From Candidatus Saccharimonadota bacterium (GTDB taxonomy: Bacteria > Patescibacteriota > Saccharimonadia > Saccharimonadales > Saccharimonadaceae), in contig JAFWSJ010000014.1 of the NCBI GenBank assembly GCA_017524405.1, positions 1 through 64,000 on the forward strand: a DNA stretch of 64,000 nt, given 5' to 3'. This document shows, piece by piece, positions 1-64,000 of the stretch. Positions within the stretch are counted from its first letter, which is position 1. Each line of letters starts with the position of its first letter. The notes beneath the pieces were generated by a model. The model had not been told where the DNA came from. It did no database searches and saw only the letters and a list, made by a program, of their open reading frames with translations. Position numbers and translations under genes: made by a program.

Positions 1-51
1 AACGGGTTTTGGTCCCGTCATTCGCAGGTTCGAATCCTGCAGGCCCAGCCA
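1..51 (+). tRNA. tRNA-Gln(TTG), 3' part
   Basis: The gene is cut by the window edge. An anticodon stem ACGGG/CCCGT encloses the loop TTTTGGT, with U33 followed by TTG, which reads Gln codons. A T-arm GCAGG-TTCGAAT-CCTGC and the acceptor 3' strand AGGCCCA-G-CCA follow, so the CCA end is encoded. Pieces of this 3' end recur downstream (see findings). Confidence 0.85.
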
Positions 52-61
52 CAATGAAATA

Positions 62-86
62 AAAACGCCCGTAGGGCTGTTTTTTG
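62..86 (+). terminator. terminator after tRNA-Gln
   Basis: A short GCCC-GTA-GGGC stem is followed by TGTTTTTTG directly downstream of the tRNA. The stem is only 4-5 bp, so it is modest by free energy but well placed. Confidence 0.55.
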
Positions 87-233
87 TTTCATTGCTCGCC
101 GTAGGCGAGGCAGGATTCGAGCCAGGTTCGCCAATGCCCGGCGAGCTAGCGAGCGACGGCGCATTGTTTCATTTGCTTGCAAATTGCCCGGAGGGCCTAT
201 CCTGCAGACCTTTACTTTTTATGCTTTTTGTGC
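87..233. repeat. intergenic region with degenerate tRNA-3'-end pieces
   Basis: No gene seen. GCAGGATTCG near 111-120 is the reverse complement of the T-arm segment CGAATCCTGC at 31-40, and TATCCTGCAGACC near 199-211 is a near direct copy of 33-45. Together they could be an integration scar or a dispersed tRNA-derived repeat; too short to decide. Confidence 0.35.
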
Positions 234-252
234 TATAATATATGCAGAGAGT

Positions 253-297
253 ATGCCCAAGGCAGAAATTGAATTCTTTGAAAAGGTAGGTATATAA
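253..297 (+). CDS. micro-ORF (14 aa) upstream of the next gene
   Basis: ATG CCC AAG ... ATA TAA encodes MPKAEIEFFEKVGI. It lies between a promoter (TTTACT, 17 nt, TATAAT at 234-239) and the gene at 299, its stop is one base before that gene's ATG, and the gene's ribosome site AAAAGGTAGG is inside it. This arrangement allows translational coupling. Coding status is inferred from position only. Confidence 0.35.
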   Translation: MPKAEIEFFEKVGI

Positions 298-298
298 C

Positions 299-979
299 AT
301 GAACATTCCGTCGTCCAAAGTTTTGTTTAACTCTATTTTGGAAGAAGTACGTAGATGCGCGTTAGGGGTCGATCGTTTTGCCAAAAAGAAAGAGGGTTGC
401 ATTCGTATGGCTGTTTGCCCGTTTGACGCAAAAGCATATGAATGGCTTGATGAGCCCGGGGAGTTTAATCCCAGCGATGTGTCAGATATCGAGAGGTCTT
501 TCGCAATTCTTCCCGGAGGCTCTCGTGTTGCAGTATTCACTGAAAGTGGAGATGGCAATACGGAAGTCGTAGACACGTATGGCATTACTGGTATGAAGAT
601 TGCTCAGATTTCGTCTATTCAGGAGCGCATAGAGCCCATTGAGGACGATGTGGCGCTTTTAGTAGATTCACTTAAGAATCTTGGGCTAGTATCAATGTCG
701 AAAGAGGACATTGAGTTGCTGTTCAGAAAGCTCGATAATCTTAAGGCTGCTCTGTTGGGGCTTCCGCCGTTCGAGCCCGCAAATGGCTATGCGGAATGGC
801 GCGGAGCAATCTGCTGCAAGGTTTATCTGGAGGGTGAGCTGTTCGCGTATTTTTACGTAAGTGTGTCTGGTGCTAGCCAGGATGAGGATTTAGCTTGTGC
901 GGCGAGCGCAATAGAAGTAATTACGACTTTCTTCTCAGATCCTAACTTCACTGTTATTGCCCCTACCCTTAAGACATAA
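299..979 (+). CDS. hypothetical protein, 226 aa
   Basis: I do not recognise a family. The product is soluble and acidic with no signal peptide or membrane segment, and has a mid-region helical stretch around residues 90-150. The ATG at 299 follows AAAAGGTAGG at useful spacing. The promoter is TATAAT at 234-239 with TTTACT 17 nt upstream. The gene stands alone and ends at a clear terminator. Its codon use is less GCG/CGC-biased than the nearby conserved genes, as for the other orphan genes in this window, which may mean recent acquisition or fast evolution. Confidence 0.7.
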   Translation: MNIPSSKVLFNSILEEVRRCALGVDRFAKKKEGCIRMAVCPFDAKAYEWLDEPGEFNPSDVSDIERSFAILPGGSRVAVFTESGDGNTEVVDTYGITGMKIAQISSIQERIEPIEDDVALLVDSLKNLGLVSMSKEDIELLFRKLDNLKAALLGLPPFEPANGYAEWRGAICCKVYLEGELFAYFYVSVSGASQDEDLACAASAIEVITTFFSDPNFTVIAPTLKT

Positions 980-990
980 ACCTAAAATCG

Positions 991-1018
991 AAAGGTCCGG
1001 ATTATTCTGGGCCTTTTT
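991..1018 (+). terminator. intrinsic terminator
   Basis: AAAGGTCC pairs with GGGCCTTT around a 10-nt loop, and the 3' arm runs into TTTTT. It ends the transcript of the 226-aa orphan. The -10 box of the following micro-gene begins three bases later. Confidence 0.75.
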
Positions 1019-1032
1019 GATATAATAAAAAT

Positions 1033-1125
1033 ATGGAAGACGACGAGAAAGATTTGCAGTTGCTCGACGAAGAATTAAATGATTCAGATCGTGACGACGG
1101 TGACATGCTTGCTTGTGGCGAATAA
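1033..1125 (+). CDS. possible leaderless acidic 30-aa peptide
   Basis: TATAAT at 1021-1026 is followed 6 nt later by ATG, the spacing seen at many real genes in this window. The ORF reads MEDDEKDLQLLDEELNDSDR and ends in MLACGE, with 14 Asp/Glu in 30 residues. A terminator follows 12 nt after the stop, so this is a complete promoter-ORF-terminator unit. No homologue recognised. It could instead be a small RNA. Confidence 0.45.
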   Translation: MEDDEKDLQLLDEELNDSDRDDGDMLACGE

Positions 1126-1136
1126 GGCATTATTTT

Positions 1137-1169
1137 AAAAAGCCAGCTCTCGTTCGGGCTGGCTTTTTG
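1137..1169. terminator. bidirectional terminator
   Basis: AGCCAGC at 1141-1147 pairs with GCTGGCT at 1158-1164. The stem has A-runs before and T-runs after it, so it serves both the + strand micro-gene and the convergent DUF308-like gene. Confidence 0.8.
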
Positions 1170-1174
1170 TTGGG

Positions 1175-1774
1175 CTATTGCTCGTCAATGATTTTGGCTT
1201 TGACGGTCTTGGTGGCCTTGTAATTCATGACGCCGCTCGTCATGTCGACGAAGGCGAAGATGATAAGCATGACGCCGAAGACCTGGAGAATAAGGTCTGG
1301 AACGATGATTTTGCCGAAGATACAGAGCGCGCCACAGGCGATGCCGATAATCGAGAGAATAAGGGCGTTTTTGTAGTTTGGATTCCCCGCTTTGGCTTCG
1401 AGGGTGTCTTGGAGACGGAAGATGCCTTCGATGAGGAGGAAGACGCCGACGATGATGGAAATTACTTCTTTAATGAAGCCGTTCTGAATGATGAGGAAGC
1501 CACCGGCAATGCCGAGGGCGATAGCTGTGATGAGTTTCGGCATTTCCTTCATGTCGCGATTCTCGACGCGCAGATAAGCGATGAGGTTGTATGCGGCGAG
1601 AACGATAAAGGTTGCGCCGATGACGATGGAGATAAGGCTCGTGACCTTGTCGGCCCAAATTAGAAGCGCAATACCAAGCGCGAGCAAAATAATATTCATA
1701 TAGATCGGCATCGAGAATTTGCGCACCTTCTTGGCGTCTTTGACCTCGATTTTGCGAACTGCTTTATCGGACAT
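1175..1774 (-). CDS. DUF308/HdeD-like membrane protein
   Basis: A multi-pass membrane protein of about 199 aa with paired hydrophobic helices and repeated short loops, including GIAGGFLIIQNGF and LLIEGIFRLQD, typical of the DUF308 (HdeD-related) family. Its molecular role is not established. The ATG at 1774 is preceded by AAAGGGAG at good spacing. An in-frame GTG at 1792 lies exactly 7 nt after a TATAAT box, so a leaderless start six codons earlier is also possible. The promoter region is shared divergently with the hemolysin III-like gene. Confidence 0.75.
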   Translation of the reverse strand: MSDKAVRKIEVKDAKKVRKFSMPIYMNIILLALGIALLIWADKVTSLISIVIGATFIVLAAYNLIAYLRVENRDMKEMPKLITAIALGIAGGFLIIQNGFIKEVISIIVGVFLLIEGIFRLQDTLEAKAGNPNYKNALILSIIGIACGALCIFGKIIVPDLILQVFGVMLIIFAFVDMTSGVMNYKATKTVKAKIIDEQ

Positions 1775-1825
1775 GTTGTCTCCCTTTAACACTGCTTATA
1801 TTATAGCAGATGTTATAATAAGCGT

Positions 1826-2470
1826 ATGAAGAAAAAGGGTCAAGCTGAGGATAAACTTGGGCTAGTGCTGCATATTATTGGCGCTGCGTTGTCAGTACCG
1901 ATTTTGGTGCTCTGTACGGTGCGTGGTGCAATTGAATATGGCGCGGCCGGCGTGCTGACCGGGCTCGCGTTTTCGGTCTCAATGTTGATATTATCTCTGT
2001 TCTCTGCTATATACCACGGGCGCTGTATTAAGGGCAAGGACGACAAGTTTTTCCGCGTGATGGATTATTGCTCGATTTTCTTTTTGTCGGCCGGCGCATA
2101 TACGCCAATTGCTCTGATTGCATTGATGAAGGTGGAGCCGGCGGTCGCTTGGACGCTGTTTGGCGCCGTATGGGCGCTTGCGGCTTGGGGCATCGTCATG
2201 AACCTGATTGGCCCAGATAGATTTAAAGACCTTTCGATGGCGTGCTATATCGGTCTTAGCTGGTGTGTTATTTTATGTTTGCCGCGTATTATCGCCTTGC
2301 TCCATCCAGTCGGGACGATTCTGATGTTCGTTGGCGCGGCGACCTATACGGCAGCCGGGATGGTTTTTGGGTTCGATCGCAGTTCAAAACATGCGCATTC
2401 GATCTTCCATATTCTCTTGCTCGTGGGCAACATCTGCTATGGGCTCATGATTCTCTTGTGCGTCCTGTAG
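1826..2470 (+). CDS. hemolysin III / AdipoR-family membrane protein
   Basis: A 214-aa, seven-helix-type membrane protein. The family's metal-site residues are visible: S60-A-I-Y-H64 after the second helix, an Asp in FFRVMDYCSIF, and the C-terminal HAHSIFH pair. Members (YqfA/HlyIII) are predicted membrane hydrolases; the name hemolysin is historical and no lytic activity should be assumed. TATAAT at 1814-1819 ends 6 nt before the ATG and there is no room for a Shine-Dalgarno site, so the mRNA is predicted to be leaderless. Confidence 0.85.
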   Translation: MKKKGQAEDKLGLVLHIIGAALSVPILVLCTVRGAIEYGAAGVLTGLAFSVSMLILSLFSAIYHGRCIKGKDDKFFRVMDYCSIFFLSAGAYTPIALIALMKVEPAVAWTLFGAVWALAAWGIVMNLIGPDRFKDLSMACYIGLSWCVILCLPRIIALLHPVGTILMFVGAATYTAAGMVFGFDRSSKHAHSIFHILLLVGNICYGLMILLCVL

Positions 2471-2565
2471 AACGTGCTAAAATGTATTTATTCCTTCGGT
2501 TTGGGTGCTTCACATACGCAAACCGTGAACATTTTCAATATCCTAATGTTAAGGGGGAAAACATC

Positions 2566-3006
2566 ATGAAGAACGTCAAAAAATGCAAGATTACCGCACT
2601 GAATGACAGAGACATTGATTCTTCTGAAGAGGCCGAGCTCATACTTGCGAAGGCCGGAGTTGAAGAAGTGATGTTCGGTGACGAAAACGGATGGCATGTT
2701 TCGTGGTTAGTTGCGGAAGTCGATGACGAGCTTTATGCTCGAAGGAAGGTCGGATTGTGGCAGAGGGATACCGCCCCTGAGTATTTCAGCATGGGTCTTG
2801 ATTCTCGGAATAAGATTAAGGACCTTTATGATCTGATTGCAGAGGACGCCGCAAATTGCAGCCGTGTAGGTTTTTTAGACCCCCGGACGAGAGGACTGCA
2901 GCAGCTTCTTTCTGTCTTTGGACGCGAGTTCTCAAATTTCATGAGCCGCGTATTGCGCTATGCGCATCCGCCTGAAGAAAATGGTGTTAGCCAAGGAGGG
3001 TTATGA
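2566..3006 (+). CDS. hypothetical protein, 146 aa
   Basis: An orphan soluble protein beginning MKNVKKCKIT, without recognised motifs. The start at 2566 is chosen for the strong site AAGGGGGAAAACATC. The frame is open upstream to an ATG near 2482, just after a TAAAAT box, but that start has no ribosome site. A short inverted repeat, CGGTTTG/CAAACCG near 2498-2525, lies in the leader. A strong terminator follows. Codon use again differs from housekeeping neighbours. Confidence 0.65.
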   Translation: MKNVKKCKITALNDRDIDSSEEAELILAKAGVEEVMFGDENGWHVSWLVAEVDDELYARRKVGLWQRDTAPEYFSMGLDSRNKIKDLYDLIAEDAANCSRVGFLDPRTRGLQQLLSVFGREFSNFMSRVLRYAHPPEENGVSQGGL

Positions 3007-3020
3007 ACATTAGGATGATT

Positions 3021-3066
3021 TAGCCCGGTCTAGTTTCTAGATTAGAAATTAGCCCGGGCGTTTTTT
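3021..3066 (+). terminator. intrinsic terminator
   Basis: GCCCGG near 3023 pairs with CCGGGC near 3054, an inner TTTCTA/TAGAAA pairing extends the structure, and T6 follows. Confidence 0.75.
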
Positions 3067-3106
3067 ATGCTTGCGTTTTTAGGCGTTTCGTGATAACATA
3101 GGTGGT

Positions 3107-3134
3107 GGAAGAAAGCGCCCCCCCGCTTTCTTCC
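3107..3134 (+). other. perfect hairpin upstream of tRNA-Ala
   Basis: GGAAGAAAGC pairs perfectly with GCTTTCTTCC around a GCCCCCCC loop, ending 12 nt before the tRNA 5' end. It lies between a likely -10 (GATAACAT) and the tRNA, so it would be in the 5' leader of the precursor. Confidence 0.6.
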
Positions 3135-3146
3135 TTTATGTATTGT

Positions 3147-3223
3147 GGGGCGTTAGCTCAGCTGATTAGAGCGCCTGCTTTGCAAGCAGGAGGTCGAGGG
3201 TTTGAATCCCTCACGCTCCACCA
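3147..3223 (+). tRNA. tRNA-Ala(TGC)
   Basis: The acceptor GGGGCGT pairs with ACGCTCC, the anticodon arm CCTGC-TTTGCAA-GCAGG gives TGC, the T-arm is GAGGG-TTTGAAT-CCCTC, and CCA is encoded. It is one of two Ala isoacceptors in the window. Confidence 0.97.
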
Positions 3224-3242
3224 TTTTTTATTGTCAGCAAAA

Positions 3243-3266
3243 ACCGCCGGCGTGGCGGTATTTTTT
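3243..3266. terminator. bidirectional terminator
   Basis: ACCGCC/GGCGGT stem flanked by AAAAA and TTTTTT, between tRNA-Ala and the convergent prmC gene. Confidence 0.8.
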
Positions 3267-4038
3267 ATTTCTTGAATGACAAGATGTAGTTTCGCGCCCT
3301 TATGAACTTGAATCCATGCTCCTTGGCGTATTTCTTGATTTGCTCGCGTTGAGACGGGTCGGCTTCTAGTAGTAGACGGCAAGGGATATTGATTTGGTCG
3401 ATGAGGCGATAGATAAGTTCCAGGCCTTCTTTTTGCGCATATAGAGCGAGCTGCGGCTCATAGCTGAGCGAGTTTTTATCGAGCCAGTTCCAGGTTTTGT
3501 CGACATACGGGAGATTTGCAACGATAAGCGGCTCTTCCGGGAGCGTCAGGCCCTCTATGAGGTCATTTTTGCGAAAATCTATTTTCGCGCCAAGCTGCAT
3601 AGCATTCTTTTGGGCGACGCTTAGGGCGGTGTCCGAGATATCAATAGCAGTTACTTCGGCTTTCGGTAGTTCGAGGGCGAGCGTAATAGCGATACAGCCG
3701 GAACCGGTGCCGACATCGACAATGCTTTTCGGTTTGGCGGCTATTGCGAAATCGATAATCTCCTCTGTTTCTGGCCGTGGAATGAGAACTTCTGGCGTAA
3801 CGATGAAGCGGCGTCCGTAGAACTCTTTGTAGCCAAGAATATATGCGAGGGGCTTGCCGCGCATGCGGGCAGCAAGCATAATGTCGCAGGCTTGTTGGAT
3901 ATTGTCTGGTAATTCCTCGTCGTCGTGAGCAACGAGATAACTGCGATCGTGGACGTTGAGATAGTGCGTCAAAATAACTTCAGCATCGAGCCTGTCGATG
4001 TATTTACTACTTCTCTCTACCCACTCAGAGATAGTCAT
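3265..4038 (-). CDS. prmC: PrmC/HemK, release factor glutamine methyltransferase
   Basis: An SAM-dependent enzyme that N5-methylates the glutamine of the GGQ motif in peptide-chain release factors. At 257 aa it has near-family length. The N-terminal helical domain is followed by YKEFYGRRF, the RPETE block at about 88-92 and the SAM loop DVGTGSG at 108-114. The catalytic tetrapeptide, normally NPPY, reads N175-L-P-Y178. Asn and Tyr, which contact the substrate glutamine, are kept, so activity is plausible. It starts 5 nt after the coiled-coil gene ends and is probably cotranscribed with it. Confidence 0.92.
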   Translation of the reverse strand: MTISEWVERSSKYIDRLDAEVILTHYLNVHDRSYLVAHDDEELPDNIQQACDIMLAARMRGKPLAYILGYKEFYGRRFIVTPEVLIPRPETEEIIDFAIAAKPKSIVDVGTGSGCIAITLALELPKAEVTAIDISDTALSVAQKNAMQLGAKIDFRKNDLIEGLTLPEEPLIVANLPYVDKTWNWLDKNSLSYEPQLALYAQKEGLELIYRLIDQINIPCRLLLEADPSQREQIKKYAKEHGFKFIRARNYILSFKK

Positions 4039-4043
4039 GGTGA

Positions 4044-5795
4044 TTAAGCTGCGCGGTTATCGTAGTATTGCGAGCGGTACTGGCTGTCGAGCTGGTGGTT
4101 AGCCGGAGTTGGCGCTTGGCGCTTTGCGAGCTCTGTGGTAAGTTCTTGTTCGGTCTGTTTGAGCTTGGCGCTAAGAGCATTAATATCCTTTGCGATGTTA
4201 TGGCGCCTGAAAAAGCCCCTCGTGTTCTGGAGGCGATGGTTGGCGTCCCAGATTTGGCGTTTGTAAAAATCGAGTTCCTTATTGAGCTCGTCTACGCGCT
4301 CTTGGTTGTAGCCGTTGCCGGATTCGATTGGTGTGACTTTTGACTGTTCGGACTGCACAGCATTTTCCATGACTTTTTGTATGTTAGCGGGATTTGCTCC
4401 GAGTTCTGCGGCGACGATTCCCGCTGCGCCGATGCGCCTAAGCGCCTTTTGTGCGTCTTCAAGTGTTTCAAACCCGCCAATTTCGACTGTCTGCATCTTC
4501 GGCTTCTTAGCCTCCGCTTCCGCTTCGGCCTTACGCCTCTCTTCTTCCGCCTGGGCCTTCATGTCTTTTTCGTAGGCAATTTCAACTGCGCCAAGAGAGA
4601 GTGCGAGCTCTTCGTCGCTCATGCTATCAATATTTCTTGGATCGACGCCGGCTGCCTTGAGGTATTTAGCATACTTGCGGCTTCGTAGGTCGCGACGATT
4701 CTTGGCGATGCGCTCCTCGTCGGAGAGTTCCTCGATTTTGTTGTCGTTTTCGGCTAGCTTTGCTTCGATTTGCTGTTTAAGACCGGCAAGATCTTCGTCG
4801 GAGTAGGACTCGATGTCGGATGCCTTGATGCCTAGCTCTGCATAGAAGCCAACGGCTTTTCTGCTGCGGATAAAGCGGAGCGTTTCTTTGCGCTGAGCTT
4901 CTTTAGCTTCGTTGTCTTCATTATTATCGATCTTTGCGCCGACGATCGGTTCTACGTCTGGCTTGTCTTCTACTGGCTTAGCGTCGACGTTGTCTGGAGT
5001 GAGCGGAGTGATTTCGGCGCTCTTCGCTTTGAGCTCCTCGCTGCGTCGTTTGAGATTTTCCACTACTTTAGCGTAATCCGAGGCTAACTTGTCGATTTTG
5101 TCGGCGGACTCTCTCATAGAAGCGAGGGTGTCCTTGAGGGATTCCATTTTGTTGTCGGCTTCATTCTTTTCGTTTTGCTCCTGGACGGTCTTGAGCTGCT
5201 CGGCAAACTGATTATGGCCATGGCTAAAGACGGCGCCACCTTCGGCTGCTTCGATGCGCTTGGCCCAATCATTGGTGCTTTCGCCTGGTTTGCGCGGATA
5301 TTTATCGTGAAGGGCGCGTTTCTCTTTGTCGTCGAGAGTGCTCCATTTACTTTGATTCTGGCTGTCGCGGTATTCTTGGAGGGATGGAATCATTTTTTTG
5401 ACGCGAGCATTGTAATCTTCGAGGCTTTCGTTTTCTTCGCGAGGGGTTTCATCCATGATTCTTTGGGCTTCATGCTGCCATTTGAGGCGGACGCCATAGT
5501 CGCCGGCTGCTTCGCCCTTTTGGCGTGGGTAGAGGTCAAAATCGCTATCGGTGCGTTCGTGTTCGACGCCCTTGGCGTCTACGCGGACATTTTTTTCGCC
5601 AACAAAAGAGTGGGGGTTAGTATAATTTGCTTCTGGATTGACGTCCTTCCCCGTAACCGGCGAAGGTGCTGGAATGGCGGCGTCATGAGCGTCGTATTGC
5701 TCCAGTGTAGCCCAAATGTTCTCCATTTCGGCCTGCTGTTTCTCGTCGAGATTATCAAGTCCGTCAGTTTGGACTCCCTCGAAACCCTCTTTCAT
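4044..5795 (-). CDS. charged coiled-coil protein with internal repeats
   Basis: A soluble, highly charged protein of about 583 aa with no signal peptide or membrane helix; family unknown. Three short repeats of the pattern PR-x(2)-GE/NE-x(3)-D-W/Y-x(2)-R occur near residues 91-104, 119-133 and 168-182. Two longer repeats beginning RSRK are at about 311-350 and 372-411, each containing a SDEDL/SDEEL block. Long heptad-like segments lie near 195-260 and 350-435 and at the C-terminus. The ATG follows AGAGAGG; a TTG one codon earlier is less likely. The -10 is TATGAT. The repeats suggest a scaffold or binding protein, an inference. Confidence 0.7.
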   Translation of the reverse strand: MKEGFEGVQTDGLDNLDEKQQAEMENIWATLEQYDAHDAAIPAPSPVTGKDVNPEANYTNPHSFVGEKNVRVDAKGVEHERTDSDFDLYPRQKGEAAGDYGVRLKWQHEAQRIMDETPREENESLEDYNARVKKMIPSLQEYRDSQNQSKWSTLDDKEKRALHDKYPRKPGESTNDWAKRIEAAEGGAVFSHGHNQFAEQLKTVQEQNEKNEADNKMESLKDTLASMRESADKIDKLASDYAKVVENLKRRSEELKAKSAEITPLTPDNVDAKPVEDKPDVEPIVGAKIDNNEDNEAKEAQRKETLRFIRSRKAVGFYAELGIKASDIESYSDEDLAGLKQQIEAKLAENDNKIEELSDEERIAKNRRDLRSRKYAKYLKAAGVDPRNIDSMSDEELALSLGAVEIAYEKDMKAQAEEERRKAEAEAEAKKPKMQTVEIGGFETLEDAQKALRRIGAAGIVAAELGANPANIQKVMENAVQSEQSKVTPIESGNGYNQERVDELNKELDFYKRQIWDANHRLQNTRGFFRRHNIAKDINALSAKLKQTEQELTTELAKRQAPTPANHQLDSQYRSQYYDNRAA

Positions 5796-5833
5796 CAAAA
5801 TACCTCTCTTATGCTTATGTTTATCATATCAAA

Positions 5834-5859
5834 AAGACCGCTTATGTACAAGCGGTCTT
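5834..5859 (-). terminator. intrinsic terminator of the ABC operon
   Basis: AAGACCGCTT/AAGCGGTCTT stem with a short loop, followed on the minus strand by a T-run. It separates the ABC transporter genes from the coiled-coil gene. Confidence 0.75.
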
Positions 5860-5864
5860 CTTGA

Positions 5865-7118
5865 TTATTTCTTCCAGCTTTTGCGTGGAGTGCCGAGGAG
5901 CTTTTTGAAGTTGATTTTGCTCGTGAATTCGATAGCGTTTTTGCGGAAGATATGGGAATCGAGTTTGACTACTAGCGCGCCGATAATTGCGATTTCTGCG
6001 AGCGCAACCCAGAACTCCCATGCTTGGAGGTTGCCGAAGACGGCGCGGAGCATGATGGCGATTGGGGCGCTTGGCGGGAAGTAGCTAAGGAAGTAGCTAA
6101 GCGCGGTTGGTTCGACCATGAGGGCGCTAATGAAGAAGATTGGCAAGATGACCATGATGACCATGAAGCTTGAGTAAGAGTTTGCATCCTTTGCGGTTGG
6201 TGAAATGACGCCGACAAAGAGACTCATCGCAGTGAAGAGGAAGTAGGAAACAATGAGGAATAGGAGATATTGGAGAATACTCAAGACGTCTAGGCTGATG
6301 TTGAAGTTATCCGGGAAGATGCTTGCGCCCTGGGCGATTTTGTAAAGCGCGAGAACCGGCAGAACGAGCACGAGGAGCTGAATGATGCCCACTACCATGA
6401 GCGACACGACTTTACCGAGCATGAGCTGAGCTGGTTTGAGGCTGGTGAGGATGAGCTCGCTAATGCGGTTTTCCTTCTCTTCGACCATAGCTGCCGTGAG
6501 ACGCTGACCGAGCACGATCATGAGGATATAGAAACATGCGAGGCCGATGGCTGGGCCGACGATCGATCTAATGCGCTCGCCATTATCGATGACGTGGTTG
6601 TCTTTGTTGTCGTAAGTTGTTGTGTCGTAGTTGATTGCGCCCGTGATGACGAGGTAATCGACCTGATCGACATTTTGCAATGCGGTCATATTTAGAATGG
6701 AGCGGATTGGCGAAGAATAGTCAGAGATGAGGCTAGATTTTTCTGGCTTCGTATAGATCTCTACTTTCTTTGCTTCGGCGAAGTCGCTCGGGAGGTAATA
6801 GAAAATGTCATAGGTTTTGTCTTTGACTTTTTCGATGCCCTCGTCTTTGCTAGTTACAAGTTCGGCACTTTGTCTTTCGCCGCTTGCGTTGACAAATTCT
6901 GGCGTTTTGATATAGCCTGATTCGTCATAAATTGCAAGTTTGCTGTCTGAAGTATCGGTTGCTGACGAAATAGTTTCCTCGGCGTTATATCCGACGAAGC
7001 CGGCGAACGCGATGTAGAGCGCAAAGCCGACTGGGATGAGAATGGCGGCAATCCAGAAGCTAGGCTTCTTGAGGCTACGCATAATCTCGAAACGGATGAC
7101 TTCTAGGGTTTTGTTCAT
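5865..7118 (-). CDS. ABC-2 type exporter permease (NatB-like)
   Basis: A 417-aa membrane subunit with the ABC-2/NatB arrangement: one N-terminal membrane helix at about 20-40, a large extracellular domain to about residue 175, then five hydrophobic helices. The cytoplasmic sequence after the second helix, MVEEKENRISELILTSLKP, is a family hallmark. It starts 1 nt after the ATPase gene and must form the transporter with it. NatAB homologues export Na+ or other small substrates; the substrate here is not known. Confidence 0.88.
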   Translation of the reverse strand: MNKTLEVIRFEIMRSLKKPSFWIAAILIPVGFALYIAFAGFVGYNAEETISSATDTSDSKLAIYDESGYIKTPEFVNASGERQSAELVTSKDEGIEKVKDKTYDIFYYLPSDFAEAKKVEIYTKPEKSSLISDYSSPIRSILNMTALQNVDQVDYLVITGAINYDTTTYDNKDNHVIDNGERIRSIVGPAIGLACFYILMIVLGQRLTAAMVEEKENRISELILTSLKPAQLMLGKVVSLMVVGIIQLLVLVLPVLALYKIAQGASIFPDNFNISLDVLSILQYLLFLIVSYFLFTAMSLFVGVISPTAKDANSYSSFMVIMVILPIFFISALMVEPTALSYFLSYFPPSAPIAIMLRAVFGNLQAWEFWVALAEIAIIGALVVKLDSHIFRKNAIEFTSKINFKKLLGTPRKSWKK

Positions 7119-7119
7119 A

Positions 7120-7851
7120 CTATGCCTCCTCCTTTTCGCCGTAAACGTCTACGAAGATTTGATCGAGCGTCTTGTTATTGAACTCTTTGCGAACATCCTT
7201 GACGCTGCCGTAAGCGCGAGCGACGCCGTTCTTTAATAGCAAGACGTCATCACAGAGACGCTCGACCTCGTCCATGTAGTGAGTGATCATGATGATGGTG
7301 CAGCCCTTCTTGTGCTGCTCTTCAATGATTTCCATAAGCAGGCGGCGGTTGACTGGGTCGAAGCCCTTGGTTGGTTCGTCGAGAATGAGAAGCTCAGGGT
7401 CGTTCATGACGCAGATGCCGAGCTGGACTTTCTGCTGCATACCCTGGGAGAGCTTGTTGATTTTGGTCTTTGCGAATTCTTCGAGTCCGACGCGCTTCAG
7501 GTAGTCCATAATCCAGGTTTTTGCGTTTGTTAGACCTTTTAGGTGCGCAAAGTATGTCATAACGTCGTAGACGTTCTCTTTTTTGTAGAGACCGCGTTCT
7601 TCTGGCAAGTAGCCGATACGCACGGCGTCACCTGGTTCAAATTGTTTGCCATTGATATGTAGTGTGCCCTTGTCGGCGAAGTATAAGCCGAGGAGTGCAC
7701 GGATGGTTGTGGTTTTACCGGAGCCGTTACTGCCGAGAAGGCCAAAGATCTCGCCGCGCTTAACGCTGAACGACAAATCTTTGATTACGGTTTTGCCGGC
7801 AAATGAGATTTTGAAGTGCTCGACTTCAATGATATTGTCTGATTTTGCCAT
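7120..7851 (-). CDS. ABC transporter ATP-binding protein (NatA-like)
   Basis: About 243 aa with all motifs of an active ABC ATPase: Walker A GSNGSGKTT, signature LSQGMQQK, Walker B LLILDEPTKGFDP and the H-loop in MITHYMDEVE. It energises the permease encoded 1 nt downstream. The start was moved to the ATG at 7851 because TATAAT on the minus strand ends exactly 6 nt before it; the longer frame would begin upstream of the promoter. The mRNA is therefore predicted to be leaderless. Confidence 0.92.
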   Translation of the reverse strand: MAKSDNIIEVEHFKISFAGKTVIKDLSFSVKRGEIFGLLGSNGSGKTTTIRALLGLYFADKGTLHINGKQFEPGDAVRIGYLPEERGLYKKENVYDVMTYFAHLKGLTNAKTWIMDYLKRVGLEEFAKTKINKLSQGMQQKVQLGICVMNDPELLILDEPTKGFDPVNRRLLMEIIEEQHKKGCTIIMITHYMDEVERLCDDVLLLKNGVARAYGSVKDVRKEFNNKTLDQIFVDVYGEKEEA

Positions 7852-7929
7852 GAGAATATTATAGCGCAGAACAGAGAGTTTGTTGAGCTTATGCTTCACG
7901 ATTTCGGCTGGCTTTGACAGAATATGGGC

Positions 7930-9378
7930 ATGAAAAAATTCATTATGTTTTTAGCCATCAGTATGTCGTTTATCTCGCCGAATTGTTACGCGATTGAAAA
8001 CGAATGAATAGATAATTGCCCGTATGTTGAAGCATTGTTTGCGCGAGGGTCGGGCGCAGAAACCTACCATTCCGAAGTCTACTACGAGGTTGCTGATGGG
8101 CTCGAGCTGGCATATCAAAAATATGGGCTAACATATCGTTTACGTGAGGTTGAATACCCGGCTGTGCCGATCGCGAATTTGCGGCAGATTTTCGAGGCGT
8201 ATATTTCGGCTGGACGTGCGTATGAATTTGGCGCGAGCGTCGAGGCTGGCGTGCGGGACGTATTGGATTATCGCGACTATATTCGTTGGAAATGTCCGGA
8301 CACGAAGTTCGTGTTAATTGGCTATTCGCAGGGTGCGATGGTCATGAAAGACGCGGCTAAGAGTTTCGATAGCGATGAGCTGCGTTTTGTTTTGACGATA
8401 GGTGATCCGGAGACGTATTTGCCCGAAGGCGAGGGTTGGTTCCCGCGGGCCTGTACTTCTTCGAACATTGACTATAGCTTGTCGCATTGGCGCTATTATG
8501 CACCCGAATGCCATACGTTTGAGGGATTGTTCGGCGGCGCGAAGCCGTACGAGCCGGAGAAGTTTCGGAATAAGTATGCGCTGATGTGTAATGTAAATGA
8601 TTTTATCTGTGGGAGTTCGCATAATCCATTTCGGAATGATGGGCATACAAAGTATGCTGGTGCTGGGCTAGTGCGCGATGCGGTGTGCGATTTAGTAGAC
8701 GCAAAATTCCGGGACGAGCAAGTGTATCTTGAGGGATTGACGACTAGGCCGGCTAGTAGTCGCGAGTCGTCCGATATTGTGCTCGCGACGCAGCAGGTTT
8801 CTTCGAATCGGGTCTATATGCAGAGGATTGGCGCTGATCGGCTACTGATAACTTGGGAAACTGTGCCGGGCGTCGAGAATGTTCTGATTAGCCTAAATGG
8901 CGTTGTGCTTGGATATGTCGAGGCGACGCGTGGCGAGTTAGAAATTCGCGACATAGATTTCAGGATCGAGAACAAAGTCAGCGTGGCATATTTGGCGCCT
9001 GGTGGCGAGGTTTTAGGGAGTGAAGCCTCTGAGCCGCCGACGCTAATTCTGCCGCTCGATAACGAAGCGTCTTTACCGGTCAATTCGGCGCCGATTCCCG
9101 AATCCGAGCCGGAGGTCGCGCCTGTCGATGAGTCTGTCGATGCGGTACCGCCTGCCGACGACGCGAAGCATGATAGTGACTCGCCTGACGAAACAATAAC
9201 GAGCGATTCTCCTCCCGTTACAGAAAGCATTCCGGCGATTAGTCCCACGAAGACTTCCGCGAGTAGTTTCTCGACTCGGGATTCGCCAGATAATAAGCAA
9301 ACTGGAATAAAAATCACAATAGCGCTTCTTGGCGCGAGTGCTGCCCTATTCTTGTTTTGGTTTGGGAAACGGCGCTAG
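7930..9378 (+). pseudogene. secreted cutinase-like esterase with in-frame UGA
   Basis: The reading frame starts at 7930 with a signal peptide (MKKFIMFLAISMSFIS, cleavage after CYA), meets TGA at 8005-8007 (codon 26), then continues in the same frame without a further stop to 9378. The downstream part begins NCPYVEALFARGSGAE, the typical cutinase N-terminus, and has GYSQG (Ser133), Asp224 before ICG and His239: a complete serine-hydrolase triad. A beta-rich FnIII-like stretch, an acidic Pro/Ser linker and an anchor follow (NKQTG, hydrophobic helix, KRR). The catalytic part looks intact, so readthrough, a very recent nonsense change or a base error are all possible. Without the UGA it would be an anchored lipid/cutin/mycolate-type esterase. 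Confidence 0.75.
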
Positions 9379-10665
9379 TTATTTGTCGAGCCCGGCGAGA
9401 GTTGTCGGCCAATTCAGGCGCTGGCCGATGGAAGTTTGATCTGCCTGGTCGGCTAGACGTGTAATGCGGTTGCCGGCACTCGTTGTTGCATGATAGTCGT
9501 ATGAGTATTTGATGGTCGGTTTGTCTAGTTTGGCGGCTTGGATTTTTTCGAAGCAGGTCGACTTATCCTTGAGGCATTTCTCGCCGAGTGCGTTCCAGGC
9601 TTCTAAGTCGCTGCTATCGGCCGAGATGGTGATGTTTGCTTCAATTGCTGCGCTGCGCGGGACTTCGTTGTTCGCCGTCTGATCGAACATGAAGTTGCCG
9701 AGCGAGTATGTAATCAGTTTACCCTTATAGGCTTCGGTGTCTTGAACTGTGTGTGGATGGTCGGCGATGACGGCGTCGGCGCCCAAATCGATGAAGCGGC
9801 GATAAATGTTTTGACGGAGCTGATCGTGCGAGGTTTTGTACTCTGCGCCCATATGCGGCATGACGATTGTCGGCAATACTTCGGCGTAGGTCTTGACGTT
9901 TTGCTGGTAGTCGTCGCCCGGCACGCCGTAGACGCCGTGTGCGCTACAGAACCCGAATGGGAACTTCATTTCTTCGGTTTTTCCGTTGTCTAATGTGGCG
10001 ACGACGGGAAGCACTAGCACACTGCAGTTGTTAATGTCGGATTCGTCGTTAGCGTATTCCGGATCATTGCGGTCATTGCCGGTGCGCTTTGGCGTGCCGA
10101 AGTATTGGATGTTGTATTCGTCGAGATATTTGCGAGTTGTTCGTAGCCCTTCTAGGCCTTGATTGCCGGCGTGGTTGTTGCCGAGTAGAAACGCGGTGAA
10201 GTATTTTGCGGCTTCTGGCAAGTAGTCTGGATCGCAGTTGAATTTAAAAATCTTTTCTTCCTCTGAGTAGTTGTGGCCCTTGTCAGTAACTGGGCATTCG
10301 AGGCCACCAATCCAGGCTTGATATCTGTTTCGCTCCAATGTGTCGAGCTGGGAGAATGGATATTTGACTCCGAGCTCTGACGCGCGTGCGTTTTGGTTAG
10401 TTCTTCTTCCCCAAAATGTGGTGCCAACGAAGAGATATTTGGCGTTCATTTCGGTGATTTCTGGGTCAGGAGGAGTCGTCGGCGTATTAATCTCTGAACC
10501 TGAGTTGTTGCTGGTGCTTACACTAAATAACAGAGCGCAGACTGCTGCCGCGACGAGTAGGACGCCTGCTCCTGCAAAAATGAATGGTTTCTTTGAAAAT
10601 TTCTTTTCTTCGCTATTGCGGTCTGGTTGCTGCGACTTTATGGGCGCGGTTTTCTGCTGTGTCAT
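9379..10665 (-). CDS. CapA-family membrane-anchored phosphoesterase-like protein
   Basis: A 428-aa protein with a short basic N-terminus, one membrane helix at about 28-48 and an external CapA domain. Family motifs include the GGLECPVTD segment, LLGNNHAGNQG, PHMGAEYK, and ADHPHTVQD followed by YSLGNFMFDQ. CapA proteins belong to the metallophosphatase superfamily and are known from poly-gamma-glutamate capsule synthesis; no capB or capC is nearby, so a capsule is not implied. Its start overlaps gatD by 53 nt with its own GGAG site. The operon context of murT-gatD points to a wall-related role. Confidence 0.82.
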   Translation of the reverse strand: MTQQKTAPIKSQQPDRNSEEKKFSKKPFIFAGAGVLLVAAAVCALLFSVSTSNNSGSEINTPTTPPDPEITEMNAKYLFVGTTFWGRRTNQNARASELGVKYPFSQLDTLERNRYQAWIGGLECPVTDKGHNYSEEEKIFKFNCDPDYLPEAAKYFTAFLLGNNHAGNQGLEGLRTTRKYLDEYNIQYFGTPKRTGNDRNDPEYANDESDINNCSVLVLPVVATLDNGKTEEMKFPFGFCSAHGVYGVPGDDYQQNVKTYAEVLPTIVMPHMGAEYKTSHDQLRQNIYRRFIDLGADAVIADHPHTVQDTEAYKGKLITYSLGNFMFDQTANNEVPRSAAIEANITISADSSDLEAWNALGEKCLKDKSTCFEKIQAAKLDKPTIKYSYDYHATTSAGNRITRLADQADQTSIGQRLNWPTTLAGLDK

Positions 10666-11329
10666 TTAGGTGCTCCAGCTTAATTGGTTTTCCTGCCTGG
10701 CGCTCGAGCGCTTTGGCTATGAGATAATCTGCGAGACGTGGATTCTTTGGGAGGATCGGGCCATGAAGATATGTGCCGATGCAGTTATGATATCTGGCGC
10801 CTTCGAGCTCGTCGTCGCCATTGTTGCCATAGCCTTTCGAGATAGTGCCGAGCGGTTTGACATTTTGGCCGAGTCTAGTGAGGCCAGAATGGTTTTCATA
10901 GCCGACGATTTCGCCGAAGTCTTCGGTATCGATGACGACGTTTCCGATGAGGCGGTTTTTGCCGGCAACCGTGTAAAGATCAAGGATGTTGATGCCGTCG
11001 ATTTTGTGTCCTTCTGCTGTTTGGAAGTATGCGCCGAAGAGCTGGTATAAGCCGCAGACGACGAGGGTTGGAACGTCGGCCTCGACTAGTTCTTTGAGCT
11101 TCGGTGCGATTTTGCGGAGGTCATCTTCGATGGTGTTTTGGTTGGAGTCCTGGCCGCCGCCGCCAAAGATGATATCTACGTCATTCGGAATTGGCTCGCC
11201 CGGCTCGTGTGCGATGACCTCGGCCCTAATGCCGCGCCACTCGCAGCGTTTGACGAGCGTCAAAATGTTGCCATGGTCACCATATAGGTTCATTTCTTTC
11301 GGATAGAGATGAAGGATCTTTAGTTTCAT
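10613..11329 (-). CDS. gatD: GatD, glutaminase subunit of lipid II isoglutaminyl synthase
   Basis: A class I-type glutamine amidotransferase of 238 aa in the CobB/CobQ-like family. The nucleophile is Cys92 in VVCGLYQLFG, and the C-terminal His lies in GTYLHGPILPKNPRLAD. It releases ammonia that MurT uses to amidate the D-Glu of lipid II stem peptides to D-isoglutamine. The start overlaps the murT stop by ATGA, fixing the stoichiometric pair. Confidence 0.9.
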   Translation of the reverse strand: MKLKILHLYPKEMNLYGDHGNILTLVKRCEWRGIRAEVIAHEPGEPIPNDVDIIFGGGGQDSNQNTIEDDLRKIAPKLKELVEADVPTLVVCGLYQLFGAYFQTAEGHKIDGINILDLYTVAGKNRLIGNVVIDTEDFGEIVGYENHSGLTRLGQNVKPLGTISKGYGNNGDDELEGARYHNCIGTYLHGPILPKNPRLADYLIAKALERQAGKPIKLEHLNDTAENRAHKVAATRPQ

Positions 11330-12558
11330 AGGATACTCTTTCCTGAGATAATTTTACGGATTTCTAGCATGGCGGTGTATGTTGCAAAAATGCGTTTTGG
11401 TCTTTCTTTGTCTCTGGTAAGTTTAGCAATTGCAGCCTTTAGGTCTTCGACGACGGCGCCGGTTTCGACTTCGTCATACTTTAGGCGAAGCGCCATGTCG
11501 GTCGCGCGAGTGCCGGAAGTGACTTTGACGTGCGAGAGACCTTTGAAGTCCACGTTCCAGAGCCACGAAACATCGCGTCCGTCGGCGATGGCGTCGTTGA
11601 TAGCGATCATGCAGTCATGGTCTTTGTCGACGAAGGAGGCGAGGCTGAGCTGGAAGGCGCTTGGGTTCTTGACGAGTAATAGTTCGACTTCGATGCCATT
11701 GATCGTGAAGGTCTCTCCGCGTCCGAAAGCAGACTCGATACTTGCAAGTGAATCGATGAGCTTTGCGTTGTCGCTGTCTGGTAGGACGGTCTTAATAAGA
11801 GCAAGAGCGCCGGCGGCATTAAAAGCGTTGTAGATGCCCTTTACTTTGAGCGGCGTAGTATATTCGTCTTTTCCGATCGAGAATGTAGCCTTGGCGTTTA
11901 GCTTCTCGAGTTTAACGAGCGCTGGCTTAGTAGAGGATTTGGTTTTATGTGCGGTCAATAAGTCGTCGTCGGATGGGAACTCGCCGATCAGCTCGTCTGA
12001 TAGGCCGAAGAATACGGTGTTTTTCGCTTCGATTTTTCCGACGCGTGGGTCCTCGCGGTTTAGAATGACGGCCTTTTTGGCGACTTTAGCAACTTTTTGG
12101 AGACAATCGGCGGTGTGGTCGATTTCCCCGAAACGATCGAGCTGGTCGCGCTGGACGTTGAGTAGGAGCGCGTAATCGATTGGCGCGACTTCGCTGAATT
12201 TGACGGCGTGCGCCTCGTCGAGCTCGAGAACTGCGATATCGTAATCGAATTTGCCGCTAACCTTGATGTTCTTCAGAATGGCGGAAATGACGCCACGAAC
12301 AAAGTTGCTGCCGGTGTTGTTCGTGAAGACTTTAAGGCCCTGCGCCTCGAAAAGCTCGGCGACCATTTTTGTGGTCGTGGTTTTACCGTTGGTGCCAGAA
12401 ACTACGACAACGCCGTGAGGTAATTTGCCGAGGATATCGTGGACGAAATTCGGGTCTCTGCGCTCAATGATGAGGCCAGGCAAAGCGGAGCCACCATTGC
12501 CACGCAGGCGGGTAAGTTTCTGAACGGTTTTACCGAGAATAATGCTCGTTTTCTTCAT
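11326..12558 (-). CDS. murT: MurT, ligase subunit of lipid II isoglutaminyl synthase
   Basis: A Mur-ligase-fold protein of 410 aa with the P-loop SGTNGKTTTTK at about 54-64 and the C-terminal DUF1727 region. It activates the alpha-carboxyl of D-Glu in lipid II for amidation by GatD. Staphylococcal MurT carries a four-Cys zinc ribbon inserted in the middle domain; the matching region here, about 190-240, has no cysteine. A -10 TATAAT lies 15 nt before the ATG, and a four-codon frame ATG-GAT-ATT-TTA-TGA between them overlaps the murT start, a possible leader. Confidence 0.92.
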   Translation of the reverse strand: MKKTSIILGKTVQKLTRLRGNGGSALPGLIIERRDPNFVHDILGKLPHGVVVVSGTNGKTTTTKMVAELFEAQGLKVFTNNTGSNFVRGVISAILKNIKVSGKFDYDIAVLELDEAHAVKFSEVAPIDYALLLNVQRDQLDRFGEIDHTADCLQKVAKVAKKAVILNREDPRVGKIEAKNTVFFGLSDELIGEFPSDDDLLTAHKTKSSTKPALVKLEKLNAKATFSIGKDEYTTPLKVKGIYNAFNAAGALALIKTVLPDSDNAKLIDSLASIESAFGRGETFTINGIEVELLLVKNPSAFQLSLASFVDKDHDCMIAINDAIADGRDVSWLWNVDFKGLSHVKVTSGTRATDMALRLKYDEVETGAVVEDLKAAIAKLTRDKERPKRIFATYTAMLEIRKIISGKSIL

Positions 12559-12587
12559 AAAATATCCATATTCATTATAGCACGAAA

Positions 12588-12610
12588 GAAAAATAGCCCG
12601 TTTGGGGCTA
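12588..12610 (-). terminator. intrinsic terminator
   Basis: On the minus strand AGCCCC-AAAC-GGGCT is followed by ATTTTTCTTTC, just after the 86-aa gene and before the murT promoter. Confidence 0.65.
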
Positions 12611-12627
12611 CTCTTCGGGGCGCTCGA

Positions 12628-12888
12628 TTAGCCTTCGGTCAGCGTCCATGCGAGGGACGTCGAATCGAATTCGAGCTGGCAATGCATTTTGCCGACGACA
12701 CATTGGAAGATGTGCTTGGCAGTATTGCCGACGAACTTGATGCGAGCACCGATAGTCTCGGTAATCTCGATCTTGTCCTCCCCTGCTTTTCGAAAGTAAA
12801 GCGGCTGGCATGGGATGCGGCTGTAGTTAAACAGCGCCATGACCTCGACCGGTTCACTTTTGGCTAATTGGTTGTTAATGTTTTTCAT
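12628..12888 (-). CDS. hypothetical protein, 86 aa
   Basis: A small soluble protein beginning MKNINNQLAK, family not recognised. Beta-rich alternation in ALFNYSRIPCQPLYFRK and later strands, plus two cysteines near the C-terminal half, suggest a compact beta fold. A strong AAGGAG site supports the start. It is reached by an unusually long leader of about 320 nt from a consensus promoter (13216-13244), and a 15-codon micro-ORF ends 3 nt before its ATG. Confidence 0.7.
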   Translation of the reverse strand: MKNINNQLAKSEPVEVMALFNYSRIPCQPLYFRKAGEDKIEITETIGARIKFVGNTAKHIFQCVVGKMHCQLEFDSTSLAWTLTEG

Positions 12889-12891
12889 AAA

Positions 12892-12939
12892 TTACTCCTT
12901 AAATTGATTAGATTTTTTGGAGTCATTTATGTGAGCCAT
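12892..12939 (-). CDS. micro-ORF (15 aa) before the 86-aa gene
   Basis: ATG GCT CAC ... AAG GAG TAA encodes MAHINDSKKSNQFKE. The downstream gene's Shine-Dalgarno AAGGAG is formed by its last two codons, and its stop lies 3 nt before the next ATG. Coding is inferred from this repeated arrangement, not from conservation. Confidence 0.35.
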   Translation of the reverse strand: MAHINDSKKSNQFKE

Positions 12940-13209
12940 GGTTTTCGGCTCGGTGCCGCCCGCACAATGACGAGATGCAGACGACGATGCGCATTACCGA
13001 TAACAGTGACCGAAGTGTGTTATCGTGATTTCATTATATATTGCTAATACCGCTTATGCTAGTCTTGAAATGCAAGATTTTTCGCTGAGTAATAGCGTGG
13101 AAAAGCGGTTTTCGTCTGGTGGATTAATTGTGGGTTAGTATTTTGATTTTTGCCCAGAAACGGAAATGCTACGCTTGGTAGCGTAGCATCTGCGTGTGGT
13201 TAACCTAAT
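12940..13209 (-). ncRNA. long structured 5' leader or small RNA
   Basis: Downstream of a consensus minus-strand promoter there is no sizeable gene for about 320 nt. Two strong hairpins are visible: ATGCTACGCT-TGGT-AGCGTAGCAT at 13166-13189 (10 bp, no T-run) and CGATAACA/TGTTATCG at 12998-13025. A weaker GAGCC/GGCTC pair lies near 12933-12951, overlapping the micro-ORF start. I found no tmRNA, RNase P, 6S or SRP signatures. It may be a regulatory leader for the 86-aa gene or an independent RNA. Confidence 0.45.
13166..13189 (-). other. 10-bp perfect hairpin without T-run
   Basis: ATGCTACGCT and AGCGTAGCAT are perfect inverted repeats with a 4-nt loop. Neither strand has a T-run, so it is an RNA structure element rather than a simple terminator. 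Confidence 0.7.
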
Positions 13210-13215
13210 AATTAC

Positions 13216-13244
13216 ATTATAGCACATATTGTAAAAATTGTCAA
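13216..13244 (-). promoter_or_regulatory. perfect consensus sigma-70-type promoter
   Basis: The minus strand reads TTGACA (13239-13244), 17 nt, TATAAT (13216-13221). Both hexamers and spacing match the bacterial housekeeping consensus exactly. It points towards the long leader and the 86-aa gene. Confidence 0.85.
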
Positions 13245-13307
13245 TAATATTGTGTTTCGTTACGCTATTGCTTAGAAATTTTCCCCTAAAAGTGGTAAAC
13301 TAAGTGT

Positions 13308-14369
13308 ATGGATTTTTGTACTCTGACTAAGAAAGAATTTTCGAAATTTGAATCTAAGAGCCCTTATGGCAACATTATGCAAACTGCCGAGCGCGGCGAT
13401 TTGCGCGAGAAAATGGGCTTTTCTTGCCACTATATCGGTGTAAAAGAAAAAGACAAAATTGTCGCCGGTGCTCTGCTTGTCGAGAAGAATAAAGAAGCTT
13501 GGATTCAGATTGGGCCAATTCTTGATTGGGATAACGTGCGCTTAGTGAAGTTTTTCTTGTCGAAGGTTGTTGAGTTTAGCCGCGAACAGGGCTTTTATGA
13601 ACTCGATATTTTCCCGCCTGTCCTCTATTCGACGCGCGATACCCATGGCGAGGTGATCAAGCAATTTAAGCGCGATAAGCTGTTTGATGCGTTCAAAGGC
13701 GCTGGATTCAAGCATCTTGGTTTTACTGAGAAAACCGAGTATAGGGCTTTGCGCTGGATGTTTGTAAAAGATCTGTCTGGCTGCAAGGATCTTCGTGATA
13801 TTGAGTTGACTTTTGACCCTACGAGAAGGAAGCGCTTCCACCGTGCCCAGCGCGATTTGGAAGTCTACCGCCTGAAAGATAAGTCTGAGCTTGATACTTG
13901 GATCTCTGGCCTTCATGATAGCGACAAACGTAACGGCCTAAATACCCGAAATATGAAATACTTCCACGATATGTGGGATTGCTATGGCGACAAGGTAATG
14001 TTCCTCGAGGCAAAGCGAAAAGAAACTGGCGAGATTGTGGCTTGCGAGGTCGACATTTGGCATGAGAATGAGCTTGTGACTTTCCTCAGCGGTATTCCGG
14101 CGGAGTTCCGTAAGGAAAACGGTATGACCGCCATCAAGGGGTGGCAGATGGAAGAGTGCTTGAAGCGCAAGATTTATCGTGTGAACATGTATGGTATCGA
14201 GGGGCGCTTCGACAGTAGCAATTCTCTTCTGACGACTAAGAAGGATTTCGGCGGATACGTCGAAGAATATATTGGCGGCTTCCAGTTTGTGTTGAACCCA
14301 CGCAAATTGCTAATGAAGAAAATGCGCCGCAAAGCCGGTAGTTTGAAGCGAAAGGTGCTTGGCAAATGA
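13308..14369 (+). CDS. FemAB/FemX-family peptidyltransferase 1
   Basis: A 353-aa protein of the FemABX family, with two GNAT-like domains (GALLVEKNKEAWIQIGPILDW in the first) and the C-terminal signature NMYGIEGRF. Known members use aminoacyl-tRNA to add amino acids to the lipid II side chain, building the peptidoglycan cross-bridge. The -10 TAAACT ends 6 nt before the ATG, so the mRNA is predicted leaderless. It overlaps the paralogue downstream by ATGA. Its stop is TGA, which shows that TGA terminates in this genome. Confidence 0.88.
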   Translation: MDFCTLTKKEFSKFESKSPYGNIMQTAERGDLREKMGFSCHYIGVKEKDKIVAGALLVEKNKEAWIQIGPILDWDNVRLVKFFLSKVVEFSREQGFYELDIFPPVLYSTRDTHGEVIKQFKRDKLFDAFKGAGFKHLGFTEKTEYRALRWMFVKDLSGCKDLRDIELTFDPTRRKRFHRAQRDLEVYRLKDKSELDTWISGLHDSDKRNGLNTRNMKYFHDMWDCYGDKVMFLEAKRKETGEIVACEVDIWHENELVTFLSGIPAEFRKENGMTAIKGWQMEECLKRKIYRVNMYGIEGRFDSSNSLLTTKKDFGGYVEEYIGGFQFVLNPRKLLMKKMRRKAGSLKRKVLGK

Positions 14370-15424
14370 AGTTCCAGGAAATAACCGCTGAAGAATTCGA
14401 TAAGTTTGAGCATGGTCGTCTCGGTGGCGGCTTCTATCAGAAAGCGAAGCGTGCGATTGTGCGCAGAAAGATGGGTTGGAATATCTATTTCCTCGGCGTT
14501 TTTGACGGTAAGAAACTTCGCGGCGCTGGTCTTATGATGGAAAAGCGCAATGCTGGCATTATGCAGCTTGGGCCACTTCTTGACGATTATTCTGACATGA
14601 AACTCGTGCGCGCATTCCTAAAAGGCGCGATTGAGTTTGGTAAAGCTAGAAATTGGATTACGGTTGAAATCTTCCCGCCGGTGATTCTTTCGGTGCGTGA
14701 TGCTAAAGGCGAGATTCTAGAAAAGAATGACCAGAAGAAGCTATTTGATGTCTTCCGTGAATTTGGCTTCAAGTATGAGGGCGCGACGATTAAATTTGAT
14801 CCGCGCGTGATGCGCTGGCTGACGGTGAAGGATTTGTCCGGCTTCAAGAATATCGACGAAGCAAGGGCGAGCTACAAGAAGAATACTCGCAATAAATTGC
14901 GCAAGAACGGCCCACTGTTGAAGGTAGAGCTGATAAAAGACAAGTCGCAGCTATCTGAGTGGATCAAGCCACTAAACAGTAGCAATAAGAAGAACGGCGT
15001 CGAAAACCTTGGCCGCGACGTCGATTATTACGAAGAGATTTGGGACGCGTTTGGCGATGCGGCTGAGTTTATGAGTGTTAAAAAGAAAGATACCGGCGAG
15101 ACGATTGTGTCGCGCTTGGTGCTCTATTTCCCTGAGGAAACGATCACTTTCTCTTCCGGGACGATTCAGGAGTTTAAGCAGCTCAATGGTATGACGATTT
15201 TGCAGGACTGGCAAATCGGTCGCTGCATCGAGCGCGGGATCAAGCGCATCAATTTCTACGGCGTCGAGGGCGACTTTACTGAGAATAATAGACTTCTTAC
15301 CTTTAAGAGTGAATTTGGGATCGTAGTCGAAGAATATATCGGCGGCTTTAGAAAAGTCTTGAGGCCCGTGCGCTACAATTTGGGGCGCGCAAAAAGAAAA
15401 GCGACTTCACTAATAAAACACTAA
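14366..15424 (+). CDS. FemAB/FemX-family peptidyltransferase 2
   Basis: A 352-aa paralogue of the preceding protein, collinear with it: both have a GAGLMMEKRN-like strand, an MQLGPLLDD-type turn, NGMTILQDWQIGRC and INFYGVEGDF, and end in a basic tail. The tandem pair, translated by coupling, suggests two successive residues are added to a cross-bridge, as with FemA and FemB; the amino acids are unknown. Its stop overlaps the convergent hydrolase gene by a few bases. Confidence 0.88.
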   Translation: MKFQEITAEEFDKFEHGRLGGGFYQKAKRAIVRRKMGWNIYFLGVFDGKKLRGAGLMMEKRNAGIMQLGPLLDDYSDMKLVRAFLKGAIEFGKARNWITVEIFPPVILSVRDAKGEILEKNDQKKLFDVFREFGFKYEGATIKFDPRVMRWLTVKDLSGFKNIDEARASYKKNTRNKLRKNGPLLKVELIKDKSQLSEWIKPLNSSNKKNGVENLGRDVDYYEEIWDAFGDAAEFMSVKKKDTGETIVSRLVLYFPEETITFSSGTIQEFKQLNGMTILQDWQIGRCIERGIKRINFYGVEGDFTENNRLLTFKSEFGIVVEEYIGGFRKVLRPVRYNLGRAKRKATSLIKH

Positions 15425-15981
15425 TTATCTAGTTTCTCGATAATATCGATGACTTCTGGGAGTTTTTCAAGCCCGATTTTCTTGCCCATATGGCCGATGC
15501 CTGGGATGAAAACGGCTTTGGAATTAATAACCATTGGGAATTCTTCGAGTAGTTCCATTGGAACAATATGGTCATTGTCGCTATAAATTGAGAAGCGATT
15601 TGCGACCAGCTCGGCGAAGCGTTTGCCGGTGTTCGTATGGACAGTAGTTTCGGCGACGCCTTTGTCTAGATCTGGGCGATTCGGTGTCTCGAATGGTTGG
15701 GCGAAGCCGGCGAGCGAGATGTATGCAAATGGCTTTACACTGCTTTCGGCAACGTATTTGACAGACATAGCGCAACCGATAGAGTGAGCGACGATAATGC
15801 CGCCGTCGAACTTGTCATTTAGCGCGTCTAGCGCCCTTCTGTAGCCGTCCCAGGTAATTTCGTCGCGGAGTGGGCAATCTGGAATAAAGACTTTATAGCC
15901 TTTGGCCTCGAGCTCCTGCTTGAAGTATTCATAGATTTTTGGAACGCCGTTGAAACCGGGCACTAAAATGACATTTCTCAT
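15421..15981 (-). CDS. RBBP9/YdeN-type serine hydrolase
   Basis: A compact alpha/beta hydrolase of 186 aa. The nucleophile elbow is VAHSIGC, an oxyanion-region ILVPGFNG lies at the N-terminus, and the catalytic His is in PGIGHMGKK. RBBP9/YdeN proteins are small serine hydrolases; the natural substrate is unknown. It is the last gene of a run with ung and tmk, 9 nt after ung. Confidence 0.85.
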   Translation of the reverse strand: MRNVILVPGFNGVPKIYEYFKQELEAKGYKVFIPDCPLRDEITWDGYRRALDALNDKFDGGIIVAHSIGCAMSVKYVAESSVKPFAYISLAGFAQPFETPNRPDLDKGVAETTVHTNTGKRFAELVANRFSIYSDNDHIVPMELLEEFPMVINSKAVFIPGIGHMGKKIGLEKLPEVIDIIEKLDN

Positions 15982-15990
15982 AGTTATATT

Positions 15991-16638
15991 CTACCAAACG
16001 ATGGGCTCCTTACCCCATGCCTTAAGTTGTTCGTTGCATTTTGCGAAGTGATTATTGCCAAAGAAGCCGTTATGCGCGGAAAGTGGCGACGGGTGCGCAG
16101 ATTCGAGGACAAGGTGCTTCTTTTTATCGACGAGCTTCGCCTTATCGCGGGCATCGCGGCCCCAGAGCAAGAAGACAAGGTGGTCGTTATGCTCGTTTAG
16201 GTTTTTGATAATATGCTCAGTGAAAGTTTCCCAGCCTTTGCCGCGGTGGCTTCCGGCGAGGTGCGCCTCGACAGTCAAAACGTTATTAAGAAGCAGAACG
16301 CCTTGCTCTGCCCAGCGCTGGAGGTTGCCAGTGGTCGGAATTGACGCGCCGGTTTCGGAGTGGATTTCCTTGAAGATATTTTGGAGGCTTGGCGGTAACT
16401 GGACGCCGTCGCGGACCGAGAATGCGAGGCCATGTGCTTGGCCCGGGCCATGGTATGGGTCTTGGCCGATAATGACGACTTTGATGCTATCGAGATCTGT
16501 AGTGAATGCCGAGAAGACCTGCTGCTTCGGTGGAAAAATTGTCTTTTTCTCGTAGGCGGCATGCAAAAAGTCGGCGAGTTCCTTGAAATATGGCTGATCG
16601 AATTCGGCTTTTAGAACCGGCTTCCAGGAATCGTGCAT
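15991..16638 (-). CDS. ung: uracil-DNA glycosylase
   Basis: A family 1 uracil-DNA glycosylase of 215 aa that removes uracil from DNA to start base-excision repair. The water-activating motif GQDPYHGPGQAHG (Asp60), the NNVLTVE block and the HPSPLSAHNGFFG minor-groove loop are intact. It is 1 nt from tmk, linking uracil removal with dTMP supply. Confidence 0.96.
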   Translation of the reverse strand: MHDSWKPVLKAEFDQPYFKELADFLHAAYEKKTIFPPKQQVFSAFTTDLDSIKVVIIGQDPYHGPGQAHGLAFSVRDGVQLPPSLQNIFKEIHSETGASIPTTGNLQRWAEQGVLLLNNVLTVEAHLAGSHRGKGWETFTEHIIKNLNEHNDHLVFLLWGRDARDKAKLVDKKKHLVLESAHPSPLSAHNGFFGNNHFAKCNEQLKAWGKEPIVW

Positions 16639-16639
16639 A

Positions 16640-17251
16640 TTAGAGTCCGAAGAGTTTGACGAGTTCGGCTTGGATTTCTTCGATCGATGGGCTGGCGTCG
16701 ACGGTCGGAATATTGAAGTCCTTTGCGATATGGAGATATGCGTTGTCGACTTTGTGCTGGAAATCCATCGACTTCGACTCGAAGGTGTCGTTCTTCGAAT
16801 TATCGTCGCGGCCGGTTTGGCGAGCGAGGCGAGTTTCGTCTGGTAAAGTCAGAATAGCACATTTGTCCGGCTGGACGTACTGCTCTGGCATGGATTCTTT
16901 AGTAACGCGAATGATTTTGCTGCGACTAACGCCTTGGCCGTAGCCCTGATAAGCGAGCGTCGACCACCAGTTGCGGGCGGAAATGACGTAGCCGCCTTCT
17001 TTTAATACTGGTTCGGCGAGTTTGCGCCAAAGTTCTTGGCGGGCAGCCGTGAATAGAAGGACGTGCGTGAACGGTTCGAGATTGTATTTCTTGTCCTTGA
17101 TAATGCGGCGGAGTTCGTGGGCAGACTCGAGATCGCCGTCTGGTTCGTGCATAGTGATGACTGGTTTGCCGGTTTTACGGAGATGCTCGGCGAGTAATTC
17201 GACCTGCGTGGATTTACCGGTTGCGTCCTGACCTTCGATAACTATGTACAT
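16640..17251 (-). CDS. tmk: thymidylate kinase
   Basis: A 203-aa dTMP kinase-like P-loop enzyme that phosphorylates dTMP to dTDP. The P-loop is IEGQDATGKST at about 5-15, and QGYGQG and the C-terminal layout fit Tmk. The usual DR[YHF] motif after the third strand reads ISARNWWSTLAYQ, so the Asp is replaced by Ala while Arg and LAYQG are kept. Activity is likely but the change deserves note. It lies between DUF1653 and ung in one operon. Confidence 0.9.
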   Translation of the reverse strand: MYIVIEGQDATGKSTQVELLAEHLRKTGKPVITMHEPDGDLESAHELRRIIKDKKYNLEPFTHVLLFTAARQELWRKLAEPVLKEGGYVISARNWWSTLAYQGYGQGVSRSKIIRVTKESMPEQYVQPDKCAILTLPDETRLARQTGRDDNSKNDTFESKSMDFQHKVDNAYLHIAKDFNIPTVDASPSIEEIQAELVKLFGL

Positions 17252-17259
17252 ATTCCTCC

Positions 17260-17508
17260 TTAGTGCCCAGCCTTACTTTTAATGGTTTGTAACTCGAAAC
17301 GATATTTTTGCTTAACGTCTGGATACTTGTCGTGGTCTACTTCGCTAGTAAATAAGTCGTATGGGCGTGCGTATAGTTTGCCCTCTTCGTAGAGTTGACG
17401 ATAAATCACGAGTTTTTCGGCGGTCTCAGAGTGGGTTGCGATATCTTCGACAAGATAGAGGTCGCCCTTAAAATGTCGATAAATTCGGCCAGGGATTACT
17501 TCGTTCAT
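17260..17508 (-). CDS. DUF1653 family protein
   Basis: An 82-aa protein with the DUF1653 pattern: [36 protein letters not shown], and F at the end of the domain. Function unknown; a small beta-barrel fold is expected for the family. Its ATG overlaps the hisS stop by one base (TAATG), so it is translated with hisS. Confidence 0.85.
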
Positions 17509-18806
17509 TAGTTAAGCTCCAACGAGGTGGTTTCGCCAGACTCGAGGTTCTTTGCGACGAGCTTGCCGGATGCGGCTTCGTCGCCGCCGATAACGACGGC
17601 ATACTTTGCGATCTTGCCGGCGCGGTTGAATTTGTTGCCAAGTTTGCGATCGTCGAAGTCAATGTCGACGTTGTAGCCCTTGGCGCGGAGTTGGTCTGCG
17701 ACCTTCATCGCAAATGCGAATTCGTTTTCGCTAAGCGGTAATAGCACATAATCTACTGGTGCGGTCGTCTCGGTGTTTAGAAGCTTCTGCTCGTTCAAAA
17801 CATAGAAGAGGCGGGTGAGACCGATGCTACCACCGACGCCCGGGAAGCTCTGCTCGGAGAAGTTGCCGGCGAGGTTTTCATAGCGGCCGCCGCTCGAGAT
17901 GCTGCCAATTTCGCGGTAGTCCTTGAGGAAGGTTTCATAAACGGTGCCAGTGTAGTAGTCGAGGCCGCGGATAATCATGAGGTCAATTTCGAGGTCGCTC
18001 ATGCCCTCTTTGGCATTCAAGATGTTGAAAACGGTTTTCAATTCATCGAGGCCTTCGCGGACTGGCGCGAGGTCGCCAATAATCTCGGCGAGTTTGCCTT
18101 CGACAGTGGCGTAATCGCCCTTCGTGAACATGAAGGCCATAGTCTTCTCGACCTGGTCGGCGCTGAGGCCGAGGCCTTCGAGCTGCTCGCGGGACGCTTC
18201 GACTGGAATCTTCTCGGCGTGATCGATAATGCCGCTAATTTCGCTGGATTTGTTGCTGGCGCCAATTGCGGAAAGGAAGCCGGCGAGAACTTTGCGGTTG
18301 CTGATGCGAATCTTCATCTCTGGGAGGTTGAAGGTCTTGAGCGCGTCGTGGATACAAGCAATGACCTTTGCGTCGTAGGCGATCGGAAGCTTGTCGCGGC
18401 CAATAATGTCGCAGTCGCACTGATAGAATTCGCGGAAACGGCCGCGCTGGGCGCGTTCGCCGCGGAAGTTGCGGTTAATCTGGGTAACCTGGAATGGGAA
18501 AACGAGATCGTTGTTGTGCTCGACGACGTAGCGCGCGAGCGGGACGGTGTGGTCGAAGCGGAGTGCCTGGTCGGCGCTGTCGGCAGACTCGGCGGTCTTA
18601 TTAACCATATAAATCTGTTTCTCGGTGTCACCACCGGCCTTCGCGAGGAGAACTTCGGCGCGTTCGATGATTGGAGTCTCAATATTTAGAAAGCCGTAAT
18701 GGTGGTATACGTCGCTGATGTTTTGTTTGAGCTTGTCAAAAATGGCCTGCTCAGTTGGTAATAGTTCTTGCATGCCGGAAAGCGGCGACGTATTAATTTT
18801 CTTCAT
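17508..18806 (-). CDS. hisS: histidyl-tRNA synthetase
   Basis: A 432-aa class II synthetase that charges tRNA-His. The motif 2 region ([13 protein letters not shown]), the His-specific [12 protein letters not shown] and motif 3 (GGSIGLTRL) are all present, and the anticodon-binding domain occupies the last 100 residues. The minus-strand -10 TATACT ends 6 nt before the ATG, so the mRNA is predicted leaderless. It heads the operon hisS-DUF1653-tmk-ung-hydrolase. Confidence 0.96.
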
Positions 18807-18826
18807 AATAATAGTATAGCATATCT

Positions 18827-18855
18827 AGAAAAAGTCTCCCCTGTTGGAGAGACTT
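18827..18855 (-). terminator. intrinsic terminator
   Basis: AAGTCTC/GAGACTT stem with a GC-rich top; on the minus strand it is followed by TTTTTC. It ends the 121-aa gene just before the hisS promoter. Confidence 0.7.
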
Positions 18856-18860
18856 GTGAC

Positions 18861-19226
18861 TCAATCATTTTTGTAGCCTTTGCGATACGGCTTGAGCGCT
18901 TCTTTGAATTCTTTCACGGAATAACCGTGCTCGGTTGCGAAAGATACGACGTATTCTTTGTCGATGTCGCGAAGTAGCTCAAGTGTATTTTCCGGTAATA
19001 TGTGCCCGTCGTCTTCTTTGATGCATAGCGCGAGGATCTTATATGGCGGCTTGTCCTTTGGATTCTTTGTCTGCGAAAGGACGGATAGCGTACCGTTTTC
19101 GGTCCCCACGATCGTGCAGTCGACGAAGTAAATGTTTTGTTTGCGGAGCGCCTTCGGAAGGTGCTCGCGCATTTTGTCGCCGAAATACAATGTGATCGAA
19201 TCGCCTAATTTGAATGCATTTCCCAT
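18861..19226 (-). CDS. hypothetical protein, 121 aa
   Basis: An unrecognised soluble protein. The N-terminal half is beta-rich (FKLGDSITLYFGD, GTLSVLSQT) and the C-terminal half helical and basic (EHGYSVKEFKEALKPYRKGYK). The start is supported by a very strong GGGAGG site, and a TATAAT box lies about 50 nt upstream. It is a single-gene transcription unit. Confidence 0.65.
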   Translation of the reverse strand: MGNAFKLGDSITLYFGDKMREHLPKALRKQNIYFVDCTIVGTENGTLSVLSQTKNPKDKPPYKILALCIKEDDGHILPENTLELLRDIDKEYVVSFATEHGYSVKEFKEALKPYRKGYKND

Positions 19227-19338
19227 GTCGCTTACCTCCCTATTTCTGATGCTCTGTCGCTGAGAAACTGCCTTGATTATAACATGGTGAGATTAATGTT
19301 TGATAATGCGGCTAGATTGTGCTAAGATATTGGAGTGT

Positions 19339-19414
19339 GGCTCTGTAGCTCAGTTGGTAGAGCAGAGGCCTGAAGAGCCTTGTGTCGACGGTTCAAGTCC
19401 GCCCGGAGCCACCA
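19339..19414 (+). tRNA. tRNA-Phe(GAA)
   Basis: Acceptor GGCTCTG/CGGAGCC, anticodon arm GAGGC-CTGAAGA-GCCTT giving GAA, T-arm GACGG-TTCAAGT-CCGCC in register, and encoded CCA. A -10-like TAAGAT lies about 10 nt upstream. Confidence 0.96.
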
Positions 19415-19436
19415 TTTAAGATAGCGCCGATGGGTG

Positions 19437-19682
19437 TTATTTTTTTGTAAATTTGTAATATAGGGCGAGGCCGCCGCGCTCGTCTGGAACGCGCTCGATT
19501 TCGATGCCGAGCTGCTCGCATTTGCCCATGACCGCTGAAAATATCTCGCCCTGATCGAGTGGGTCCATGTGTTGGTTAGGGTCGTAGTTTGTGATTTCGG
19601 CAATCGTGAGGGTAGTACCGGCTGGGGCGTCTTTGATTTTTCCAACAATTGCCATAATAAGTGCTTCTCTTTGGATGTCCAT
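19437..19682 (-). CDS. hypothetical protein, 81 aa, leaderless
   Basis: A small protein beginning MDIQREALIM with the segment GTTLTIAEITNYDPNQHMDP and an acidic middle. Family not recognised; the length and alternation suggest a winged-helix-like or ferredoxin-like small domain, which is only a guess. TATAAT on the minus strand ends 6 nt before the ATG at 19682, which decides this start over the internal ATG near codon 10. Confidence 0.65.
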   Translation of the reverse strand: MDIQREALIMAIVGKIKDAPAGTTLTIAEITNYDPNQHMDPLDQGEIFSAVMGKCEQLGIEIERVPDERGGLALYYKFTKK

Positions 19683-19752
19683 ATTTTAATTATAGCGTTT
19701 CAGGCCTTCATTTTTCATAATTCTACATGCTAAAATAAAGAAAAGGAGAAAA

Positions 19753-21132
19753 GTGGAGATGGATGACAAAATCTTTCAGATTATTGCCGATGAAGAACGC
19801 CGTCAAAGCGAGGGTTTGGAGCTAATTCCAAGCGAAAACTACGTCTCGCCACAGGTGCTCAAAGCGATGGGCTCGGTACTTACCAACAAATATTCCGAAG
19901 GCTACCCAAACTTCGAGAATCTTGATGGGACGGATGCCCAGGTTCTAAAGGGCGCTGGCGAGGAAAACTATCGTTATTATGGCGGCCAGGATAATACTGA
20001 CCGTATTGAGCGTCTTGCGATTGCGCGTGCTCGTAGGTTATTCCACGCGGACCACGCCAATGTTCAGCCACATTCTGGCGCGCAGGCAAACAATGCCGTC
20101 TATAATGCCTGGTTGAAGCCTGGCGACACTGTGCTCGGTATGGACCTTGCTCACGGCGGTCACCTTACTCATGGTGCGCCAGTTACGCAGAGTGCTCAGA
20201 TTTATAACTTCATCTCCTATGGCACGAACCCGGAGACCGGTGACCTCGATTATGATGAAATCGAGCGCCTCGCAATGGAACACAAGCCAAAAATTATCTT
20301 GGTTGGCTATTCTGCCTTCATGAAGATCCCTGATTTTGATTGTATTGCAAAGATTGGCGCGAAGATTCCTGGTTGTCTTCTCATGGCAGATATGGCGCAT
20401 GTGGCTGGCCTTATCGCTGGCGGCGTCCATCCGAATCCACTCGATCATGGCTTCCACGTCATGACGACCACTACGCACAAGACGCTTCGTGGCCCACGCG
20501 GCGGCTTGATTCTCTCAAAAGGCATTGTAAGCAATCCTTTGAAGAAGGTTGGCCATTCGATTGAAAATATTCCAACGCTCATTGACCGCTCGGTCTTCCC
20601 TGGTACGCAGGGTGGCCCGCTCATGCACGTAATTGCGGCGAAGGCGGTATGTTTCTATGAGGCTGGGCTTCCTAGCTTCCGTCGCTATGCGCGTCAGATT
20701 GTAAATAACACTAAGGTGCTCGCAGCCGAGCTAAAAGACGCTGGCTTCGTCTTGATTGGCGGCGGTTCCGAAAATCACCTTCTACTTATCGATACGATTA
20801 AGACTTGTGGCGTCGATGGTAAGACTTTTGAAAAGCTTTGCGACCGCTGCGGTTTGACTTTGAACGCGAATGCGATTCCAAATGATACGCGTAAGCGCTT
20901 CTCGCCATCCGGTGTCCGTCTCGGTACGCCTGCTATCACTACTCGTGGTATGGGCGAAAACGAAATGCGCATGCTCGCAACTTGCTTGAATGCAATCGCA
21001 GACTTCTGCCCTGGCCGTAATAATGGCGAATGGCAGGATGTTGAAATCATGGGCAAGGTTATCGTTGAACTTCGTGAGGCCGTGAGGTATCTCGGCAAGA
21101 AGTTCCCAACTCCAACCGAAAGAAAGATTTAG
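19753..21132 (+). CDS. glyA: serine hydroxymethyltransferase
   Basis: A PLP enzyme that interconverts serine and glycine while producing methylene-tetrahydrofolate for dTMP synthesis. At 459 aa it is longer than the usual 415-420. The PLP lysine is in TTTTHKTLRGPRGG; the N-terminal SEGLELIPSENYVS and NKYSEGYP blocks are canonical. GTG at 19753 follows AAAGGAG at ideal spacing; an ATG two codons later is the alternative. Single gene with its own terminator. Confidence 0.96.
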   Translation: MEMDDKIFQIIADEERRQSEGLELIPSENYVSPQVLKAMGSVLTNKYSEGYPNFENLDGTDAQVLKGAGEENYRYYGGQDNTDRIERLAIARARRLFHADHANVQPHSGAQANNAVYNAWLKPGDTVLGMDLAHGGHLTHGAPVTQSAQIYNFISYGTNPETGDLDYDEIERLAMEHKPKIILVGYSAFMKIPDFDCIAKIGAKIPGCLLMADMAHVAGLIAGGVHPNPLDHGFHVMTTTTHKTLRGPRGGLILSKGIVSNPLKKVGHSIENIPTLIDRSVFPGTQGGPLMHVIAAKAVCFYEAGLPSFRRYARQIVNNTKVLAAELKDAGFVLIGGGSENHLLLIDTIKTCGVDGKTFEKLCDRCGLTLNANAIPNDTRKRFSPSGVRLGTPAITTRGMGENEMRMLATCLNAIADFCPGRNNGEWQDVEIMGKVIVELREAVRYLGKKFPTPTERKI

Positions 21133-21135
21133 CAC

Positions 21136-21170
21136 AAAAAAGAACCGGACGTTGAATCCGGTTCTTTTTT
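21136..21170. terminator. bidirectional terminator
   Basis: AAAAAGAACCGGA/TCCGGTTCTTTTTT, a 12-13 bp stem between convergent glyA and recR, just touching the recR stop. Confidence 0.9.
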
Positions 21171-21774
21171 ATAGCTTCGTTCTGTTGTTAAGTGCCGAGG
21201 TCAAGGTGATCTGGTCGGCGTATTCGAGCGAGACGCCGAGCGGCAGGCCGCGAGCGAGGCGCGTGATCTTTAATTCTGGGTATTTCTCGCGAAGGAGTTT
21301 GTCGATAAGGATGGCGGTAGATTCGCCTTCGACGGATGGGTTGGTTGCGATGATGATCTCCGTGGCGGAATCTTTTTTGACGCGGTCGATGAGCTCGCGG
21401 ATATGGAGCTGATCAGCCGTTATGCCGTCCATTGGCGAAATGGCGCCGCCGAGTACGTGATAGGTGCCGTGATAGGCTTTGGTTTGCTCGATGGCGTAAA
21501 TATCTAGCGGCTCTTCGACGACGAGGATAGTAGACTTGTCGCGCGCAGGGTCGCTATAGAGCGGCGAAACTTCTTCGGACGCGTCCATGATTGCAAAGGT
21601 GACCGGGCAGCTTTTTACGCCATCGTGAAGTGCGGAAAGCGACGAGGCGATATTTGCGGCAATGGTCGAGTCGCTTTTCAGCAAAAAGTAGGCGTAGCGC
21701 TCGGCGGTGCGAGGCCCTACGCCCGGAAGGCGCCCTAAAGCGTCAATAACGTCATTTAGCGCGCTAGGTAGCAT
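21169..21774 (-). CDS. recR: recombination mediator RecR, zinc finger lost
   Basis: About 201 aa with the N-terminal helix-hairpin-helix (LGRLPGVGPRTAERYA) and the Toprim domain (VVEEPLD, HVLGGAISPMDGI, ATNPSVEG) of RecR, which loads RecA with RecFO in gap repair. The four-Cys zinc finger normally between them is reduced to one Cys (Cys56 in SCPVTF); the other positions are occupied by non-Cys residues, and the length is preserved. The ATG directly follows the ybaB stop. Confidence 0.92.
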   Translation of the reverse strand: MLPSALNDVIDALGRLPGVGPRTAERYAYFLLKSDSTIAANIASSLSALHDGVKSCPVTFAIMDASEEVSPLYSDPARDKSTILVVEEPLDIYAIEQTKAYHGTYHVLGGAISPMDGITADQLHIRELIDRVKKDSATEIIIATNPSVEGESTAILIDKLLREKYPELKITRLARGLPLGVSLEYADQITLTSALNNRTKL

Positions 21775-21775
21775 A

Positions 21776-22072
21776 TTACATACCAAGGCTGCCGAGAGAG
21801 CCCATGAGTGGCTTCATCTTCTCGGTGGCAATTTCTTGTGCTTTGGCAAAGCCATCGCGCATACAGTTTTCAATCCAGCGCTCGAGTTCGTGGATATCGT
21901 CGAGATCGACCTTCTCTGGGTCGATGGTGACTTTGCGAACTTTTAGCTCGCCGGTAATCTGAACGACAACAGCGCCGTCACCGGCTTCTACTTCTACGAT
22001 TTCATTCTTTAGCTCTTTCTGAGCTTTGCGAAGCTGATTAATCATCTTCATCTGGTCCATAGTGGCACCCAT
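21776..22072 (-). CDS. ybaB: YbaB/EbfC nucleoid-associated protein
   Basis: A 98-aa protein with the N-terminal helix MINQLRKAQKELKNE, the central strands GDGAVVVQITGELKV and the C-terminal helix of YbaB. The dimer binds DNA. It sits next to recR downstream of dnaX, the usual bacterial order, although here dnaB and a membrane protein intervene. The start is supported by GGGAGAAG within the end of the upstream gene. Confidence 0.92.
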   Translation of the reverse strand: MGATMDQMKMINQLRKAQKELKNEIVEVEAGDGAVVVQITGELKVRKVTIDPEKVDLDDIHELERWIENCMRDGFAKAQEIATEKMKPLMGSLGSLGM

Positions 22073-22073
22073 A

Positions 22074-23528
22074 CTATTCTTCTCCCTTTTCAGTAACTAA
22101 TGAGTATATATATAGTCTATCAGAATTTCGAGTGTTTGGCGACGTGATTATCTGTTTGAGCTCGTATTTGCCGCTGTAAACCGGGTTGAAGCTCGCGATT
22201 TGGTTCGTCTTGGCGTTCTTCGCCTTATCGGCGGTTTGATAGCCGTCGTACTTCTCGAGTAGGCGGAAGAAATCATTATTCTTGTGGTCTGCGGTTAGGA
22301 TCAAGGTCGTATCGTTCGGGACGTTTTCTTTGACGATAGTGAGGTCGTTGTTGAAGTTATTGACGACGCGTGGAATATAGTGGTAACCAAAGATGAAGTG
22401 CGAAAGTCCGGAGCTAATGATGAAGATCATGACGGCAACCATTGGGACGATGCCGAGCAGGTGTGCGTAAGGGTTTTCTGGGAATAACGTGTACCATTTT
22501 TCGACGATTGATTCGATACCGGCGGCGCTAAGAATTGCGATTGGGATAATGATTGAGATTGCGACGTCCTGGCTGAGACCGGACAGGAAAATCGAGAAGA
22601 TGACGAGGAGGCTGACGACAGTGTTTCTCGACATAAACATCTTGCCTACCGACGCGAGGATGCCGATGATAACGAGCGCGACCGTCGCAAGACCAAAGAG
22701 CGGCGCGAGATAGACGCTGCTATAGGCGAGGCTAAAGCTGAAAAATGGCGCAAAGGCATTGGTGATGTTCGCGATAAATCCTTCGAAGCTTAGGTTGTTT
22801 GTAAAGAGTAGGTTTTGCAACGTGGATGGATTCAAAACGCAGCTAATAACGAGCGGCGCGACGGACAGCACGAAGATCAAAATACAGAGAATTAGCTGGT
22901 AGATTTTGAGCTGTTTGAGCGCGAAACGAAGATGTGGGTGAATGAGGCCGGCGACAGTAATTGCGAGCGCGACATATGCGAGATATGGCGTATAGAGCGA
23001 TAGCGCAATACTTATGAAGAAGAATATTACGAGGAGCGGGTTGACATTGTCGTTCCCTACGATCTTTGAACCGAGCCAGAGGACTAGTGCGAGCCAGAAG
23101 ATATACATGATGGCTGGCGTGCCGCTAGTTGCGAGGAATAGGAATGCGGTCGACAGAACTGTGAGGACGGAGCCGACGATGGCGACGTCGGATTTAAACC
23201 AGCGGTTAAGGAGGAGAATAATGAAAATGGCGGTCGCTACGGCGATGATCATGGAAGGGAGTTTGATGGCAAATAGATTAAGCCCAAAGATTGCGAGGCT
23301 GCCTTTTTGGAGTGCAAAGTAAGGGAGATTGATGATATTTCCCTGTTTTATAAACTCTGAGTCTAGGGCGCTAGCCTGTACGGTCGAAGCCATTTCTGCT
23401 TCGGACAAACCGGTTGGCGCAACGCCTGGTAGTAATGTAAGCAAAATGAAGAACGCTACAGAAAGTAGGATATAGCCAATAATGAAGCGATATCGGTACA
23501 AAAAGAATTGTTCTACGTGTTTTTTCAC
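22074..23528 (-). CDS. GT-C fold membrane glycosyltransferase-like protein
   Basis: A 484-aa multi-pass membrane protein with about ten hydrophobic helices. The first external loop (APTGLSEAEMAST) and the segment INLPYFALQKGSLAIFGLN followed by KLPSMI resemble the GT39/ArnT-like architecture, with a soluble C-terminal domain of about 90 residues. A lipid-linked sugar transferase is the likeliest role. The start is GTG at 23528, exactly 7 nt after TATAAT, giving a predicted leaderless mRNA inside the dnaX-dnaB-ybaB-recR run. Confidence 0.7.
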   Translation of the reverse strand: MKKHVEQFFLYRYRFIIGYILLSVAFFILLTLLPGVAPTGLSEAEMASTVQASALDSEFIKQGNIINLPYFALQKGSLAIFGLNLFAIKLPSMIIAVATAIFIILLLNRWFKSDVAIVGSVLTVLSTAFLFLATSGTPAIMYIFWLALVLWLGSKIVGNDNVNPLLVIFFFISIALSLYTPYLAYVALAITVAGLIHPHLRFALKQLKIYQLILCILIFVLSVAPLVISCVLNPSTLQNLLFTNNLSFEGFIANITNAFAPFFSFSLAYSSVYLAPLFGLATVALVIIGILASVGKMFMSRNTVVSLLVIFSIFLSGLSQDVAISIIIPIAILSAAGIESIVEKWYTLFPENPYAHLLGIVPMVAVMIFIISSGLSHFIFGYHYIPRVVNNFNNDLTIVKENVPNDTTLILTADHKNNDFFRLLEKYDGYQTADKAKNAKTNQIASFNPVYSGKYELKQIITSPNTRNSDRLYIYSLVTEKGEE

Positions 23529-23561
23529 TGTGATTATTATAGCATAACCAACAAGACGCAA

Positions 23562-24908
23562 CTAGTCGTGCTTCGTGTCGAGCGACATAAAGCGGACGTG
23601 TTCTTTGTCGAAGAAGAGTTCAATATTGGCAGTGGCCCCGCGGCGGTGCTTGGCGATAACGAGGTCGGCGATGTTCTGGCGCTCGGTTTCTTTGTCGTAG
23701 TAATCTTCGCGGTGGATGAACATAACGATATCTGCATCCTGCTCAATGGAACCGGATTCGCGGAGGTCGGATAGGACTGGGATCTTACTATCGCGGCTAT
23801 CGACGCCACGGTTGAGCTGAGAGAGCGCGATGACTGGAACGTTAAGTTCGCGGGCGATTAACTTAAGACCGCGGGAAATTTCGGAAACTTCCTGGACGCG
23901 GTTTTCGGAACCGCGCGATGAGCTGCCCTGCATGAGCTGGAGGTAGTCGACAACGATGAGGCCAAGGTCGTGTTCGTGGGCGACGCGGCGAGCTTTAGTG
24001 CGCATTTCCATGACGTTCATGCCAGCTTTATCGTCGATGAAGATTTGATCTTCGGAAAGTTCGCTCATACCATCGGAAATCCTAGCAAAATCATCATCGG
24101 TGAGGTTGCCGGTCGAGATATTGAACGAGTTGACGCCGGATGCATCGGAAAGCATGCGGTTGGCGAGCTGGTCGCGGCTCATCTCTAGCGAGAAGATGAG
24201 GACGGCCTTCTTGTTAATCGTGGCCACGTTGCGCGCGAAGTTCAAAGCAAGTGCAGTCTTACCCATTGCCGGGCGAGCGGCGAGAATGATAAGGTCGGAG
24301 CGATGGAAACCGGCCGTGACGCGGTCAAGGTCTGGATAGCCGGTCTTGAGGCCAGCGATTGAACCTTTGTTCTCGTGCAATTGCTCGAGGCGGTCAAAGG
24401 CGGATGAAAGTAAATCGGCGAGCGCGATTGCGTCGGTTTTGACGTTTTTATCCGAGACGTCAAAGAGGACTTTTTCCGCTTCGCTCATGACGGCTTCGGC
24501 ATCGTCGCTTTCGTTGTAGGCTTCTTCCGTAATCTTGGTTGCGGCGTTGATTAGGCGGCGACGAATGGCTTTTTCGTGAATGATTTTTGCGTAATCAACG
24601 GAGTGCGCTGCGGTTGGCGTGTAGTTACTAAGTTCGGAAAGATAGGCGGAGCCGCCAGCTTTTTCGACGAGTTTTTTGGATTTTAATTCGTTGCGGACGG
24701 TGATAAGGTCGACCGAGCGGCGATGCTCGTAGAGCGACCAAATCGCGGTCGCGATAAGGCGATGACGCTCGTCATAGAAATCATTTGGAGCGACAATTTC
24801 GACGACATCAGAAAGGACTTCTTCGGAAATCAGAATAGCGCCGAGCAAGGATTTTTCGGCTTCTAGGTTTTGCGGCGTCACGCGGCCAGTTTCTTTTTCG
24901 TTACTCAT
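23562..24908 (-). CDS. dnaB: replicative DNA helicase DnaB
   Basis: A 448-aa hexameric helicase with the N-terminal DnaB domain (PQNLEAEKSLLGAIL) and the RecA-like C-terminal domain: Walker A ARPAMGKT, Walker B LIVVDYLQLM, and the Arg-finger region near LRESGSIEQDAD. No intein. Its ATG overlaps the dnaX stop by 8 nt. Confidence 0.97.
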   Translation of the reverse strand: MSNEKETGRVTPQNLEAEKSLLGAILISEEVLSDVVEIVAPNDFYDERHRLIATAIWSLYEHRRSVDLITVRNELKSKKLVEKAGGSAYLSELSNYTPTAAHSVDYAKIIHEKAIRRRLINAATKITEEAYNESDDAEAVMSEAEKVLFDVSDKNVKTDAIALADLLSSAFDRLEQLHENKGSIAGLKTGYPDLDRVTAGFHRSDLIILAARPAMGKTALALNFARNVATINKKAVLIFSLEMSRDQLANRMLSDASGVNSFNISTGNLTDDDFARISDGMSELSEDQIFIDDKAGMNVMEMRTKARRVAHEHDLGLIVVDYLQLMQGSSSRGSENRVQEVSEISRGLKLIARELNVPVIALSQLNRGVDSRDSKIPVLSDLRESGSIEQDADIVMFIHREDYYDKETERQNIADLVIAKHRRGATANIELFFDKEHVRFMSLDTKHD

Positions 24909-26268
24909 CTATTTCGATTTCCTCTCCCCCACCAATTGCGTCCATGATATTTGCAATGTCTGGATCAACCGCGAGCGGCTGATCGCTTATTAATATTGTA
25001 TATGATTCTGGTAGAACTGACGTAATTAATGAGCGTTTCGTGTCGAGGCGTTTTCTGATGAAGGCGTTTGTGGCGTGGACTTCGAAGGTTGTGCCGTTCA
25101 GACAATAATGGGCTTTCTCGAAATTGCTGAGTTCCATCGGGGCATTTTCGCGGACGTTTTCAAGAACTTTTTGCCAGATTTCTTCGCCAGAACTGCCAGT
25201 TGCGACAACGGTAACTTTGGCTGGGGCGGGTTCTGGTTTCGGCTCCTCTTTTGGATTTGCCGGCGCGGCTTTTGGAGCGGCTGGCGTTGGTGCGGCTTTT
25301 TGTGGGGCCGGTGCTGGCGCTACTATGCGCGGAGCTGCGGCCTGTTCGCGATAAAATGCCAAGAGTAGTTTAGCGTTCGGATGCGCGTTGCGGCTGACGT
25401 CAGTAAGCTTGTCGAGGAGTGGCAGATAGGTTGGCTCTGGTTTTTCGAGAATGCGATCGATAAGCTCGGTTGCGATGATTTCGGCTTTGATGCCAGAATC
25501 GAGAAGCTCGCGAAGAGTTTGATTGACAGTCGTGGTATCTGCGCTAGCGTAGGCTGTAAGTAATTTCTCGACGAGTTCGTCTTGTGGCAGGCCGAGAGAC
25601 TCATTTAGCAGCCCTGCGGTGATTTTGCCATCAGAAAGCGTCGAAACTTGATCAAGCAAAGACAGCGAATCGCGAAAAGAACCGCCGCCGCGTTTGACAA
25701 CAATTTTTAGAGCTTCGTCGTCGATATCGATCTTCTCTTTTTTGCAGATGTTTTTGAGATGCTCGAGCATCGTGCCTGGATCAGCGAGCTTAAATGTAAA
25801 GACTTGACTGCGCGATGTAATGGTGACTGGCACTTTGTGTGCGTCGGTCGTTGCCATGATGAAAATGACGTGTTCCGGCGGTTCCTCGAGCGTCTTCAAT
25901 AATGCATTAAAAGCAGACTTACTGAGCATGTGGACTTCATCGATAATGTAAACTTTGTATTTGCCCTTCGTCGGTGCGATAATCGCACGCTCGCGCAAAT
26001 CGCGAATATTGTCAACGCCAGTGTTGCTTGCGGCATCGATTTCAATAATATCGAGATAATCGTCTTCGAGTTCGTATTTGAAACCGTTAATTTCGTGAGC
26101 GAGAATGCGGGCGACAGAGGTTTTGCCGGTTCCACGTGGGCCGATGAAAAGATAGGCGTGGGAGATTTTACCATTTTTGATGGAATGAGAAAGAATGTCT
26201 GTGATTTGCGGTTGCCCAACAACCTCATCCAGACTGCGTGGTCGATACCTCCTGTACAGCGCCTTCAT
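24901..26268 (-). CDS. dnaX: DNA polymerase III subunit gamma/tau, zinc module absent
   Basis: A 455-aa clamp-loader ATPase: Walker A GPRGTGKT at 43-50, Walker B with IIDEVHMLSKSAF, sensor 1 near TSRSQVF, a Pro/Ala-rich linker at about 325-365 and a tau-like C-terminal domain. In E. coli a four-Cys zinc module lies between the Walker A helix and IEIDAAS; here the segment is shortened (HEINGFKYELEDDYLD) and has no Cys. The start was moved to the ATG at 26268 because TATAAT ends 6 nt before it (leaderless). Confidence 0.95.
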   Translation of the reverse strand: MKALYRRYRPRSLDEVVGQPQITDILSHSIKNGKISHAYLFIGPRGTGKTSVARILAHEINGFKYELEDDYLDIIEIDAASNTGVDNIRDLRERAIIAPTKGKYKVYIIDEVHMLSKSAFNALLKTLEEPPEHVIFIMATTDAHKVPVTITSRSQVFTFKLADPGTMLEHLKNICKKEKIDIDDEALKIVVKRGGGSFRDSLSLLDQVSTLSDGKITAGLLNESLGLPQDELVEKLLTAYASADTTTVNQTLRELLDSGIKAEIIATELIDRILEKPEPTYLPLLDKLTDVSRNAHPNAKLLLAFYREQAAAPRIVAPAPAPQKAAPTPAAPKAAPANPKEEPKPEPAPAKVTVVATGSSGEEIWQKVLENVRENAPMELSNFEKAHYCLNGTTFEVHATNAFIRKRLDTKRSLITSVLPESYTILISDQPLAVDPDIANIMDAIGGGEEIEIDE

Positions 26269-26284
26269 AGTTTTATTATACCTC

Positions 26285-26316
26285 AAAAAAGAGTATCTCC
26301 CCGCTGATACTCTTTA
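26285..26316 (-). terminator. intrinsic terminator of the aquaporin gene
   Basis: AAAGAGTATC/GATACTCTTT stem, followed on the minus strand by T-rich sequence. It sits directly upstream of the dnaX promoter. Confidence 0.75.
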
Positions 26317-26324
26317 AATGTAGG

Positions 26325-27023
26325 CTATTTCTTAGCTTTGGCTGGCTTCTCGATATCGTAGCTAGCATTGAGGAGCTTGTAGGCGCAGGCTGCAACTGCG
26401 GCGCCGACGAGCGGAGCGACGATGAAGACCCAGACTTGGCTTAGAGCTTCTCCGCCAAGGATAACGGCTGGGGCGAGCGAGCGGGCTGGGTTAACGGACG
26501 TGCCAGTAAGAGTGATGCCGACCATATGTACGAAGGCGAGCGTCAAGGCAATGATGATGCCAGCGATGTTGCTATGCTCTTTGCGTGCGGTGACGTTGAG
26601 GATTACATAGACGAATACGAAGGTTAGGGTGATTTCGACGAGAATTGCGCCGACCATGCTGATTCCTGATGCGCTTAGCGCTTCGTAGCCGTTGGCGCCG
26701 AGGTTGTTGGTGCCGAGGTTAGTGCAGCTAAGGATTGCATATAGTAAGCCTGAACCAGCAAAGGCGCCAGCGATTTGGGCGATAACGTAGCCAATGAAAT
26801 CTTTGATGCTGAGTTTGCCATTAATGAGCATGGCGAGAGAAACGGCTGGGTTGACATGGCAGCCCGAAATCTTGCCAATCGTGTACGCGCCGACGATAAT
26901 TGCGAAACCGAAGGCGAGTGAGATGAGGAGAATGTTGCCCGTAAGGACAGCAGACCCACAGCCGAAGAGCACCAAAATACCCGTGCCCATAAACTCGGCA
27001 ATATATTTTTTGAGTTGTTGCAT
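26325..27023 (-). CDS. aquaporin-family channel
   Basis: A 232-aa MIP channel with six membrane helices and both half-helix signatures, N58-P-A60 in CHVNPAVS and N178-P-A-R181 in GTSVNPARS. The His in the second half (FVHMVGI) and Arg181 match the narrow selectivity filter of AqpZ-type water channels. The start is supported by AAAGGGAAA, with -10 TAAAAT upstream, divergent from the next gene. Confidence 0.93.
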   Translation of the reverse strand: MQQLKKYIAEFMGTGILVLFGCGSAVLTGNILLISLAFGFAIIVGAYTIGKISGCHVNPAVSLAMLINGKLSIKDFIGYVIAQIAGAFAGSGLLYAILSCTNLGTNNLGANGYEALSASGISMVGAILVEITLTFVFVYVILNVTARKEHSNIAGIIIALTLAFVHMVGITLTGTSVNPARSLAPAVILGGEALSQVWVFIVAPLVGAAVAACAYKLLNASYDIEKPAKAKK

Positions 27024-27113
27024 AGAGTTTCCCTTTCAGGTTAATATTACTTTTATTTTAGCATAAGGGCTTTGATTTTTTACAAGAGATGTGCTAGAGT
27101 AAAAGAGTAATTT

Positions 27114-27434
27114 ATGGCTAAAACAAAAATATCGATAAAAAAGCGACGTCAGATTTTGCGCGATCTTAGTATCGCGTTCGGGATTTTGTCGTTTATTTTG
27201 GTATTTTTTGAATCATTATTGGCGCTCCGCGATGATTGGGATGATTTAAATATGGGCGCCGTCTTCGTCGCGCCGCTCTTCGCTTCGGTCGGCATGATGC
27301 TCGCGATTCTTAATATTGTGCGCTGCCATACGAAGTCGAAAGAAATAATTTGGGCACTAATTATGGTCGCCCTGTCTGCGCTGTTCTTCTGCTTCGTGAT
27401 GGTTTCGACTTCCGTGAAATATATGCATCTTTAG
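27114..27434 (+). CDS. small membrane protein, 106 aa
   Basis: A basic N-terminus (KKRRQILRDL) is followed by three hydrophobic segments at about 18-40, 47-67 and 78-98. Family unknown. It is a short monocistronic unit with no clear ribosome site and a -10-like TAGAGT about 13 nt before the ATG. Confidence 0.6.
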   Translation: MAKTKISIKKRRQILRDLSIAFGILSFILVFFESLLALRDDWDDLNMGAVFVAPLFASVGMMLAILNIVRCHTKSKEIIWALIMVALSALFFCFVMVSTSVKYMHL

Positions 27435-27444
27435 CTCCGGCAAC

Positions 27445-27476
27445 AAAAAACCGCCTCTTTCGAGGCGGATTTTTTA
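27445..27476. terminator. bidirectional terminator
   Basis: CCGCCTC-TTTC-GAGGCGG flanked by A6 and T6 between convergent genes. Confidence 0.88.
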
Positions 27477-28001
27477 TAGACTTGCTTCAACGGCTGCCCA
27501 GGTTGCGTCTGGATTATCTGCTGGAATAATCACGGTGACCTGATCGCCAACCTTAATGCGGAAATACGTAACGGAAGCGTAGAGAATCTTGTACTCCTTG
27601 CCATTTACCTCGACGAAGTACTGATCGTCATGGCTGGTGAGCGTACCGATAACGGTCTTGCGCTCGACTGGGCCAATCTGCTTGTAGAGGAACTTGCCGT
27701 TCTCGCCAATTGTGAGCTTCAAGATGTCGCCCTCAACGAGCTTCGACTTCGAAGCGTAGTTGGCTGGAACTGGGTAGTTCTTACCGTCTGGGCCGATCAT
27801 GATTTGGCCGTCAAAGACGCCCTCGATAATCTTGCCCTCCGGGCTTTCAGTTACGGTGCTGGACGGAGCAGTGATAATATCGCCATCGCCAAGCATGGAA
27901 GTTAATAATTCTTTAGCAGCAGAAAGATTAGTCTCTGCCTCGGTCAAAAGGCTACGTAGTCTTTTTATTTGTTTTTCTGGTAATTCAGACATACCTCGCA
28001 T
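27474..28001 (-). CDS. conserved-looking hypothetical, coiled coil plus beta domains
   Basis: A soluble 175-aa protein. Residues 7-40 form a likely helix (EKQIKRLRSLLTEAE), then two beta-rich domains with the motifs GVFDGQIMIGPDGKNYPVP and VEGDILKLTIGENGKFLYK, and a C-terminal KVGDQVTVIIPADNPDATW. The pattern is that of OB-like small barrels after a helix, seen in hypothetical proteins of CPR bacteria; no function is known to me. Two in-frame ATGs (28001, 27992) are possible starts. Confidence 0.7.
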   Translation of the reverse strand: MRGMSELPEKQIKRLRSLLTEAETNLSAAKELLTSMLGDGDIITAPSSTVTESPEGKIIEGVFDGQIMIGPDGKNYPVPANYASKSKLVEGDILKLTIGENGKFLYKQIGPVERKTVIGTLTSHDDQYFVEVNGKEYKILYASVTYFRIKVGDQVTVIIPADNPDATWAAVEASL

Positions 28002-28171
28002 CCCTGTCTGTTAGTTTTATTAATTCTATAATATATCTTTTCAGGTAAATGTGTCAATGCGCGAATTTTTTATTTTTTCCACACGAATAACAGGAGTGAG
28101 GTGATTTTTGTTGTATTTTTTACCATTGACAATTTGTTTCTTGAGAATTATGAGGGTTTTGAAATTAATAG

Positions 28172-28197
28172 AGCCTAGCGGTTTTTGCCGCTAGGCT
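28172..28197 (-). other. strong hairpin after the 162-aa gene
   Basis: AGCCTAGCGG and CCGCTAGGCT form a perfect 10-bp stem. On the minus strand it is followed by CTATTAATTTC, a poor T-run, so it may be a weak terminator or a 3'-stabilising structure. No gene was seen in the AT-rich sequence between it and 28001. Confidence 0.6.
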
Positions 28198-28210
28198 ACT
28201 AAATGAGGAA

Positions 28211-28699
28211 TTAGTCCGCGCCGACGCCCATTGAATGAACATTTATCATACGTCCATCCTTAACGCACATATGGATTCGTCCTTTTGCAGTTGAACTTAC
28301 TACGATCCTATTACCTCTTATGAGGCAGTGTGTTAAGTAATCGTCGTCTCTATCGCTATGCGTGTGGTCATCTAGGAGACAGTAAGTACCGTCCGGATAA
28401 GAAGCTATTGCTTTGGCCGTATAGTACTCTTTGCTGTTGATTTTTGTTCTCTGGCCACCGTATATCCTTAGATATAGCACCATTCCAGTCTTTTCGAATC
28501 GAAACAGGTAGAGGCCAGCTAGAATATGAATGTCTTCACTTTCCCCTTCCACGTCGTATTCGGTGACATAGTATGGCCATTCCTTGAATCTTCTTGCGAA
28601 TCTCCAAATGGCGTTCTGTGTCCGGAGCGGTATGCAACTAAAGAGCAGCGAACTCCTCTTAAGGTGCGTTTTCTTCCTCATCTTAATCATGTTTTTCAT
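28211..28699 (-). CDS. hypothetical protein, 162 aa
   Basis: Unrecognised soluble protein: a basic N-terminus (MKNMIKMRKKTHLKRSS), then a probable mixed alpha/beta domain with LYLFRFEKTGMVLYLRIYGG, YCLLDDHTHSDRDDD and GRIHMCVKDGRMI. The DDHTHSDRDDD cluster could bind metal, but no known motif is met. The AAGGTGGG site sits before the ATG, inside an overlapping 12-codon micro-ORF. Driven by a perfect consensus promoter; codon use differs from neighbours. Confidence 0.65.
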   Translation of the reverse strand: MKNMIKMRKKTHLKRSSLLFSCIPLRTQNAIWRFARRFKEWPYYVTEYDVEGESEDIHILAGLYLFRFEKTGMVLYLRIYGGQRTKINSKEYYTAKAIASYPDGTYCLLDDHTHSDRDDDYLTHCLIRGNRIVVSSTAKGRIHMCVKDGRMINVHSMGVGAD

Positions 28700-28734
28700 C
28701 TATTATCCCACCTTTCTGCAATGAATCGAAACAT
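28696..28734 (-). CDS. micro-ORF (12 aa) overlapping the next start
   Basis: ATG TTT CGA ... AGA TGA encodes MFRFIAERWDNR. Its stop overlaps the ATG of the 162-aa gene (ATGA), and it contains that gene's ribosome site. The arrangement parallels 253-297 and 12892-12939. Confidence 0.35.
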   Translation of the reverse strand: MFRFIAERWDNR

Positions 28735-28753
28735 GTCTATCGGATATACCCTT

Positions 28754-28782
28754 ATTATATCAAAAAACTTATGTTTTGTCAA
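28754..28782 (-). promoter_or_regulatory. perfect consensus promoter
   Basis: TTGACA (28777-28782), 17 nt, TATAAT (28754-28759) on the minus strand, giving a transcript start near 28747 and a 48-nt leader. Confidence 0.85.
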
Positions 28783-28804
28783 GACCTAACAGGGGCGAGA
28801 CAAG

Positions 28805-28832
28805 AAAATACCCTCCGGGCGGAGGGTATTTT
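28805..28832 (-). terminator. terminator of the rplJ-rplL operon
   Basis: AAAATACCCTCC/GGAGGGTATTTT, a 12-bp stem with a 4-nt loop. Confidence 0.88.
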
Positions 28833-28869
28833 CGGAAGATAACATTTTCTGACTTTAAAAGAGTTGAAC

Positions 28870-29250
28870 TTAAGCGAGTTCGACAGTTGCGCCGGCTTCT
28901 TCGAGAGCCTTCTTGAGGGCTTCTGCTTCGTCCTTAGCAACCTTTTCCTTGACGTTTGCTGGAGCACCGTCAACGATAGCCTTAGCTTCGCCAAGACCGA
29001 GACCGGTAGCTTCCTTAACTGCCTTGATGACAGCGATCTTCTGAGCACCTGCATCCTTGAGGACAACAGTGTATTCGCTCTTCTCTTCAGCGGCAGCAGC
29101 ACCACCTTCAGCTGGAGCAGCAGCTACAGCGACAGCGGCAGCAGCTGGCTCAATGCCGTATTCGTCCTTGAGGACGTTCTTAAGCTCGTTAACTTCGAGG
29201 ACGGTGAGCTTGACCAATTCCTCTGCGATTTTCTTAACATCAGCAGCCAT
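28870..29250 (-). CDS. rplL: 50S ribosomal protein L7/L12
   Basis: A 126-aa stalk protein: N-terminal dimerisation helix pair, an Ala-rich hinge at about 37-55 and the C-terminal factor-binding domain with [20 protein letters not shown]. It recruits translation factors. The partner rplJ lies 58 nt upstream in the same operon. Confidence 0.97.
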
Positions 29251-29308
29251 TTTAGACTCCTTTACATATTAAATAGTTAATAGTTCCCCCCGAATTGTGA
29301 TTGCAAAC

Positions 29309-29833
29309 TTAGGCGTTTGCCTTGTCGGCAACACCATCGAGCAAAGCGTGCAAATTGCCAGAAAGGCCATTCGTAACGTCGTTGACTGGGCTGAGAAGCA
29401 TGTCCACAACCTGGCCAATGAGCTGCTCTTTGCTTGGAAGCTTGGAGAGTCCCACGACTTCCTGCTCGGATAGGTTCTTGCCGTCGCCAGCAAAGGCACC
29501 CTTGAGCTCGAGCATAGTGTGCTCTTTTGCGAATTTCGCGAGCACCTGTGCTGGGGCAACTTCGTCCTCGCCAGAAATGGCGTAGAGAAGCTGACCTTCG
29601 AGCGCAGTAGTATCGGTGTCTTTGTAAGCCGCGATTTCGCCCATAGCAACACGGACGAGGCGGTTCTTGACGACCTTGATTTGTACGCCGCTTTCGCGAG
29701 CCAAAGCGCGAAGTTCTTGCATTTCCTTGACCGTGAGGCCCTGATACTTTGCAAAAACGGTCATCTTGGCATCGGAAAGAATCTCGTTTAAGTCGGCAAC
29801 CAATTGTTGTTTCTTATCTTTGCTAATTGCCAT
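29309..29833 (-). CDS. rplJ: 50S ribosomal protein L10
   Basis: A 174-aa protein that anchors L7/L12 dimers to the ribosome; residues such as TVFAKYQGLTVKEMQELR and KVVKNRLVRVA match L10. The stop is TAA. A structured L10 leader lies upstream, through which L10-L12 represses the operon. Confidence 0.96.
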   Translation of the reverse strand: MAISKDKKQQLVADLNEILSDAKMTVFAKYQGLTVKEMQELRALARESGVQIKVVKNRLVRVAMGEIAAYKDTDTTALEGQLLYAISGEDEVAPAQVLAKFAKEHTMLELKGAFAGDGKNLSEQEVVGLSKLPSKEQLIGQVVDMLLSPVNDVTNGLSGNLHALLDGVADKANA

Positions 29834-29865
29834 AGATAGAAATCTCCTTTTGGTTATTATTGTTT

Positions 29866-29966
29866 TCGCCAGAAAATGTTAAGGCTCGTCACCATATTCT
29901 AGACAAAAAGAATTTAAGAATCCTCGGTGGCATAATTAAGTGTAAACACCGCCACTGTCTCTGGTA
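29866..29966 (-). ncRNA. ribosomal protein L10 leader
   Basis: On the minus strand GAGACAGTGGCGG pairs with GCCACCGAGG, closed by an outer CCAG/CTGG pairing before GCGAAAAC, and GACGAGCC lies between. This is the L10-leader layout known from many bacteria, where L10-L12 binds and represses rplJL. The -10 TATAAT is at 29976-29981. Confidence 0.85.
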
Positions 29967-30005
29967 ACTTCCGATATTATAGCAAAAATGTTAAAATAAT
30001 GCAAT

Positions 30006-30434
30006 ATGATTCGTATTATTGCGGGTGGCAAGAAATCTAATGGTTGGCTGGTTGAGGCTTGCGGCGAATATGAGAAGCGCCTGAAGAAGCCATTTGTGGC
30101 CAGTTGGGATTTTGTCGACGAAGAAAAACTCTCCGAGCGCGTGCTGCGTTTGCCTCGTGACGCGTTTGTCGTGCTGCTTGATGAACGTGGCGAGATCTTG
30201 TCTTCCCCTGAGCTATCGAACCGTATCTTGAAACCGCTCGAAACTGGACGTGAAGTCGTGTTTGTGCTGGGCGGCGCTTTTGGTCATTTCCCTGCCGAGA
30301 TGGTCGAGCGCGCAAATCTCGTTTGGAGCTTATCGAAATTAGTATTCCCGCATCAGATTTGTCGCCTAATTTTGGCCGAGCAGATTTACCGTGCGCAAGA
30401 GATTGCACTTGGTCATCCGTATCATCACGCCTAG
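30006..30434 (+). CDS. rlmH: RlmH, 23S rRNA pseudouridine-1915 N3-methyltransferase
   Basis: A 142-aa SPOUT methyltransferase. LLDERGEILSS, the knot glycine-rich loop FVLGGAFGH and the C-terminal SLSKLVFPHQICRLILAEQIYRA-type block with GHPYHH are diagnostic. A -10 TAAAAT ends 8 nt before the ATG, so the leader is nearly absent. The gene is divergent from the L10 leader and shares its promoter region. Confidence 0.95.
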   Translation: MIRIIAGGKKSNGWLVEACGEYEKRLKKPFVASWDFVDEEKLSERVLRLPRDAFVVLLDERGEILSSPELSNRILKPLETGREVVFVLGGAFGHFPAEMVERANLVWSLSKLVFPHQICRLILAEQIYRAQEIALGHPYHHA

Positions 30435-30435
30435 A

Positions 30436-30463
30436 TTGACATTTTGGTGTTTTGTGATATAAT
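30436..30463 (+). promoter_or_regulatory. near-consensus promoter without an obvious gene
   Basis: TTGACA (30436-30441), 16 nt, TATAAT (30458-30463). A transcript starting near 30470 would meet the terminator at 30488-30514, giving an RNA of about 45 nt. Confidence 0.65.
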
Positions 30464-30487
30464 GTAATTATTGAGTGATGCTTTATG

Positions 30488-30514
30488 AAAACCGGCCAAT
30501 CGGCCGGTTTTTTC
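30488..30514. terminator. bidirectional terminator
   Basis: AAAACCGGCC/GGCCGGTTTT, 10 bp with a 4-nt loop and T-run, between rlmH and the convergent membrane gene. Confidence 0.88.
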
Positions 30515-31059
30515 TATTCTATGTGTTTGCAGTTTTTGAACTGGAACAGGATGCCGATTGCGGCACTAACCGCGAGAATGATAAGGAAGTTTGGGTTGTG
30601 GGCGAGCGAGAACTGGAGCACGGAGTATTTCGCGATTAGTTTGCCACCGGAGAGCGCGGTGGTGATAATGCCGAGCGGCTTGATGAAGGATACCGCGATA
30701 ACGCCAACGATGACGCCGGCGGCGATTGCGAGTGCTATCCAGAGGACGTCGGTGAGCTGGAACGCGTCAATGATTGTGGTCGAAACTGCGAAGGTGGCGA
30801 CGGCAAAGATGCAGAGTTTTTCAAGGCTAAAGCCAAATACGCCTAGTACGACGCCGGCACAAATCGGGATGAGTTTCTGCCAGGTCGGGTCGGCCGTGAT
30901 GTGCGGCACGACGAGTGACGCGAGATAATAGCCAATGACGAACCAAATGATGACATAGGCGACGCGTTTTAGTTTGTAACCAAATAAGGCGAGAAATACG
31001 CCGATGGCTATGGCGATGAGTGCCTCGTAGCCAGATAAAAAGCTAAGATCGATATTCAT
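30514..31059 (-). CDS. multi-pass membrane protein (TMEM198-like)
   Basis: A 181-aa protein with about seven short hydrophobic helices and small-residue-rich turns (AIGVFLALFGYKLKRVAYVI, GVVLGVFGFSLEKL), similar in layout to the TMEM198/DUF4203 group; the match is by pattern only. The ATG at 31059 is chosen because TACAAT ends 6 nt before it. The promoter lies within the stop region of the EamA gene upstream. Confidence 0.6.
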   Translation of the reverse strand: MNIDLSFLSGYEALIAIAIGVFLALFGYKLKRVAYVIIWFVIGYYLASLVVPHITADPTWQKLIPICAGVVLGVFGFSLEKLCIFAVATFAVSTTIIDAFQLTDVLWIALAIAAGVIVGVIAVSFIKPLGIITTALSGGKLIAKYSVLQFSLAHNPNFLIILAVSAAIGILFQFKNCKHIE

Positions 31060-31063
31060 AAGC

Positions 31064-31969
31064 TTATTGTATGACAAAAATGCCGATGGCGCAAAGAATC
31101 ACAGCGATGATATGCGCGAGGACGTCGCGGCGATTGAGCTTCTCGCGACCGAATTTTGGCCAGATAATTGAGAAGATGATGCCGAATAGAAAAGTAAGGA
31201 TAAGCTCGGCGGCGTTCGTGAAGGCTGATGCGAGTGCTGCAATACCAAGAATGAGGCCGTAGCGGTACATGAAGTCGGCGGCCGTACAAATGATTTGGTT
31301 TAGTAGCGTGATAGTCATGTATTTTGCGCCGTCATGCTCCATGATGTAGTGATGGCGACGGCGGATTTTTGGAACGAAACTGATCAGGAGATCGGAGGCG
31401 CCGCGGCCAACGAGGAAGAATGTGAAAACCGTAATGAAATGCTCTTGGTGGCCGACGCGGACAGCGATGCCGCTCGATACGGTTGCGAAGATGACGTAGA
31501 TGATGAGTAACAATGCGGCGCGCATCTCCATGCGGCGAGAATTACGGCGCTTGGAAAGAATGACGACGATTGGAGCGAGCAAAATTAGAATGAAGCCGAG
31601 GATTTGCTGTGGACTAATACTCTCACTAAACAGCAAGAATCCGCCCGCCAAGAATAGGATTGGCTGAAGCTGATAAAAAATTGCGGCGCCGGTGGCGTTC
31701 TCGCCCTTTAATGCGTTGTAGTAGAAAATGCTGCCGACCGAGTGCAGGACGCCGGATAGGAGCAGGATTAGGATTGGTGCGCCGAAGTTAATTGAGTTAC
31801 CAAAACAAACAGCCAAAATTACTGCAAAAATGAGGTAAGTCGGGCCGTTGATGGCCTTCATGGCTTGTGGTGTGCGGTTCTTAAAAATGACGTCCGTAAG
31901 GTAGTTGTCGAAGAAGGCGCTGATGCCCCAAATCGCCGCTGCTGATAGACATAAAATTAACCAAAGCAT
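31064..31969 (-). CDS. EamA/DMT-superfamily transporter
   Basis: About 301 aa with ten membrane helices in two EamA repeats; the first ends with SGVLHSVGSIFYYNALKGENATGAAIFYQLQPI-type sequence, typical of drug/metabolite transporters. Substrate unknown. The start at 31969 lies 7 nt after TATAAT, so a leaderless mRNA is predicted; in-frame ATGs three and two codons earlier overlap the promoter. Confidence 0.85.
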   Translation of the reverse strand: MLWLILCLSAAAIWGISAFFDNYLTDVIFKNRTPQAMKAINGPTYLIFAVILAVCFGNSINFGAPILILLLSGVLHSVGSIFYYNALKGENATGAAIFYQLQPILFLAGGFLLFSESISPQQILGFILILLAPIVVILSKRRNSRRMEMRAALLLIIYVIFATVSSGIAVRVGHQEHFITVFTFFLVGRGASDLLISFVPKIRRRHHYIMEHDGAKYMTITLLNQIICTAADFMYRYGLILGIAALASAFTNAAELILTFLFGIIFSIIWPKFGREKLNRRDVLAHIIAVILCAIGIFVIQ

Positions 31970-32024
31970 TAGCATCATTATACAATAATGTGCTACAATA
32001 AGCTTATGTTAATGAGGAATTTTC

Positions 32025-33992
32025 GTGGGCTTCTTCGGTAATCTCTTTAAAAAGCCAAAGACCGAAGCGGTTTACGAGGTTAAGTCCCCTGACCGTAGGG
32101 TGGTTGCAACGTTCATGGTTGACCATGGGCAGATTTCTTATTTCGTCAAAAAGGATGACAAGATTATTTTGCGCAAGTCTCGCTTAGGCTTGCTCCTAAA
32201 GGATACAACTCCGCTCGCAGATAATTTTTCTATCGTGCGCGCTTATTCGCGTTCGGCCGATGAGACCTGGAAGGCTTTCTGGGGCGAGCAGCGCGTTATT
32301 CGCAATAACTACAATGAAACCGCGTTTTACCTCGAGGAAACCGAGAAGCCAAATCGTCTTTTGACCGTACGCTTTCGTCTCTACAATGATGGCGTGGCGT
32401 TCCGCTATGAAGTTCCGGCGCAACCGGCGATGGAGAGCATGGTTGTTGCCGATGAAATTACGGAGTTTTCAGTCGATTCGAATTCCCGCTCCTGGTGCAT
32501 TCCGGCTTACCAGCCAGATCGCTATGAATATGACTATACTGAGCACCCGGTTTATTCGTTGACAGATTCCGTTCATACGCCAATTACGATCCAGACGCCG
32601 GTTGGTTATTTTGTGGCGATTCACGAAGCTGCGCTCTACAACTACGGCTCGATGACTTTGAAACTAAACAACTCGTCTCTAAAGGCCGACATTACGCCAC
32701 TTTCTGATGGCATGCGCGCCTATGTCGAGTTGCCATTCTCGACGCCTTGGCGCACGATTACGATTGCGCAGGACGCGCTCGATCTTACGGTTTCTAGAAT
32801 GATTTTGAATCTCAATGATGCGCCACGCGACGACTTTTCGTGGGTTGAGCCGACCAAGTTCATGGGTATTTGGTGGGCGATGTATGTTGGCGAATGGACT
32901 TGGGCTCCTGGCGAGCGCCATGGCGCAACGACTGAGCATGCCATGCAGTATATTAATTCTTGCCGCAACCTCGGCATTCCTTCCCTTCTAATTGAGGGGT
33001 GGAATGACGGCTGGGAAGGCGATTGGCTCGAGAACGGCGTGAATAATAAATTCATGCAGTCGACGCCTGACTTCGACATGAAAGCCGTGACTGATTATGG
33101 CCGTAAGAATGGCGTTGAAATTATCGGCCACCACGAGACGGTCGGTTTTATCGATAATTACGAGGCGCAGCTTGAGGACGCCTATAAGTACCTAGCTCAG
33201 TATGGCATTCGCTACGTGAAGTCTGGCTATGCCGGTTCTAAGATGACGATCAATGGTCATCGCGAATTCCATCATTCTCAGCTTGGCGTGCTGCATTATC
33301 AGAAGGCTTTGGAGCTTGCGGCGAAGTATCATATTATGCTCGATGTTCATGAGCCGATTAAGGGGACTGGTATTGAGCGCACTTGGCCAAACTTGATGAC
33401 GCGCGAAGGTGCTCGCGGCCAGGAATATGAGGGCGGTGCTTTGGCTCCGTCGCACGCTTGCTATTTGCCGTTTACGCGCCTCTTAAGTGGTGGCATGGAT
33501 TATACGCCGGGTATTCTCGATGTCTCTAACTTCTCGAAGCGTATTGCCTCGACTTTGACGCGTCAGCTTGCCTACTACGTGACGATTTATTCTTCAATGC
33601 AGATGGCTGCTGACAGGCCGCAGGTCTACGAATCGCAGCATCCTGATCTCTTCCATTTCATTCGTGAAGTCCCTACGCGTTGGGAACAGACCGTTCCGCT
33701 GCTGGGTGAAATTGGTAAGTATTATGTTGTCGCGCGCCAACAATGGGAAGGCGCCGATTGGTATGTCGGTGGCGTAACGAATGAGGAAGGCCGCAAGCTC
33801 GATCTCTACTTTGACTACCTCGAACCAGGCGTAAACTACGTCGCTGTGATTTATCGCGACTCCGAGGATGCGCATTATCGCGACCATCAGCTAGGCTACA
33901 TTATCGAAGAGCGCATTGTTCGCCATGGCGACAAAATGGAAATGTATATCGCGCCGGGTGGTGGCTTCGCGATACATCTTAAGAAGCAATAG
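32025..33992 (+). CDS. glycoside hydrolase family 97
   Basis: A 655-aa GH97 enzyme: N-terminal beta-sandwich with FRLYNDGVAFRYEVP and the EQRVIRNNYNE block, then a (beta/alpha)8 barrel from about 270 with HHETVGF, YVKSGYAG and the catalytic segment DVHEPIKGTGIERTWP, and TREGARGQEYE (Glu443, Glu461). Conserved glutamates here fit the inverting SusB-type alpha-glucosidases. SusB-like enzymes are exported, whereas this one lacks a signal peptide and would be cytoplasmic. The GTG start follows GAGG; the promoter is TACAAT 24 nt upstream. Confidence 0.88.
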   Translation: MGFFGNLFKKPKTEAVYEVKSPDRRVVATFMVDHGQISYFVKKDDKIILRKSRLGLLLKDTTPLADNFSIVRAYSRSADETWKAFWGEQRVIRNNYNETAFYLEETEKPNRLLTVRFRLYNDGVAFRYEVPAQPAMESMVVADEITEFSVDSNSRSWCIPAYQPDRYEYDYTEHPVYSLTDSVHTPITIQTPVGYFVAIHEAALYNYGSMTLKLNNSSLKADITPLSDGMRAYVELPFSTPWRTITIAQDALDLTVSRMILNLNDAPRDDFSWVEPTKFMGIWWAMYVGEWTWAPGERHGATTEHAMQYINSCRNLGIPSLLIEGWNDGWEGDWLENGVNNKFMQSTPDFDMKAVTDYGRKNGVEIIGHHETVGFIDNYEAQLEDAYKYLAQYGIRYVKSGYAGSKMTINGHREFHHSQLGVLHYQKALELAAKYHIMLDVHEPIKGTGIERTWPNLMTREGARGQEYEGGALAPSHACYLPFTRLLSGGMDYTPGILDVSNFSKRIASTLTRQLAYYVTIYSSMQMAADRPQVYESQHPDLFHFIREVPTRWEQTVPLLGEIGKYYVVARQQWEGADWYVGGVTNEEGRKLDLYFDYLEPGVNYVAVIYRDSEDAHYRDHQLGYIIEERIVRHGDKMEMYIAPGGGFAIHLKKQ

Positions 33993-34335
33993 TAAGTGAA
34001 ATAATAGTGTCGTAACCGAAGCGCGAACGGACTTCGTAGCCTTTTTCTCGGAGCTTGTCGGCGGTCTCGGCGTCGAGTGGAGTCTTAGCGCTATTTTTGA
34101 CGCTAAAACGAATACCGTTTGCGGACGAGGACTGAGACAAGGTAATTTTGTCGCCCGCTTCGCAGTTCTTTAGGGCGCGTTTAATTTCGGTCGAGAAGAA
34201 AGTTGCGACCGTTTCGTCGTCTTCGACTTTGATGGATAAATCTTGGAAATCTAGGTTAATCGAAATCTTGCGGCGGCCGCATTTTTCGATAAGATCTTGA
34301 TAAATAGGAGAGATAATATCAATGATTCTGCTCAT
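33979..34335 (-). CDS. HATPase-like domain protein, stand-alone
   Basis: About 118 aa. The strand-turn pattern INLDFQDLSIKVEDDETV followed by a helix ending ALKNCEAGDKITLS and FSVKNSA resembles the first half of a histidine-kinase-type ATPase domain without its G-boxes, so nucleotide binding is doubtful. TATAAT ends 6 nt before the ATG at 34335 and overlaps the stop codon of the upstream gene. Its end overlaps the GH97 3' end by 14 nt. Confidence 0.55.
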   Translation of the reverse strand: MSRIIDIISPIYQDLIEKCGRRKISINLDFQDLSIKVEDDETVATFFSTEIKRALKNCEAGDKITLSQSSSANGIRFSVKNSAKTPLDAETADKLREKGYEVRSRFGYDTIISLTIAS

Positions 34336-34342
34336 GCCTATA

Positions 34343-34891
34343 TTATACACCAGGAGAGAATTGTTTTAGTTGCTCGCGGTGGCGTTTATAGAGCGGATCG
34401 TGGCTGCCCACTTCGCGCCAGAAGGCGTCGGAGTGATCCATGTGATTAATGTGAGCAAGCTCGTGGATTATTACGTAGTCACGAAGCGGTTCCGGGACTT
34501 TCATTAGTCCGATATTGAGCGAAATCGTACCGGAACTGCTGCGGCTACCCCAGCGGGTATTAGCGTGACTGAGGCGGATGCCGGAATATTTGTATCCGTA
34601 TTTTTTAGCCCAAAACTCTAGGCGATACGGTAGGTACTCGCGCGCTTTTTTAGCGAGAATCTTTTTCTGCGCATCGCGGGCGCGCTGAGTTGACGGATCT
34701 TTAACTGGTAACTTTTCTTTGATTTCTTTGCGCATCGAATTAAGGAAGCGCTTAGCGAGAAAATCTGAGACGCCGCTTGGCACGGTAATGGTGAGTTTGC
34801 CTGAGGTAGCGACCGTGAATTTGGCACGAGTGGACCAGGCGCTACGGCGCACTAAAACTTCCCCAAAATCTGGGTCTTTAAAACTCGACAT
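34343..34891 (-). CDS. YgjP-like metallopeptidase
   Basis: A 182-aa protein of the YgjP/DUF45 family: the RWGSRSSSGTISLNIGLM core followed by the zinc site H143-E-L-A-H147 and His153 in NHMDH. The M48/WSS-type motif is complete, so zinc-dependent hydrolysis is plausible; the substrate is unknown. Its ATG overlaps the stop of the P-loop kinase gene by one base. Confidence 0.88.
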   Translation of the reverse strand: MSSFKDPDFGEVLVRRSAWSTRAKFTVATSGKLTITVPSGVSDFLAKRFLNSMRKEIKEKLPVKDPSTQRARDAQKKILAKKAREYLPYRLEFWAKKYGYKYSGIRLSHANTRWGSRSSSGTISLNIGLMKVPEPLRDYVIIHELAHINHMDHSDAFWREVGSHDPLYKRHREQLKQFSPGV

Positions 34892-35382
34892 TATTTCAAG
34901 TCCGCGAGGCGGCTAAGAACGTTCTTAATTTGAGTCTGCGGCGTATGTTTGCCAGAGATAACAATTGGTGTTTCGTCTTCGGTTGGAGCCTCGAGATGTT
35001 CATAGGAAGCGCTAAGGGCAGCTTTTGCGTCGGCAAGTTTTTTGTAGCGATGAAGCATGCGCTGCTTAATTGCGTTCATATCGGTCTGGACCCAAATGAG
35101 AACAGTCTGATAGCCAAGTTCATCGAAGAGTTTGCGCATTTCTTCGCGGTTACTCTCGGTCTCGCCCATGCCCTCGACAATAATGGTTTGCTTGCCGCGG
35201 GATATAATGCGGATGAACTCAACGACAGATTTGCGTGAGAGCTTTTGCTCGCGGCTTAGTTTATCGAAATTGATGAATGGCGCTTCAATGGAAGTGCTGA
35301 AATGTTCTGCAAAGCTGGTTTTGCCGCTCATAGGTGCGCCAAAAACTAAGATAGCGTATGGTTTTTTCTTCCCATTAGTCAT
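34891..35382 (-). CDS. P-loop kinase / AAA_33-like ATPase
   Basis: A 163-aa nucleotide-binding protein with Walker A FGAPMSGKTS near residue 15, a Walker-B-like TIIVEGMGET and a lid with Arg residues (IKQRMLHRYKKL), as in small-molecule or RNA-end kinases of the AAA_33/zeta-like group. TACAAT ends 6 nt before the ATG (leaderless). It heads the operon with the YgjP-like gene. Confidence 0.75.
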   Translation of the reverse strand: MTNGKKKPYAILVFGAPMSGKTSFAEHFSTSIEAPFINFDKLSREQKLSRKSVVEFIRIISRGKQTIIVEGMGETESNREEMRKLFDELGYQTVLIWVQTDMNAIKQRMLHRYKKLADAKAALSASYEHLEAPTEDETPIVISGKHTPQTQIKNVLSRLADLK

Positions 35383-35406
35383 AACACCATTGTAATAGAT
35401 GGCGAA

Positions 35407-36099
35407 TTATTTTGCAAACTTAGGGGCATTCGAGGAGTTTGCGATGAGAACTTGGCTTGGATAATAGAAGAACCAGACGAGGTAGGACAGAATTGGCAGG
35501 AAGAATGGCGGGAGCGCGCCGTCGAGAATTAGGAAGCGCAAAGCGACGCAGACGTCACAGCAGATGAATGCGATGAAGCCGTAGAATGCGCAGCGTGTTT
35601 GGAAGCGGCGGTTGTTTTTGCTGTTGTTCTTTGCTGCCGTGACGAGATTACAAATGAGGAGGAGCCCGTAGACGGTGGCGATAGCGTAGATCGGTTCGAG
35701 GCCAAATGCGACGCCGAGCGCGCATAGTAGGCTTATTGCGCAGACGTAGTAGCCGAGGGCTTTTGGCTCGAGTTTCGTGAGGCGCATGAGATGCATAAAC
35801 TGTGCGAAGCTGAAGACGAATACGCCCGGCACGACGAACGGCGTCCAGACGAGAATTGTGTCGGCGAGGAAGGTGAACAGGAGCGCAAGCTGCAGCAGAT
35901 AATCTTTGCGATATTTTTTGTTGGCGTAAATGACGCAGAGAAAGATGCCGGCATATTTGATGACTGAAGTGCCGATGAAATTTGGGACAATGAGATCGAG
36001 GAACAAAAAGCTGATGTAGATACTGGCCCATATGATGAGCCATTTCATATCTATAAATGACAGGCGCTTGAAGTCGTTAATCCAAGTTTTAATCGGCAT
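35407..36099 (-). CDS. YhhN/TMEM86-like membrane protein
   Basis: A 230-aa protein with about eight membrane helices. FTFLADTILVW followed by FVFSFAQFMHLMRL and a final FFYYPSQVLIANS resemble the YhhN (lysoplasmalogenase-like) family, whose conserved Asp and His face the membrane. Assignment is by pattern. The start is supported by AAAGGAAAA; -10 TATGAT. Confidence 0.6.
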   Translation of the reverse strand: MPIKTWINDFKRLSFIDMKWLIIWASIYISFLFLDLIVPNFIGTSVIKYAGIFLCVIYANKKYRKDYLLQLALLFTFLADTILVWTPFVVPGVFVFSFAQFMHLMRLTKLEPKALGYYVCAISLLCALGVAFGLEPIYAIATVYGLLLICNLVTAAKNNSKNNRRFQTRCAFYGFIAFICCDVCVALRFLILDGALPPFFLPILSYLVWFFYYPSQVLIANSSNAPKFAK

Positions 36100-36149
36100 C
36101 GTTTTCCTTTGGTTCTATTCTATCATATCCGGATTAAGCATGAGCATTA

Positions 36150-36178
36150 TTGACAAAATAGCGTAAGTGTGATATAAT
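36150..36178 (+). promoter_or_regulatory. perfect consensus promoter
   Basis: TTGACA (36150-36155), 17 nt, TATAAT (36173-36178), driving a leader of about 140 nt and the 88-aa gene. Confidence 0.85.
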
Positions 36179-36190
36179 GAAAAAATAACT

Positions 36191-36256
36191 ATGTTAGGTA
36201 AATTACAATATTCTTCTGCTTCTGCGGCTCGTCCTGACTATAAAGGTTGTAGCTAG
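36191..36256 (+). CDS. leader micro-ORF, 21 aa
   Basis: ATG TTA GGT ... AGC TAG encodes MLGKLQYSSASAARPDYKGC plus a final Ser, beginning about 6 nt after the expected transcript start. The following 60 nt contain GTCGC/GCGAC and GCGG/CCGC complementary pairs before the next gene's AGAAGGAG site. This looks like a leader peptide plus RNA switch, but only by layout. Confidence 0.35.
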   Translation: MLGKLQYSSASAARPDYKGCS

Positions 36257-36324
36257 AACGAGTCGCGGGAAACCATTATCCGCCTCAAATACAGTCGGCG
36301 ACTTATCGCTAGAAGGAGAACACT

Positions 36325-36591
36325 ATGGATATCGGAAAAATTGCAGAAAGAAATGCTCAGAGACAGGCAAAGTTCGCGGCCTTATTGCAGAACAACGCTC
36401 CTATTGAGGAGATTCGCAACGAGGCAATCAATGACGTTCAGGCAAGAATCAAGGAGACCGAAGAGATTATTGATTTCGCATTCGGAGTTGAGCTCCAGAC
36501 GGCTTGCATTCGCCAGCAGAGGTATAATGAAAAGCTCGATATGATCAGGGCTGCAACTACTTCTGAAGAAATTGTGAGACTTGTCGGTTAG
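36325..36591 (+). CDS. hypothetical protein, 88 aa
   Basis: A short helical protein beginning MDIGKIAERNAQRQAKF, almost entirely charged amphipathic helix, with possible coiled-coil heptads at 10-60. Family unknown. Strong AGAAGGAG site, a perfect promoter 150 nt upstream and its own terminator make it a well-defined single gene. Confidence 0.7.
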   Translation: MDIGKIAERNAQRQAKFAALLQNNAPIEEIRNEAINDVQARIKETEEIIDFAFGVELQTACIRQQRYNEKLDMIRAATTSEEIVRLVG

Positions 36592-36598
36592 CAATCCC

Positions 36599-36624
36599 GC
36601 ACCGGTTCGCCGGTGCTCTTTTTT
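36599..36624 (+). terminator. intrinsic terminator
   Basis: GCACCGG-TTCG-CCGGTGC followed by TCTTTTTT. Confidence 0.9.
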
Positions 36625-36641
36625 GTCTAATTTTTGCCAGC

Positions 36642-36665
36642 AAAAATCCCGAGGCGATGCTCGGG
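36642..36665 (-). terminator. terminator of tRNA-Tyr
   Basis: On the minus strand CCCGAG-CATCG-CTCGGG followed by ATTTTTG, 10 nt after the tRNA. Confidence 0.75.
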
Positions 36666-36674
36666 CTATTTGCT

Positions 36675-36760
36675 TGGTGCTGGGAGTAGGAGTCGAACCT
36701 ACGAAGGCCGAAGCCGGCAGATTTACAGTCTGATGCGTTTGACCACTTCGCTATCCCAGC
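36675..36760 (-). tRNA. tRNA-Tyr(GTA)
   Basis: A class II tRNA with a long variable arm (CCGGCTTCGGCC). Acceptor GCTGGGA/TCCCAGC, anticodon loop CTGTAAA giving GTA, encoded CCA. Confidence 0.96.
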
Positions 36761-36815
36761 AAAGTACTAAACTATTTTAGCACAAGCTGGGGTTGTTATC
36801 AAGGAATTATAGGCC

Positions 36816-39800
36816 TTAATTCTCGAGCATCGCTGCGCGGAAATCTGCAACTAATTGTTGATCATATTCGAGATTGTCGCCGGAGCCATAGTAGAACCAC
36901 TGCTCTACCTCTTCGTTTGTTTTTATAAACGAAATCATATGAAGATACTTCGTTGTAGGATCCATCTCTCCGCCATTAGGCGTTGGGTTCGTGCCTTTGT
37001 GATGATAGAAGCGCGTACGGTCAGGTCGTCCGCTAAGCGACGTGAGCTCATAGTCTCTTGCGCGCGTTTCATAGTCTACTCCAAGAAGAGCTTCTGCGAG
37101 ATATGCTAGAGTACCAGTTCGGTCTGCGCCATGAGAGCAATGGAAATAGATACTTTTTCCGTCTCTTACGTCCTCCATCAGCTGCTTGAGGACGCTTCTA
37201 GTATATCCGTAATACGTCGTTTTGTCCGTATTAATATTGTAGTGTATCATCCCCAAATCTTGTCGGTAGCCATCAAAGTGCGAACCTTTCTGATCGTTCA
37301 CCCCCCTTCTTAGGTCGTACTCGTAATTGATACCGAAGTCTTGTTGTAGAGTTGCTACGTCCGCATCGTCAAGCTGTTCGCCGCGCAGGAGAACCCCATA
37401 TTTTAGCTTTTGCCCATTCAGGCCAACCATGCCGCCAAGGTCGCGTACATTGCGCGCGGTCGTTAGGGATATCATTCTTCGCGTGCCGATGGCTTTTACG
37501 TAACCATATACGTTTGAGTCGGCCTCGGATACCCACTTGTATGTTTCGCCCGGTATTAGGTTTATAAGCCGGCCGTCGTTTCCCCCCGCGTATGCTACTT
37601 GCTCGCCTTCGTTTCTTTGTATTTCGTCGGATAGATAGACTTTCACTGGTCCGGACACGCCAGTATTATATGAGTTTGAGCGATCGCAATATACCGTTCC
37701 GTCTTCTCGGTATTTATAGGTGCTCGAGAAATCAGTCGAAGTGTCTGCTCCGGTATTCGTGACCGTTTTGCATTTATTGCCATCGAAGTTGTTCTTAAGC
37801 TTTTCGTAGAGGTAGTCTCTATCGTCAGGATAACGTTCTTGCCCCTTCCACTCGTCGATATTGGCCAGGTAGTTTCTGACAGCTTCGCTTTCCACGTAAT
37901 GCTCTGCAACGATTTCTGGGTCTGTAGCTGGCTCTTCGGCTTCAAGCTTTATGTACATATTACTCAGTTTCCCGGTTAGGAAGCGGTTTTTCTTAGGAGT
38001 ATATGCGCCTTCTGCCGGAGTCGATGTTGTGCCGTCTGGGTATGCGCCAAACCATGCCGAGAGGCTGAAGTGATACGTTGGATCGGTCGGCGAAGGGGAT
38101 TTGCTCTTTGTTGAGGTGGTCCAGGTGTCAGTCGCCTCGTTATAGGTCTGCATCGTAATTATAGCCTTGCCATTTGCCGGGTTATATTCTCGCTTGACTC
38201 GGATTTTCTTTACGTCACTAGCCGCTTGCGTAATTTTTTCGTTATTACTCGTGCTGCCGCCAGCGTTCGTATTGATTTCGATTTTATCGTCGCTTCTTCG
38301 TATGATTAGGCCTGCGGCAAAATCTGTGCTGCTATTAATTTTGGAGCTGTCTTTGGCGTTAAAGAATGTCTGCTGTTTATTGTCGTTTGTCGTAGTTGCT
38401 ATTTGTTTTGTATAGTCGTATTCGTCAATTTCGAAATAGACTTCATATGCTTTTCCGATGTTTTCGTCGCTATATAGTGAAACTCCAGTATCTATGTATT
38501 GGTCTCCGGCATAATCGCAGTTTTCGCCCTTGACGAGCCCGCTATTGCCATTATTTTGTGCCTCAAATTCGCATTGGCCTTGGTGCTGCCAGACGATTGG
38601 CATAGTATCAAATGTCCAGTGAGCATAGAATACAGCTTCTCCAGTTACTGTATATGGCGTTTCTAGTTTTACCCCCTCGCTTGCTTCGGTGAACCATCCG
38701 TCGAAGATATAGCCGGAACGAGTTATTCCTGGAAGATCCGATTCCTGGAGTGCTTCGCCTACTCTTTCTGTGTAGGCAATAGTCGCGTTCCCGTTTTGTG
38801 GGACGAATGTCAATTGTGTATTTGTGTATACTGTGACGCTAATCTGAACAACCTCGCCAGACATGACGCCCCTAATTCCGATTGTCGTTGTGCCGTTGGC
38901 TACTGCTGTCACGGTTCCGTCATCGTCGATTGTAGCTATACTGTTGTCGCCTGAGGCAAATTCGAATTGTTCAATGTCGCTTGCGTTATCGATGGCTATA
39001 TTGCCCGTGGTACCGATTTCGAGCTCCATGCTATTTGTGTTAATGGCGGCTTGTGTCACGTCTTTAATCCAATGCGCATGATATGTGGTTTCGCCCATGA
39101 TTGGCGTTGACGTGGTTAGCTTTTCTCCGCCATTTTCTGTCGTATACCAACCGTCCAGGATATAGTGTTCGAGTGACGACGTTGGGAGCGTCGAAATGCT
39201 GTCGCCTTCGGCGATGCCGGTGATGTCCGCGACGTCACTACCGCCATGAGCATTGAAGTGGACGACATACTTCGGAAGGTCTACCGTAACATCAATCTGC
39301 TGTTCGAGCATAGAATATGAGCCGACTAGTGCGATTCTTGTGGTGCCGGCGCTAACCGCCGTGACGTTCCCTAGGTCGTCTACTGTCGCGATGCTAGTAT
39401 CGCCATTGCGGTATCCGTATGGCTCGAGTTCGTCCGCGTTCGTTACCGTGATTTGGGCTGATTCGCCGCGCGTAAGATTAATATTGGAGACGATAGCATT
39501 TGTTATGTCTTTGAGCCAGTGAGCCTCGACGGTGATATTGCCCATCACTGGCGTGTCGGCTGCAAATGCCGTCGTACTGTTTTTTAGGAACCAGCCATTA
39601 AAGACGTAGCCCGTGCGAGTCGGGTCGGCAGGAAGCGTTCCAATTGAGCTTCCTTCTTCGACATCGGTAATGTCGGCGATTTCGTTTCCGCCCTTCGTAT
39701 CGAAGTGAACGGTGTATCTTGGGAGAGTTACTGTGACTGGGATTTCGAAGGTTTCGCCAGAGCGGCTGCCGGTGAGTACGATGTTCGCTTGGCCATTAGA

Positions 39801-42800
39801 TACGGCGGTAACCTTGCCGTCTTGGTCTATCGTGGCGATTTGGTCGTTGCTAGACGACATAGTGAATGGCTCGATATTGTTCTTGTTGGTTATAGTTAGA
39901 TATGCTTCGTCTCCGCGAGTAAGTTCGAAGGAGCTTGGCGATGCAATAGCCTGCTGAACGTTACGTGCCCATTTTGCGATGATCTTAACATCTTCGGTAG
40001 GCGTGTAGCCGTCTGAGATTTGCGTATTTCCAATGAACCAACCATCGAAAATATACTTTTTGCGCGTAGTGACTGGGAGCGTCTCGATTGAGGTGCCCTT
40101 TTCGATTTGCATTTTCTTATAGGAGTTGTCTAGGGTGCCCGATTTTGCGTCAAACTCGACTTGGTAGTAATTCCAATCCATCTCGCCAAGGCGAATCGAT
40201 AGATTGCTCAGTGTACCGACTAGAACATTCTTTGGTTCTGGGTCTTCGGTGCCATCATTTGGATAAGCGCCAAACCATGTGGTCTGGTTGAAGTATTGAT
40301 TGAAGCCGCTGACATCCTGGAGCTCGAATAGGTTGCCGCCGTTCATCGAGATATAGACGACTCTATTGTGGCGAACAAGTTTAATAGTTTGGAACTCGGT
40401 GTATGGCTTAATGTAGTTTGCCTCAAGGTAGCCAGAGCCCGTTTCGTTTAGGAGCGCTGAGCGAATGTCGATATTGTTTCCGCTCTTGCGAACAACGACG
40501 CCTGGCGATTTTGCTTGAGGAAGTGGGCTAGGTGGGTTTGGGAGTTGTGATGTAGGATGCGTCGTGCTGATTTTGTTGCTAACAAAAGCTGCTTGCGCCT
40601 CAACTTGATTTGGTGAGTAGCTGTCGATATTGAAGGAGATTTCATAATCTTTATCGAAGTTTTCTGAAGTGTTGAGGGAGATTCCGGTGTCTACGAATGT
40701 CTGGCCCACAAAGTTAGTATCGCCAAATTGGCAGGTGCTGCTCGTTGTAATTGTGCCGTCTTTGCCATTGAATATGCAGTCGCCCTCGACGCTGAATACG
40801 ACTGGGAATTTGTCCTCCCATACAGCATATAGGGTTACGGCGCCGCTGGTTGCGAGGTTGCTTACTTCTTCGCCGTCGCCATATTCTATTGCCGTCGCAT
40901 TCGGGTCTGTTGACCAGCCTTTGAAGTTGAAGTTGCTGCGCTGGAATTGATTAGTGCTTAGGTTGGCGGCTTGATCGTAGGTCATGCCTTGCGGGTTCAT
41001 TGATCCGGTCGCATCGTCGGCGTTTTTATCGAATGCGATAGTGTATTTTTTTGCGGTCCACTGCGCGTAAAGATGATATTCGCCACCGTCTTCCGCCGTG
41101 AGGTTCTGGACCGGCTCCTTGTCGCTATACCCCTGGCCAGCGTCACTAGCATTTTCATTCCAGTGGTCGAATTGATAACCTGCACGGCTGAAGCTATTTT
41201 CTTCGAGCGCCGTTTCGGCTTGGTCGTAAGTAAAGCTTTGGGTTGCAGTCGCGGTGCTGCCTGGGTAGTTGGCGTGGAAGACGACCGTGTAATTATTTGC
41301 GCGGTAATTTGCGCCAATGATTGCGTCTTCTGCTCCCACCGTGAAACTACGCGAAGCATCGGTCACGTTGTCTGACCAACCAGTGAACGTATAGCCATTT
41401 TTGGTGCCGGCCGTAAGGGTGCCGGTTTGCTCATAATAATACTTCTGGCCGCTCGTGAAGGTGTCGCTCGAGATTTGCGCAGAATTGTCGCCAAAAGTGA
41501 TCGTATACTGGTTGCGGGTATAGTAGTAGTCGATGACCATGTGGCCGTCACCGGTAATTTTCTTGGACTGAGCGGCTGGCGCGGTGAATCCGGTGTAGGA
41601 TTCGCGGTTCGGAGTGGCCATCGTGTCTGTTGTGCCGGTTTTGTCCTCGGTTCTCGCGAGCGCGTAATTATCTCCACCACCGATATTCTGCTTGTAATGG
41701 TTTACGGTGTAGGCGGTATTCGTGTTCGCGGTCCAGAAGGCGTAGAGTGTAATTTCTCCTTCAGCGAGAAGATTCTGCACGGACTCTTCGTTGGCATAGC
41801 GATTGCCGGTATCGTTACTTTCGGTATTCCAGTGATCAAAGGTGTAGCCTTCGAGTATGAAGCTATTTTTGCTTAGCTTTTCTGCCTGGTCGTAGGTTAA
41901 GGTTTGGGTGCTCATGCTTCCCGTTGCGGCGCTGTTATTCTTATTGAAGCCAACGAGATAAGTGTTTGGAGTATAGATTGGCTTGATCGAGGTAGCTTCG
42001 GTCAGTTCGATCGAGATATTCTTCGTAGTTTCGCCGTTGCTCCAGTTAGCAAAAACGTAGCCAGTGCGATCTTTAGCGGTTAGTGTTACTTGTGTGCCGT
42101 ATTTATAGTTGCCCGCTGGCAGTGATGATGTCGTGTCGTCGGTGTCCTCGAGCACTAGAGCGATGAGCTCGCGATTATAGTCATAGACGATTTCGGTGCT
42201 GCCGTCTTTGGCGATAGTTGCGGTTTTTGCGGCAGGCGCAATAAAGCCGGCATAAGTCTTGGTGTCCGGCGTTGCGGTTTTCCCGGCTACCCCAGTCTTC
42301 GATTCGGATTCGACCACAGTATAGTCGTCATTCTCGAGGTTTTGCTGGCGATGAATGACGGTGTATTTTGCCGATACCTCTGGCTCTTCTGGTGCATCTG
42401 GCGCATCTGGTTCATCTGGGGCGCTTGGCGTCTCTGGCTCGTCTGGAGTAGATGGTGTTTGGTTGTCGGAAGGTTTCGTATTCGGCGTATTGTTGGATGG
42501 CGTAACTGGTGAAATTGGCTCCGGTTCTGGCTCTGGGGTCGGTTCTGGTTCTGGGTCTACTTGTGGAATTGGATCAACTGGTTGCGGTTCTGGCGTGCCT
42601 GGTTCGATTTTGACCTGGACCGGCGCAAGAATCAGCATCGGAACGAGGATGAGTGCGGAAATAAAAGTCGTGATAAACGATAGAGACTTTTTCGTCTTGA
42701 TTTGACGGACGAGGAAAAAGACGGCTAGGGCAACCAATGCAATCGCTGCTACCCAGCGTAGTATACCAAGCGCAGTAGAAACGCTGACAAAGGTATAATA

Positions 42801-42812
42801 CTCTCTTGTCAC
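36816..42812 (-). CDS. giant surface protein with C-terminal tyrosine phosphatase domain
   Basis: 1998 aa. Two membrane helices (about 14-35 and 45-65) with a basic loop between them put the rest outside the cell. Next come a Pro/Glu stalk (70-145), MucBP-like units (147-213, 366-433), InlB B-type repeats ending LYAFW/YAQWT/YAVWE (about 285-667), two LamG-like domains (668-880, about 1405-1610), and three alternating InlB plus BIG2 units of about 150 residues (885-1400). The last 200 residues are a dual-specificity/LipA-type phosphatase: RNVRDLGGM and HCSHGADRTG with Cys1892 and Arg1898. GTG start after AGGAGG; -10 TATAAT at 42834-42839. It likely binds and signals to a partner cell, an inference. 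Confidence 0.88.
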   Translation of the reverse strand: MTREYYTFVSVSTALGILRWVAAIALVALAVFFLVRQIKTKKSLSFITTFISALILVPMLILAPVQVKIEPGTPEPQPVDPIPQVDPEPEPTPEPEPEPISPVTPSNNTPNTKPSDNQTPSTPDEPETPSAPDEPDAPDAPEEPEVSAKYTVIHRQQNLENDDYTVVESESKTGVAGKTATPDTKTYAGFIAPAAKTATIAKDGSTEIVYDYNRELIALVLEDTDDTTSSLPAGNYKYGTQVTLTAKDRTGYVFANWSNGETTKNISIELTEATSIKPIYTPNTYLVGFNKNNSAATGSMSTQTLTYDQAEKLSKNSFILEGYTFDHWNTESNDTGNRYANEESVQNLLAEGEITLYAFWTANTNTAYTVNHYKQNIGGGDNYALARTEDKTGTTDTMATPNRESYTGFTAPAAQSKKITGDGHMVIDYYYTRNQYTITFGDNSAQISSDTFTSGQKYYYEQTGTLTAGTKNGYTFTGWSDNVTDASRSFTVGAEDAIIGANYRANNYTVVFHANYPGSTATATQSFTYDQAETALEENSFSRAGYQFDHWNENASDAGQGYSDKEPVQNLTAEDGGEYHLYAQWTAKKYTIAFDKNADDATGSMNPQGMTYDQAANLSTNQFQRSNFNFKGWSTDPNATAIEYGDGEEVSNLATSGAVTLYAVWEDKFPVVFSVEGDCIFNGKDGTITTSSTCQFGDTNFVGQTFVDTGISLNTSENFDKDYEISFNIDSYSPNQVEAQAAFVSNKISTTHPTSQLPNPPSPLPQAKSPGVVVRKSGNNIDIRSALLNETGSGYLEANYIKPYTEFQTIKLVRHNRVVYISMNGGNLFELQDVSGFNQYFNQTTWFGAYPNDGTEDPEPKNVLVGTLSNLSIRLGEMDWNYYQVEFDAKSGTLDNSYKKMQIEKGTSIETLPVTTRKKYIFDGWFIGNTQISDGYTPTEDVKIIAKWARNVQQAIASPSSFELTRGDEAYLTITNKNNIEPFTMSSSNDQIATIDQDGKVTAVSNGQANIVLTGSRSGETFEIPVTVTLPRYTVHFDTKGGNEIADITDVEEGSSIGTLPADPTRTGYVFNGWFLKNSTTAFAADTPVMGNITVEAHWLKDITNAIVSNINLTRGESAQITVTNADELEPYGYRNGDTSIATVDDLGNVTAVSAGTTRIALVGSYSMLEQQIDVTVDLPKYVVHFNAHGGSDVADITGIAEGDSISTLPTSSLEHYILDGWYTTENGGEKLTTSTPIMGETTYHAHWIKDVTQAAINTNSMELEIGTTGNIAIDNASDIEQFEFASGDNSIATIDDDGTVTAVANGTTTIGIRGVMSGEVVQISVTVYTNTQLTFVPQNGNATIAYTERVGEALQESDLPGITRSGYIFDGWFTEASEGVKLETPYTVTGEAVFYAHWTFDTMPIVWQHQGQCEFEAQNNGNSGLVKGENCDYAGDQYIDTGVSLYSDENIGKAYEVYFEIDEYDYTKQIATTTNDNKQQTFFNAKDSSKINSSTDFAAGLIIRRSDDKIEINTNAGGSTSNNEKITQAASDVKKIRVKREYNPANGKAIITMQTYNEATDTWTTSTKSKSPSPTDPTYHFSLSAWFGAYPDGTTSTPAEGAYTPKKNRFLTGKLSNMYIKLEAEEPATDPEIVAEHYVESEAVRNYLANIDEWKGQERYPDDRDYLYEKLKNNFDGNKCKTVTNTGADTSTDFSSTYKYREDGTVYCDRSNSYNTGVSGPVKVYLSDEIQRNEGEQVAYAGGNDGRLINLIPGETYKWVSEADSNVYGYVKAIGTRRMISLTTARNVRDLGGMVGLNGQKLKYGVLLRGEQLDDADVATLQQDFGINYEYDLRRGVNDQKGSHFDGYRQDLGMIHYNINTDKTTYYGYTRSVLKQLMEDVRDGKSIYFHCSHGADRTGTLAYLAEALLGVDYETRARDYELTSLSGRPDRTRFYHHKGTNPTPNGGEMDPTTKYLHMISFIKTNEEVEQWFYYGSGDNLEYDQQLVADFRAAMLEN

Positions 42813-42891
42813 TTTACCTCCTAATTTATATTAATTATACATTAGCGAATTGAAGAAGACAATAAATATAAGCGGAATTTTATAGAAAAAT

Positions 42892-42930
42892 TGGAGCCGT
42901 AAATATCTTCGATATTTACTCTCCATCTTC
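42892..42930. repeat. short copy of the tRNA-Thr 3' end with a hairpin
   Basis: TGGAGCCGTAAAT at 42892 nearly repeats the tRNA-Thr end TGGAGCCGCAAAT at 42980. A GTAAATATC-TTC-GATATTTAC hairpin is contained in it. Only 12 of 13 bases agree, so chance or a small scar are both possible. Confidence 0.3.
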
Positions 42931-42942
42931 GGAAAAAGCATC

Positions 42943-42971
42943 AAAAATGCAAGCATTTCTGCTTGCTTTTT
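42943..42971 (-). terminator. terminator of tRNA-Thr
   Basis: GCAAGC-AGAAAT-GCTTGC followed by ATTTTTG on the minus strand. Confidence 0.7.
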
Positions 42972-42979
42972 CTCTCAGA

Positions 42980-43055
42980 TGGAGCCGCAAATCAGACTTG
43001 AACTGATGACCTGCCGCTTACAAGGCGGCTGCTCTACCAACTGAGCTATTGCGGC
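42980..43055 (-). tRNA. tRNA-Thr(TGT)
   Basis: Acceptor GCCGCAA/TTGCGGC, anticodon arm GCCGC-CTTGTAA-GCGGC giving TGT, T-arm with TTCAAGT, encoded CCA. Confidence 0.96.
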
Positions 43056-43096
43056 ATAGGTATATTCTACACTTTTTCGGCTTTTTTTAAAAGCTT

Positions 43097-44020
43097 CTAA
43101 TTGTCTTTAACCGAGATCTTTTTGCGAGCATCGGATTGGACGGCAATTTGTTTGCTTGCCGGCTTTACTGGCGCTTGTTTCTGCGCTGGACGCCTAATAA
43201 CGAGGCGAGGCTTTGCAACTGGGCGCGGGTGAATAGCATTCGGACGACGAATGATGGTTGGCCTCTGTGGACGAGCGGCCTGACGAGCAATTTTCTGTTC
43301 GCGACGCTTTTCTGCGGCCGCTGCGCGATTAGCGATACGGGTTTGCTTTGCCTCGAGACGCCTCTGGCGGTTTCTGTTCTTCTCTTTCTCTGCCGCTGCG
43401 GCACGGGCAGCCTGGAGTTCGTCGATGCGCTTGCGTGTCGCCTCGGCGTTTTCCTGGTCGCCAGCGTTTTCGTAAATCTCAAGGATATAGCGTAGAACTA
43501 CAGCGGTCGGGCTGAGGCTATACGCGGTTTCGAGTGCTTCGATAGCTTTGCCGCGTTCGCCGAGCTTCTCTAGCGCCTTGGCATAGGCGATGTAGCGGCC
43601 CGGTTGGTCGCCTTCCATCTCGATAGCTTGGCTGAATGCCATCGCTGCCTGCTCGTATTTTTTGGTTTCGAAATAAATGAGGCCGACGTTGTGAATGCTC
43701 GACGCATTGTTATCTAGGGACTGCGCAATCTCAAAGCATTCGACGGCTTCTTTGTATTTCTTTTCTTTTGCGTAGAGAATGCCGAGACGGTTGTAGGCGG
43801 CAGCGTTTTTCTCGTCGAAGCGTAAAATCGTAAGGAGGGCTTTCTCGGCCTTCATTGGCTTCTGTTCGCGCATCGCGCCCTGAGCTAGGCCCCAGAGCTT
43901 TTTGATCTGCGGATTTTTGCGGATTTCGTCGATTTCTTCCTCTTCTGGATCTTTACGATAATTTGGAATGAAAAAGACTACGAAGAAACACAATAATAGT
44001 AGAAGCACGGCGGCTAACAT
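43097..44020 (-). CDS. membrane-anchored TPR protein with basic tail
   Basis: A 307-aa protein. One N-terminal membrane helix (1-18) is followed by about four TPR units from residue 40 to 200 (NRLGILYAKEKKYKEAVECF, HNVGLIYFETKKYEQAAMAF and so on), then a long Arg/Lys/Ala/Pro tail from 205. TPR units mediate protein contacts; the basic tail could bind nucleic acid or wall polymers. TATAAT ends 7 nt before the ATG and overlaps the delta' stop codon (leaderless). Confidence 0.82.
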   Translation of the reverse strand: MLAAVLLLLLCFFVVFFIPNYRKDPEEEEIDEIRKNPQIKKLWGLAQGAMREQKPMKAEKALLTILRFDEKNAAAYNRLGILYAKEKKYKEAVECFEIAQSLDNNASSIHNVGLIYFETKKYEQAAMAFSQAIEMEGDQPGRYIAYAKALEKLGERGKAIEALETAYSLSPTAVVLRYILEIYENAGDQENAEATRKRIDELQAARAAAAEKEKNRNRQRRLEAKQTRIANRAAAAEKRREQKIARQAARPQRPTIIRRPNAIHPRPVAKPRLVIRRPAQKQAPVKPASKQIAVQSDARKKISVKDN

Positions 44021-44028
44021 AAGAACTA

Positions 44029-44703
44029 TTATAGCATACCAGCGACGAGCTGGAGTTTCACGTGGCCGTTTGCAGCGATATTATCAGAGATGGTAAGTAG
44101 CTTTTCGAGCTTTTGGAGGAACTGGGTGTTGCCGGTCAGAAAGTAGGTTTTGTATGCGAGTTCGATTGCGCATTCGAGGATTTTAAGCGCGCCTTGGCGA
44201 CTAGATTCTTTATTGAGCTTAGTAATCTTGTCAGCTAAGTCTGGCAGATTTGCCTTTGTTGCCGAGAGATATTGCTTGGCGAGCGCGATGGTCTCAGCGT
44301 CGTAGTTTGGGGCGTCGGAAATCTTTGAATCGTTTTTTAGGCTATAGTTGCTGGCGCGCGATTTAATGGTTGGGAGAATCTGGCTAGTGTTGTTACTTAG
44401 GAAGACGAAATGAAGTTTATCGTTCGGCTCCTCGAGGGCTTTTAGGAAGGCATTGGCTGCGTTTGTATTCATAGTCTCGGCGTTTTCTACGACGATATAA
44501 AAATCGTGGGATTGTTTAGCCTGCGCGATATTCGATAGTTCACGAATCTTTGTGATGTCTATTGTATTTTTCTCGTCGTCCGGCTTGATGTGGACCGATG
44601 CCGGCAGAATTGCGGCAAAATCTGTGCCGAGCGGTAGCTCGAAAATCGAGAAATTATTCTGTGCGGCAAAAGTTGCGACTTCCTCGAGGCTATTTAACCG
44701 CAT
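44029..44703 (-). CDS. holB: DNA polymerase III delta' subunit, short form
   Basis: A 224-aa clamp-loader subunit. ENAETMNTNAANAFLKALEEP and TIKSRA match delta' of DnaX complexes. It lacks a Walker A motif and is shorter than the usual 300 or more residues, with the N-terminal AAA+ lid reduced. The start ATG at 44703 overlaps the 3' end of the RluD-type gene. It would work with DnaX encoded at 24901. Confidence 0.85.
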   Translation of the reverse strand: MRLNSLEEVATFAAQNNFSIFELPLGTDFAAILPASVHIKPDDEKNTIDITKIRELSNIAQAKQSHDFYIVVENAETMNTNAANAFLKALEEPNDKLHFVFLSNNTSQILPTIKSRASNYSLKNDSKISDAPNYDAETIALAKQYLSATKANLPDLADKITKLNKESSRQGALKILECAIELAYKTYFLTGNTQFLQKLEKLLTISDNIAANGHVKLQLVAGML

Positions 44704-45565
44704 CGCGGAATTCCTCCGGAAGTGGCGCAGTAAATGTGACGCGTTTGCTGTCAGGGATGGTGATTTCGAGGCTTGCGGCATGAAGATACATGCGGTTAGC
44801 TTTTGGAGATTTTGGATTGTAGACTTTGTCGCCAAGAATCGGCGTGCCAATATGGGCCATGTGAATACGAAGTTGGTGGGTACGGCCGGTGCGCGGTTTT
44901 AGCTCGACAAGGCTGAAGCGGTCGTTTTCGGCGATAACTTGATACTCTGTGATAGCTTCGCGGCCATTTGGATCGGCAATGAAGGTCGTAGGCTTTTTGA
45001 GGTTGCGCGTGAGCGGAACGCTGATAATTGCGTGAGGTTGCTTAGGATGCCCGACAACGACGGCATAATAAGTCTTGTGCGTTTTGCGATCGGCAAATTG
45101 CTTCTGGAGCTTCGACTTAGTTTCCGAGTTCTTCGCGACGGCAATAATGCCAGAGGTATCGCGATCGAGGCGATGAACTGGCTCGCCGAAATCATCAATG
45201 GAGCTTTCCGCAAGGTAGGCGCCCTTTTTGATAGAGAGCATGCCCGCTGGCTTATTAAATACGACAAGATTGTCGTCTTCGTAGATGACTGGTGGGCGTT
45301 CAGATTCGCTCTGCGGTTCGGTTAGACTAATCTGCCCTTCTTCTTCGAGCGTAAGCAAAGTGTTGGCCTTCTTGATAATTTGTCCATTTACGGCAACGGC
45401 GCCAGTCTTAATGAATTTCTGGATTGTGGCGCGACTATAGTGCGGATACTGCTCCAGCAAAATCATATCGAGACGGCGCTTTGGCGTCTCTAAGATTTCT
45501 TCCTTCTTCTCGATATCGCCGTTGATGACGCGCGACATTTCGGGTTTGCTGAATTTCTTGGCCAT
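44690..45565 (-). CDS. RluD-family pseudouridine synthase
   Basis: A 291-aa enzyme: N-terminal S4 domain (RLDMILLEQYPHYSRATIQKF), catalytic HRLDRDTSG with Asp134, and the C-terminal LKPRTGRTHQLRIHMAHIG signature. It isomerises uridine in rRNA; which sites cannot be told from sequence. It starts 8 nt after the CmpB-type gene. Confidence 0.93.
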   Translation of the reverse strand: MAKKFSKPEMSRVINGDIEKKEEILETPKRRLDMILLEQYPHYSRATIQKFIKTGAVAVNGQIIKKANTLLTLEEEGQISLTEPQSESERPPVIYEDDNLVVFNKPAGMLSIKKGAYLAESSIDDFGEPVHRLDRDTSGIIAVAKNSETKSKLQKQFADRKTHKTYYAVVVGHPKQPHAIISVPLTRNLKKPTTFIADPNGREAITEYQVIAENDRFSLVELKPRTGRTHQLRIHMAHIGTPILGDKVYNPKSPKANRMYLHAASLEITIPDSKRVTFTAPLPEEFRDAVK

Positions 45566-45573
45566 ATTATCTG

Positions 45574-46347
45574 TTATTTTACAATTTTCTTGGCATTTTT
45601 GCGAGCATGAGCGGTTTTCTTCGGCTTAAATTTCGTGTCGGCGTAGAGCTTGCGGACCTCGCGGTACGCATTATTATAGCTAGATTTGTAGTTTGGGAAT
45701 GCGCGAATAAGACGGCGCTGTTGATAGGTTAGAATGCGGCTAGTTCGCTTGTTCAGCTCGGCGATAAATTGGTTTTTGCCGCGTTGAATATATTGAATAA
45801 CGGCTCCCTGACTAAGGGTGTTCTGGAAGTCTTTGAGGATGCGGGTAAATCTTGCAAAGCTTTTGTTTGTCGAGATGACGTCGAGCGCGAAAATGGTGCC
45901 TGCGATGATAGCTATTATATCTTTGTGCTCGAATTTATCTACAAAGGTCAGAAGATGTGGGTGTACGAAGTGGACGGCGACTGCGCCTAGACCAAATATT
46001 ACGAAGCCGGTTAAACAGACGCGCCCGTTGATGTTGAATTTTTTGTCGCTATAATCCCACCAACGTGCGTGAAAGATGAGCTCCATGACCCATGACGTTA
46101 GGTACTCCAGGATGCAGGCGACGAGGCCGCCAAGCAGGAATAGAACGGCGAGATTTCCGTCAAAGAAATGATTGATGAGAACGAATAATAATGCTCCGGT
46201 GCCGTAAATTGGGCAATATGGGCCGTTTAGGAAGCCGCGGTTCACGATTTTGTGGCGCATAACGAGCGAGACTAGACCTTCCCAGACCCAGCCGATAAAA
46301 CTATAGACCAGGAAGCACAAAAATAGGCTACTTATCATAGAAATCAT
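45574..46347 (-). CDS. CmpB-type putative membrane protein (PF06541-like)
   Basis: A 257-aa protein with six membrane helices in the first 165 residues; VYSFIGWVWEGL, RGFLNGPYCPIYGTGALL and WWDYSDKKFNINGRVCLTG are the hallmarks of the so-called ABC-transporter type IV (CmpB) family, despite the absence of a known ATPase partner. The last 90 residues are basic and soluble. The start codon lies inside the loop of a terminator-like hairpin (see findings). Confidence 0.85.
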   Translation of the reverse strand: MISMISSLFLCFLVYSFIGWVWEGLVSLVMRHKIVNRGFLNGPYCPIYGTGALLFVLINHFFDGNLAVLFLLGGLVACILEYLTSWVMELIFHARWWDYSDKKFNINGRVCLTGFVIFGLGAVAVHFVHPHLLTFVDKFEHKDIIAIIAGTIFALDVISTNKSFARFTRILKDFQNTLSQGAVIQYIQRGKNQFIAELNKRTSRILTYQQRRLIRAFPNYKSSYNNAYREVRKLYADTKFKPKKTAHARKNAKKIVK

Positions 46348-46369
46348 TCCTATTATTAGGTAGCCTATA
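46324..46369 (-). terminator. terminator-like hairpin spanning the next start codon
   Basis: ATAGGCTAC (read from the minus strand 5' side, 46361-46369) pairs with GTAGCCTAT (46324-46332) over 9 bp around a 28-nt loop, with a run of T after it. It follows trpS and contains the ATG of the CmpB-type gene. Confidence 0.5.
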
Positions 46370-46378
46370 CATGCGTTA

Positions 46379-47404
46379 TTAGCGGATTAATCCTACGGCG
46401 CGCTGAACTTCGGCAAGCTTTGCATTTGCAACTTTGTTCGCGTAAGCTTCGCCTTGTTCGAGAACGCGCTCAACATCTTCGTCGCTAATTTGTGCGACGC
46501 GCTGCTGGAACTCTTCGAGGAAGGTCGAAACGGTGCGTGCGACTTCTTGCTTGAGATCGCCATAACGCTCGAGGCCAGCATACTGCTGGATGACGTCGTG
46601 GATATCGCGGCCAGAGAGCATTGCCTCAATGGTCATGAGGTTGCTAATGCCTGGCTGGTTGATCATATCGAAGTTGATTTTGCCGAGGCTGTCGGTCGTA
46701 GCTGACATAATCTTCTTTGCAGCTGCGGCTGGATCGTCGCTGAGGCTAATCTTGGACTTCTCGTCCTTGCTAGACTTACTCATCTTCTTTGATGGGTCGG
46801 TAAGGCTACGGATACGGAGGCCCTTTTCGAGGTTCATGAATGCTACCTGCTCTTTTTCGGAGGCTGGCACCGTGAATAGTTCGCGCTCAAACTTATTGTT
46901 CATGCGAATCGCTATATCGCGAGTGAGTTCGAGGTGCTGGAACTGGTCTTCGCCGAGCGGAATGATCTCTGCATCGTAGAGCAAGATATCTGCGGCCATC
47001 AAAATTGGATAGTCGAAAAGACCGACCGTGATGGCTTCTGGGTTTTCTTCTGACTTGTCCTTGAACTGCGTCATACGCTTTGCCTCGCCGTAGTAAGTGA
47101 AGCAGTTGAGGATGATGGCTAGCTCGCTGTGCGCCGGCACGTGGCTTTGGCGATAGATGTGGACGTTCGGATTGTTGACGTCGAGACCAGCGGCAATATA
47201 GTATTTGACGCCCTTGATGACCTGGGCGTAGAGTTTGCTGTGGTCGATTGGCGTAGTAAAGCTATGAAGATCCGGGATGAACATATTAATATGCGCATCA
47301 GCGGCGTGTTCATTAGCGAGATTAATCATGGTTTTGTAAGCGCCGATGAAGTTGCCGATGGTTGGCTCTTCATTCACGCGTATACCTGTAAGAATGGTTT
47401 TCAT
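46379..47404 (-). CDS. trpS: tryptophanyl-tRNA synthetase
   Basis: A 341-aa class I synthetase. The HIGH-equivalent is EPTIGNFIGAY near the N-terminus, the substrate loop is GEDQFQHLELTRDIA, and KKMSKSSKDE is the KMSKS loop. TATAAT (47419-47424) and AAGGA precede the ATG with a 14-nt leader. A leaderless micro-ORF with one Trp codon lies upstream. Confidence 0.96.
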   Translation of the reverse strand: MKTILTGIRVNEEPTIGNFIGAYKTMINLANEHAADAHINMFIPDLHSFTTPIDHSKLYAQVIKGVKYYIAAGLDVNNPNVHIYRQSHVPAHSELAIILNCFTYYGEAKRMTQFKDKSEENPEAITVGLFDYPILMAADILLYDAEIIPLGEDQFQHLELTRDIAIRMNNKFERELFTVPASEKEQVAFMNLEKGLRIRSLTDPSKKMSKSSKDEKSKISLSDDPAAAAKKIMSATTDSLGKINFDMINQPGISNLMTIEAMLSGRDIHDVIQQYAGLERYGDLKQEVARTVSTFLEEFQQRVAQISDEDVERVLEQGEAYANKVANAKLAEVQRAVGLIR

Positions 47405-47480
47405 TTATATATCCTTATATTATATCACATTTTGTTAAATATTTCAAGCATAAGCGACAATTACGTCGCGGACGTATCTG

Positions 47481-47525
47481 TTAGGCGCGAGGCCAATGCG
47501 GTATAAATGCGGATAGATTTGTCAT
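47481..47525 (-). CDS. leaderless micro-ORF (14 aa) upstream of trpS
   Basis: TATAAT (47532-47537), 6 nt, ATG: MTNLSAFIPHWPRA then TAA. The codon following His is TGG. After the stop, GCGAC-GTAATT-GTCGC can fold before the trpS promoter. The exact leaderless spacing argues that it is transcribed and translated; a Trp-sensing role is only a hypothesis. Confidence 0.4.
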   Translation of the reverse strand: MTNLSAFIPHWPRA

Positions 47526-47548
47526 GTTTTTATTATAACAGATATAAA

Positions 47549-47956
47549 TTATTTAGCGAAATAAGCTTTAACCTTCTTCGAGAGAGTGAAGTAGAGGCCG
47601 TAGCCAAGGAAGTAGGCGGTTGGCCAGAACAGGAGGAACGGAATGAAGACTACAACGCCGGCGCCGCCGCAGCCGTTTTTGGTGCTCGCGCAGATGCCAA
47701 CGGTTATGAATAGGATCGTTTGATAAATTAGGCTGATGCTTGCGATCGCTAGGTGGCTGATGCCAATTATGAGGCGACCGACTCTAGCAAAGGTGAGACC
47801 GATGCAGGCGACGATTAGCGCGGCGAGGGCGGTCAAGATAATGGCTCCGGCCGGATAGGCGAAATAATCGTGCATGACCGACAGAATTGAGATTGCAGTA
47901 ATAATTGTGATGACTAGCCAGATTACGATACCGGCTGGGGTTTTGGATTTTCCCAT
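47549..47956 (-). CDS. small membrane protein, 135 aa
   Basis: Four hydrophobic helices (about 10-28, 35-55, 62-85, 100-125) with a basic C-terminus. Family unknown. AAGGAAAA precedes the ATG, and a -10 TATACT is about 30 nt upstream. Separated from the micro-ORF promoter by 10 nt. Confidence 0.65.
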   Translation of the reverse strand: MGKSKTPAGIVIWLVITIITAISILSVMHDYFAYPAGAIILTALAALIVACIGLTFARVGRLIIGISHLAIASISLIYQTILFITVGICASTKNGCGGAGVVVFIPFLLFWPTAYFLGYGLYFTLSKKVKAYFAK

Positions 47957-48013
47957 TATTTTTCCTTGTTAAGCTTAAGCTAAGTATATCATAAGATTTT
48001 TGGGCATAAAAAA

Positions 48014-48089
48014 TGGTGGAGCACAGGAGATTCGAACTCCTCACCTCTTCTATGCCATAGAAGCGCTCTACCAAATGAGCTAGTGCCCC
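48014..48089 (-). tRNA. tRNA-Ala(GGC)
   Basis: Acceptor GGGGCAC/GTGCTCC, anticodon arm CTTCT-ATGGCAT-AGAAG giving GGC, T-arm GAGGAG-TTCGAAT-CTCC in register, encoded CCA. Confidence 0.95.
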
Positions 48090-48170
48090 AGTGGGTTTTA
48101 TTATAGCATAGATGCAAAAAATCTTCCATTTTCGCGCTTGCTTCATTTTGGTTATGCTATAATTGAATCA

Positions 48171-48836
48171 ATGAAGTTGAGAGGTGTTATAGACTGGGCT
48201 GTTAGCCATTTTAAGGCGGTTTTAGCCGTTCTTCTTGGCGCTAGCGTCGTTATGTTTGTTGCCACAATTTGCATTTTTAATTTTGGCGATCCTAGCCCTA
48301 CAAAAACTCTACTAGATTTAAATATTGCCCCGCTATCTAGCAAAATTACTTTAGACGGGAACGATATTGGGCAAGGCACATCTGAGGTTGTGCCCGGAAC
48401 GCATCATCTTGCTTTCTCAGCGGAGGGTTTTAATAGCAAAGAATATGATATTGAGGTAAAGGCTAATCAAACGAACAGCGTCTCTGACTATTTGATGAAC
48501 AATGAAAACGGCCTTGAGTATTATTTATTTTCTATAACCGATATGGAGGTGTTGAAAACCGTTAAAAGCGAAGACGTGAAGGAGTTTATCGATAATTATA
48601 ATCATGCATATACCCTATTCCCTAAGCTTCCGATAGAGTATACATTTTATACTGACTCTGGGCTTGGTAAAGTAATCATAAAAGATGGGCGCAGCTCTCG
48701 TAGATGCAAAAAATATCTATGTCTGGAAGTGGCTTCTATTACTGATACGCTTACGGAGGCAAAAAGCGGTGTTATGGAGGCTCTTCATAATAGCGGATAT
48801 AGTATAACTGATTACGAGGTGGTATATGACTTTTAA
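48171..48836 (+). CDS. membrane-anchored PEGA-like protein
   Basis: A 221-aa protein with one membrane helix (about 16-37), then a PEGA-type beta-sandwich (SSKITLDGNDIGQGTSEVVPGTHHLAF) outside the cell and a mixed C-terminal domain. PEGA domains are common in surface proteins of Gram-positives. TATAAT (48158-48163) ends 7 nt before the ATG. It overlaps the hydrolase gene by 11 nt and is the first gene of the three-gene operon. Confidence 0.75.
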   Translation: MKLRGVIDWAVSHFKAVLAVLLGASVVMFVATICIFNFGDPSPTKTLLDLNIAPLSSKITLDGNDIGQGTSEVVPGTHHLAFSAEGFNSKEYDIEVKANQTNSVSDYLMNNENGLEYYLFSITDMEVLKTVKSEDVKEFIDNYNHAYTLFPKLPIEYTFYTDSGLGKVIIKDGRSSRRCKKYLCLEVASITDTLTEAKSGVMEALHNSGYSITDYEVVYDF

Positions 48837-51414
48837 GAAGGTTTTAACTAGTATTTCTCTTTCTATATCGGCTGTTGTTATTGTTTCGAGCCCGGCGTTT
48901 GCTCTTACTAATGCCTATCTTGATAAGTTTGCCAATAATGACATCATTTTCTATAACCCCGAAGAGTGTAGCGAAACTGCTCAGTCTTCTCTTTCGGGCA
49001 GTAACATCGAGGAGAAGATCCTCAATTATTATCTCGACCATGGCTTTACCGAATCGGCTGCGGCCGGCATTCTCGGCAACGCTTTTGCTGAGTCTGGTTT
49101 GCAGGTCGCTCGTCACGGCTATTCTGGTGATTTGTTCTTTGGGCTTTTTCAGTATAAGAAGGAGTACGCGAAAACTCTTTGGAAGAAAATGGAGGATGCG
49201 GGTCTTCTAGATATTGCCGAGAATAAGAAATACGATGATTCTAGCGAAAACAACAATGGTTATGCCGTCGATAAGCAGGTCGAGCAGAATATGCCCGGAG
49301 CAATCGACAAGCTGCTAAAGATTTACCTAGACTACAACCTTTCGACCGAAGACTATCGAAGCGACAAATGGCAGAAGACAATCAACGAGTGGGAAGGTAA
49401 AGAGCATGCTGCTGAATATGCTGCCGAGGTTTTCCTTGCTGAAGTAGAAAAGGCCGTTCACAATAATGGGGCCGAGCTGATTTACTACAAGAGTAATAAT
49501 AAATATCAATCCGCCAAGAGGCGCCGCGATGCCGCAAAGGATTATTATGAGAAGTACTTTGGCGCTAATGGTTCCGGTGTTTCCCGTACTAAGAGCGTTT
49601 CTGCCGATTATTGTTGCGACCCGAACTCGCAGCTTCAAACTTATTCTGTCTACCCTAGCACCAAATATACTATGGGCGCGACTGAAGACGAAGTGAACAA
49701 GAATATCGCGAAGGTTAGCTCATATATTGCTGGGATGAAAGGAATTACGGTTTCCGCTACCTCCGATAGCGTGAAGTCGGCCGCCTCTTATCTAGTCAAT
49801 CATTATGAGAAGCAGAGTGGAGCCGTTCCGGGCGATACGGAGAAGTTTATCGCTTCTTTGACGGGCTATTCAGGCATGACAGATTCATTTACTAATAAGA
49901 CTATTTCCGATGCCGTGCGTTCTGTGTTGATTGACGGTAAGCGTATCTTGCCTGGTCAGGTTTACGATAAAGTTAAGCCGAGTGACGCCTCAAATATTAA
50001 TAACAACGGCGTAGCTATTTCTTCATCTGACACTTCTAAATTCTTGCGCGGCATTACTAAAATGACCGTAAATAATAAAACAGTCGTGTTCTGGAGCTGG
50101 TATGACTACTCGAAGAACTCCGGCGATGCTCTTTATTATTACGAAAGCGATCCGCCTTCGCCCAGTGTCCTCGCCGCTTCTGTTGGCACTTCTTCTAATG
50201 GTCGTAGCAGCTCGCATGTAACCTGGAAGAATGGTTGGGTCGACTCTGGTATCGATGGCTACGTTAAGGATGAGGTTACTAGTTCATCCTACTCGTCGCT
50301 AGACTCGAATTTTGGTTCAGCCTTCACTTCTACTTCCGCTAAAGGTAGTGGCACCGGCGCAAACAAAATTACGCTTCTCTCGACCGAATCGTCTTCGACC
50401 GGCGACAAGGCATCTTCTCTCTACAAAAAATCTTCAGGCCAATCATCTCCTCCACACTTTACTGTTGATTTATTTAACAAGAAAACATTCCAGCATGGCT
50501 CTATTAATTCGGCCGCGGCTGCCGTTGACGGCGATGCCGATAAGTATGCTGGCATCCAGATTGCAATTGTAGGATTTAGCAATTCTAGTAAATCGGATGA
50601 TAATTATTATCTTGGCAGCATCGACAAGCTAACCGTTGAGCATTATAAATACCTATATACTTTAGTGAATGCGATAAGTATCGAGACCGGCGTGCCGGTT
50701 TCCGCGAGTGTTGACTGGAGCAGCTCTAGCGCTCTTTCGGCCGACAATGCGAAGAGTTATAAGGGCGTGCTTGGTCGCAAGCATCTTCAGAGTAGTGATA
50801 CTACAAATGTCCCGGTCCAGGTTTGGAAGCAGCTAAGCGAGGCAATGACTAAGGTTGCCGAGGAAAATAATCGCGTTTGCCCTGTTAACTCGACTGGCGA
50901 TGTTGCTGCTCTCCAGAACCTTGTGAAAACAATTGCCCACAATGAGCATATTAGCGATCTCGGTATAGGTTCTCGAAAGAAAGAATATGTTGATTTGCTC
51001 AGTAAGGGAGTCTGGTATTCTGGTGGTTGTAGCGGCAACGACTGCGGTGGCTTCGTGACTACTGTCATGCGTGAAAGTGGTTGGGATAAGGATTATAATC
51101 CAAATAAATGTGGTACCGAAGGATGCACCACGTGCGGCTGTCATGGCCAGGGCTGGTATCTTGAGACTAGCGACAAATGGAAAGATGTGACCAGTGAGAT
51201 AAAGGATAATGATGATGCTATGCCTGGCGACGTCTTGATCAGCTCGAGCCATACTCTGTTGTTTGTCGGAGATATTCCTGGATTCAAGGGCAAAATGGCG
51301 TCGGCCTCTTGGTCGCATGATTGCAGCACTTCTCGCGCGCCGATGGCCGAAAACTCAAATATGTCATACTACATTGGAACTGGTAAATATCGAATTTTTA
51401 GGAAGATAAAGTAA
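48826..51414 (+). CDS. secreted lysozyme + NlpC/P60 wall hydrolase
   Basis: An 862-aa exported protein with a signal peptide (LSISAVVIVSSPAFA). Near the N-terminus is a phage-tail-lysozyme-type domain (EEKILNYYLDHGFTESAAAG, LGNAFAESGLQ with catalytic Glu89, FGLFQYKK). A long Ser-rich middle region follows. The C-terminus is an NlpC/P60-like peptidase: Cys740 in NDCGGFVTTV and His809 in SSHTLLFVG. It could cut both glycan and peptide links of peptidoglycan. Stop overlaps the next ATG (TAATG). Its codon use is AT-richer than housekeeping neighbours. Confidence 0.85.
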   Translation: MTFKKVLTSISLSISAVVIVSSPAFALTNAYLDKFANNDIIFYNPEECSETAQSSLSGSNIEEKILNYYLDHGFTESAAAGILGNAFAESGLQVARHGYSGDLFFGLFQYKKEYAKTLWKKMEDAGLLDIAENKKYDDSSENNNGYAVDKQVEQNMPGAIDKLLKIYLDYNLSTEDYRSDKWQKTINEWEGKEHAAEYAAEVFLAEVEKAVHNNGAELIYYKSNNKYQSAKRRRDAAKDYYEKYFGANGSGVSRTKSVSADYCCDPNSQLQTYSVYPSTKYTMGATEDEVNKNIAKVSSYIAGMKGITVSATSDSVKSAASYLVNHYEKQSGAVPGDTEKFIASLTGYSGMTDSFTNKTISDAVRSVLIDGKRILPGQVYDKVKPSDASNINNNGVAISSSDTSKFLRGITKMTVNNKTVVFWSWYDYSKNSGDALYYYESDPPSPSVLAASVGTSSNGRSSSHVTWKNGWVDSGIDGYVKDEVTSSSYSSLDSNFGSAFTSTSAKGSGTGANKITLLSTESSSTGDKASSLYKKSSGQSSPPHFTVDLFNKKTFQHGSINSAAAAVDGDADKYAGIQIAIVGFSNSSKSDDNYYLGSIDKLTVEHYKYLYTLVNAISIETGVPVSASVDWSSSSALSADNAKSYKGVLGRKHLQSSDTTNVPVQVWKQLSEAMTKVAEENNRVCPVNSTGDVAALQNLVKTIAHNEHISDLGIGSRKKEYVDLLSKGVWYSGGCSGNDCGGFVTTVMRESGWDKDYNPNKCGTEGCTTCGCHGQGWYLETSDKWKDVTSEIKDNDDAMPGDVLISSSHTLLFVGDIPGFKGKMASASWSHDCSTSRAPMAENSNMSYYIGTGKYRIFRKIK

Positions 51415-52055
51415 TGGAAACAGATAGCAAGTACACTGATAAAATACGGATTCTCGCAATTGCCGTTGCCGTCTTCTTCGTCTCTCTGGTGTTTTTCCTA
51501 TATGCTCTTTCGCAGAACCCCAACCCTGTAAAAATAGTTAATCGTTCTACAGAACAGGGTTCTCAGCTATCGGCTAAGGAGTTGTCTCTCGTCAGAGATT
51601 CTCTAAACTCCTTCCTTGGCGGCGAGGACGTAAAGGATGTTTCCATCCGTTGGTCTTCGTTCGTAAAGCCTAGTGAGTCGTATAGGTATTTCTTAGTTGA
51701 TATCGATTCAATACAAGGTACTTATCGTGTTTCTCTGATTGGCGATCAGGTTTTCGTTGAGTGCCCTAATATTGGCGAAAGTAAATATGACAACTTTAAG
51801 TGTTCCGTGCCTGGCTTAGACGGCGAGAGCACTGTCAGCAAGCTTCTAGGTGATATATTGCCGTACCAGGGCTCTGCATCCGGAGTAGAGTATACTTTTA
51901 GGCAATCGAGCAGCTCTGATTTCTTGGTGCACGTTTTTGATTGTGAGAGCGACGAGATTAAAAGGTCGGTCCAGAGCAATATTGATGATCTTATCAAATC
52001 GCGTAATGGCGATCCTTCAATGTTCTCCTTCGAATACGAATATAACGCTTGCTAG
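51414..52055 (+). CDS. membrane-anchored partner of the wall hydrolase
   Basis: A 213-aa protein with one membrane helix (about 13-33) and an external domain rich in Asp/Ser with Cys pairs (FVECPNIGESKYDNFKCSV, HVFDCESDE) that may form disulfides. Family unknown. It overlaps the hydrolase by one base, so the three products are made together; a stabilising or targeting role for the hydrolase is an inference. Confidence 0.7.
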   Translation: METDSKYTDKIRILAIAVAVFFVSLVFFLYALSQNPNPVKIVNRSTEQGSQLSAKELSLVRDSLNSFLGGEDVKDVSIRWSSFVKPSESYRYFLVDIDSIQGTYRVSLIGDQVFVECPNIGESKYDNFKCSVPGLDGESTVSKLLGDILPYQGSASGVEYTFRQSSSSDFLVHVFDCESDEIKRSVQSNIDDLIKSRNGDPSMFSFEYEYNAC

Positions 52056-52058
52056 ATA

Positions 52059-52089
52059 AAAATACCACCCCGTGAGGAGTGGTATTTTT
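52059..52089. terminator. bidirectional terminator
   Basis: AAAATACCAC/GTGGTATTTT, 10-bp stem between the convergent hydrolase operon and rpsI. Confidence 0.9.
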
Positions 52090-52107
52090 GTTGTCCGAAC
52101 AAGCGGA

Positions 52108-52512
52108 TTAACGCTTGGAGAACTGTTCGCGTTTGCGAGCACTGCGGAGACCGTAGTGTTTGCGCTCTTTTTCACGTGGGTCGCGCTTCATGAGGCCGGC
52201 CTTCTTTAGCACTGGGCGGAATTCTGGGAATTCGGCAACGAGTGCGCGAGAAATAGCGAGCTTGATTGCGTCAACCTGGCCTGCGACGCCACCGCCCTTA
52301 ACGAGGATGGTGATGTCGTATTCCTTCTGCTTCTGAGTAAGTGCGAGTGGATCGGTGATCTCGGCCATGAGAGTCTTGTTTCCGGAGAGGAATTCAAGAG
52401 CTGGCTTGCCGTTAATCGTGATGTCGCCTTTACCCTTGTAGAGACGTGCGGTTGCGGTTGCAGCCTTGCGGCTACCGTCACCGTAGGTGTATTTTGCGTT
52501 CTTAGCTGGCAT
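52108..52512 (-). CDS. rpsI: 30S ribosomal protein S9
   Basis: A 134-aa protein with GKGDITINGKPALEF, VKGGGVAGQVDAIKLAI and the basic tail ending FSKR that contacts P-site tRNA. It follows rplM with a one-base overlap in the usual L13-S9 pair. Confidence 0.97.
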   Translation of the reverse strand: MPAKNAKYTYGDGSRKAATATARLYKGKGDITINGKPALEFLSGNKTLMAEITDPLALTQKQKEYDITILVKGGGVAGQVDAIKLAISRALVAEFPEFRPVLKKAGLMKRDPREKERKHYGLRSARKREQFSKR

Positions 52513-52937
52513 TACTTAATCTCCTTTGGCTGTTGTGCCGTGTGAGCATGCTCAGCGCCGTTGAAGACGCGAAGACGTGCGAGGCGATCAGCTGCTAGTT
52601 TATTCTTTGGCATCATACCCTTAACTGCCTGCTCGATTGCGAGGCTAGGATCCTTCTCGATGATTTCCGCGAGGGTGAGGTCGGTGAGACCGCCTGGGAA
52701 ACCAGAGTGGCGATAGTAGTGCTTATCGGTCATCTTTTCGCCAGTAACCTTGAGGTCCTTAGCGTTAATGACGACGACGTAGTCACCGTTATCGATATGT
52801 GGGGTATAAGTAACCTTTGACTTGCCCATAAGCTTGTCGGCGATTACGACTGCGAGCTTGCCAAGTGGCATAACGCTGGCGTCGATAATCCACCATTCGC
52901 GCTTAATTTCGGAGGACTTTTGGCTGTAAGTTTTCAT
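52512..52937 (-). CDS. rplM: 50S ribosomal protein L13
   Basis: A 141-aa protein with WWIIDASVMPLGKLAVVIAD, GDYVVVINAKDLKVTG and GMMPKNKLA. One-base overlaps on both sides join it to rplQ and rpsI. Confidence 0.97.
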   Translation of the reverse strand: MKTYSQKSSEIKREWWIIDASVMPLGKLAVVIADKLMGKSKVTYTPHIDNGDYVVVINAKDLKVTGEKMTDKHYYRHSGFPGGLTDLTLAEIIEKDPSLAIEQAVKGMMPKNKLAADRLARLRVFNGAEHAHTAQQPKEIK

Positions 52938-53371
52938 TACTTAGTCTCCTTCTTGGCTGGCTTTGCTTTTGGCTCTGCCTTTGCCTTTGGCTCGGATTTA
53001 GCTTCCTTTTCCTTGATCTCGTCAACAAAGGAAATCGTTGCCATCTCAGCGTTGTCGCCGCGGCGGAAACCATTGTGTTCGATACGTAGATAACCGCTGT
53101 TGCGCTTGAGCTGAGGGGCGATAACGTCGACGAGCTCGTTACCGATCAACTGATCGTTGAGACGTGCGATAACGAGGCGGCGAGAAGTGAGATCACCCTT
53201 CTTTGCGATGGTGATGAGCTTCTCGGCTGGGCGACGGATTTCTTTTGCTTTTGCCAAGGTGGTGCTAATCGATTTGTTCTTAAACAAGGAGCGCATCAGA
53301 CCGCGTGTTAGTGCAGTGCGTTGGTCGGTTTCGCGACCGAACTTGCGCCCTTTATAACCATGACGATGCAT
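52937..53371 (-). CDS. rplQ: 50S ribosomal protein L17
   Basis: A 144-aa protein with the L17 core (RTALTRGLMRSLF, LITIAKKGDLTSRR) and a Lys/Ala/Pro-rich tail of about 25 residues, longer than in E. coli. Adjacent to rpoA, as in most bacteria. Confidence 0.96.
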   Translation of the reverse strand: MHRHGYKGRKFGRETDQRTALTRGLMRSLFKNKSISTTLAKAKEIRRPAEKLITIAKKGDLTSRRLVIARLNDQLIGNELVDVIAPQLKRNSGYLRIEHNGFRRGDNAEMATISFVDEIKEKEAKSEPKAKAEPKAKPAKKETK

Positions 53372-54295
53372 TTAAATCTTTAACTCCATAAGTTTCTCGC
53401 GAACTTCATCGAGAGCCTTAGCGCCGAAGCCCTTGAGCTCTTTGAGATCGCTTTCTGATAACACGACGAGGTCGCGAACGGTGTGAATGTCATTGTTGAG
53501 CAATGCATTTGCAGTGCGTGCGCTGAGGCCGAGCTCCTCGATTGGGAGCATAAGACCAGACTCGTCTTCTGCGGCTGCTGCGGTAGGTGCTGGTGCGGAT
53601 TCGACCGTGGTGCTACCGGCAAGAGCCTTGTACTGGTTGACTAGAATAGCAGCAGCTTCCTCGAAAGCCTCACGTGGGGTGATGGTGCCATCGGTATCGA
53701 TGGTGAGGGTGAGCTGTTGGAGATTCGTATCCTGACCGACACGAGTGTTCTCGGCGTTGTAGCGAACGCGTAGAACTGGCGTGAAGACAGCGTCAAGAGC
53801 GATCATATCGTTATGAACGCGTTCTGCGCCAGACTGTTCGATGCTGAGGTAACCGCGGCCAGTGTCGACGACCATGTCCATCTTGAGGGTGAACTTTGGA
53901 TCATCGATAGTACAGATAACCTGCTGTGGGTTTGCAATTTCAACCTCTGCTGGAAGCTTGATGTCGCCAGCTTTGACAACACCAGCGCCCTTCTTCTCGA
54001 GATGAATCTCGACAGGAGCATCGCTGTGAGACTTCACATGGATGTTCTTGAGGTTGAGCATGATATCAACGGTATCCTCGGCGATGCCTGGGATTGCGCT
54101 GAATTCATGAGTGGTGCCTTCAATGCGAAAAGCAGTGATGGCAGCACCTTTGATGCTAGAAAGAAGAACACGACGGAGTGAATTACCAAGAGTGTTACCG
54201 TAGCCGTAGTAAAGTGGCTTGATAACAAAGCTTGCGCTGTTTTCACCAAGATCCTTGATTTCTGCTAGCTCTGCTTCGTGAATTACTTTTGTCAT
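53372..54295 (-). CDS. rpoA: RNA polymerase alpha subunit
   Basis: A 307-aa subunit: the N-terminal assembly domain (FVIKPLYYGYGNTLGNSLRRVLLSS) and the C-terminal DNA-contact domain (IEELGLSARTANALLNNDI, LKGFGAKALDEV), joined by an Ala-rich linker at about 230-245. It has standard domain layout; the alphaCTD can still read UP elements. Confidence 0.97.
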   Translation of the reverse strand: MTKVIHEAELAEIKDLGENSASFVIKPLYYGYGNTLGNSLRRVLLSSIKGAAITAFRIEGTTHEFSAIPGIAEDTVDIMLNLKNIHVKSHSDAPVEIHLEKKGAGVVKAGDIKLPAEVEIANPQQVICTIDDPKFTLKMDMVVDTGRGYLSIEQSGAERVHNDMIALDAVFTPVLRVRYNAENTRVGQDTNLQQLTLTIDTDGTITPREAFEEAAAILVNQYKALAGSTTVESAPAPTAAAAEDESGLMLPIEELGLSARTANALLNNDIHTVRDLVVLSESDLKELKGFGAKALDEVREKLMELKI

Positions 54296-54307
54296 ACTTC
54301 TCCTTCT

Positions 54308-54925
54308 TTAGCGCGAGTAATACTCGACGATTAATTGTTCGTTAATGCCCACCTCAGCTTCTTCGCGCTTAGGTGTACCAGTGATTTCAATCTTCATATT
54401 CTTAACGTCGCCTTTCATCCAAGAGAGAGGTGCCTGGCTAGAAGCACCGGCGATGTTTGCTAAGTTTACGAAATAACTGTTTTTCTTTGACTTTGGACGA
54501 ACCTCGAGGACGTCACCTGCAGATAGGCGGATGGATGGAATATCGATACGCTTACCATTGAGGGTGAAGTGACCGTGAGAGACGAGCTGGCGTGCAGCGC
54601 GGCGAGTAGTCGCAAAACCTGCACGGTAGACAACGTTGTCTGCGCGGCGTTCGAGATATTCTAGAAGTTTTTCGCCGGTCATACCCTCGGCACCCTGTGC
54701 CTCGCGCATGAGCTTAGCGAATTGTTTTTCGAGAAGGCCGTAAATGCGGCGAACCTTCTGCTTTTCGCGGAGCTGAGTCAAATAAAGACTACCACCGCGA
54801 ACACGCATATCTGCGTGCTGACCAGGAATACCGGTCTTCTTTGCCATGATCTTCTGCGCTTTTGGAGCGAGAGCATAACCTTCACGGCGAGATTGTTTTC
54901 CAACAGGTGCAATATCACGTGCCAT
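54308..54925 (-). CDS. rpsD: 30S ribosomal protein S4, zinc-free form
   Basis: A 205-aa protein with the S4 RNA-binding domain (LEYLERRADNVVYRAGF, LVSHGHFTLNGKRI). The N-terminal four-Cys zinc site is absent: the region reads IAPVGKQSRREGYAL with Gly and Ser where Cys is usual. Start overlaps the rpsK stop by one base. Confidence 0.96.
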   Translation of the reverse strand: MARDIAPVGKQSRREGYALAPKAQKIMAKKTGIPGQHADMRVRGGSLYLTQLREKQKVRRIYGLLEKQFAKLMREAQGAEGMTGEKLLEYLERRADNVVYRAGFATTRRAARQLVSHGHFTLNGKRIDIPSIRLSAGDVLEVRPKSKKNSYFVNLANIAGASSQAPLSWMKGDVKNMKIEITGTPKREEAEVGINEQLIVEYYSR

Positions 54926-55377
54926 TATGGTCTCCTTTCTCCTTTAGGACGGCAACCGCCATGTGGAACTGGGGTTACGTCGGTGATGCTATTGATGGAA
55001 ATACCCATCGCGTTGAAAGCGCGGATTGCGCTATCGCGGCCAAGACCAATGCCTTTGACGAAGACGTCGACACTGTTCATGCCATGATCGCGCTTGGCGA
55101 TTTCTGCGACTTTCTCCGCGGCTACCTGGGCTGCGTATGCAGTACCCTTCTTGGAACCACGGAAACCATTTGCACCAGCGGAGGAAGCAGCGATGATTTC
55201 GCCCTTCTTGTCGCTTACGCTGATGATGGTGTTGTTAAACGTAGCCTGAATGTGTGCTTCGCCGGCCTGGACAATGCGCTTGCCCTTCTTACCGCGCTTA
55301 GCGGTAGCCTTTGGAGCCTCTTCAGCTGCGGCTTGCTCCACGATAGGAGCGTCTTTGACTTCTTTATCTTCTGCCAT
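54925..55377 (-). CDS. rpsK: 30S ribosomal protein S11
   Basis: A 150-aa protein with an acidic N-terminal extension of about 25 residues, then the S11 core (ATFNNTIISVSDKKG, GRDSAIRAFNAMGI) and the tail DVTPVPHGGCRPKGERR. Confidence 0.97.
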   Translation of the reverse strand: MAEDKEVKDAPIVEQAAAEEAPKATAKRGKKGKRIVQAGEAHIQATFNNTIISVSDKKGEIIAASSAGANGFRGSKKGTAYAAQVAAEKVAEIAKRDHGMNSVDVFVKGIGLGRDSAIRAFNAMGISINSITDVTPVPHGGCRPKGERRP

Positions 55378-55386
55378 AGTTTACTC

Positions 55387-55770
55387 CTAAGTTTTACTTG
55401 CTGCTTTTGGTTGGGCGCCACCGACGGCGATAGCTTTACCTTTGCGAGTGCGCGCATTCGTGCGGGTGCGCTGACCGTTGACTGGTAAACCTGCCTTATG
55501 GCGGAGACCCTTGTAGGAATTGATATCCTTGATACGTTTAATATTGTTGGTCACGAGACGTTTGAGGTCACCTTCAACGGTATATTTGGAAATAATATCG
55601 TTAAGTTTTTGCTCATCAGCCTCGGTGAGATCTTTCACCCGAGTGGTCGGCTCAATTTTAGCCGCCGCAAGGATGGCTTTTGACGTGGTGCGTCCAATAC
55701 CATAGACGGAAGTAAGTGCAATCCACACTTGCTTTTCGTTAGGAATGGTAACACCGGCGATTCTTGCCAT
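55387..55770 (-). CDS. rpsM: 30S ribosomal protein S13
   Basis: A 127-aa protein: [30 protein letters not shown] and the basic [15 protein letters not shown] tail of the subunit-bridge protein. ATG lies 2 nt after the rpmJ stop. Confidence 0.97.
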
Positions 55771-55772
55771 GC

Positions 55773-55889
55773 TTAACCCTGCCTTTGTTTATTCTTAGGT
55801 TTTTTCTTATTAATGACACGTAGAACACCTTTGCGGCGAACGATGATGTCATCAGGGCTAATTTTCTTTACACTAGCACGAACTTTCAT
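55773..55889 (-). CDS. rpmJ: 50S ribosomal protein L36, zinc-free form
   Basis: A 38-aa protein starting [20 protein letters not shown] and ending KNKQRQG. The C-x2-C-x12-C-x4-H zinc site of typical L36 is absent: the first Cys pair is replaced by Ser and Asp, and the later positions are Asn/Lys. It sits in its usual place between infA and rpsM, and is easily overlooked because of its length. Confidence 0.93.
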
Positions 55890-55977
55890 GTAAGTGAAAA
55901 TTACCTTTCTGAAAACACTAAAATCGCAAATATCGCAAAATAATATTTGAGATTTTTTGTTGCGTTTTCGGTTAAAT

Positions 55978-56259
55978 TTAATCTTTTTGGCGGTAGCTGA
56001 TTCTGCCCTTAGTTAGATCATAAGGAGTCAACTCAACATCCACCTTATCCCCCGGGACCAGCCTGATATAATTCTTGCGCATTTTACCAGACATATGGCC
56101 GATAATAATATGGCCGTTTTCAAGTTCGATGCGAAATTTGGTCCCCGGAAGTGCCTCAACAACCTTACCGGTAAGTTTAATAACTTCCTTCCGGTTATTA
56201 GAAACAGCCGAAGAATCGGCCTTCCTGTCGACCTTTTTCGATCTTTTTTGACTAGCCAT
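55978..56259 (-). CDS. infA: translation initiation factor IF-1
   Basis: A 93-aa OB-fold protein; the core ([38 protein letters not shown]) is normal, but it carries a basic N-terminal extension of about 20 residues beyond the usual 72. TACAAT lies 14 nt before the ATG. An 88-nt gap to rpmJ contains no gene. Confidence 0.95.
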
Positions 56260-56305
56260 AAATTACAAGTAAAATTGTATCAAAAATTAAGCTTTTTGTA
56301 AAGAG

Positions 56306-56980
56306 TTATTTTAGTTTTGCCTGGACTACAACGATCGTGTCGGCGGCGGTGCTTTCTGCGTTGGTTTTTGTGAGAGAAAGCAGCACTAATTTTTCTTCAT
56401 TTTTATTGCCAATTTGGATGTCTGGGAGGGTATTCTTTCCCTCGTCGCGTGAGATTTTTGCTATATCAGTTACTGAATAGCTATACTCTTTGCCATCACC
56501 GTTCTCGATCGTGATAACGGAGCCCTTCTTGAGCTCTAGAAGGCCCGAGAAGGCGCCTTTTGCGGTCGTGCCGTCAATGATACCGGCCATCATGATGGTT
56601 TTGCCCTGGCCCGGTTTACCGGTTGAAGAGTACCAGTTTACGTCATGGATGTTATCTGGCAACTCCATGGCGTTGTTTTCTATTGCGATATTGATTACGC
56701 GCGATTTCTTTTCGGCGACAGTAATGTAGCGTGGCGAGTTTGCGCCAACCTTATGCTCTTTCATCTCCTTTGCAGTAGGTTCGGTCTCGATTGGCGTTTC
56801 TGGGTCGATTAGGTCGGTAATGATGACCTGTTCGCCCGTGCGTGTTTCGACGGTCTTATTCTGATAGTAACTGATCTCCCAGATGAAAATCTTTGCTAGG
56901 ATGATGATTATGATGCCGAGAAGGCTGAAAAATACTATCTTCGTTGCGATTTCGGCGTTTCGATTGATTTTTAGGCCCAT
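56306..56980 (-). CDS. class-F-sortase-like protein without catalytic residues
   Basis: A 224-aa protein with one N-terminal membrane helix (about 14-36) and a sortase beta-barrel pattern: NIAIENNAMELPDNI, VNWYSSTGKPGQGKTIMMAG, GAFSGLLELKKGSVITIENGDG, and a final DTIVVVQAKL strand. At the catalytic positions, AGHxD reads AGIID (Ile134 for His), TLxTC reads LLSLTK near 200-205 (no Cys), and the Arg strand is ADTIVVV. It therefore cannot be a normal transpeptidase. It sits between secY and infA, where adk and map usually lie. Confidence 0.65.
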   Translation of the reverse strand: MGLKINRNAEIATKIVFFSLLGIIIIILAKIFIWEISYYQNKTVETRTGEQVIITDLIDPETPIETEPTAKEMKEHKVGANSPRYITVAEKKSRVINIAIENNAMELPDNIHDVNWYSSTGKPGQGKTIMMAGIIDGTTAKGAFSGLLELKKGSVITIENGDGKEYSYSVTDIAKISRDEGKNTLPDIQIGNKNEEKLVLLSLTKTNAESTAADTIVVVQAKLK

Positions 56981-56993
56981 CCCTTGCTAACTC

Positions 56994-58406
56994 CTACTGA
57001 TAATCGTCGTAGGTGACCATTAACGCGCGAGAGTTGATCTGGCGTAGGTTCTCAAGAGCGACCGTGACGACGATGAGGAGACCGGTGCCAGAGACGGAGA
57101 TGCCGATTGGATAACCTAAGGTCTGGATGAAGATATAGTCGACAATGTATGGGAGCATCGCGATGATGCCGAGTGCGAATGCGCCAAAGAGGTTGAGACG
57201 ATTAACCGTGCGGCTAAAGTAGCGCTCGGTCTGGAGACCTGGGCGAACTCCCTCGATGAAGCCGCCTTGCTTTTGGAGGTTTTCGGCGATTTCCTTAGAG
57301 TTGAAGACGATGCTCGTATAGAAGTACGTAAACATTACGACGAGTACAAAGTAGACTGCAGGATAGATGAAGTCTGTGCCCTGGAGGCCGCCGTTCTGTT
57401 CGAATTTGGTTGCACTTGGTGCGGAGAACCAGCTGACGAGGTTCTGGCCGACTACGCTAGTGCTATCGGCGCGCTGGATAATCTGACCGATGAACGCTGG
57501 AACGGATAGGAAAGCAACGGCAAAGATAACTGGGACCACGCCTGCTGCAATGAGCTTGATTGGCATGATGGACTTAATGCCGCCATAGGCGGAGTTTCCG
57601 CGCACGCGCTTAGCATAGTTAATCGTAATAATACGCTGCGCTTCGTTTAGCTTCACGAGGAAGTAGAGGACGACCACGAGGCCGATGCCGAGCCCAAGAA
57701 TAATCCAGAACATCGTTGGGTTTACTGGTAGATTGAACCAACCGAAGAGGCTGAGTGTGCCGTTCGAGGTATCAAAGAGCTGGCTGAGCATGCTGGCAAA
57801 GGTTGCCGGGAATGCCGCGATAATACTGCAGAGAATCACGGTAGAAGTGCCGTTGCCGATACCCTGCTCAGAGATGAGCTCGCCGAGCCACATGAGCAGC
57901 GCGGAGCCTGCGACCATAGCAGTAATTGCTAGCGCCCAGTCGTGCGGCGTAAGGGTGATTGTGCCGGTAGAGACAGACCCGAGAGTGGTCTGGAATAAGA
58001 TGAAGATGTATGCAATAGATTGCAATACTGCAAGAGGAATAGAGGCAATACGAGTCCACTGGTTGATCTTACGACGGCCAGTTTCGCCATCGTTACTGAG
58101 CTCTTCCATGCGAGGAATCGCCTTTGTGAGGAGCTGCATAACGATAGATGCGGTAATGTATGGGGAGAGACCGACGAGAATGATGGAAAGATTGGTCAAG
58201 CCACCACCGGAAATCAAGTTTATGAAGCCGCCGAGATCGGTGCTATTGATGAGTTTATCTACGGCCTGCTTGAAGGTCGTTGTATCGCCGAGTGGCACTG
58301 GGATATGCGCTAAAATACGGTAAGCCACGAGAATCCCAGCAACAATCAGGATACGCTTGCGCATGTCCTTATTCTTGAAAGAACGGAAAATTGTCTTAAA
58401 ATTCAT
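56994..58406 (-). CDS. secY: protein translocase subunit SecY
   Basis: A 470-aa channel subunit of the Sec translocon, with ten membrane helices; GGGLTNLSIILVGLSPYITASI, INYAKRVRGN and VRPGLQTERYFS are typical. The start MNFKTIF at 58406 follows AAGAGGTAAT; longer in-frame starts lack a ribosome site. It is the exit route for the window's signal-peptide proteins. Confidence 0.96.
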   Translation of the reverse strand: MNFKTIFRSFKNKDMRKRILIVAGILVAYRILAHIPVPLGDTTTFKQAVDKLINSTDLGGFINLISGGGLTNLSIILVGLSPYITASIVMQLLTKAIPRMEELSNDGETGRRKINQWTRIASIPLAVLQSIAYIFILFQTTLGSVSTGTITLTPHDWALAITAMVAGSALLMWLGELISEQGIGNGTSTVILCSIIAAFPATFASMLSQLFDTSNGTLSLFGWFNLPVNPTMFWIILGLGIGLVVVLYFLVKLNEAQRIITINYAKRVRGNSAYGGIKSIMPIKLIAAGVVPVIFAVAFLSVPAFIGQIIQRADSTSVVGQNLVSWFSAPSATKFEQNGGLQGTDFIYPAVYFVLVVMFTYFYTSIVFNSKEIAENLQKQGGFIEGVRPGLQTERYFSRTVNRLNLFGAFALGIIAMLPYIVDYIFIQTLGYPIGISVSGTGLLIVVTVALENLRQINSRALMVTYDDYQ

Positions 58407-58462
58407 ATTACCTCTTGTTTTACTCATTCTATGATAGCATATCTGTCCTGCTCTCGCCAAGC

Positions 58463-58488
58463 AAAAAACGCCCATTTTTGGGCGCTTT
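58463..58488 (-). terminator. intrinsic terminator
   Basis: GCGCCCA/TGGGCGT stem followed by TTTTTT on the minus strand, ending the beta-helix gene before the secY promoter. Confidence 0.8.
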
Positions 58489-58503
58489 TGCTAGATTTTT
58501 GTT

Positions 58504-60378
58504 CTAAAAGAACTTTTTAGTGATCGCTACTGACGCTAGGCCACCTAGAGATGCGCCCATGATGGCGAAGTAGATTGCGACATCATCGTAAGTGGCTGGG
58601 TTTTCCGGCTTTTCTTCCGGTTTGGTTGGCTCGGCCGGGGTTGGCTCAGCTGGGGCTTCCTTAAATGTAACCGTGATAGTTACATCCTTTGCTGGCATCG
58701 TAAACTTGCCGTCAGATATGGTAATTGCGTTGCCGTCTGCGTCTTTGACAGTAATGGCGTCTAGCTCATAGCCGTCGGCCGGAGTAGCGGTGATTTTGAC
58801 CTCGTCACCCTTCATTGCTGTGGCTTTTGATACTGATACTGTGCCGTTTGCCGCTGCGTTCACTATTACGTCGTGTGGGCGAGTAACATAGTACATGCCG
58901 TTGTCTTTTTCGTTTGGCTCTACGTAGCCGTCTGCGATAAAGTCGGCTGGGACTCTATGGCTAAAGCGACCGCCTTTTACGAATTTATTTATGATATCAA
59001 AGTTTTCAATCTTGATGACATCGGCATTGTTGGCAGTGTTGGTAGAGATAAACTCAGGTTCGTCGCCGCAGGCTTCATCGATTACTAGTGCGATTTTGCT
59101 GATATCTGAATTATCGTTGCCTTGCGGGTTTGCTTCGCCGAGTGCTAGATAGCCAGTCATCTTGCCGCTGCAGACGGTGACTTTAATGTTCTGCTTTGTG
59201 TTATGCTGCGAGATAGCTATTGCTACACCGTCCGTCGTCGTGCCGTTGCCGTTCCCAGTCGCGGAATTCGGGGATGCAGTTGCAGTAATTATGCCGCCCT
59301 TCACTTCAAGCTCGCCGGCGCGAATTTCGATGCCGGTCTTACCAGTGATTTCGCCGCCGTTTATTACGGTTTTGCCGTTTACTGATGGAGCATAGATTCC
59401 GGTGCTATCAATAGAGGTGATTTTTCCGCCGTTTACTGTTATCTTCGCATTATTGCCATAGTTTGGTTTCGTGGAGTCCATGGTACCGTTCGTAGTGATA
59501 CCCTGGTTAAAGGAGGTAATTTCGCCATTATTAACGACGACTTCTGTATCCGCAAATGCCGCAATGCCCATTGAGTATTCCGAGCTGATCTTCCCGCCGT
59601 TGATTGTAGCTTTTGAGTTTTTGCCTTCAAGCGAGATTGCGCCCATATTGTATTCTTCACCCGCATTTGGCGCTTCGCTGAAAGCCGCGATTTCGCCTCC
59701 TTCAATTGTTATTTCTGCGCCTTCGTTGAGGGCAATTGCGGTCTTATATGGCGATGTAATTTTGCCGCCGTTTATTGTAAACTTCGAATCCTTATCTACG
59801 ACGACAGAAGCTTGAGTATATGGGTGATTTGAGGCTGGAGCTGGGCAGTCGGCGACAATTTCGCCTTCGTTCATAATGAATTCTGAGCCCTCATACATAT
59901 AAACGCCGCTGCCTGCGCAGTCATAGAAAGAAACCTTACCGCCATCCATGATGAATTTGCCGTTGTCATAAACCTGAATCGTGCTGTAATCGTTTTCTAT
60001 CAAGCTCGCTTTTAGCGTAAAGGTTGCAGTCGATGTTTTGCCGACATTAACATAATAGACTGGAACAACTCTGCCGTCTTTGTTGCTCGATGTGTCGTCG
60101 AGTACAATGTCGCTCTCGACGTGAAATTTAGCCCAGTTCGCGTCAAATTCATGGCCATTCAAATCGATCGTTAATGGTTTATCTAAAGTGAGCTCAGCTC
60201 CGGAAGTAGCTGTGATGTCGCCTGTTAACTTTATATTGTCGCCGTTTGCTATGGCGTTTGCGAAATCGGCATAGTTGTTGACTTCGACATCTGCCGCAAA
60301 AGTATTTGTTGATATGCATACTGTCGCGAGAGCAGCAAAAATCGCGATAGCGCATACTTTCTTGGTGAGTCTCACCAT
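58504..60378 (-). CDS. beta-helix surface protein with sorting-like tail
   Basis: About 624 aa from the ATG at 60378 (strong GGAGG site). A signal peptide (VCAIAIFAALATVC, cleavage after TFA) is followed by more than nine repeats of a strand ending xNGGxI (INGGKIT, IEGGEIA, VNNGEIT), which predicts a right-handed beta-helix. Then comes one InlB/Flg_new-type unit, a Pro/Glu linker and the tail NPATYDDVAIYFAIMG with a basic KKFF end. The tail resembles a sortase sorting signal of the NPxT class. It interrupts the normal rplO-secY adjacency. Confidence 0.82.
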   Translation of the reverse strand: MVRLTKKVCAIAIFAALATVCISTNTFAADVEVNNYADFANAIANGDNIKLTGDITATSGAELTLDKPLTIDLNGHEFDANWAKFHVESDIVLDDTSSNKDGRVVPVYYVNVGKTSTATFTLKASLIENDYSTIQVYDNGKFIMDGGKVSFYDCAGSGVYMYEGSEFIMNEGEIVADCPAPASNHPYTQASVVVDKDSKFTINGGKITSPYKTAIALNEGAEITIEGGEIAAFSEAPNAGEEYNMGAISLEGKNSKATINGGKISSEYSMGIAAFADTEVVVNNGEITSFNQGITTNGTMDSTKPNYGNNAKITVNGGKITSIDSTGIYAPSVNGKTVINGGEITGKTGIEIRAGELEVKGGIITATASPNSATGNGNGTTTDGVAIAISQHNTKQNIKVTVCSGKMTGYLALGEANPQGNDNSDISKIALVIDEACGDEPEFISTNTANNADVIKIENFDIINKFVKGGRFSHRVPADFIADGYVEPNEKDNGMYYVTRPHDVIVNAAANGTVSVSKATAMKGDEVKITATPADGYELDAITVKDADGNAITISDGKFTMPAKDVTITVTFKEAPAEPTPAEPTKPEEKPENPATYDDVAIYFAIMGASLGGLASVAITKKFF

Positions 60379-60460
60379 ATCTACCTCCACACTTATTAGC
60401 CTCATTAAAGCACGAACGAAATACGAAATACAATATTGATTTTTAGGTTTTTTATTATCA

Positions 60461-60484
60461 AAAAACGCCCCGAAGGGCGTTCTT
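60461..60484 (-). terminator. terminator after rplO
   Basis: AACGCCC-CGAA-GGGCGTT stem with TTTTT on the minus strand, separating the ribosomal operon from the surface protein gene. Confidence 0.8.
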
Positions 60485-60498
60485 TGCAAGATAACTAA

Positions 60499-60969
60499 TT
60501 ATTTATCTTCTTTGGCTTGCTTCTTGCGAGCAGGAACGGCGACTTTCTTGAAGCTACCGCCAGCTTTCTTGATGGCTGCAATTGCAGTCTTCGAAGCAAA
60601 CTGAGTCTCGAGCTCGATCTTTGCGGTAAGCTCATCGCGGAGGATGACCTTGACGCTTGCAAATGGATCAGCAATGAGATTCTTTTCGGCGAGGGTGAAG
60701 TTATCGACCTTACCGCTGAGGCTATTCAAAGCATCAGTGTAGACGACCTGGGCCTTAGCATGGATGGACTTGAAGCCCTTGAGCTTTGGCACGGCCTGCA
60801 TCATAGCGCGCTGACCACCCATGAAGGTAGCAGGAAGCTTATGATGACCGGTACGGGATTTCTGACCCTTGGTACCACGACCAGCGGTTTTACCCTGGCC
60901 GCCGGAGATACCGCGACCGACTCGTTTGCGATCGCTGTTCTTTTCAACGACTAACTGATTGTATTTCAT
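60499..60969 (-). CDS. rplO: 50S ribosomal protein L15
   Basis: A 156-aa protein with the Gly-rich N-terminus (RVGRGISGGQGKTAGRGTKG, RTGHHKLPATFMGGQ). One-base overlap with rpsE. No rpmD (L30) lies between rpsE and rplO, as in many reduced genomes. Confidence 0.97.
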   Translation of the reverse strand: MKYNQLVVEKNSDRKRVGRGISGGQGKTAGRGTKGQKSRTGHHKLPATFMGGQRAMMQAVPKLKGFKSIHAKAQVVYTDALNSLSGKVDNFTLAEKNLIADPFASVKVILRDELTAKIELETQFASKTAIAAIKKAGGSFKKVAVPARKKQAKEDK

Positions 60970-61613
60970 TACTTAGTCTCCTTCTTGGCAGGCTTTTCGG
61001 CTTTTTCAGCCTTCTTGCTGCCGTTCCATTCTGCTTTTGGAACCTGCTGGCGAAGACCTTCGATAACTGCGTAGGCGATGTTTGCCTTGTTCGTAGAACC
61101 GAGAGACTTGCTGATAAGGTTCTTCACGCCAGTAAGACCGATGATGGAGCGGACGACGCCGCCGGCAATAATACCGGTACCAGGAGCAGCTGGCTTCATG
61201 AGGACATGAGCGCCAGTGATCTTGGTTTCGACTTCGTGGCAGATGGTGTCTTTGTTGATATTGAAGGTAATCATGTTCTTCTTTGCGCGGCGTTCAGCCT
61301 TTTGGACAGCGCTCGTAACGTCATTACCTTTAGCAAGACCGATACCAATACGATTCTTGTGGTCACCCATAGCAACGAGGGCCTGGAAGCGCATACGGCG
61401 GCCACCAGCGACGGTGCGGGAGACACGGTTAATCGAAATGTTTACGGTATCAAACTCTTTCTTGCCTTCTTCGGCTGCACGGCGGTTGCGGCGATTGTCG
61501 CGGCGGCGACCCTTGAAGTCGCGCTCTGCCTTGGCTTCTTTGGCAGCCATTGCTTCGTCTGTAAGCTTGGTAGTACCAGACTTATTGATAACTTTTGGTT
61601 GCTTGTTTTCCAT
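60969..61613 (-). CDS. rpsE: 30S ribosomal protein S5
   Basis: A 214-aa protein: an N-terminal charged extension of about 50 residues, the dsRNA-binding-like domain (RRMRFQALVAMGDHKNRIGIG) and GTGIIAGGVVRSIIGLTGV. The ATG at 61613 follows TTGGAG and lies 1 nt after rplR. Confidence 0.97.
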   Translation of the reverse strand: MENKQPKVINKSGTTKLTDEAMAAKEAKAERDFKGRRRDNRRNRRAAEEGKKEFDTVNISINRVSRTVAGGRRMRFQALVAMGDHKNRIGIGLAKGNDVTSAVQKAERRAKKNMITFNINKDTICHEVETKITGAHVLMKPAAPGTGIIAGGVVRSIIGLTGVKNLISKSLGSTNKANIAYAVIEGLRQQVPKAEWNGSKKAEKAEKPAKKETK

Positions 61614-61614
61614 A

Positions 61615-61944
61615 TTAGAACTCCAATCCTTCCTTGCGTGCGGCATCAGCGAGAGCGCTCATGCGACCTGCATAAAGGCGAGAACCGCGATCGAAGACAA
61701 CCTTCGAGATCTTGGCTTTCTTTGCTTTCTTTGCGATTTCGCTACCGATGAATGCGGCGAGTTCGGACTTGCTGCCTTTCTGCTTGCTACCAACAGTAGT
61801 AGCATAGGCGAGCGTTACACCCTTATCGTCGTCGATAATCTGTGCGGTAACGTGAAGATTGCTGATATTTACGCTAAGGCGTGGGCGTTCAGCAGTGCCG
61901 TGAATCTTTGCACGAGTGCGATTCGCTCTAAATTCTGCTTTCAT
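61615..61944 (-). CDS. rplR: 50S ribosomal protein L18
   Basis: A 109-aa 5S-rRNA-binding protein: RPRLSVNISNLHVTAQII, IGSEIAKKAKKAKI and FDRGSRLYAGRMSALADAAR. Two nt after rplF. Confidence 0.97.
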   Translation of the reverse strand: MKAEFRANRTRAKIHGTAERPRLSVNISNLHVTAQIIDDDKGVTLAYATTVGSKQKGSKSELAAFIGSEIAKKAKKAKISKVVFDRGSRLYAGRMSALADAARKEGLEF

Positions 61945-61946
61945 TT

Positions 61947-62483
61947 TTACTTCTTCCCTGCCTTACCGGCTTTACGGATAATATATTCGTCAACGTACTT
62001 AATACCCTTGCCCTTGTATGGTTCAGGTTTCTTAAGTGCGCGGATCTCAGCTGCGACCTGGCCGACCTTCTGCTTGTCGATGCCAGAGACGGTGATAACC
62101 ATCTTGTCAGTCTTAAGCTCGATACCTTCTGGAGCTTTGTACTTGACTGGATGGCTAAAGCCAAGAGCCATTTCGATTTCTTTTGGACCACCACTTAGGC
62201 GGAAACCAACACCATTGATCTCGAGTTTCTTCTCGAAACCTTTGGTGACGCCCTGAACGGCGTTGTTGAGCAACGCGCGCTGAAGACCATGCCAAGCTTT
62301 TGACTTTGGCTCGTCATCAGAGCGAGTAATGATGATTTGATTACCCTCGACCTTAGTCTGGGTATTGGCCTGGACAGGAACCGTAAGCGTGCCCTTAGGT
62401 CCAGCGACGGTAATTTCCTTGTCGCCGACCGTAATTGTCACGCCTGCAGGAACCTCTACAGGTAGTTTTCCGATACGACTCAC
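61947..62483 (-). CDS. rplF: 50S ribosomal protein L6
   Basis: A 178-aa protein with both L6 repeats (SRIGKLPVEVPAGVTI; GYKGKGIKYVDEYIIRKAG). The start is GTG after AAGAAGGGAC. It has its own promoter (TACAAT upstream), so the spc-type operon begins at L6 here instead of L14. Confidence 0.95.
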   Translation of the reverse strand: MSRIGKLPVEVPAGVTITVGDKEITVAGPKGTLTVPVQANTQTKVEGNQIIITRSDDEPKSKAWHGLQRALLNNAVQGVTKGFEKKLEINGVGFRLSGGPKEIEMALGFSHPVKYKAPEGIELKTDKMVITVSGIDKQKVGQVAAEIRALKKPEPYKGKGIKYVDEYIIRKAGKAGKK

Positions 62484-62545
62484 TATAAGTCCCTTCTTGT
62501 TAATAATATCTCGGTTATTGTATCATAACTGATTAAAAATTGCAA

Positions 62546-62575
62546 GAAAAAACCGCCGGTTTTTAAGCCGGCGGC
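62546..62575 (-). terminator. intrinsic terminator
   Basis: CCGCCGG/CCGGCGG stem followed by TTTTTTC on the minus strand; it ends the orphan gene upstream of rplF. Confidence 0.85.
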
Positions 62576-62585
62576 CCTTTACATT

Positions 62586-63923
62586 TTAGAGAGAAATTCC
62601 GAGTTCATTAAGGATTTGTAAATAGATCGATATTGGCAGCCTCTTATAGTTGTGATTCTTGTGGACCACATCTGGTTGAGCTCTCGCATAAGATTTGCTG
62701 TTCTTATACATTTCTAGCCCTTCAAGATAGCTCTTTCCGTGCCAGCAATAGATCGCTCCTGGGACGATAGAATCTACTAGAATTATCCATTCGTCCCCGA
62801 TTTTTGAAGCTACTGCGATATACTTCCCGAAGACTGAGGCCTTTTTGGTCTTGACACTATTGGGTTTGATATTGAAGACTTTGGTCTGACTGCTGACATT
62901 CTTCAAGGACTCATGGAGCCTATCGATTTGATTGAGTATCATTAATCCATATTCCCTATTGTCCTTTTTCTCGCCATTGCTTGCGTGTTTTATGCTCCTT
63001 TCCGTTTCGGATTCGTCCTTCTCGGCAAAGAACTCTGTAATTTCCATGCCGATAGCTTCTCCAAAAGCGTGGACCGAGTCGTACTCTTCATACCTGCCTC
63101 TATCTACGAAATCGAGATCGGCGCGATGTTTATAGTACGCCTCAAGCTTTTCTTGGTTGTCCTCGAATATCGCTATTGCGATATCTTTGTCTTCCTTGTT
63201 TTGGCTCTTTTCGAAAAGAATCTTAGCGAGTTTTTCGGTGGCGTTGCGGTCGTCTAGGATGCTCGCAACCCGGATGTACCAATTCACAATCTCGGCAAGG
63301 TCCATTGGGTCGATTTCGATATCTTTGGACTTTCGGACGCCACATTCAAATGCTGAACGGATCCCCTCGATAGCATATTCCCTAGCTGCTTTCACCTGGT
63401 CGTATATGAGCCCCTTTACGTCTTTCAGGGTGCCTTCGTCGGTTCCTGAACGCTCGTCAAAGATGTGGTAGAAATGGTCGTCGTCGCCTTTGACATATAC
63501 GGCACTTGAGAAAACGTTGAACATGCAATACGTATACTCGCTTATAATTTTCCCTTCTTTCGTATTCTTGTTGACGGTATAATTCTTGCCTACAAAGCGA
63601 TGCAGTATCGGGTAGAGTAATTCTTTTACCACCATATTGCCCCACTTTTGCTCGGTTTCCTTATCGAGCTCGTCCGTTGTTAGTGCCGGATAGTACTCCG
63701 TCATTATCTCCCAGACAAGTGTGTCTTGAGGAGATGGTATCATCTTAAATACTTCTAGGTAGCGATTAAATGCTGCGCTGAATGCCGTTGGCCCCAGCTC
63801 AACCAAGCGTTTTTTGATCGTCGTTTTCGTGACTTTGCCAATTTCTGTCGTGTATAGTCGTTTGCTGCCGTTCTTGTCTCGTACGTCTTCGTACATTCTC
63901 TCTTTATAAATGTTAATGTTCAT
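62586..63923 (-). CDS. hypothetical protein, 445 aa
   Basis: A large soluble orphan, mostly alpha-helical, with no signal peptide or membrane segment and no motif I recognise. Helical blocks such as VKAAREYAIEGIRSAFECG and LAKILFEKSQNKEDKDIAIAIFEDN suggest a helical-repeat middle; a beta-rich segment with ASKIGDEWIILVDSIVPGAIYCWHG follows near 380. The start at 63923 is chosen for AAAGGGGTAAAGC; an in-frame GTG seven codons earlier lacks one. Codon use differs from the neighbouring ribosomal genes. Confidence 0.65.
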   Translation of the reverse strand: MNINIYKERMYEDVRDKNGSKRLYTTEIGKVTKTTIKKRLVELGPTAFSAAFNRYLEVFKMIPSPQDTLVWEIMTEYYPALTTDELDKETEQKWGNMVVKELLYPILHRFVGKNYTVNKNTKEGKIISEYTYCMFNVFSSAVYVKGDDDHFYHIFDERSGTDEGTLKDVKGLIYDQVKAAREYAIEGIRSAFECGVRKSKDIEIDPMDLAEIVNWYIRVASILDDRNATEKLAKILFEKSQNKEDKDIAIAIFEDNQEKLEAYYKHRADLDFVDRGRYEEYDSVHAFGEAIGMEITEFFAEKDESETERSIKHASNGEKKDNREYGLMILNQIDRLHESLKNVSSQTKVFNIKPNSVKTKKASVFGKYIAVASKIGDEWIILVDSIVPGAIYCWHGKSYLEGLEMYKNSKSYARAQPDVVHKNHNYKRLPISIYLQILNELGISL

Positions 63924-63953
63924 ATGCTTTACCCCTTTGCACACAAAAAAGAT

Positions 63954-63974
63954 TTAGGCTCCATACGGGCCCAT
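63954..63974 (-). CDS. leaderless micro-ORF (6 aa)
   Basis: TATAAT (63981-63986), 6 nt, ATG GGC CCG TAT GGA GCC TAA (MGPYGA). It lies 30 nt before the ATG of the 445-aa orphan and has the exact spacing of the window's leaderless genes. Confidence 0.35.
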   Translation of the reverse strand: MGPYGA

Positions 63975-64000
63975 GCCTTTATTATACCACAGATATGCGG

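Follow-up and report, generated by a model that had tools for sequence, protein, structure and literature searches.

The surface protein gene and its modules

The window analysed here, the whole stretch of 64,000 nucleotides, comes from a genome of 0.898 Mb in 18 contigs that is 99% complete. At 36816..42812 it holds a gene for a surface protein composed of a membrane anchor, a repeat stalk and a phosphatase domain; this gene and all features given below lie on the minus strand. The frame starts with GTG, runs through 1998 codons without an internal stop and encodes 1998 aa. A ribosome-binding site, AGGAGGT, lies 3 nt 5' of the start (42816..42822), and a promoter-like site, TTGTCT-17-TATAAT (42834..42862), agrees with the consensus at 10 of 12 positions, a consensus match only, in a region where 11 such sites were found against 8.7 expected by chance, which is barely above chance. 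The uninterrupted frame with its own ribosome-binding site bears out the sequence-only reading, which had taken the locus for a single gene of 1998 residues. A frameshift, or a phosphatase encoded as a separate gene, is ruled out by the single open frame and by the same fusion in 11 genomes, and an assembly chimera by that frame, the recurrence of the fusion in these genomes and the syntenic neighbours. A phage or plasmid origin was likewise rejected, as phage and plasmid records yielded only homologues of about 30% identity and viral contigs one weak match. PADLOC returned no match that would make the gene part of a defence system.

Hydropathy places hydrophobic segments at residues 17-35 and 44-62, in agreement with the N-terminal membrane anchoring proposed earlier. 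The two predicted transmembrane segments (residues 17-62; 42627..42764) are separated by a basic loop, and by the positive-inside rule both of their ends, and hence the long C-terminal part of the protein, would face outwards. The cysteines of the stalk are paired (679/694, 1414/1432 and 1681/1709) and the sole unpaired one is the catalytic Cys1892, a pattern as expected outside the cell that we therefore count in favour of an extracellular location. No LPXTG wall anchor was found at the C-terminus.

The anchor is followed by a spacer rich in Pro, Glu and Asp (residues 70-145; 42378..42605) and then by the repeat stalk (37863..42377), in which Pfam identifies nine stretches of Flg_new, the Listeria-Bacteroides repeat (E 3.7e-62, 206.8 bits, above cut-off), three of Flg_new_2, the divergent InlB repeats (E 1e-14), and three of Big_2 (E 7.9e-18, 64.6 bits, above cut-off). 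The InlB-type and BIG2 repeats named from the sequence were thus recovered, and the tandem Flg_new and Big_2 repeats together with the membrane anchor give the protein the sequence features of the adhesin class. The labels MucBP-like and LamG-like had to be dropped, as neither family gave a Pfam match even at E 5. The two modules that had been called LamG-like, module 1 (residues 675-880; 40173..40790) and module 2 (residues 1405-1650; 37863..38600), are each about 200 residues long, have no family assignment, contain one Cys pair each and are related to one another (E 7e-15); module 2 has no sequence match in the PDB. An Fn3-like module, labelled by eye and common to the Bacteroidales homologues in the alignment, immediately precedes the phosphatase (37488..37715). 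About eight more frames of 450-1070 aa with Flg_new repeats are present on contigs 8, 11, 13 and 17 of the same genome.

The phosphatase domain and its relatives

The C-terminal domain (residues 1782-1998; 36819..37469) is assigned to Y_phosphatase3 by Pfam and by its predicted fold. The Pfam match (PF13350) covers residues 1782-1936, with E 6.5e-23 and 82.4 bits against a cut-off of 22.2, well outside what chance would give. AlphaFold2, run on residues 1770-1998 with a shallow alignment of five rows, gave a pLDDT of 67.6 and a pTM of 0.75. The blocks that surround the P-loop lie mostly in the range 66-85, residues 78-97 and 156-189 of the model are of poor quality and the lid region is not modelled. 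This shorter domain replaced a longer construct that included the Fn3-like part and reached a pLDDT of 52. Foldseek placed a Clostridioides difficile protein tyrosine phosphatase (E 1.7e-8) and Mycobacterium tuberculosis PtpB (E 3e-5) at the top, and a profile search of PDB sequences returned the same two relatives (9.4e-13 and 9.5e-8, respectively). With VIA-align the model scored Z 15.4 to PtpB (1ywf, 181 residues) and 14.7 to the C. difficile enzyme, above TpbA, Siw14 and PFA-DSP1 at Z of about 13. Structure prediction, which the sequence-only reading had named as a check, therefore turned out in favour of the phosphatase assignment, and the model, at a pLDDT of only 67.6, points to a PtpB-type fold.

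The P-loop, HCSHGADRTG (residues 1891-1900; 37113..37142), was located by alignment and comprises H1891, the nucleophile Cys1892, A1896, Asp1897 as the putative general acid and Arg1898. The CX5R motif reported earlier is intact, with C1892, numbered as before, and R1898, and is present in all 11 homologues. More broadly, H-C-x-x-G-x-D-R-[TA]-G is retained in every one of the 11 Saccharibacteria copies, including the Cys, the P-loop Asp and the Arg, at a domain identity among the copies of only about 50%. In the alignment Asp1897 falls on the P-loop Asp of MptpB. This Asp probably acts as the general acid in MptpB and its relatives, in which a P-loop Lys binds the lipid substrate; the atypical lipid phosphatase (ALP) family is defined by HCxxGKDR, with the Lys strictly conserved at P-loop position 5, and its change to Ala, made in two enzymes, cut the activity on PI(3)P to about 10% and strongly lowered that on PI(3,5)P2 (PMC3091653). 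This Lys is missing from all 11 copies, being Ala1896 in the window protein and A, S, V or T in the homologues. Because the Asp is kept and the Lys is lost, catalysis is likely and specificity for poly-phosphoinositides is not; such lipids are unlikely substrates for want of the Lys, and a phosphoprotein, a phosphoglycan or a mono-phosphorylated lipid is more likely. The LipA/MptpB-type label of the sequence-only reading is therefore only half earned: the PtpB-type fold, CX5R and the P-loop Asp speak for it and the absence of the family-defining Lys against it.

Comparison with known enzymes leads to a similar placement. The domain has Y_phosphatase3, the N-x-RD start motif, the PTP fold, CX5R and the P-loop Asp in common with the ALPs, that is, MptpB/PtpB of M. 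tuberculosis and the LipA-type lmo1800 of Listeria, and is about 30% identical to the Listeria homologues. However, ALPs carry HCxxGKDR and are described as a phosphatase domain only, whereas the window protein has Ala in place of the Lys and about 1780 residues of anchor and repeats before the domain. As these two ALP features are absent, we do not file the protein among the ALPs. The C. difficile phosphatase (PDB 8dhi/8dhj), the best match both by PDB sequence and by Foldseek, is a stand-alone enzyme of about 249 aa with GKDR in its P-loop, unlike the window protein. An architectural parallel is found in large, predicted-secreted Bacteroidales proteins of 1368 aa (L004) and about 1377 aa (L005), which have the same Fn3-like and phosphatase pair with HCxxGADRTG in their C-terminal part and a domain 28-35% identical to ours. 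They differ in their N-terminal part (L004 lacks Flg_new and Big_2), in having residues after the phosphatase and in belonging to another phylum; a common origin of the pair by transfer is plausible.

Distribution, genomic slot and exchange

Of 45 genomes of the genus, 8 encode the phosphatase domain, in each case at the C-terminal end of a repeat protein of 1749-2181 aa, and the fusion is found in three genomes of a sister genus as well, so the search for it in related genomes proposed earlier was successful. The named loci nearest to the domain belong to uncultured Saccharibacteria (58% and 47% identity). Elsewhere in the phylum Y_phosphatase3 is rare: at E <= 0.001 it was found in 7 of 380 genomes, and the weaker of these matches are short and partial. 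Presence in only 8 of 45 genomes indicates that the domain is not essential to the lifestyle. On a weakly resolved gene tree of the flanking TPR protein the carriers are patchy, with at least five changes, some absences among which may stem from fragmented genomes. The proteins of G011 and G163 start with a signal-peptide-like segment. In two sister-genus copies (G195 and G169) a hydrophobic stretch, weak in G195, follows the phosphatase and would place it near the membrane. The position at the tip of a stalk described in the sequence-only reading would thus hold for the window protein, where the domain is C-terminal, and is not general.

Another Saccharibacteria genus encodes a different carrier, present in 5 of 14 genomes (G160, G173, G154, G096 and G130; L021:6860-7978 and L093-L097). 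This protein of about 370 aa has a signal-peptide-like start, a T4SS_pilin-like part made up of two segments (PF18895, E 7e-4 and 8e-4, both under the cut-off) and Y_phosphatase3 with HCxxGKDRTG, and is a possible pilin-phosphatase fusion. Like the window protein it has a membrane-held phosphatase produced by N-terminal fusion; it differs in that the pilin-like anchor replaces the repeat stalk and the ALP Lys is kept.

The window gene occupies the whole interval between tRNA-Thr (TGT) at its upstream border (42980..43055) and tRNA-Tyr (GTA) at its downstream border (36675..36760). The same two tRNAs flank this interval in almost all genomes of the genus that were read, and in the sister genus the gene adjoins tRNA-Thr (TGT) in two of three genomes. 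The interval (36675-43055 in the window, and L056-L075) is a variable slot that is empty, holds short genes or holds other large surface proteins. It measures about 0.1 kb in G208 and G159; 5.2 kb in G094, with a VWA/DUF285/Flg_new protein; 6.8 kb in G222, with a Flg_new protein of 19 repeats that lacks the phosphatase; 5.5-6.7 kb in seven carriers of the phosphatase adhesin; and 0.4-3.3 kb in other genomes.

The surroundings of the slot vary as well. By eye, LytR/CpsA/Psr- and Wzz/BY-kinase-like genes follow it in several genomes (L003:8909-12495, L060:4124-7082 and L071:10220-13734), with a PHP-type phosphatase-like gene in L003; this set resembles capsule operons and is absent there in the window. 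A second large surface gene, missing in the window, stands right after tRNA-Tyr in G221 (L056:5038-8133), where it encodes Fib_succ_major and Flg_new, and in G216 (L057:8022-11030). Proteins of 1403-1410 aa with no Pfam match lie beside the slot in G152 (L062:5142-9374) and G223 (L073:8039-12250) and share the ending DNF..NNLDE.GY.KI..AL..YLG.

The gene itself appears to be a mosaic. Nucleotide comparison with G221 revealed a tract of 1493 nt (39577..41069) that is 95.6% identical, against 63.4% for the remainder of the gene. The pS of the tract core is 0.05-0.09; the flanking proteins are 90-97% identical, with pS 0.65-0.82 (near-saturated) and pN 0.016-0.06, and the C-terminal 500 residues have a pN of 0.31-0.44. 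So low a pS amid genes near saturation indicates that about 1.5 kb of the stalk moved recently between species. The tips give a tree that differs from that of the flanks. The window, G216 and G221 group together in the flank tree (100/100). They are separate in the tree of the phosphatase, where the flank topology is rejected (AU p 5e-4); there the window pairs with G183 (99/98), a pairing rejected by the flanks (AU p 9e-5), and beyond about residue 1400 the window protein mostly matches G183 best, not G221. These discordant trees are most simply read as an exchange of tips between species; very fast divergence alone is not expected to give a pairing at 99/98. The phosphatase fold and the adhesin type are each known; the slot, the tract moved between species and the exchange of tips lift their combination above a routine domain fusion.

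A proposed ectophosphatase of contact

We propose that the protein is a cell-attached, contact-dependent ectophosphatase on the adhesin of a Saccharibacteria epibiont, diversified by recombination, a reading for which we infer catalysis, outward topology, host contact and substrate and to which we give about an even chance. The two N-terminal helices would hold the protein in the membrane, and the stalk of Ig-like and InlB-type repeats would extend outwards with the Fn3-like and PtpB-type cysteine phosphatase pair at its far end. The enzyme would dephosphorylate a substrate on or near the surface bound by the stalk, most likely that of a bacterial host cell, by attack of Cys1892, with Asp1897 as the acid and Arg1898 holding the phosphate. 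Surface-protein genes would come and go in the tRNA-bounded slot, and stalk modules and phosphatase tips would be exchanged between species. That the active site is kept while the rest is swapped and reshuffled suggests an enzyme used on whatever the cell touches, and the retained catalytic residues, the fast exchange of tips and the phosphatase-less relative in G222 fit such a contact ectophosphatase. Epibiosis of Saccharibacteria needs multiple adhesins (PMC10633639), and the cultivated members are epibionts of Actinobacteria, according to the same source.

Alternatively, the enzyme may serve nutrition by releasing phosphate from organic phosphates in the vicinity of the cell, the stalk merely keeping it outside with no role in contact. 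A secreted, broad phosphatase in a reduced genome (0.9 Mb) fits this account, as does the domain lying near a C-terminal membrane segment and not at the tip in two sister-genus proteins. However, fast divergence and the exchange of tips between species look driven by interaction, unlike housekeeping scavenging, and the gene neighbourhood (tRNAs, the TPR protein and YhhN) contains no phosphate uptake genes; we therefore consider a nutrient phosphatase possible but rather unlikely. It is improbable that the enzyme acts on phosphoinositides or phosphatidylinositol in the membrane of an actinobacterial host, as LipA/MptpB does on animal-cell lipids. M. tuberculosis PtpB is its nearest solved fold, inositol lipids are made, among bacteria, mainly by actinobacteria (PMC3091653), which are also the known hosts of cultivated Saccharibacteria (PMC10633639), but the lipid-binding Lys of the P-loop is Ala, position 2 has no Lys either and the host membrane lies beneath peptidoglycan. 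A dead PTP fold serving as an adhesive tip that binds a phospho-ligand without turnover, to which the fusion to an adhesin and a P-loop without the substrate-binding Lys of characterised relatives would lend themselves, is very improbable, as a pure binder would have no need of the Cys and Asp that are kept, with the Arg, in 11 of 11 homologues despite about 50% domain identity.

If the protein is a contact ectophosphatase, its tip might diversify as an effector that alters phosphorylated molecules on the surface of the bacterial host and has a share in setting the host range, an extension that we offer tentatively, as a doubtful but possible one. Such effectors would be contact enzymes on exchangeable stalks, with two unrelated carriers within one family, the repeat stalk and the T4SS-pilin-like anchor, each fused to a PtpB-type phosphatase. 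Our literature search, with thin coverage of subscription journals, found no description of an adhesin-phosphatase fusion, nor, among the papers found, of enzymes carried on adhesins. Adhesins are known to be needed by epibiotic Patescibacteria. A surface phosphatase with a kept active site and an exchanged stalk and tip is a concrete candidate for the way in which these bacteria recognise and change their hosts that lends itself to a simple assay, and it would give the PtpB/LipA-type phosphatases, which are known to act as effectors on animal cells, a further possible role among bacteria.

Follow-up and report, generated by a model that had tools for sequence, protein, structure and literature searches.

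How epibiotic Patescibacteria cross, and choose, the thick wall of their hosts is an open question. The subject here is three adjoining genes (P1, P2, and P3) of a tiny Saccharimonadaceae bacterium, known from assemblies and probably an epibiont of other bacteria. The genes lie in a window of 64,000 nucleotides, the whole stretch of DNA analyzed here, and their coordinates and reading frames hold as given in a preliminary description of the sequence (table 1). No account of the triplet, or of the N-terminal tag described below, was found in the open-licence PMC papers searched.

Table 1. Features of the triplet locus, in coordinates of the 64,000-nucleotide window
Feature	Position	Strand	Description and basis
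tRNA-Ala (GGC)	48014..48089	-	ARAGORN; left edge of cassette site
Extended -10 box TGC-TATAAT	48155..48163	+	Predicted leaderless promoter; sequence and comparison with relatives
P1	48171..48836	+	Single-pass anchored protein (predicted); PEGA domain; C-terminal domain related to that of P3
P2	48826..51414	+	Predicted exported modular wall hydrolase, 862 aa; 11-bp overlap with P1
P2 signal peptide, residues 1-26	48826..48903	+	Ends A-F-A; predicted from sequence; model helix 3-21
P2 N-terminal tag, residues 30-49	48913..48972	+	Common to T4SS hydrolase; tag alignment and genome searches
P2 lysozyme domain, residues 55-253	48988..49584	+	PF18013; candidate catalytic Glu89 at 49090-49092
P2 residues 285-450	49678..50175	+	No family assigned; present in alignment of relatives; helices and strands in model
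P2 AmpD/Amidase_2 fold, residues 465-679	50218..50862	+	Three zinc-ligand positions substituted
P2 NlpC/P60-like peptidase domain, residues 690-862	50893..51411	+	Cys740 at 51043-51045; His809 at 51250-51252
P3	51414..52055	+	1-bp overlap with P2 (stop TAA / start ATG)
P3 parts			N-terminal membrane helix 5-33; alpha+beta domain ~46-119; C-terminal domain ~136-213; model, family alignment, hhalign
Inverted repeat with A/T flanks	52058..52089	.	Between P3 and rpsI; right edge of cassette site

The central protein, P2, was initially thought to be bifunctional, a label that is wrong because a third, apparently inactive amidase fold is present between the two hydrolase domains already recognized. 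The phage-tail lysozyme domain is confirmed by a Pfam match to Phage_lysozyme2 (PF18013) over residues 62-244 (E 5.3e-10, 40.1 bits against a cut-off of 28.2), and its predicted fold resembles gp13 of phi29 (3csq_D; Z 12.6, rmsd 3.4, 138 aligned, 24% identity). The amidase fold matches AmpD (2y28_C; Z 13.7, rmsd 3.0, 157 aligned), from which we take the identity of the zinc ligands; all three ligand columns are substituted in P2, whereas most relatives with this domain keep them. Neither Pfam nor NCBIfam detects the NlpC/P60 domain in P2, and two relatives match NLPC_P60 below its cut-off; the assignment, also made in the preliminary description, is upheld by a predicted papain-like fold similar to MepS (8xud_I; Z 9.0, rmsd 6.0, 132 aligned). 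Glu89, Cys740, and His809 occupy the expected positions, and each is unchanged or at least 90% conserved in an alignment of 30 relatives. These were hand-picked from P2-like frames, so the module counts do not form an unbiased census. Residues 285-450 have no match in Pfam or PHROG, and a PDB sequence search with P2 returned only two weak, irrelevant matches. The P2s of relatives are mosaics built from wall-hydrolase modules; of ten further P2s searched against Pfam, two had no match.

P1 and P3 appear to be anchored partners of related architecture. The PEGA-like character reported earlier for P1 is borne out by a Pfam match (PF08308; E 1.4e-5, 25.3 bits against a curated cut-off of 20.8), and a hydrophobic stretch read from its sequence would form a single N-terminal membrane helix. 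P3 has no match in Pfam, NCBIfam, or PHROG searches, and its AlphaFold2 model (mean pLDDT 87.9), which includes the N-terminal helix, finds nothing in Foldseek at E ≤ 0.001. A fold search of the PDB with P3 likewise gave nothing significant (best Z at most 5.6); an NTF2-like conjugation protein (3ub1_C; Z 5.0, rmsd 4.1, 72 aligned) is a weak match ranked 25th among unrelated folds. The C-termini of P1 and P3 are related to one another (hhalign probability 94%, E 1.2e-7, 72 columns). Both proteins share with VirB8/TcpC a predicted layout of one N-terminal membrane helix and an extracytoplasmic domain.

The triplet had also been described as AT-richer than its surroundings and as served by one leaderless promoter, and both statements need to be narrowed. 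Relative to the 50 ORFs of the window, triplet included (GC 0.494 ± 0.030), P1 is about 3 SD low (0.395), whereas P2 (0.457) and P3 (0.439) fall short by only 1-2 SD. An exact TGCTATAAT sits seven bases upstream of the P1 ATG, and among 31 P1 genes in first position, 23 have a TATAAT-like box (5/6 positions or better) 5-9 bases before the start (permuted motifs at the same place: mean 9.6, maximum 17). However, the exact TATAAT occurs at that place in 7 of the 50 window ORFs, against 0.37 for permuted motifs, so the predicted promoter is not particular to the triplet and was discarded as a special mark of it. The inverted repeat downstream of P3 is probably a two-way terminator, judging from its sequence; blastn matches in reverse orientation occur at 52058-52091, and the terminator scan had no entry for the repeat.

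A search for the triplet as conserved neighbors across Saccharibacteria, proposed at the outset, found the three genes adjacent across the genus, contrary to the refuting case named there, in which relatives would have them apart. Complete triplets number at least 34, in 31 of 45 genomes, a lower bound because loci were fetched around matches in the 45 genomes and not from all contigs. The raw listing comprised 37 rows from 32 genomes, of which three were left out: in one (L082) a MurJ-like gene had been taken as P2, and in two (L131 and L098) a single protein had matched both P1 and P3. The order is P1-P2-P3 in 31 triplets and P2-P3-P1 in three, and 30 carry the tag.

Closely related species carry very different versions of this cassette at one chromosomal spot, between tRNA-Ala (also found in all ten relatives' loci scanned) and rpsI. 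Among near relatives the cassettes at this site are only 20-41% identical, whereas flanking enzymes and ribosomal proteins are 83-100% identical, a range that leaves out one fast-changing flank gene (76-88%), and T4SS hydrolases are 82-97% identical. Between the source genome and G023, for instance, rplM is 99% and the T4SS hydrolase 97% identical, but the cassette proteins only 20-29%; for G068 the values are 95% for trpS, 100% for rpoA, and 36-41% for the cassette. The cassette of G023 resembles the one in G065, a more distant genome (P1 45%, P2 51%), more closely than those of the source genome or G068. Homology at the DNA level is lost close to the ends of the cassette, being shared with G023 until 48110 and resuming with relatives at 52042-52058. 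Among near relatives the cassette occurs in either orientation and with different enzyme modules, and the triplet is absent from eight loci at this chromosomal site.

Near its start P2 has a short tag (D-x-F-A-x-N-N-I-x-F-Y-[DN]-P), whose I40, Y43, and P45 are each unchanged or at least 90% conserved in the 30 aligned relatives. This tag is also present in a VirB1-like hydrolase encoded by the single T4SS of the genome, whose locus is ordered PrgI, two-part VirB4, VirB6-like, tagged hydrolase, and PEGA protein. We located 87 tag places in 44 of the 45 genomes: 73 with a P1-like gene no more than 4 kb away, 6 adjoining P3, 5 directly after a VirB6-like gene, and 3 at contig ends. Diverged tags can escape this count because the tag model was built from P2s adjoining P1 or P3 and from T4SS hydrolases, and four triplet P2s (L080, L082, L083, and L084) fall below its threshold. 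The tag is retained where only P1, only P3, or VirB6 lies next to it, and it may be common to P2 and the T4SS hydrolase through descent alone. A physical tie between the triplet and the T4SS is unproven, since the ORFs of the window include no VirB4, VirB6, or PrgI match; the single VirB4 of the genome is on another contig (C13).

The closest parallels to P2 are VirB1-like hydrolases from the T4SSs of monoderms, such as TraG of pIP501 and PrgK of pCF10, and the essential peptidase and lysozyme proteins encoded next to virB4 in S. epibionticum. Like P2, these are exported and combine glycan-cutting and peptide-cutting domains, in P2 a predicted glycosidase and a CHAP/NlpC-type peptidase. The nearest P2 paralogue in the source genome sits in the T4SS locus. 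One study describes homologues of a peptidase and of a lysozyme, encoded downstream of virB4, as essential for the epibiotic growth of S. epibionticum (PMC12102498). Another reports that VirB8 homologues interact with VirB1 homologues, probably localizing them, and that Gram-positive VirB1 homologues are membrane-anchored (PMC12857230), whereas P2 has a predicted cleavable signal peptide. Unlike these hydrolases, the triplet lies outside a T4SS locus, includes two anchored partners, is exchanged as a cassette, and has the extra amidase fold lacking zinc ligands. That fold, common to AmpD, N-acetylmuramoyl-L-alanine amidases, and PGRPs, is set apart from AmpD-type amidases by substitution of the ligands, a loss in which non-catalytic PGRPs resemble it. 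With phi29 gp13 and phage tail-tip lysozymes P2 shares the lysozyme fold and conserved Glu, but P2 is cellular, with different partner domains and neighbors. Polymorphic toxin systems join a constant N-terminal trafficking part to a variable enzyme, and P2 likewise has a constant short N-terminal tag, variable enzyme modules, and locus-level exchange; unlike them, the triplet has anchored partners, multi-module wall hydrolases, and no recognized immunity gene. The three-gene unit contains no additional small gene. On balance, we lean toward viewing the triplet as a spun-off, exchangeable copy of the VirB1-like wall-opening module of the Saccharibacteria T4SS, tethered and under host-specific selection.

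The preliminary description left a choice between opening the wall of a host and cell division, and the outward, host-directed role is favored because cassettes swap between near relatives and because P2 is kin to the T4SS hydrolase. A machine for remodeling or dividing the cell's own wall, in which P2 would be placed by P1 and P3 to open its own peptidoglycan during growth or during pilus or T4SS assembly, would fit the several triplet-like loci that adjoin putative murJ and ftsH, names we assume from N-termini, and the good conservation of the T4SS hydrolase itself between the source genome and G023. Own-wall enzymes should, however, change no faster than their cellular neighbors, and the cassette diverges far beyond its flanks, changes its enzyme modules, and is missing from eight loci at its site; we regard this explanation as unlikely, and a cell-division machine was set aside because of module swapping between relatives.

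Modular enzymes of the endolysin or bacteriolysin kind, exchanged as cassettes at a hotspot, would also suit a bacteriolysin-like weapon against competitors (rival epibionts or other Gram-positives) diversified by an arms race. This is distinctly unlikely given that no immunity gene can be recognized in the three-gene unit and that two of its three products are anchored, which points to tethering more than to release. Least probable in our estimate is a phage-derived or phage-receptor locus, that is, a captured tail hydrolase diversified by pressure from phages on surface proteins. The lysozyme domain belongs to the phage-tail type and, among viral proteins, phage hydrolases match its fold best, but the cell's own T4SS hydrolase has the same Phage_lysozyme2-type domain and no PHROG match explains P1 or P3. 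P2 as a phage gene was set aside because no relative was found in 50,697 phage records or in a viral contig scan, which reaches close relatives only. Fast cassette change as such could come from phage or competitor pressure.

If the triplet is a tethered, host-directed wall-opening module, we predict that Sec exports P2 and that the protein remains at the surface, where the tag, at or near its mature N-terminus, would dock it on the membrane-anchored P1 and P3. These partners, which have a C-terminal domain in common, may place P2 much as VirB8-type proteins position VirB1-type hydrolases in monoderm T4SSs. At the contact point the lysozyme domain would cut glycan strands and the NlpC/P60 domain peptides, with the zinc-less amidase fold probably only binding peptidoglycan, as in non-catalytic PGRPs. 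We infer that this action depends on contact and falls on the host wall, the target probably being the bacterium lived on, and cassettes would be exchanged between strains as hosts differ. More tentatively, and with some doubt, the triplets may be exchangeable host-wall-opening cassettes in which the tag assigns mosaic hydrolases to one docking platform at the surface, either P1/P3 or the T4SS, and in which swaps at tRNA-Ala/rpsI and other hotspots set which hosts can be opened.

If this is true, the swappable tagged hydrolase cassette would provide candidate host-range genes and a motif for finding more, and cultivable relatives allow a direct genetic test of the cassette. The tag, should it be a docking signal, would reveal secreted proteins at the contact between epibiont and host.

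The cassette's three genes, P1 (a PEGA anchored protein), P2 (an exported wall hydrolase) and P3 (an anchored protein), lie between a tRNA-Ala gene and the ribosomal cluster rpsI-rplM-rplQ-rpoA, names assigned from reading the window translations. The window (GC 48.6%) covers positions 1-64000 of contig C11 in a genome of 898 kb, whose closest named relatives are assemblies of 'Candidatus Saccharibacteria', including UBA2834 and one from water-buffalo omasum. The preliminary description had placed the three genes correctly, and the P2 residues it cited and the gene coupling it proposed agree with the sequence and the gene overlaps. An exact TATAAT stands 5–9 bases before a possible start in 7 of 50 window ORFs of at least 150 aa (0.37 for permuted motifs); leaderless transcripts may be frequent in this genome.

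Coordinates of the cassette genes and of other features in this genome and in fetched loci (L-numbers)
Feature	Position	Strand	Remark
P1	48171-48836	+	overlaps next cassette gene
P2	48826-51414	+	overlaps both cassette neighbours
P3	51414-52055	+	overlaps preceding cassette gene
Longest window ORF	36816-42812	-	1998 residues
Second P3-like match	G000:C11:92694-93116		own genome, outside window; weak (E 3.1e-5)
VirB4, first part	L033:5319-6209		own contig C13; ~290 aa
VirB4, second part	L033:6211-8013		own contig C13, adjacent; ~600 aa
VirB6-like gene	L102:4600-7749		directly 5' of tagged hydrolase and P3 or P1
VirB6-like gene	L106:2005-5058		same
VirB6-like gene	L107:4243-7503		same
VirB6-like genes	L117:704-3796 and 6817-10017		same
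~300-aa anchored family	L181:5250-6170		
~300-aa anchored family	L183:4747-5634		
~300-aa anchored family	L185:4569-5453		
~300-aa anchored family	L073:4651-5553		

The unit read as an operon in the preliminary description is shared by relatives: 34 complete triplets were found in 31 genomes, counting fetched loci only and after removal of three doubtful rows. The P2 query found matches in 36 of the 37 genomes searched in the genus and in 3 of 24 further genomes; P1 matched 44 of 45 genus genomes and P3, as a single sequence, 16 of 45. A P1 profile matched 66 of 100 relatives, many weak matches being partial and within longer frames. P2 ranges from 498 to 1074 residues across the triplets, and its relatives draw on Phage_lysozyme2, glucosaminidase, GDSL/SGNH, Amidase_2, M23, CHAP, C39, NlpC/P60 and VanY/M15 modules, part of these matches falling under the Pfam cut-off. 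Among another ten P2s, two lacked any Pfam match.

Following a signal peptide ending A-F-A, P2 carries a short segment, the tag (D-K-F-A-N-N-D-I-I-F-Y-N-P-E-E-C). The sole invariant columns of a 30-row P2 alignment are Y43, within the tag, and H809, and those at least 90% conserved include I40, P45, E89 and C740; the tag (Y43, I40, P45) is thus conserved as much as the candidate catalytic residues (H809, E89, C740). In the P2 model (mean pLDDT 79.0) confidence is low at the tag, as expected of a flexible segment. Fold comparison relates residues 55-253 to phi29 gp13 lysozyme (Z 12.6, rmsd 3.4, 138 aligned, 24% identity), 465-675 to AmpD (Z 13.7, rmsd 3.0, 157 aligned) and 669-862 to the NlpC/P60 peptidase MepS (Z 9.0, rmsd 6.0, 132 aligned). 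Foldseek with the whole 862-residue model gave no PDB match at E 0.001 (best 1.2e-3), a search in which single domains within long models can score weakly. The positions of the AmpD zinc ligands are substituted in P2 and kept in most relatives with an amidase domain; because of these substitutions the P2 amidase fold is probably a peptidoglycan-binding relic and not an enzyme.

P1 contains a PEGA domain. P3 has no assigned family; besides a membrane helix at residues 5-33, its model (mean pLDDT 87.9) has two small alpha/beta domains. Fold searches with P3 gave no outstanding PDB match. Alignment by hhalign shows kinship between the C-terminal parts of the P1 and P3 families (probability 94%, E 1.2e-7, 72 columns).

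Each P2 enzyme domain is already known, and the closest known kind of protein is the VirB1-like two-domain hydrolase of monoderm T4SSs; in the literature searched, neither the three-gene unit nor its tag nor the exchange of cassettes is described. The tag occurs at two places in this genome, P2 and a protein of 592 residues (lysozyme-GDSL-NlpC) encoded on contig C13, where the gene order is PrgI, a two-part VirB4 (first part a weak TraC match), a large gene at the VirB6 position, the tagged hydrolase and a PEGA-like protein (PEGA 18.2 bits, under the 20.8 cut-off). The VirB6-like label there follows from position and size, and Pfam gave no match to that gene. This VirB4 locus is the only one found in the genome; its split recurs in relatives (L108, L110, L136, L174, L178) and is not a single-assembly frameshift. 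The VirB6-like genes at L102, L106, L107 and L117 form orphan channel-hydrolase cassettes, VirB4 not being found in the stretches examined around them. Of 45 genomes in the genus, 44 carry the tag, at 87 places in all. At 73 of these a P1-like gene is no more than 4 kb away; the other 14 lie beside P3 (six), after a VirB6-like gene (five) or at contig ends (three, two of them among the fetched loci). In a sample of 246 genomes from the order, 22 had it at E 0.001; they belong to a single family, 7 to this genus and 15 to other genera. Homologues of VirB8 are reported to interact with those of VirB1, whose localisation they may determine (PMC12857230). In S. epibionticum the T4SS is reported to be essential (PMC10633639; the words lysozyme and peptidoglycan were not found in the text searched), and homologues of peptidases and lysozymes encoded directly after virB4 are reported to be essential for epibiotic growth (PMC12102498).

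The cassette is exchanged at its site. Compared with G068, this genome's flanking proteins show 88-100% identity but its P1 and P2 only 41% each and its P3 36%, and DNA homology ends 50 bases into P1, survives in two short patches and returns 14 bases before the P3 end. With G023, identity is 99% for rplM, 97% for the T4SS hydrolase, 98% for the PEGA protein paired with it, 83% for trpS and 76% for one flanking gene; the cassettes are 27, 29 and 20% identical, that of G023 is inverted with the order P2-P3-P1, and homology ends at 48110 and returns at 52058. The G023 cassette is closer to that of G065 (P2 51%, P1 45%, P3 34%), the more distant genome (rplM 93%, T4SS hydrolase 57%). The length of the contigs involved (271, 96 and 137 kb) makes simple mis-assembly an unlikely source of such differences. 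Other genes fill the interval, and the triplet is absent, in G034, G063, G029, G030, G018, G026, G009 and G002. In loci lacking the triplet, the tRNA-Ala/rpsI site is taken by a family of anchored proteins (~300 aa) sharing a KPxTFYKKAWFWIIIAVVVLG-like stretch; in G068 this family adjoins the triplet. P1/P2/P3-type genes also recur at a second site (L080, L082-L084, L097, L098, L102, L103, L106, L129, L130), next to genes presumed from the look of their N-termini to be murJ- and ftsH-like.

Enzymes that serve the cell's own wall would be expected neither to outpace all neighbours in change nor to swap catalytic modules between sister species; fast change with module swapping fits proteins that face a changing partner. 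Competitors may drive this diversity, as may phage. Given the pattern of change, the kinship with the T4SS hydrolase and the two anchored neighbours, the cassette is most likely a tethered tool opening the wall of the bacterium under the epibiont. P2 would then be catalytically active on the wall of the bacterium lived on, the tag would act as a docking element, and the cassette carried may influence host range.
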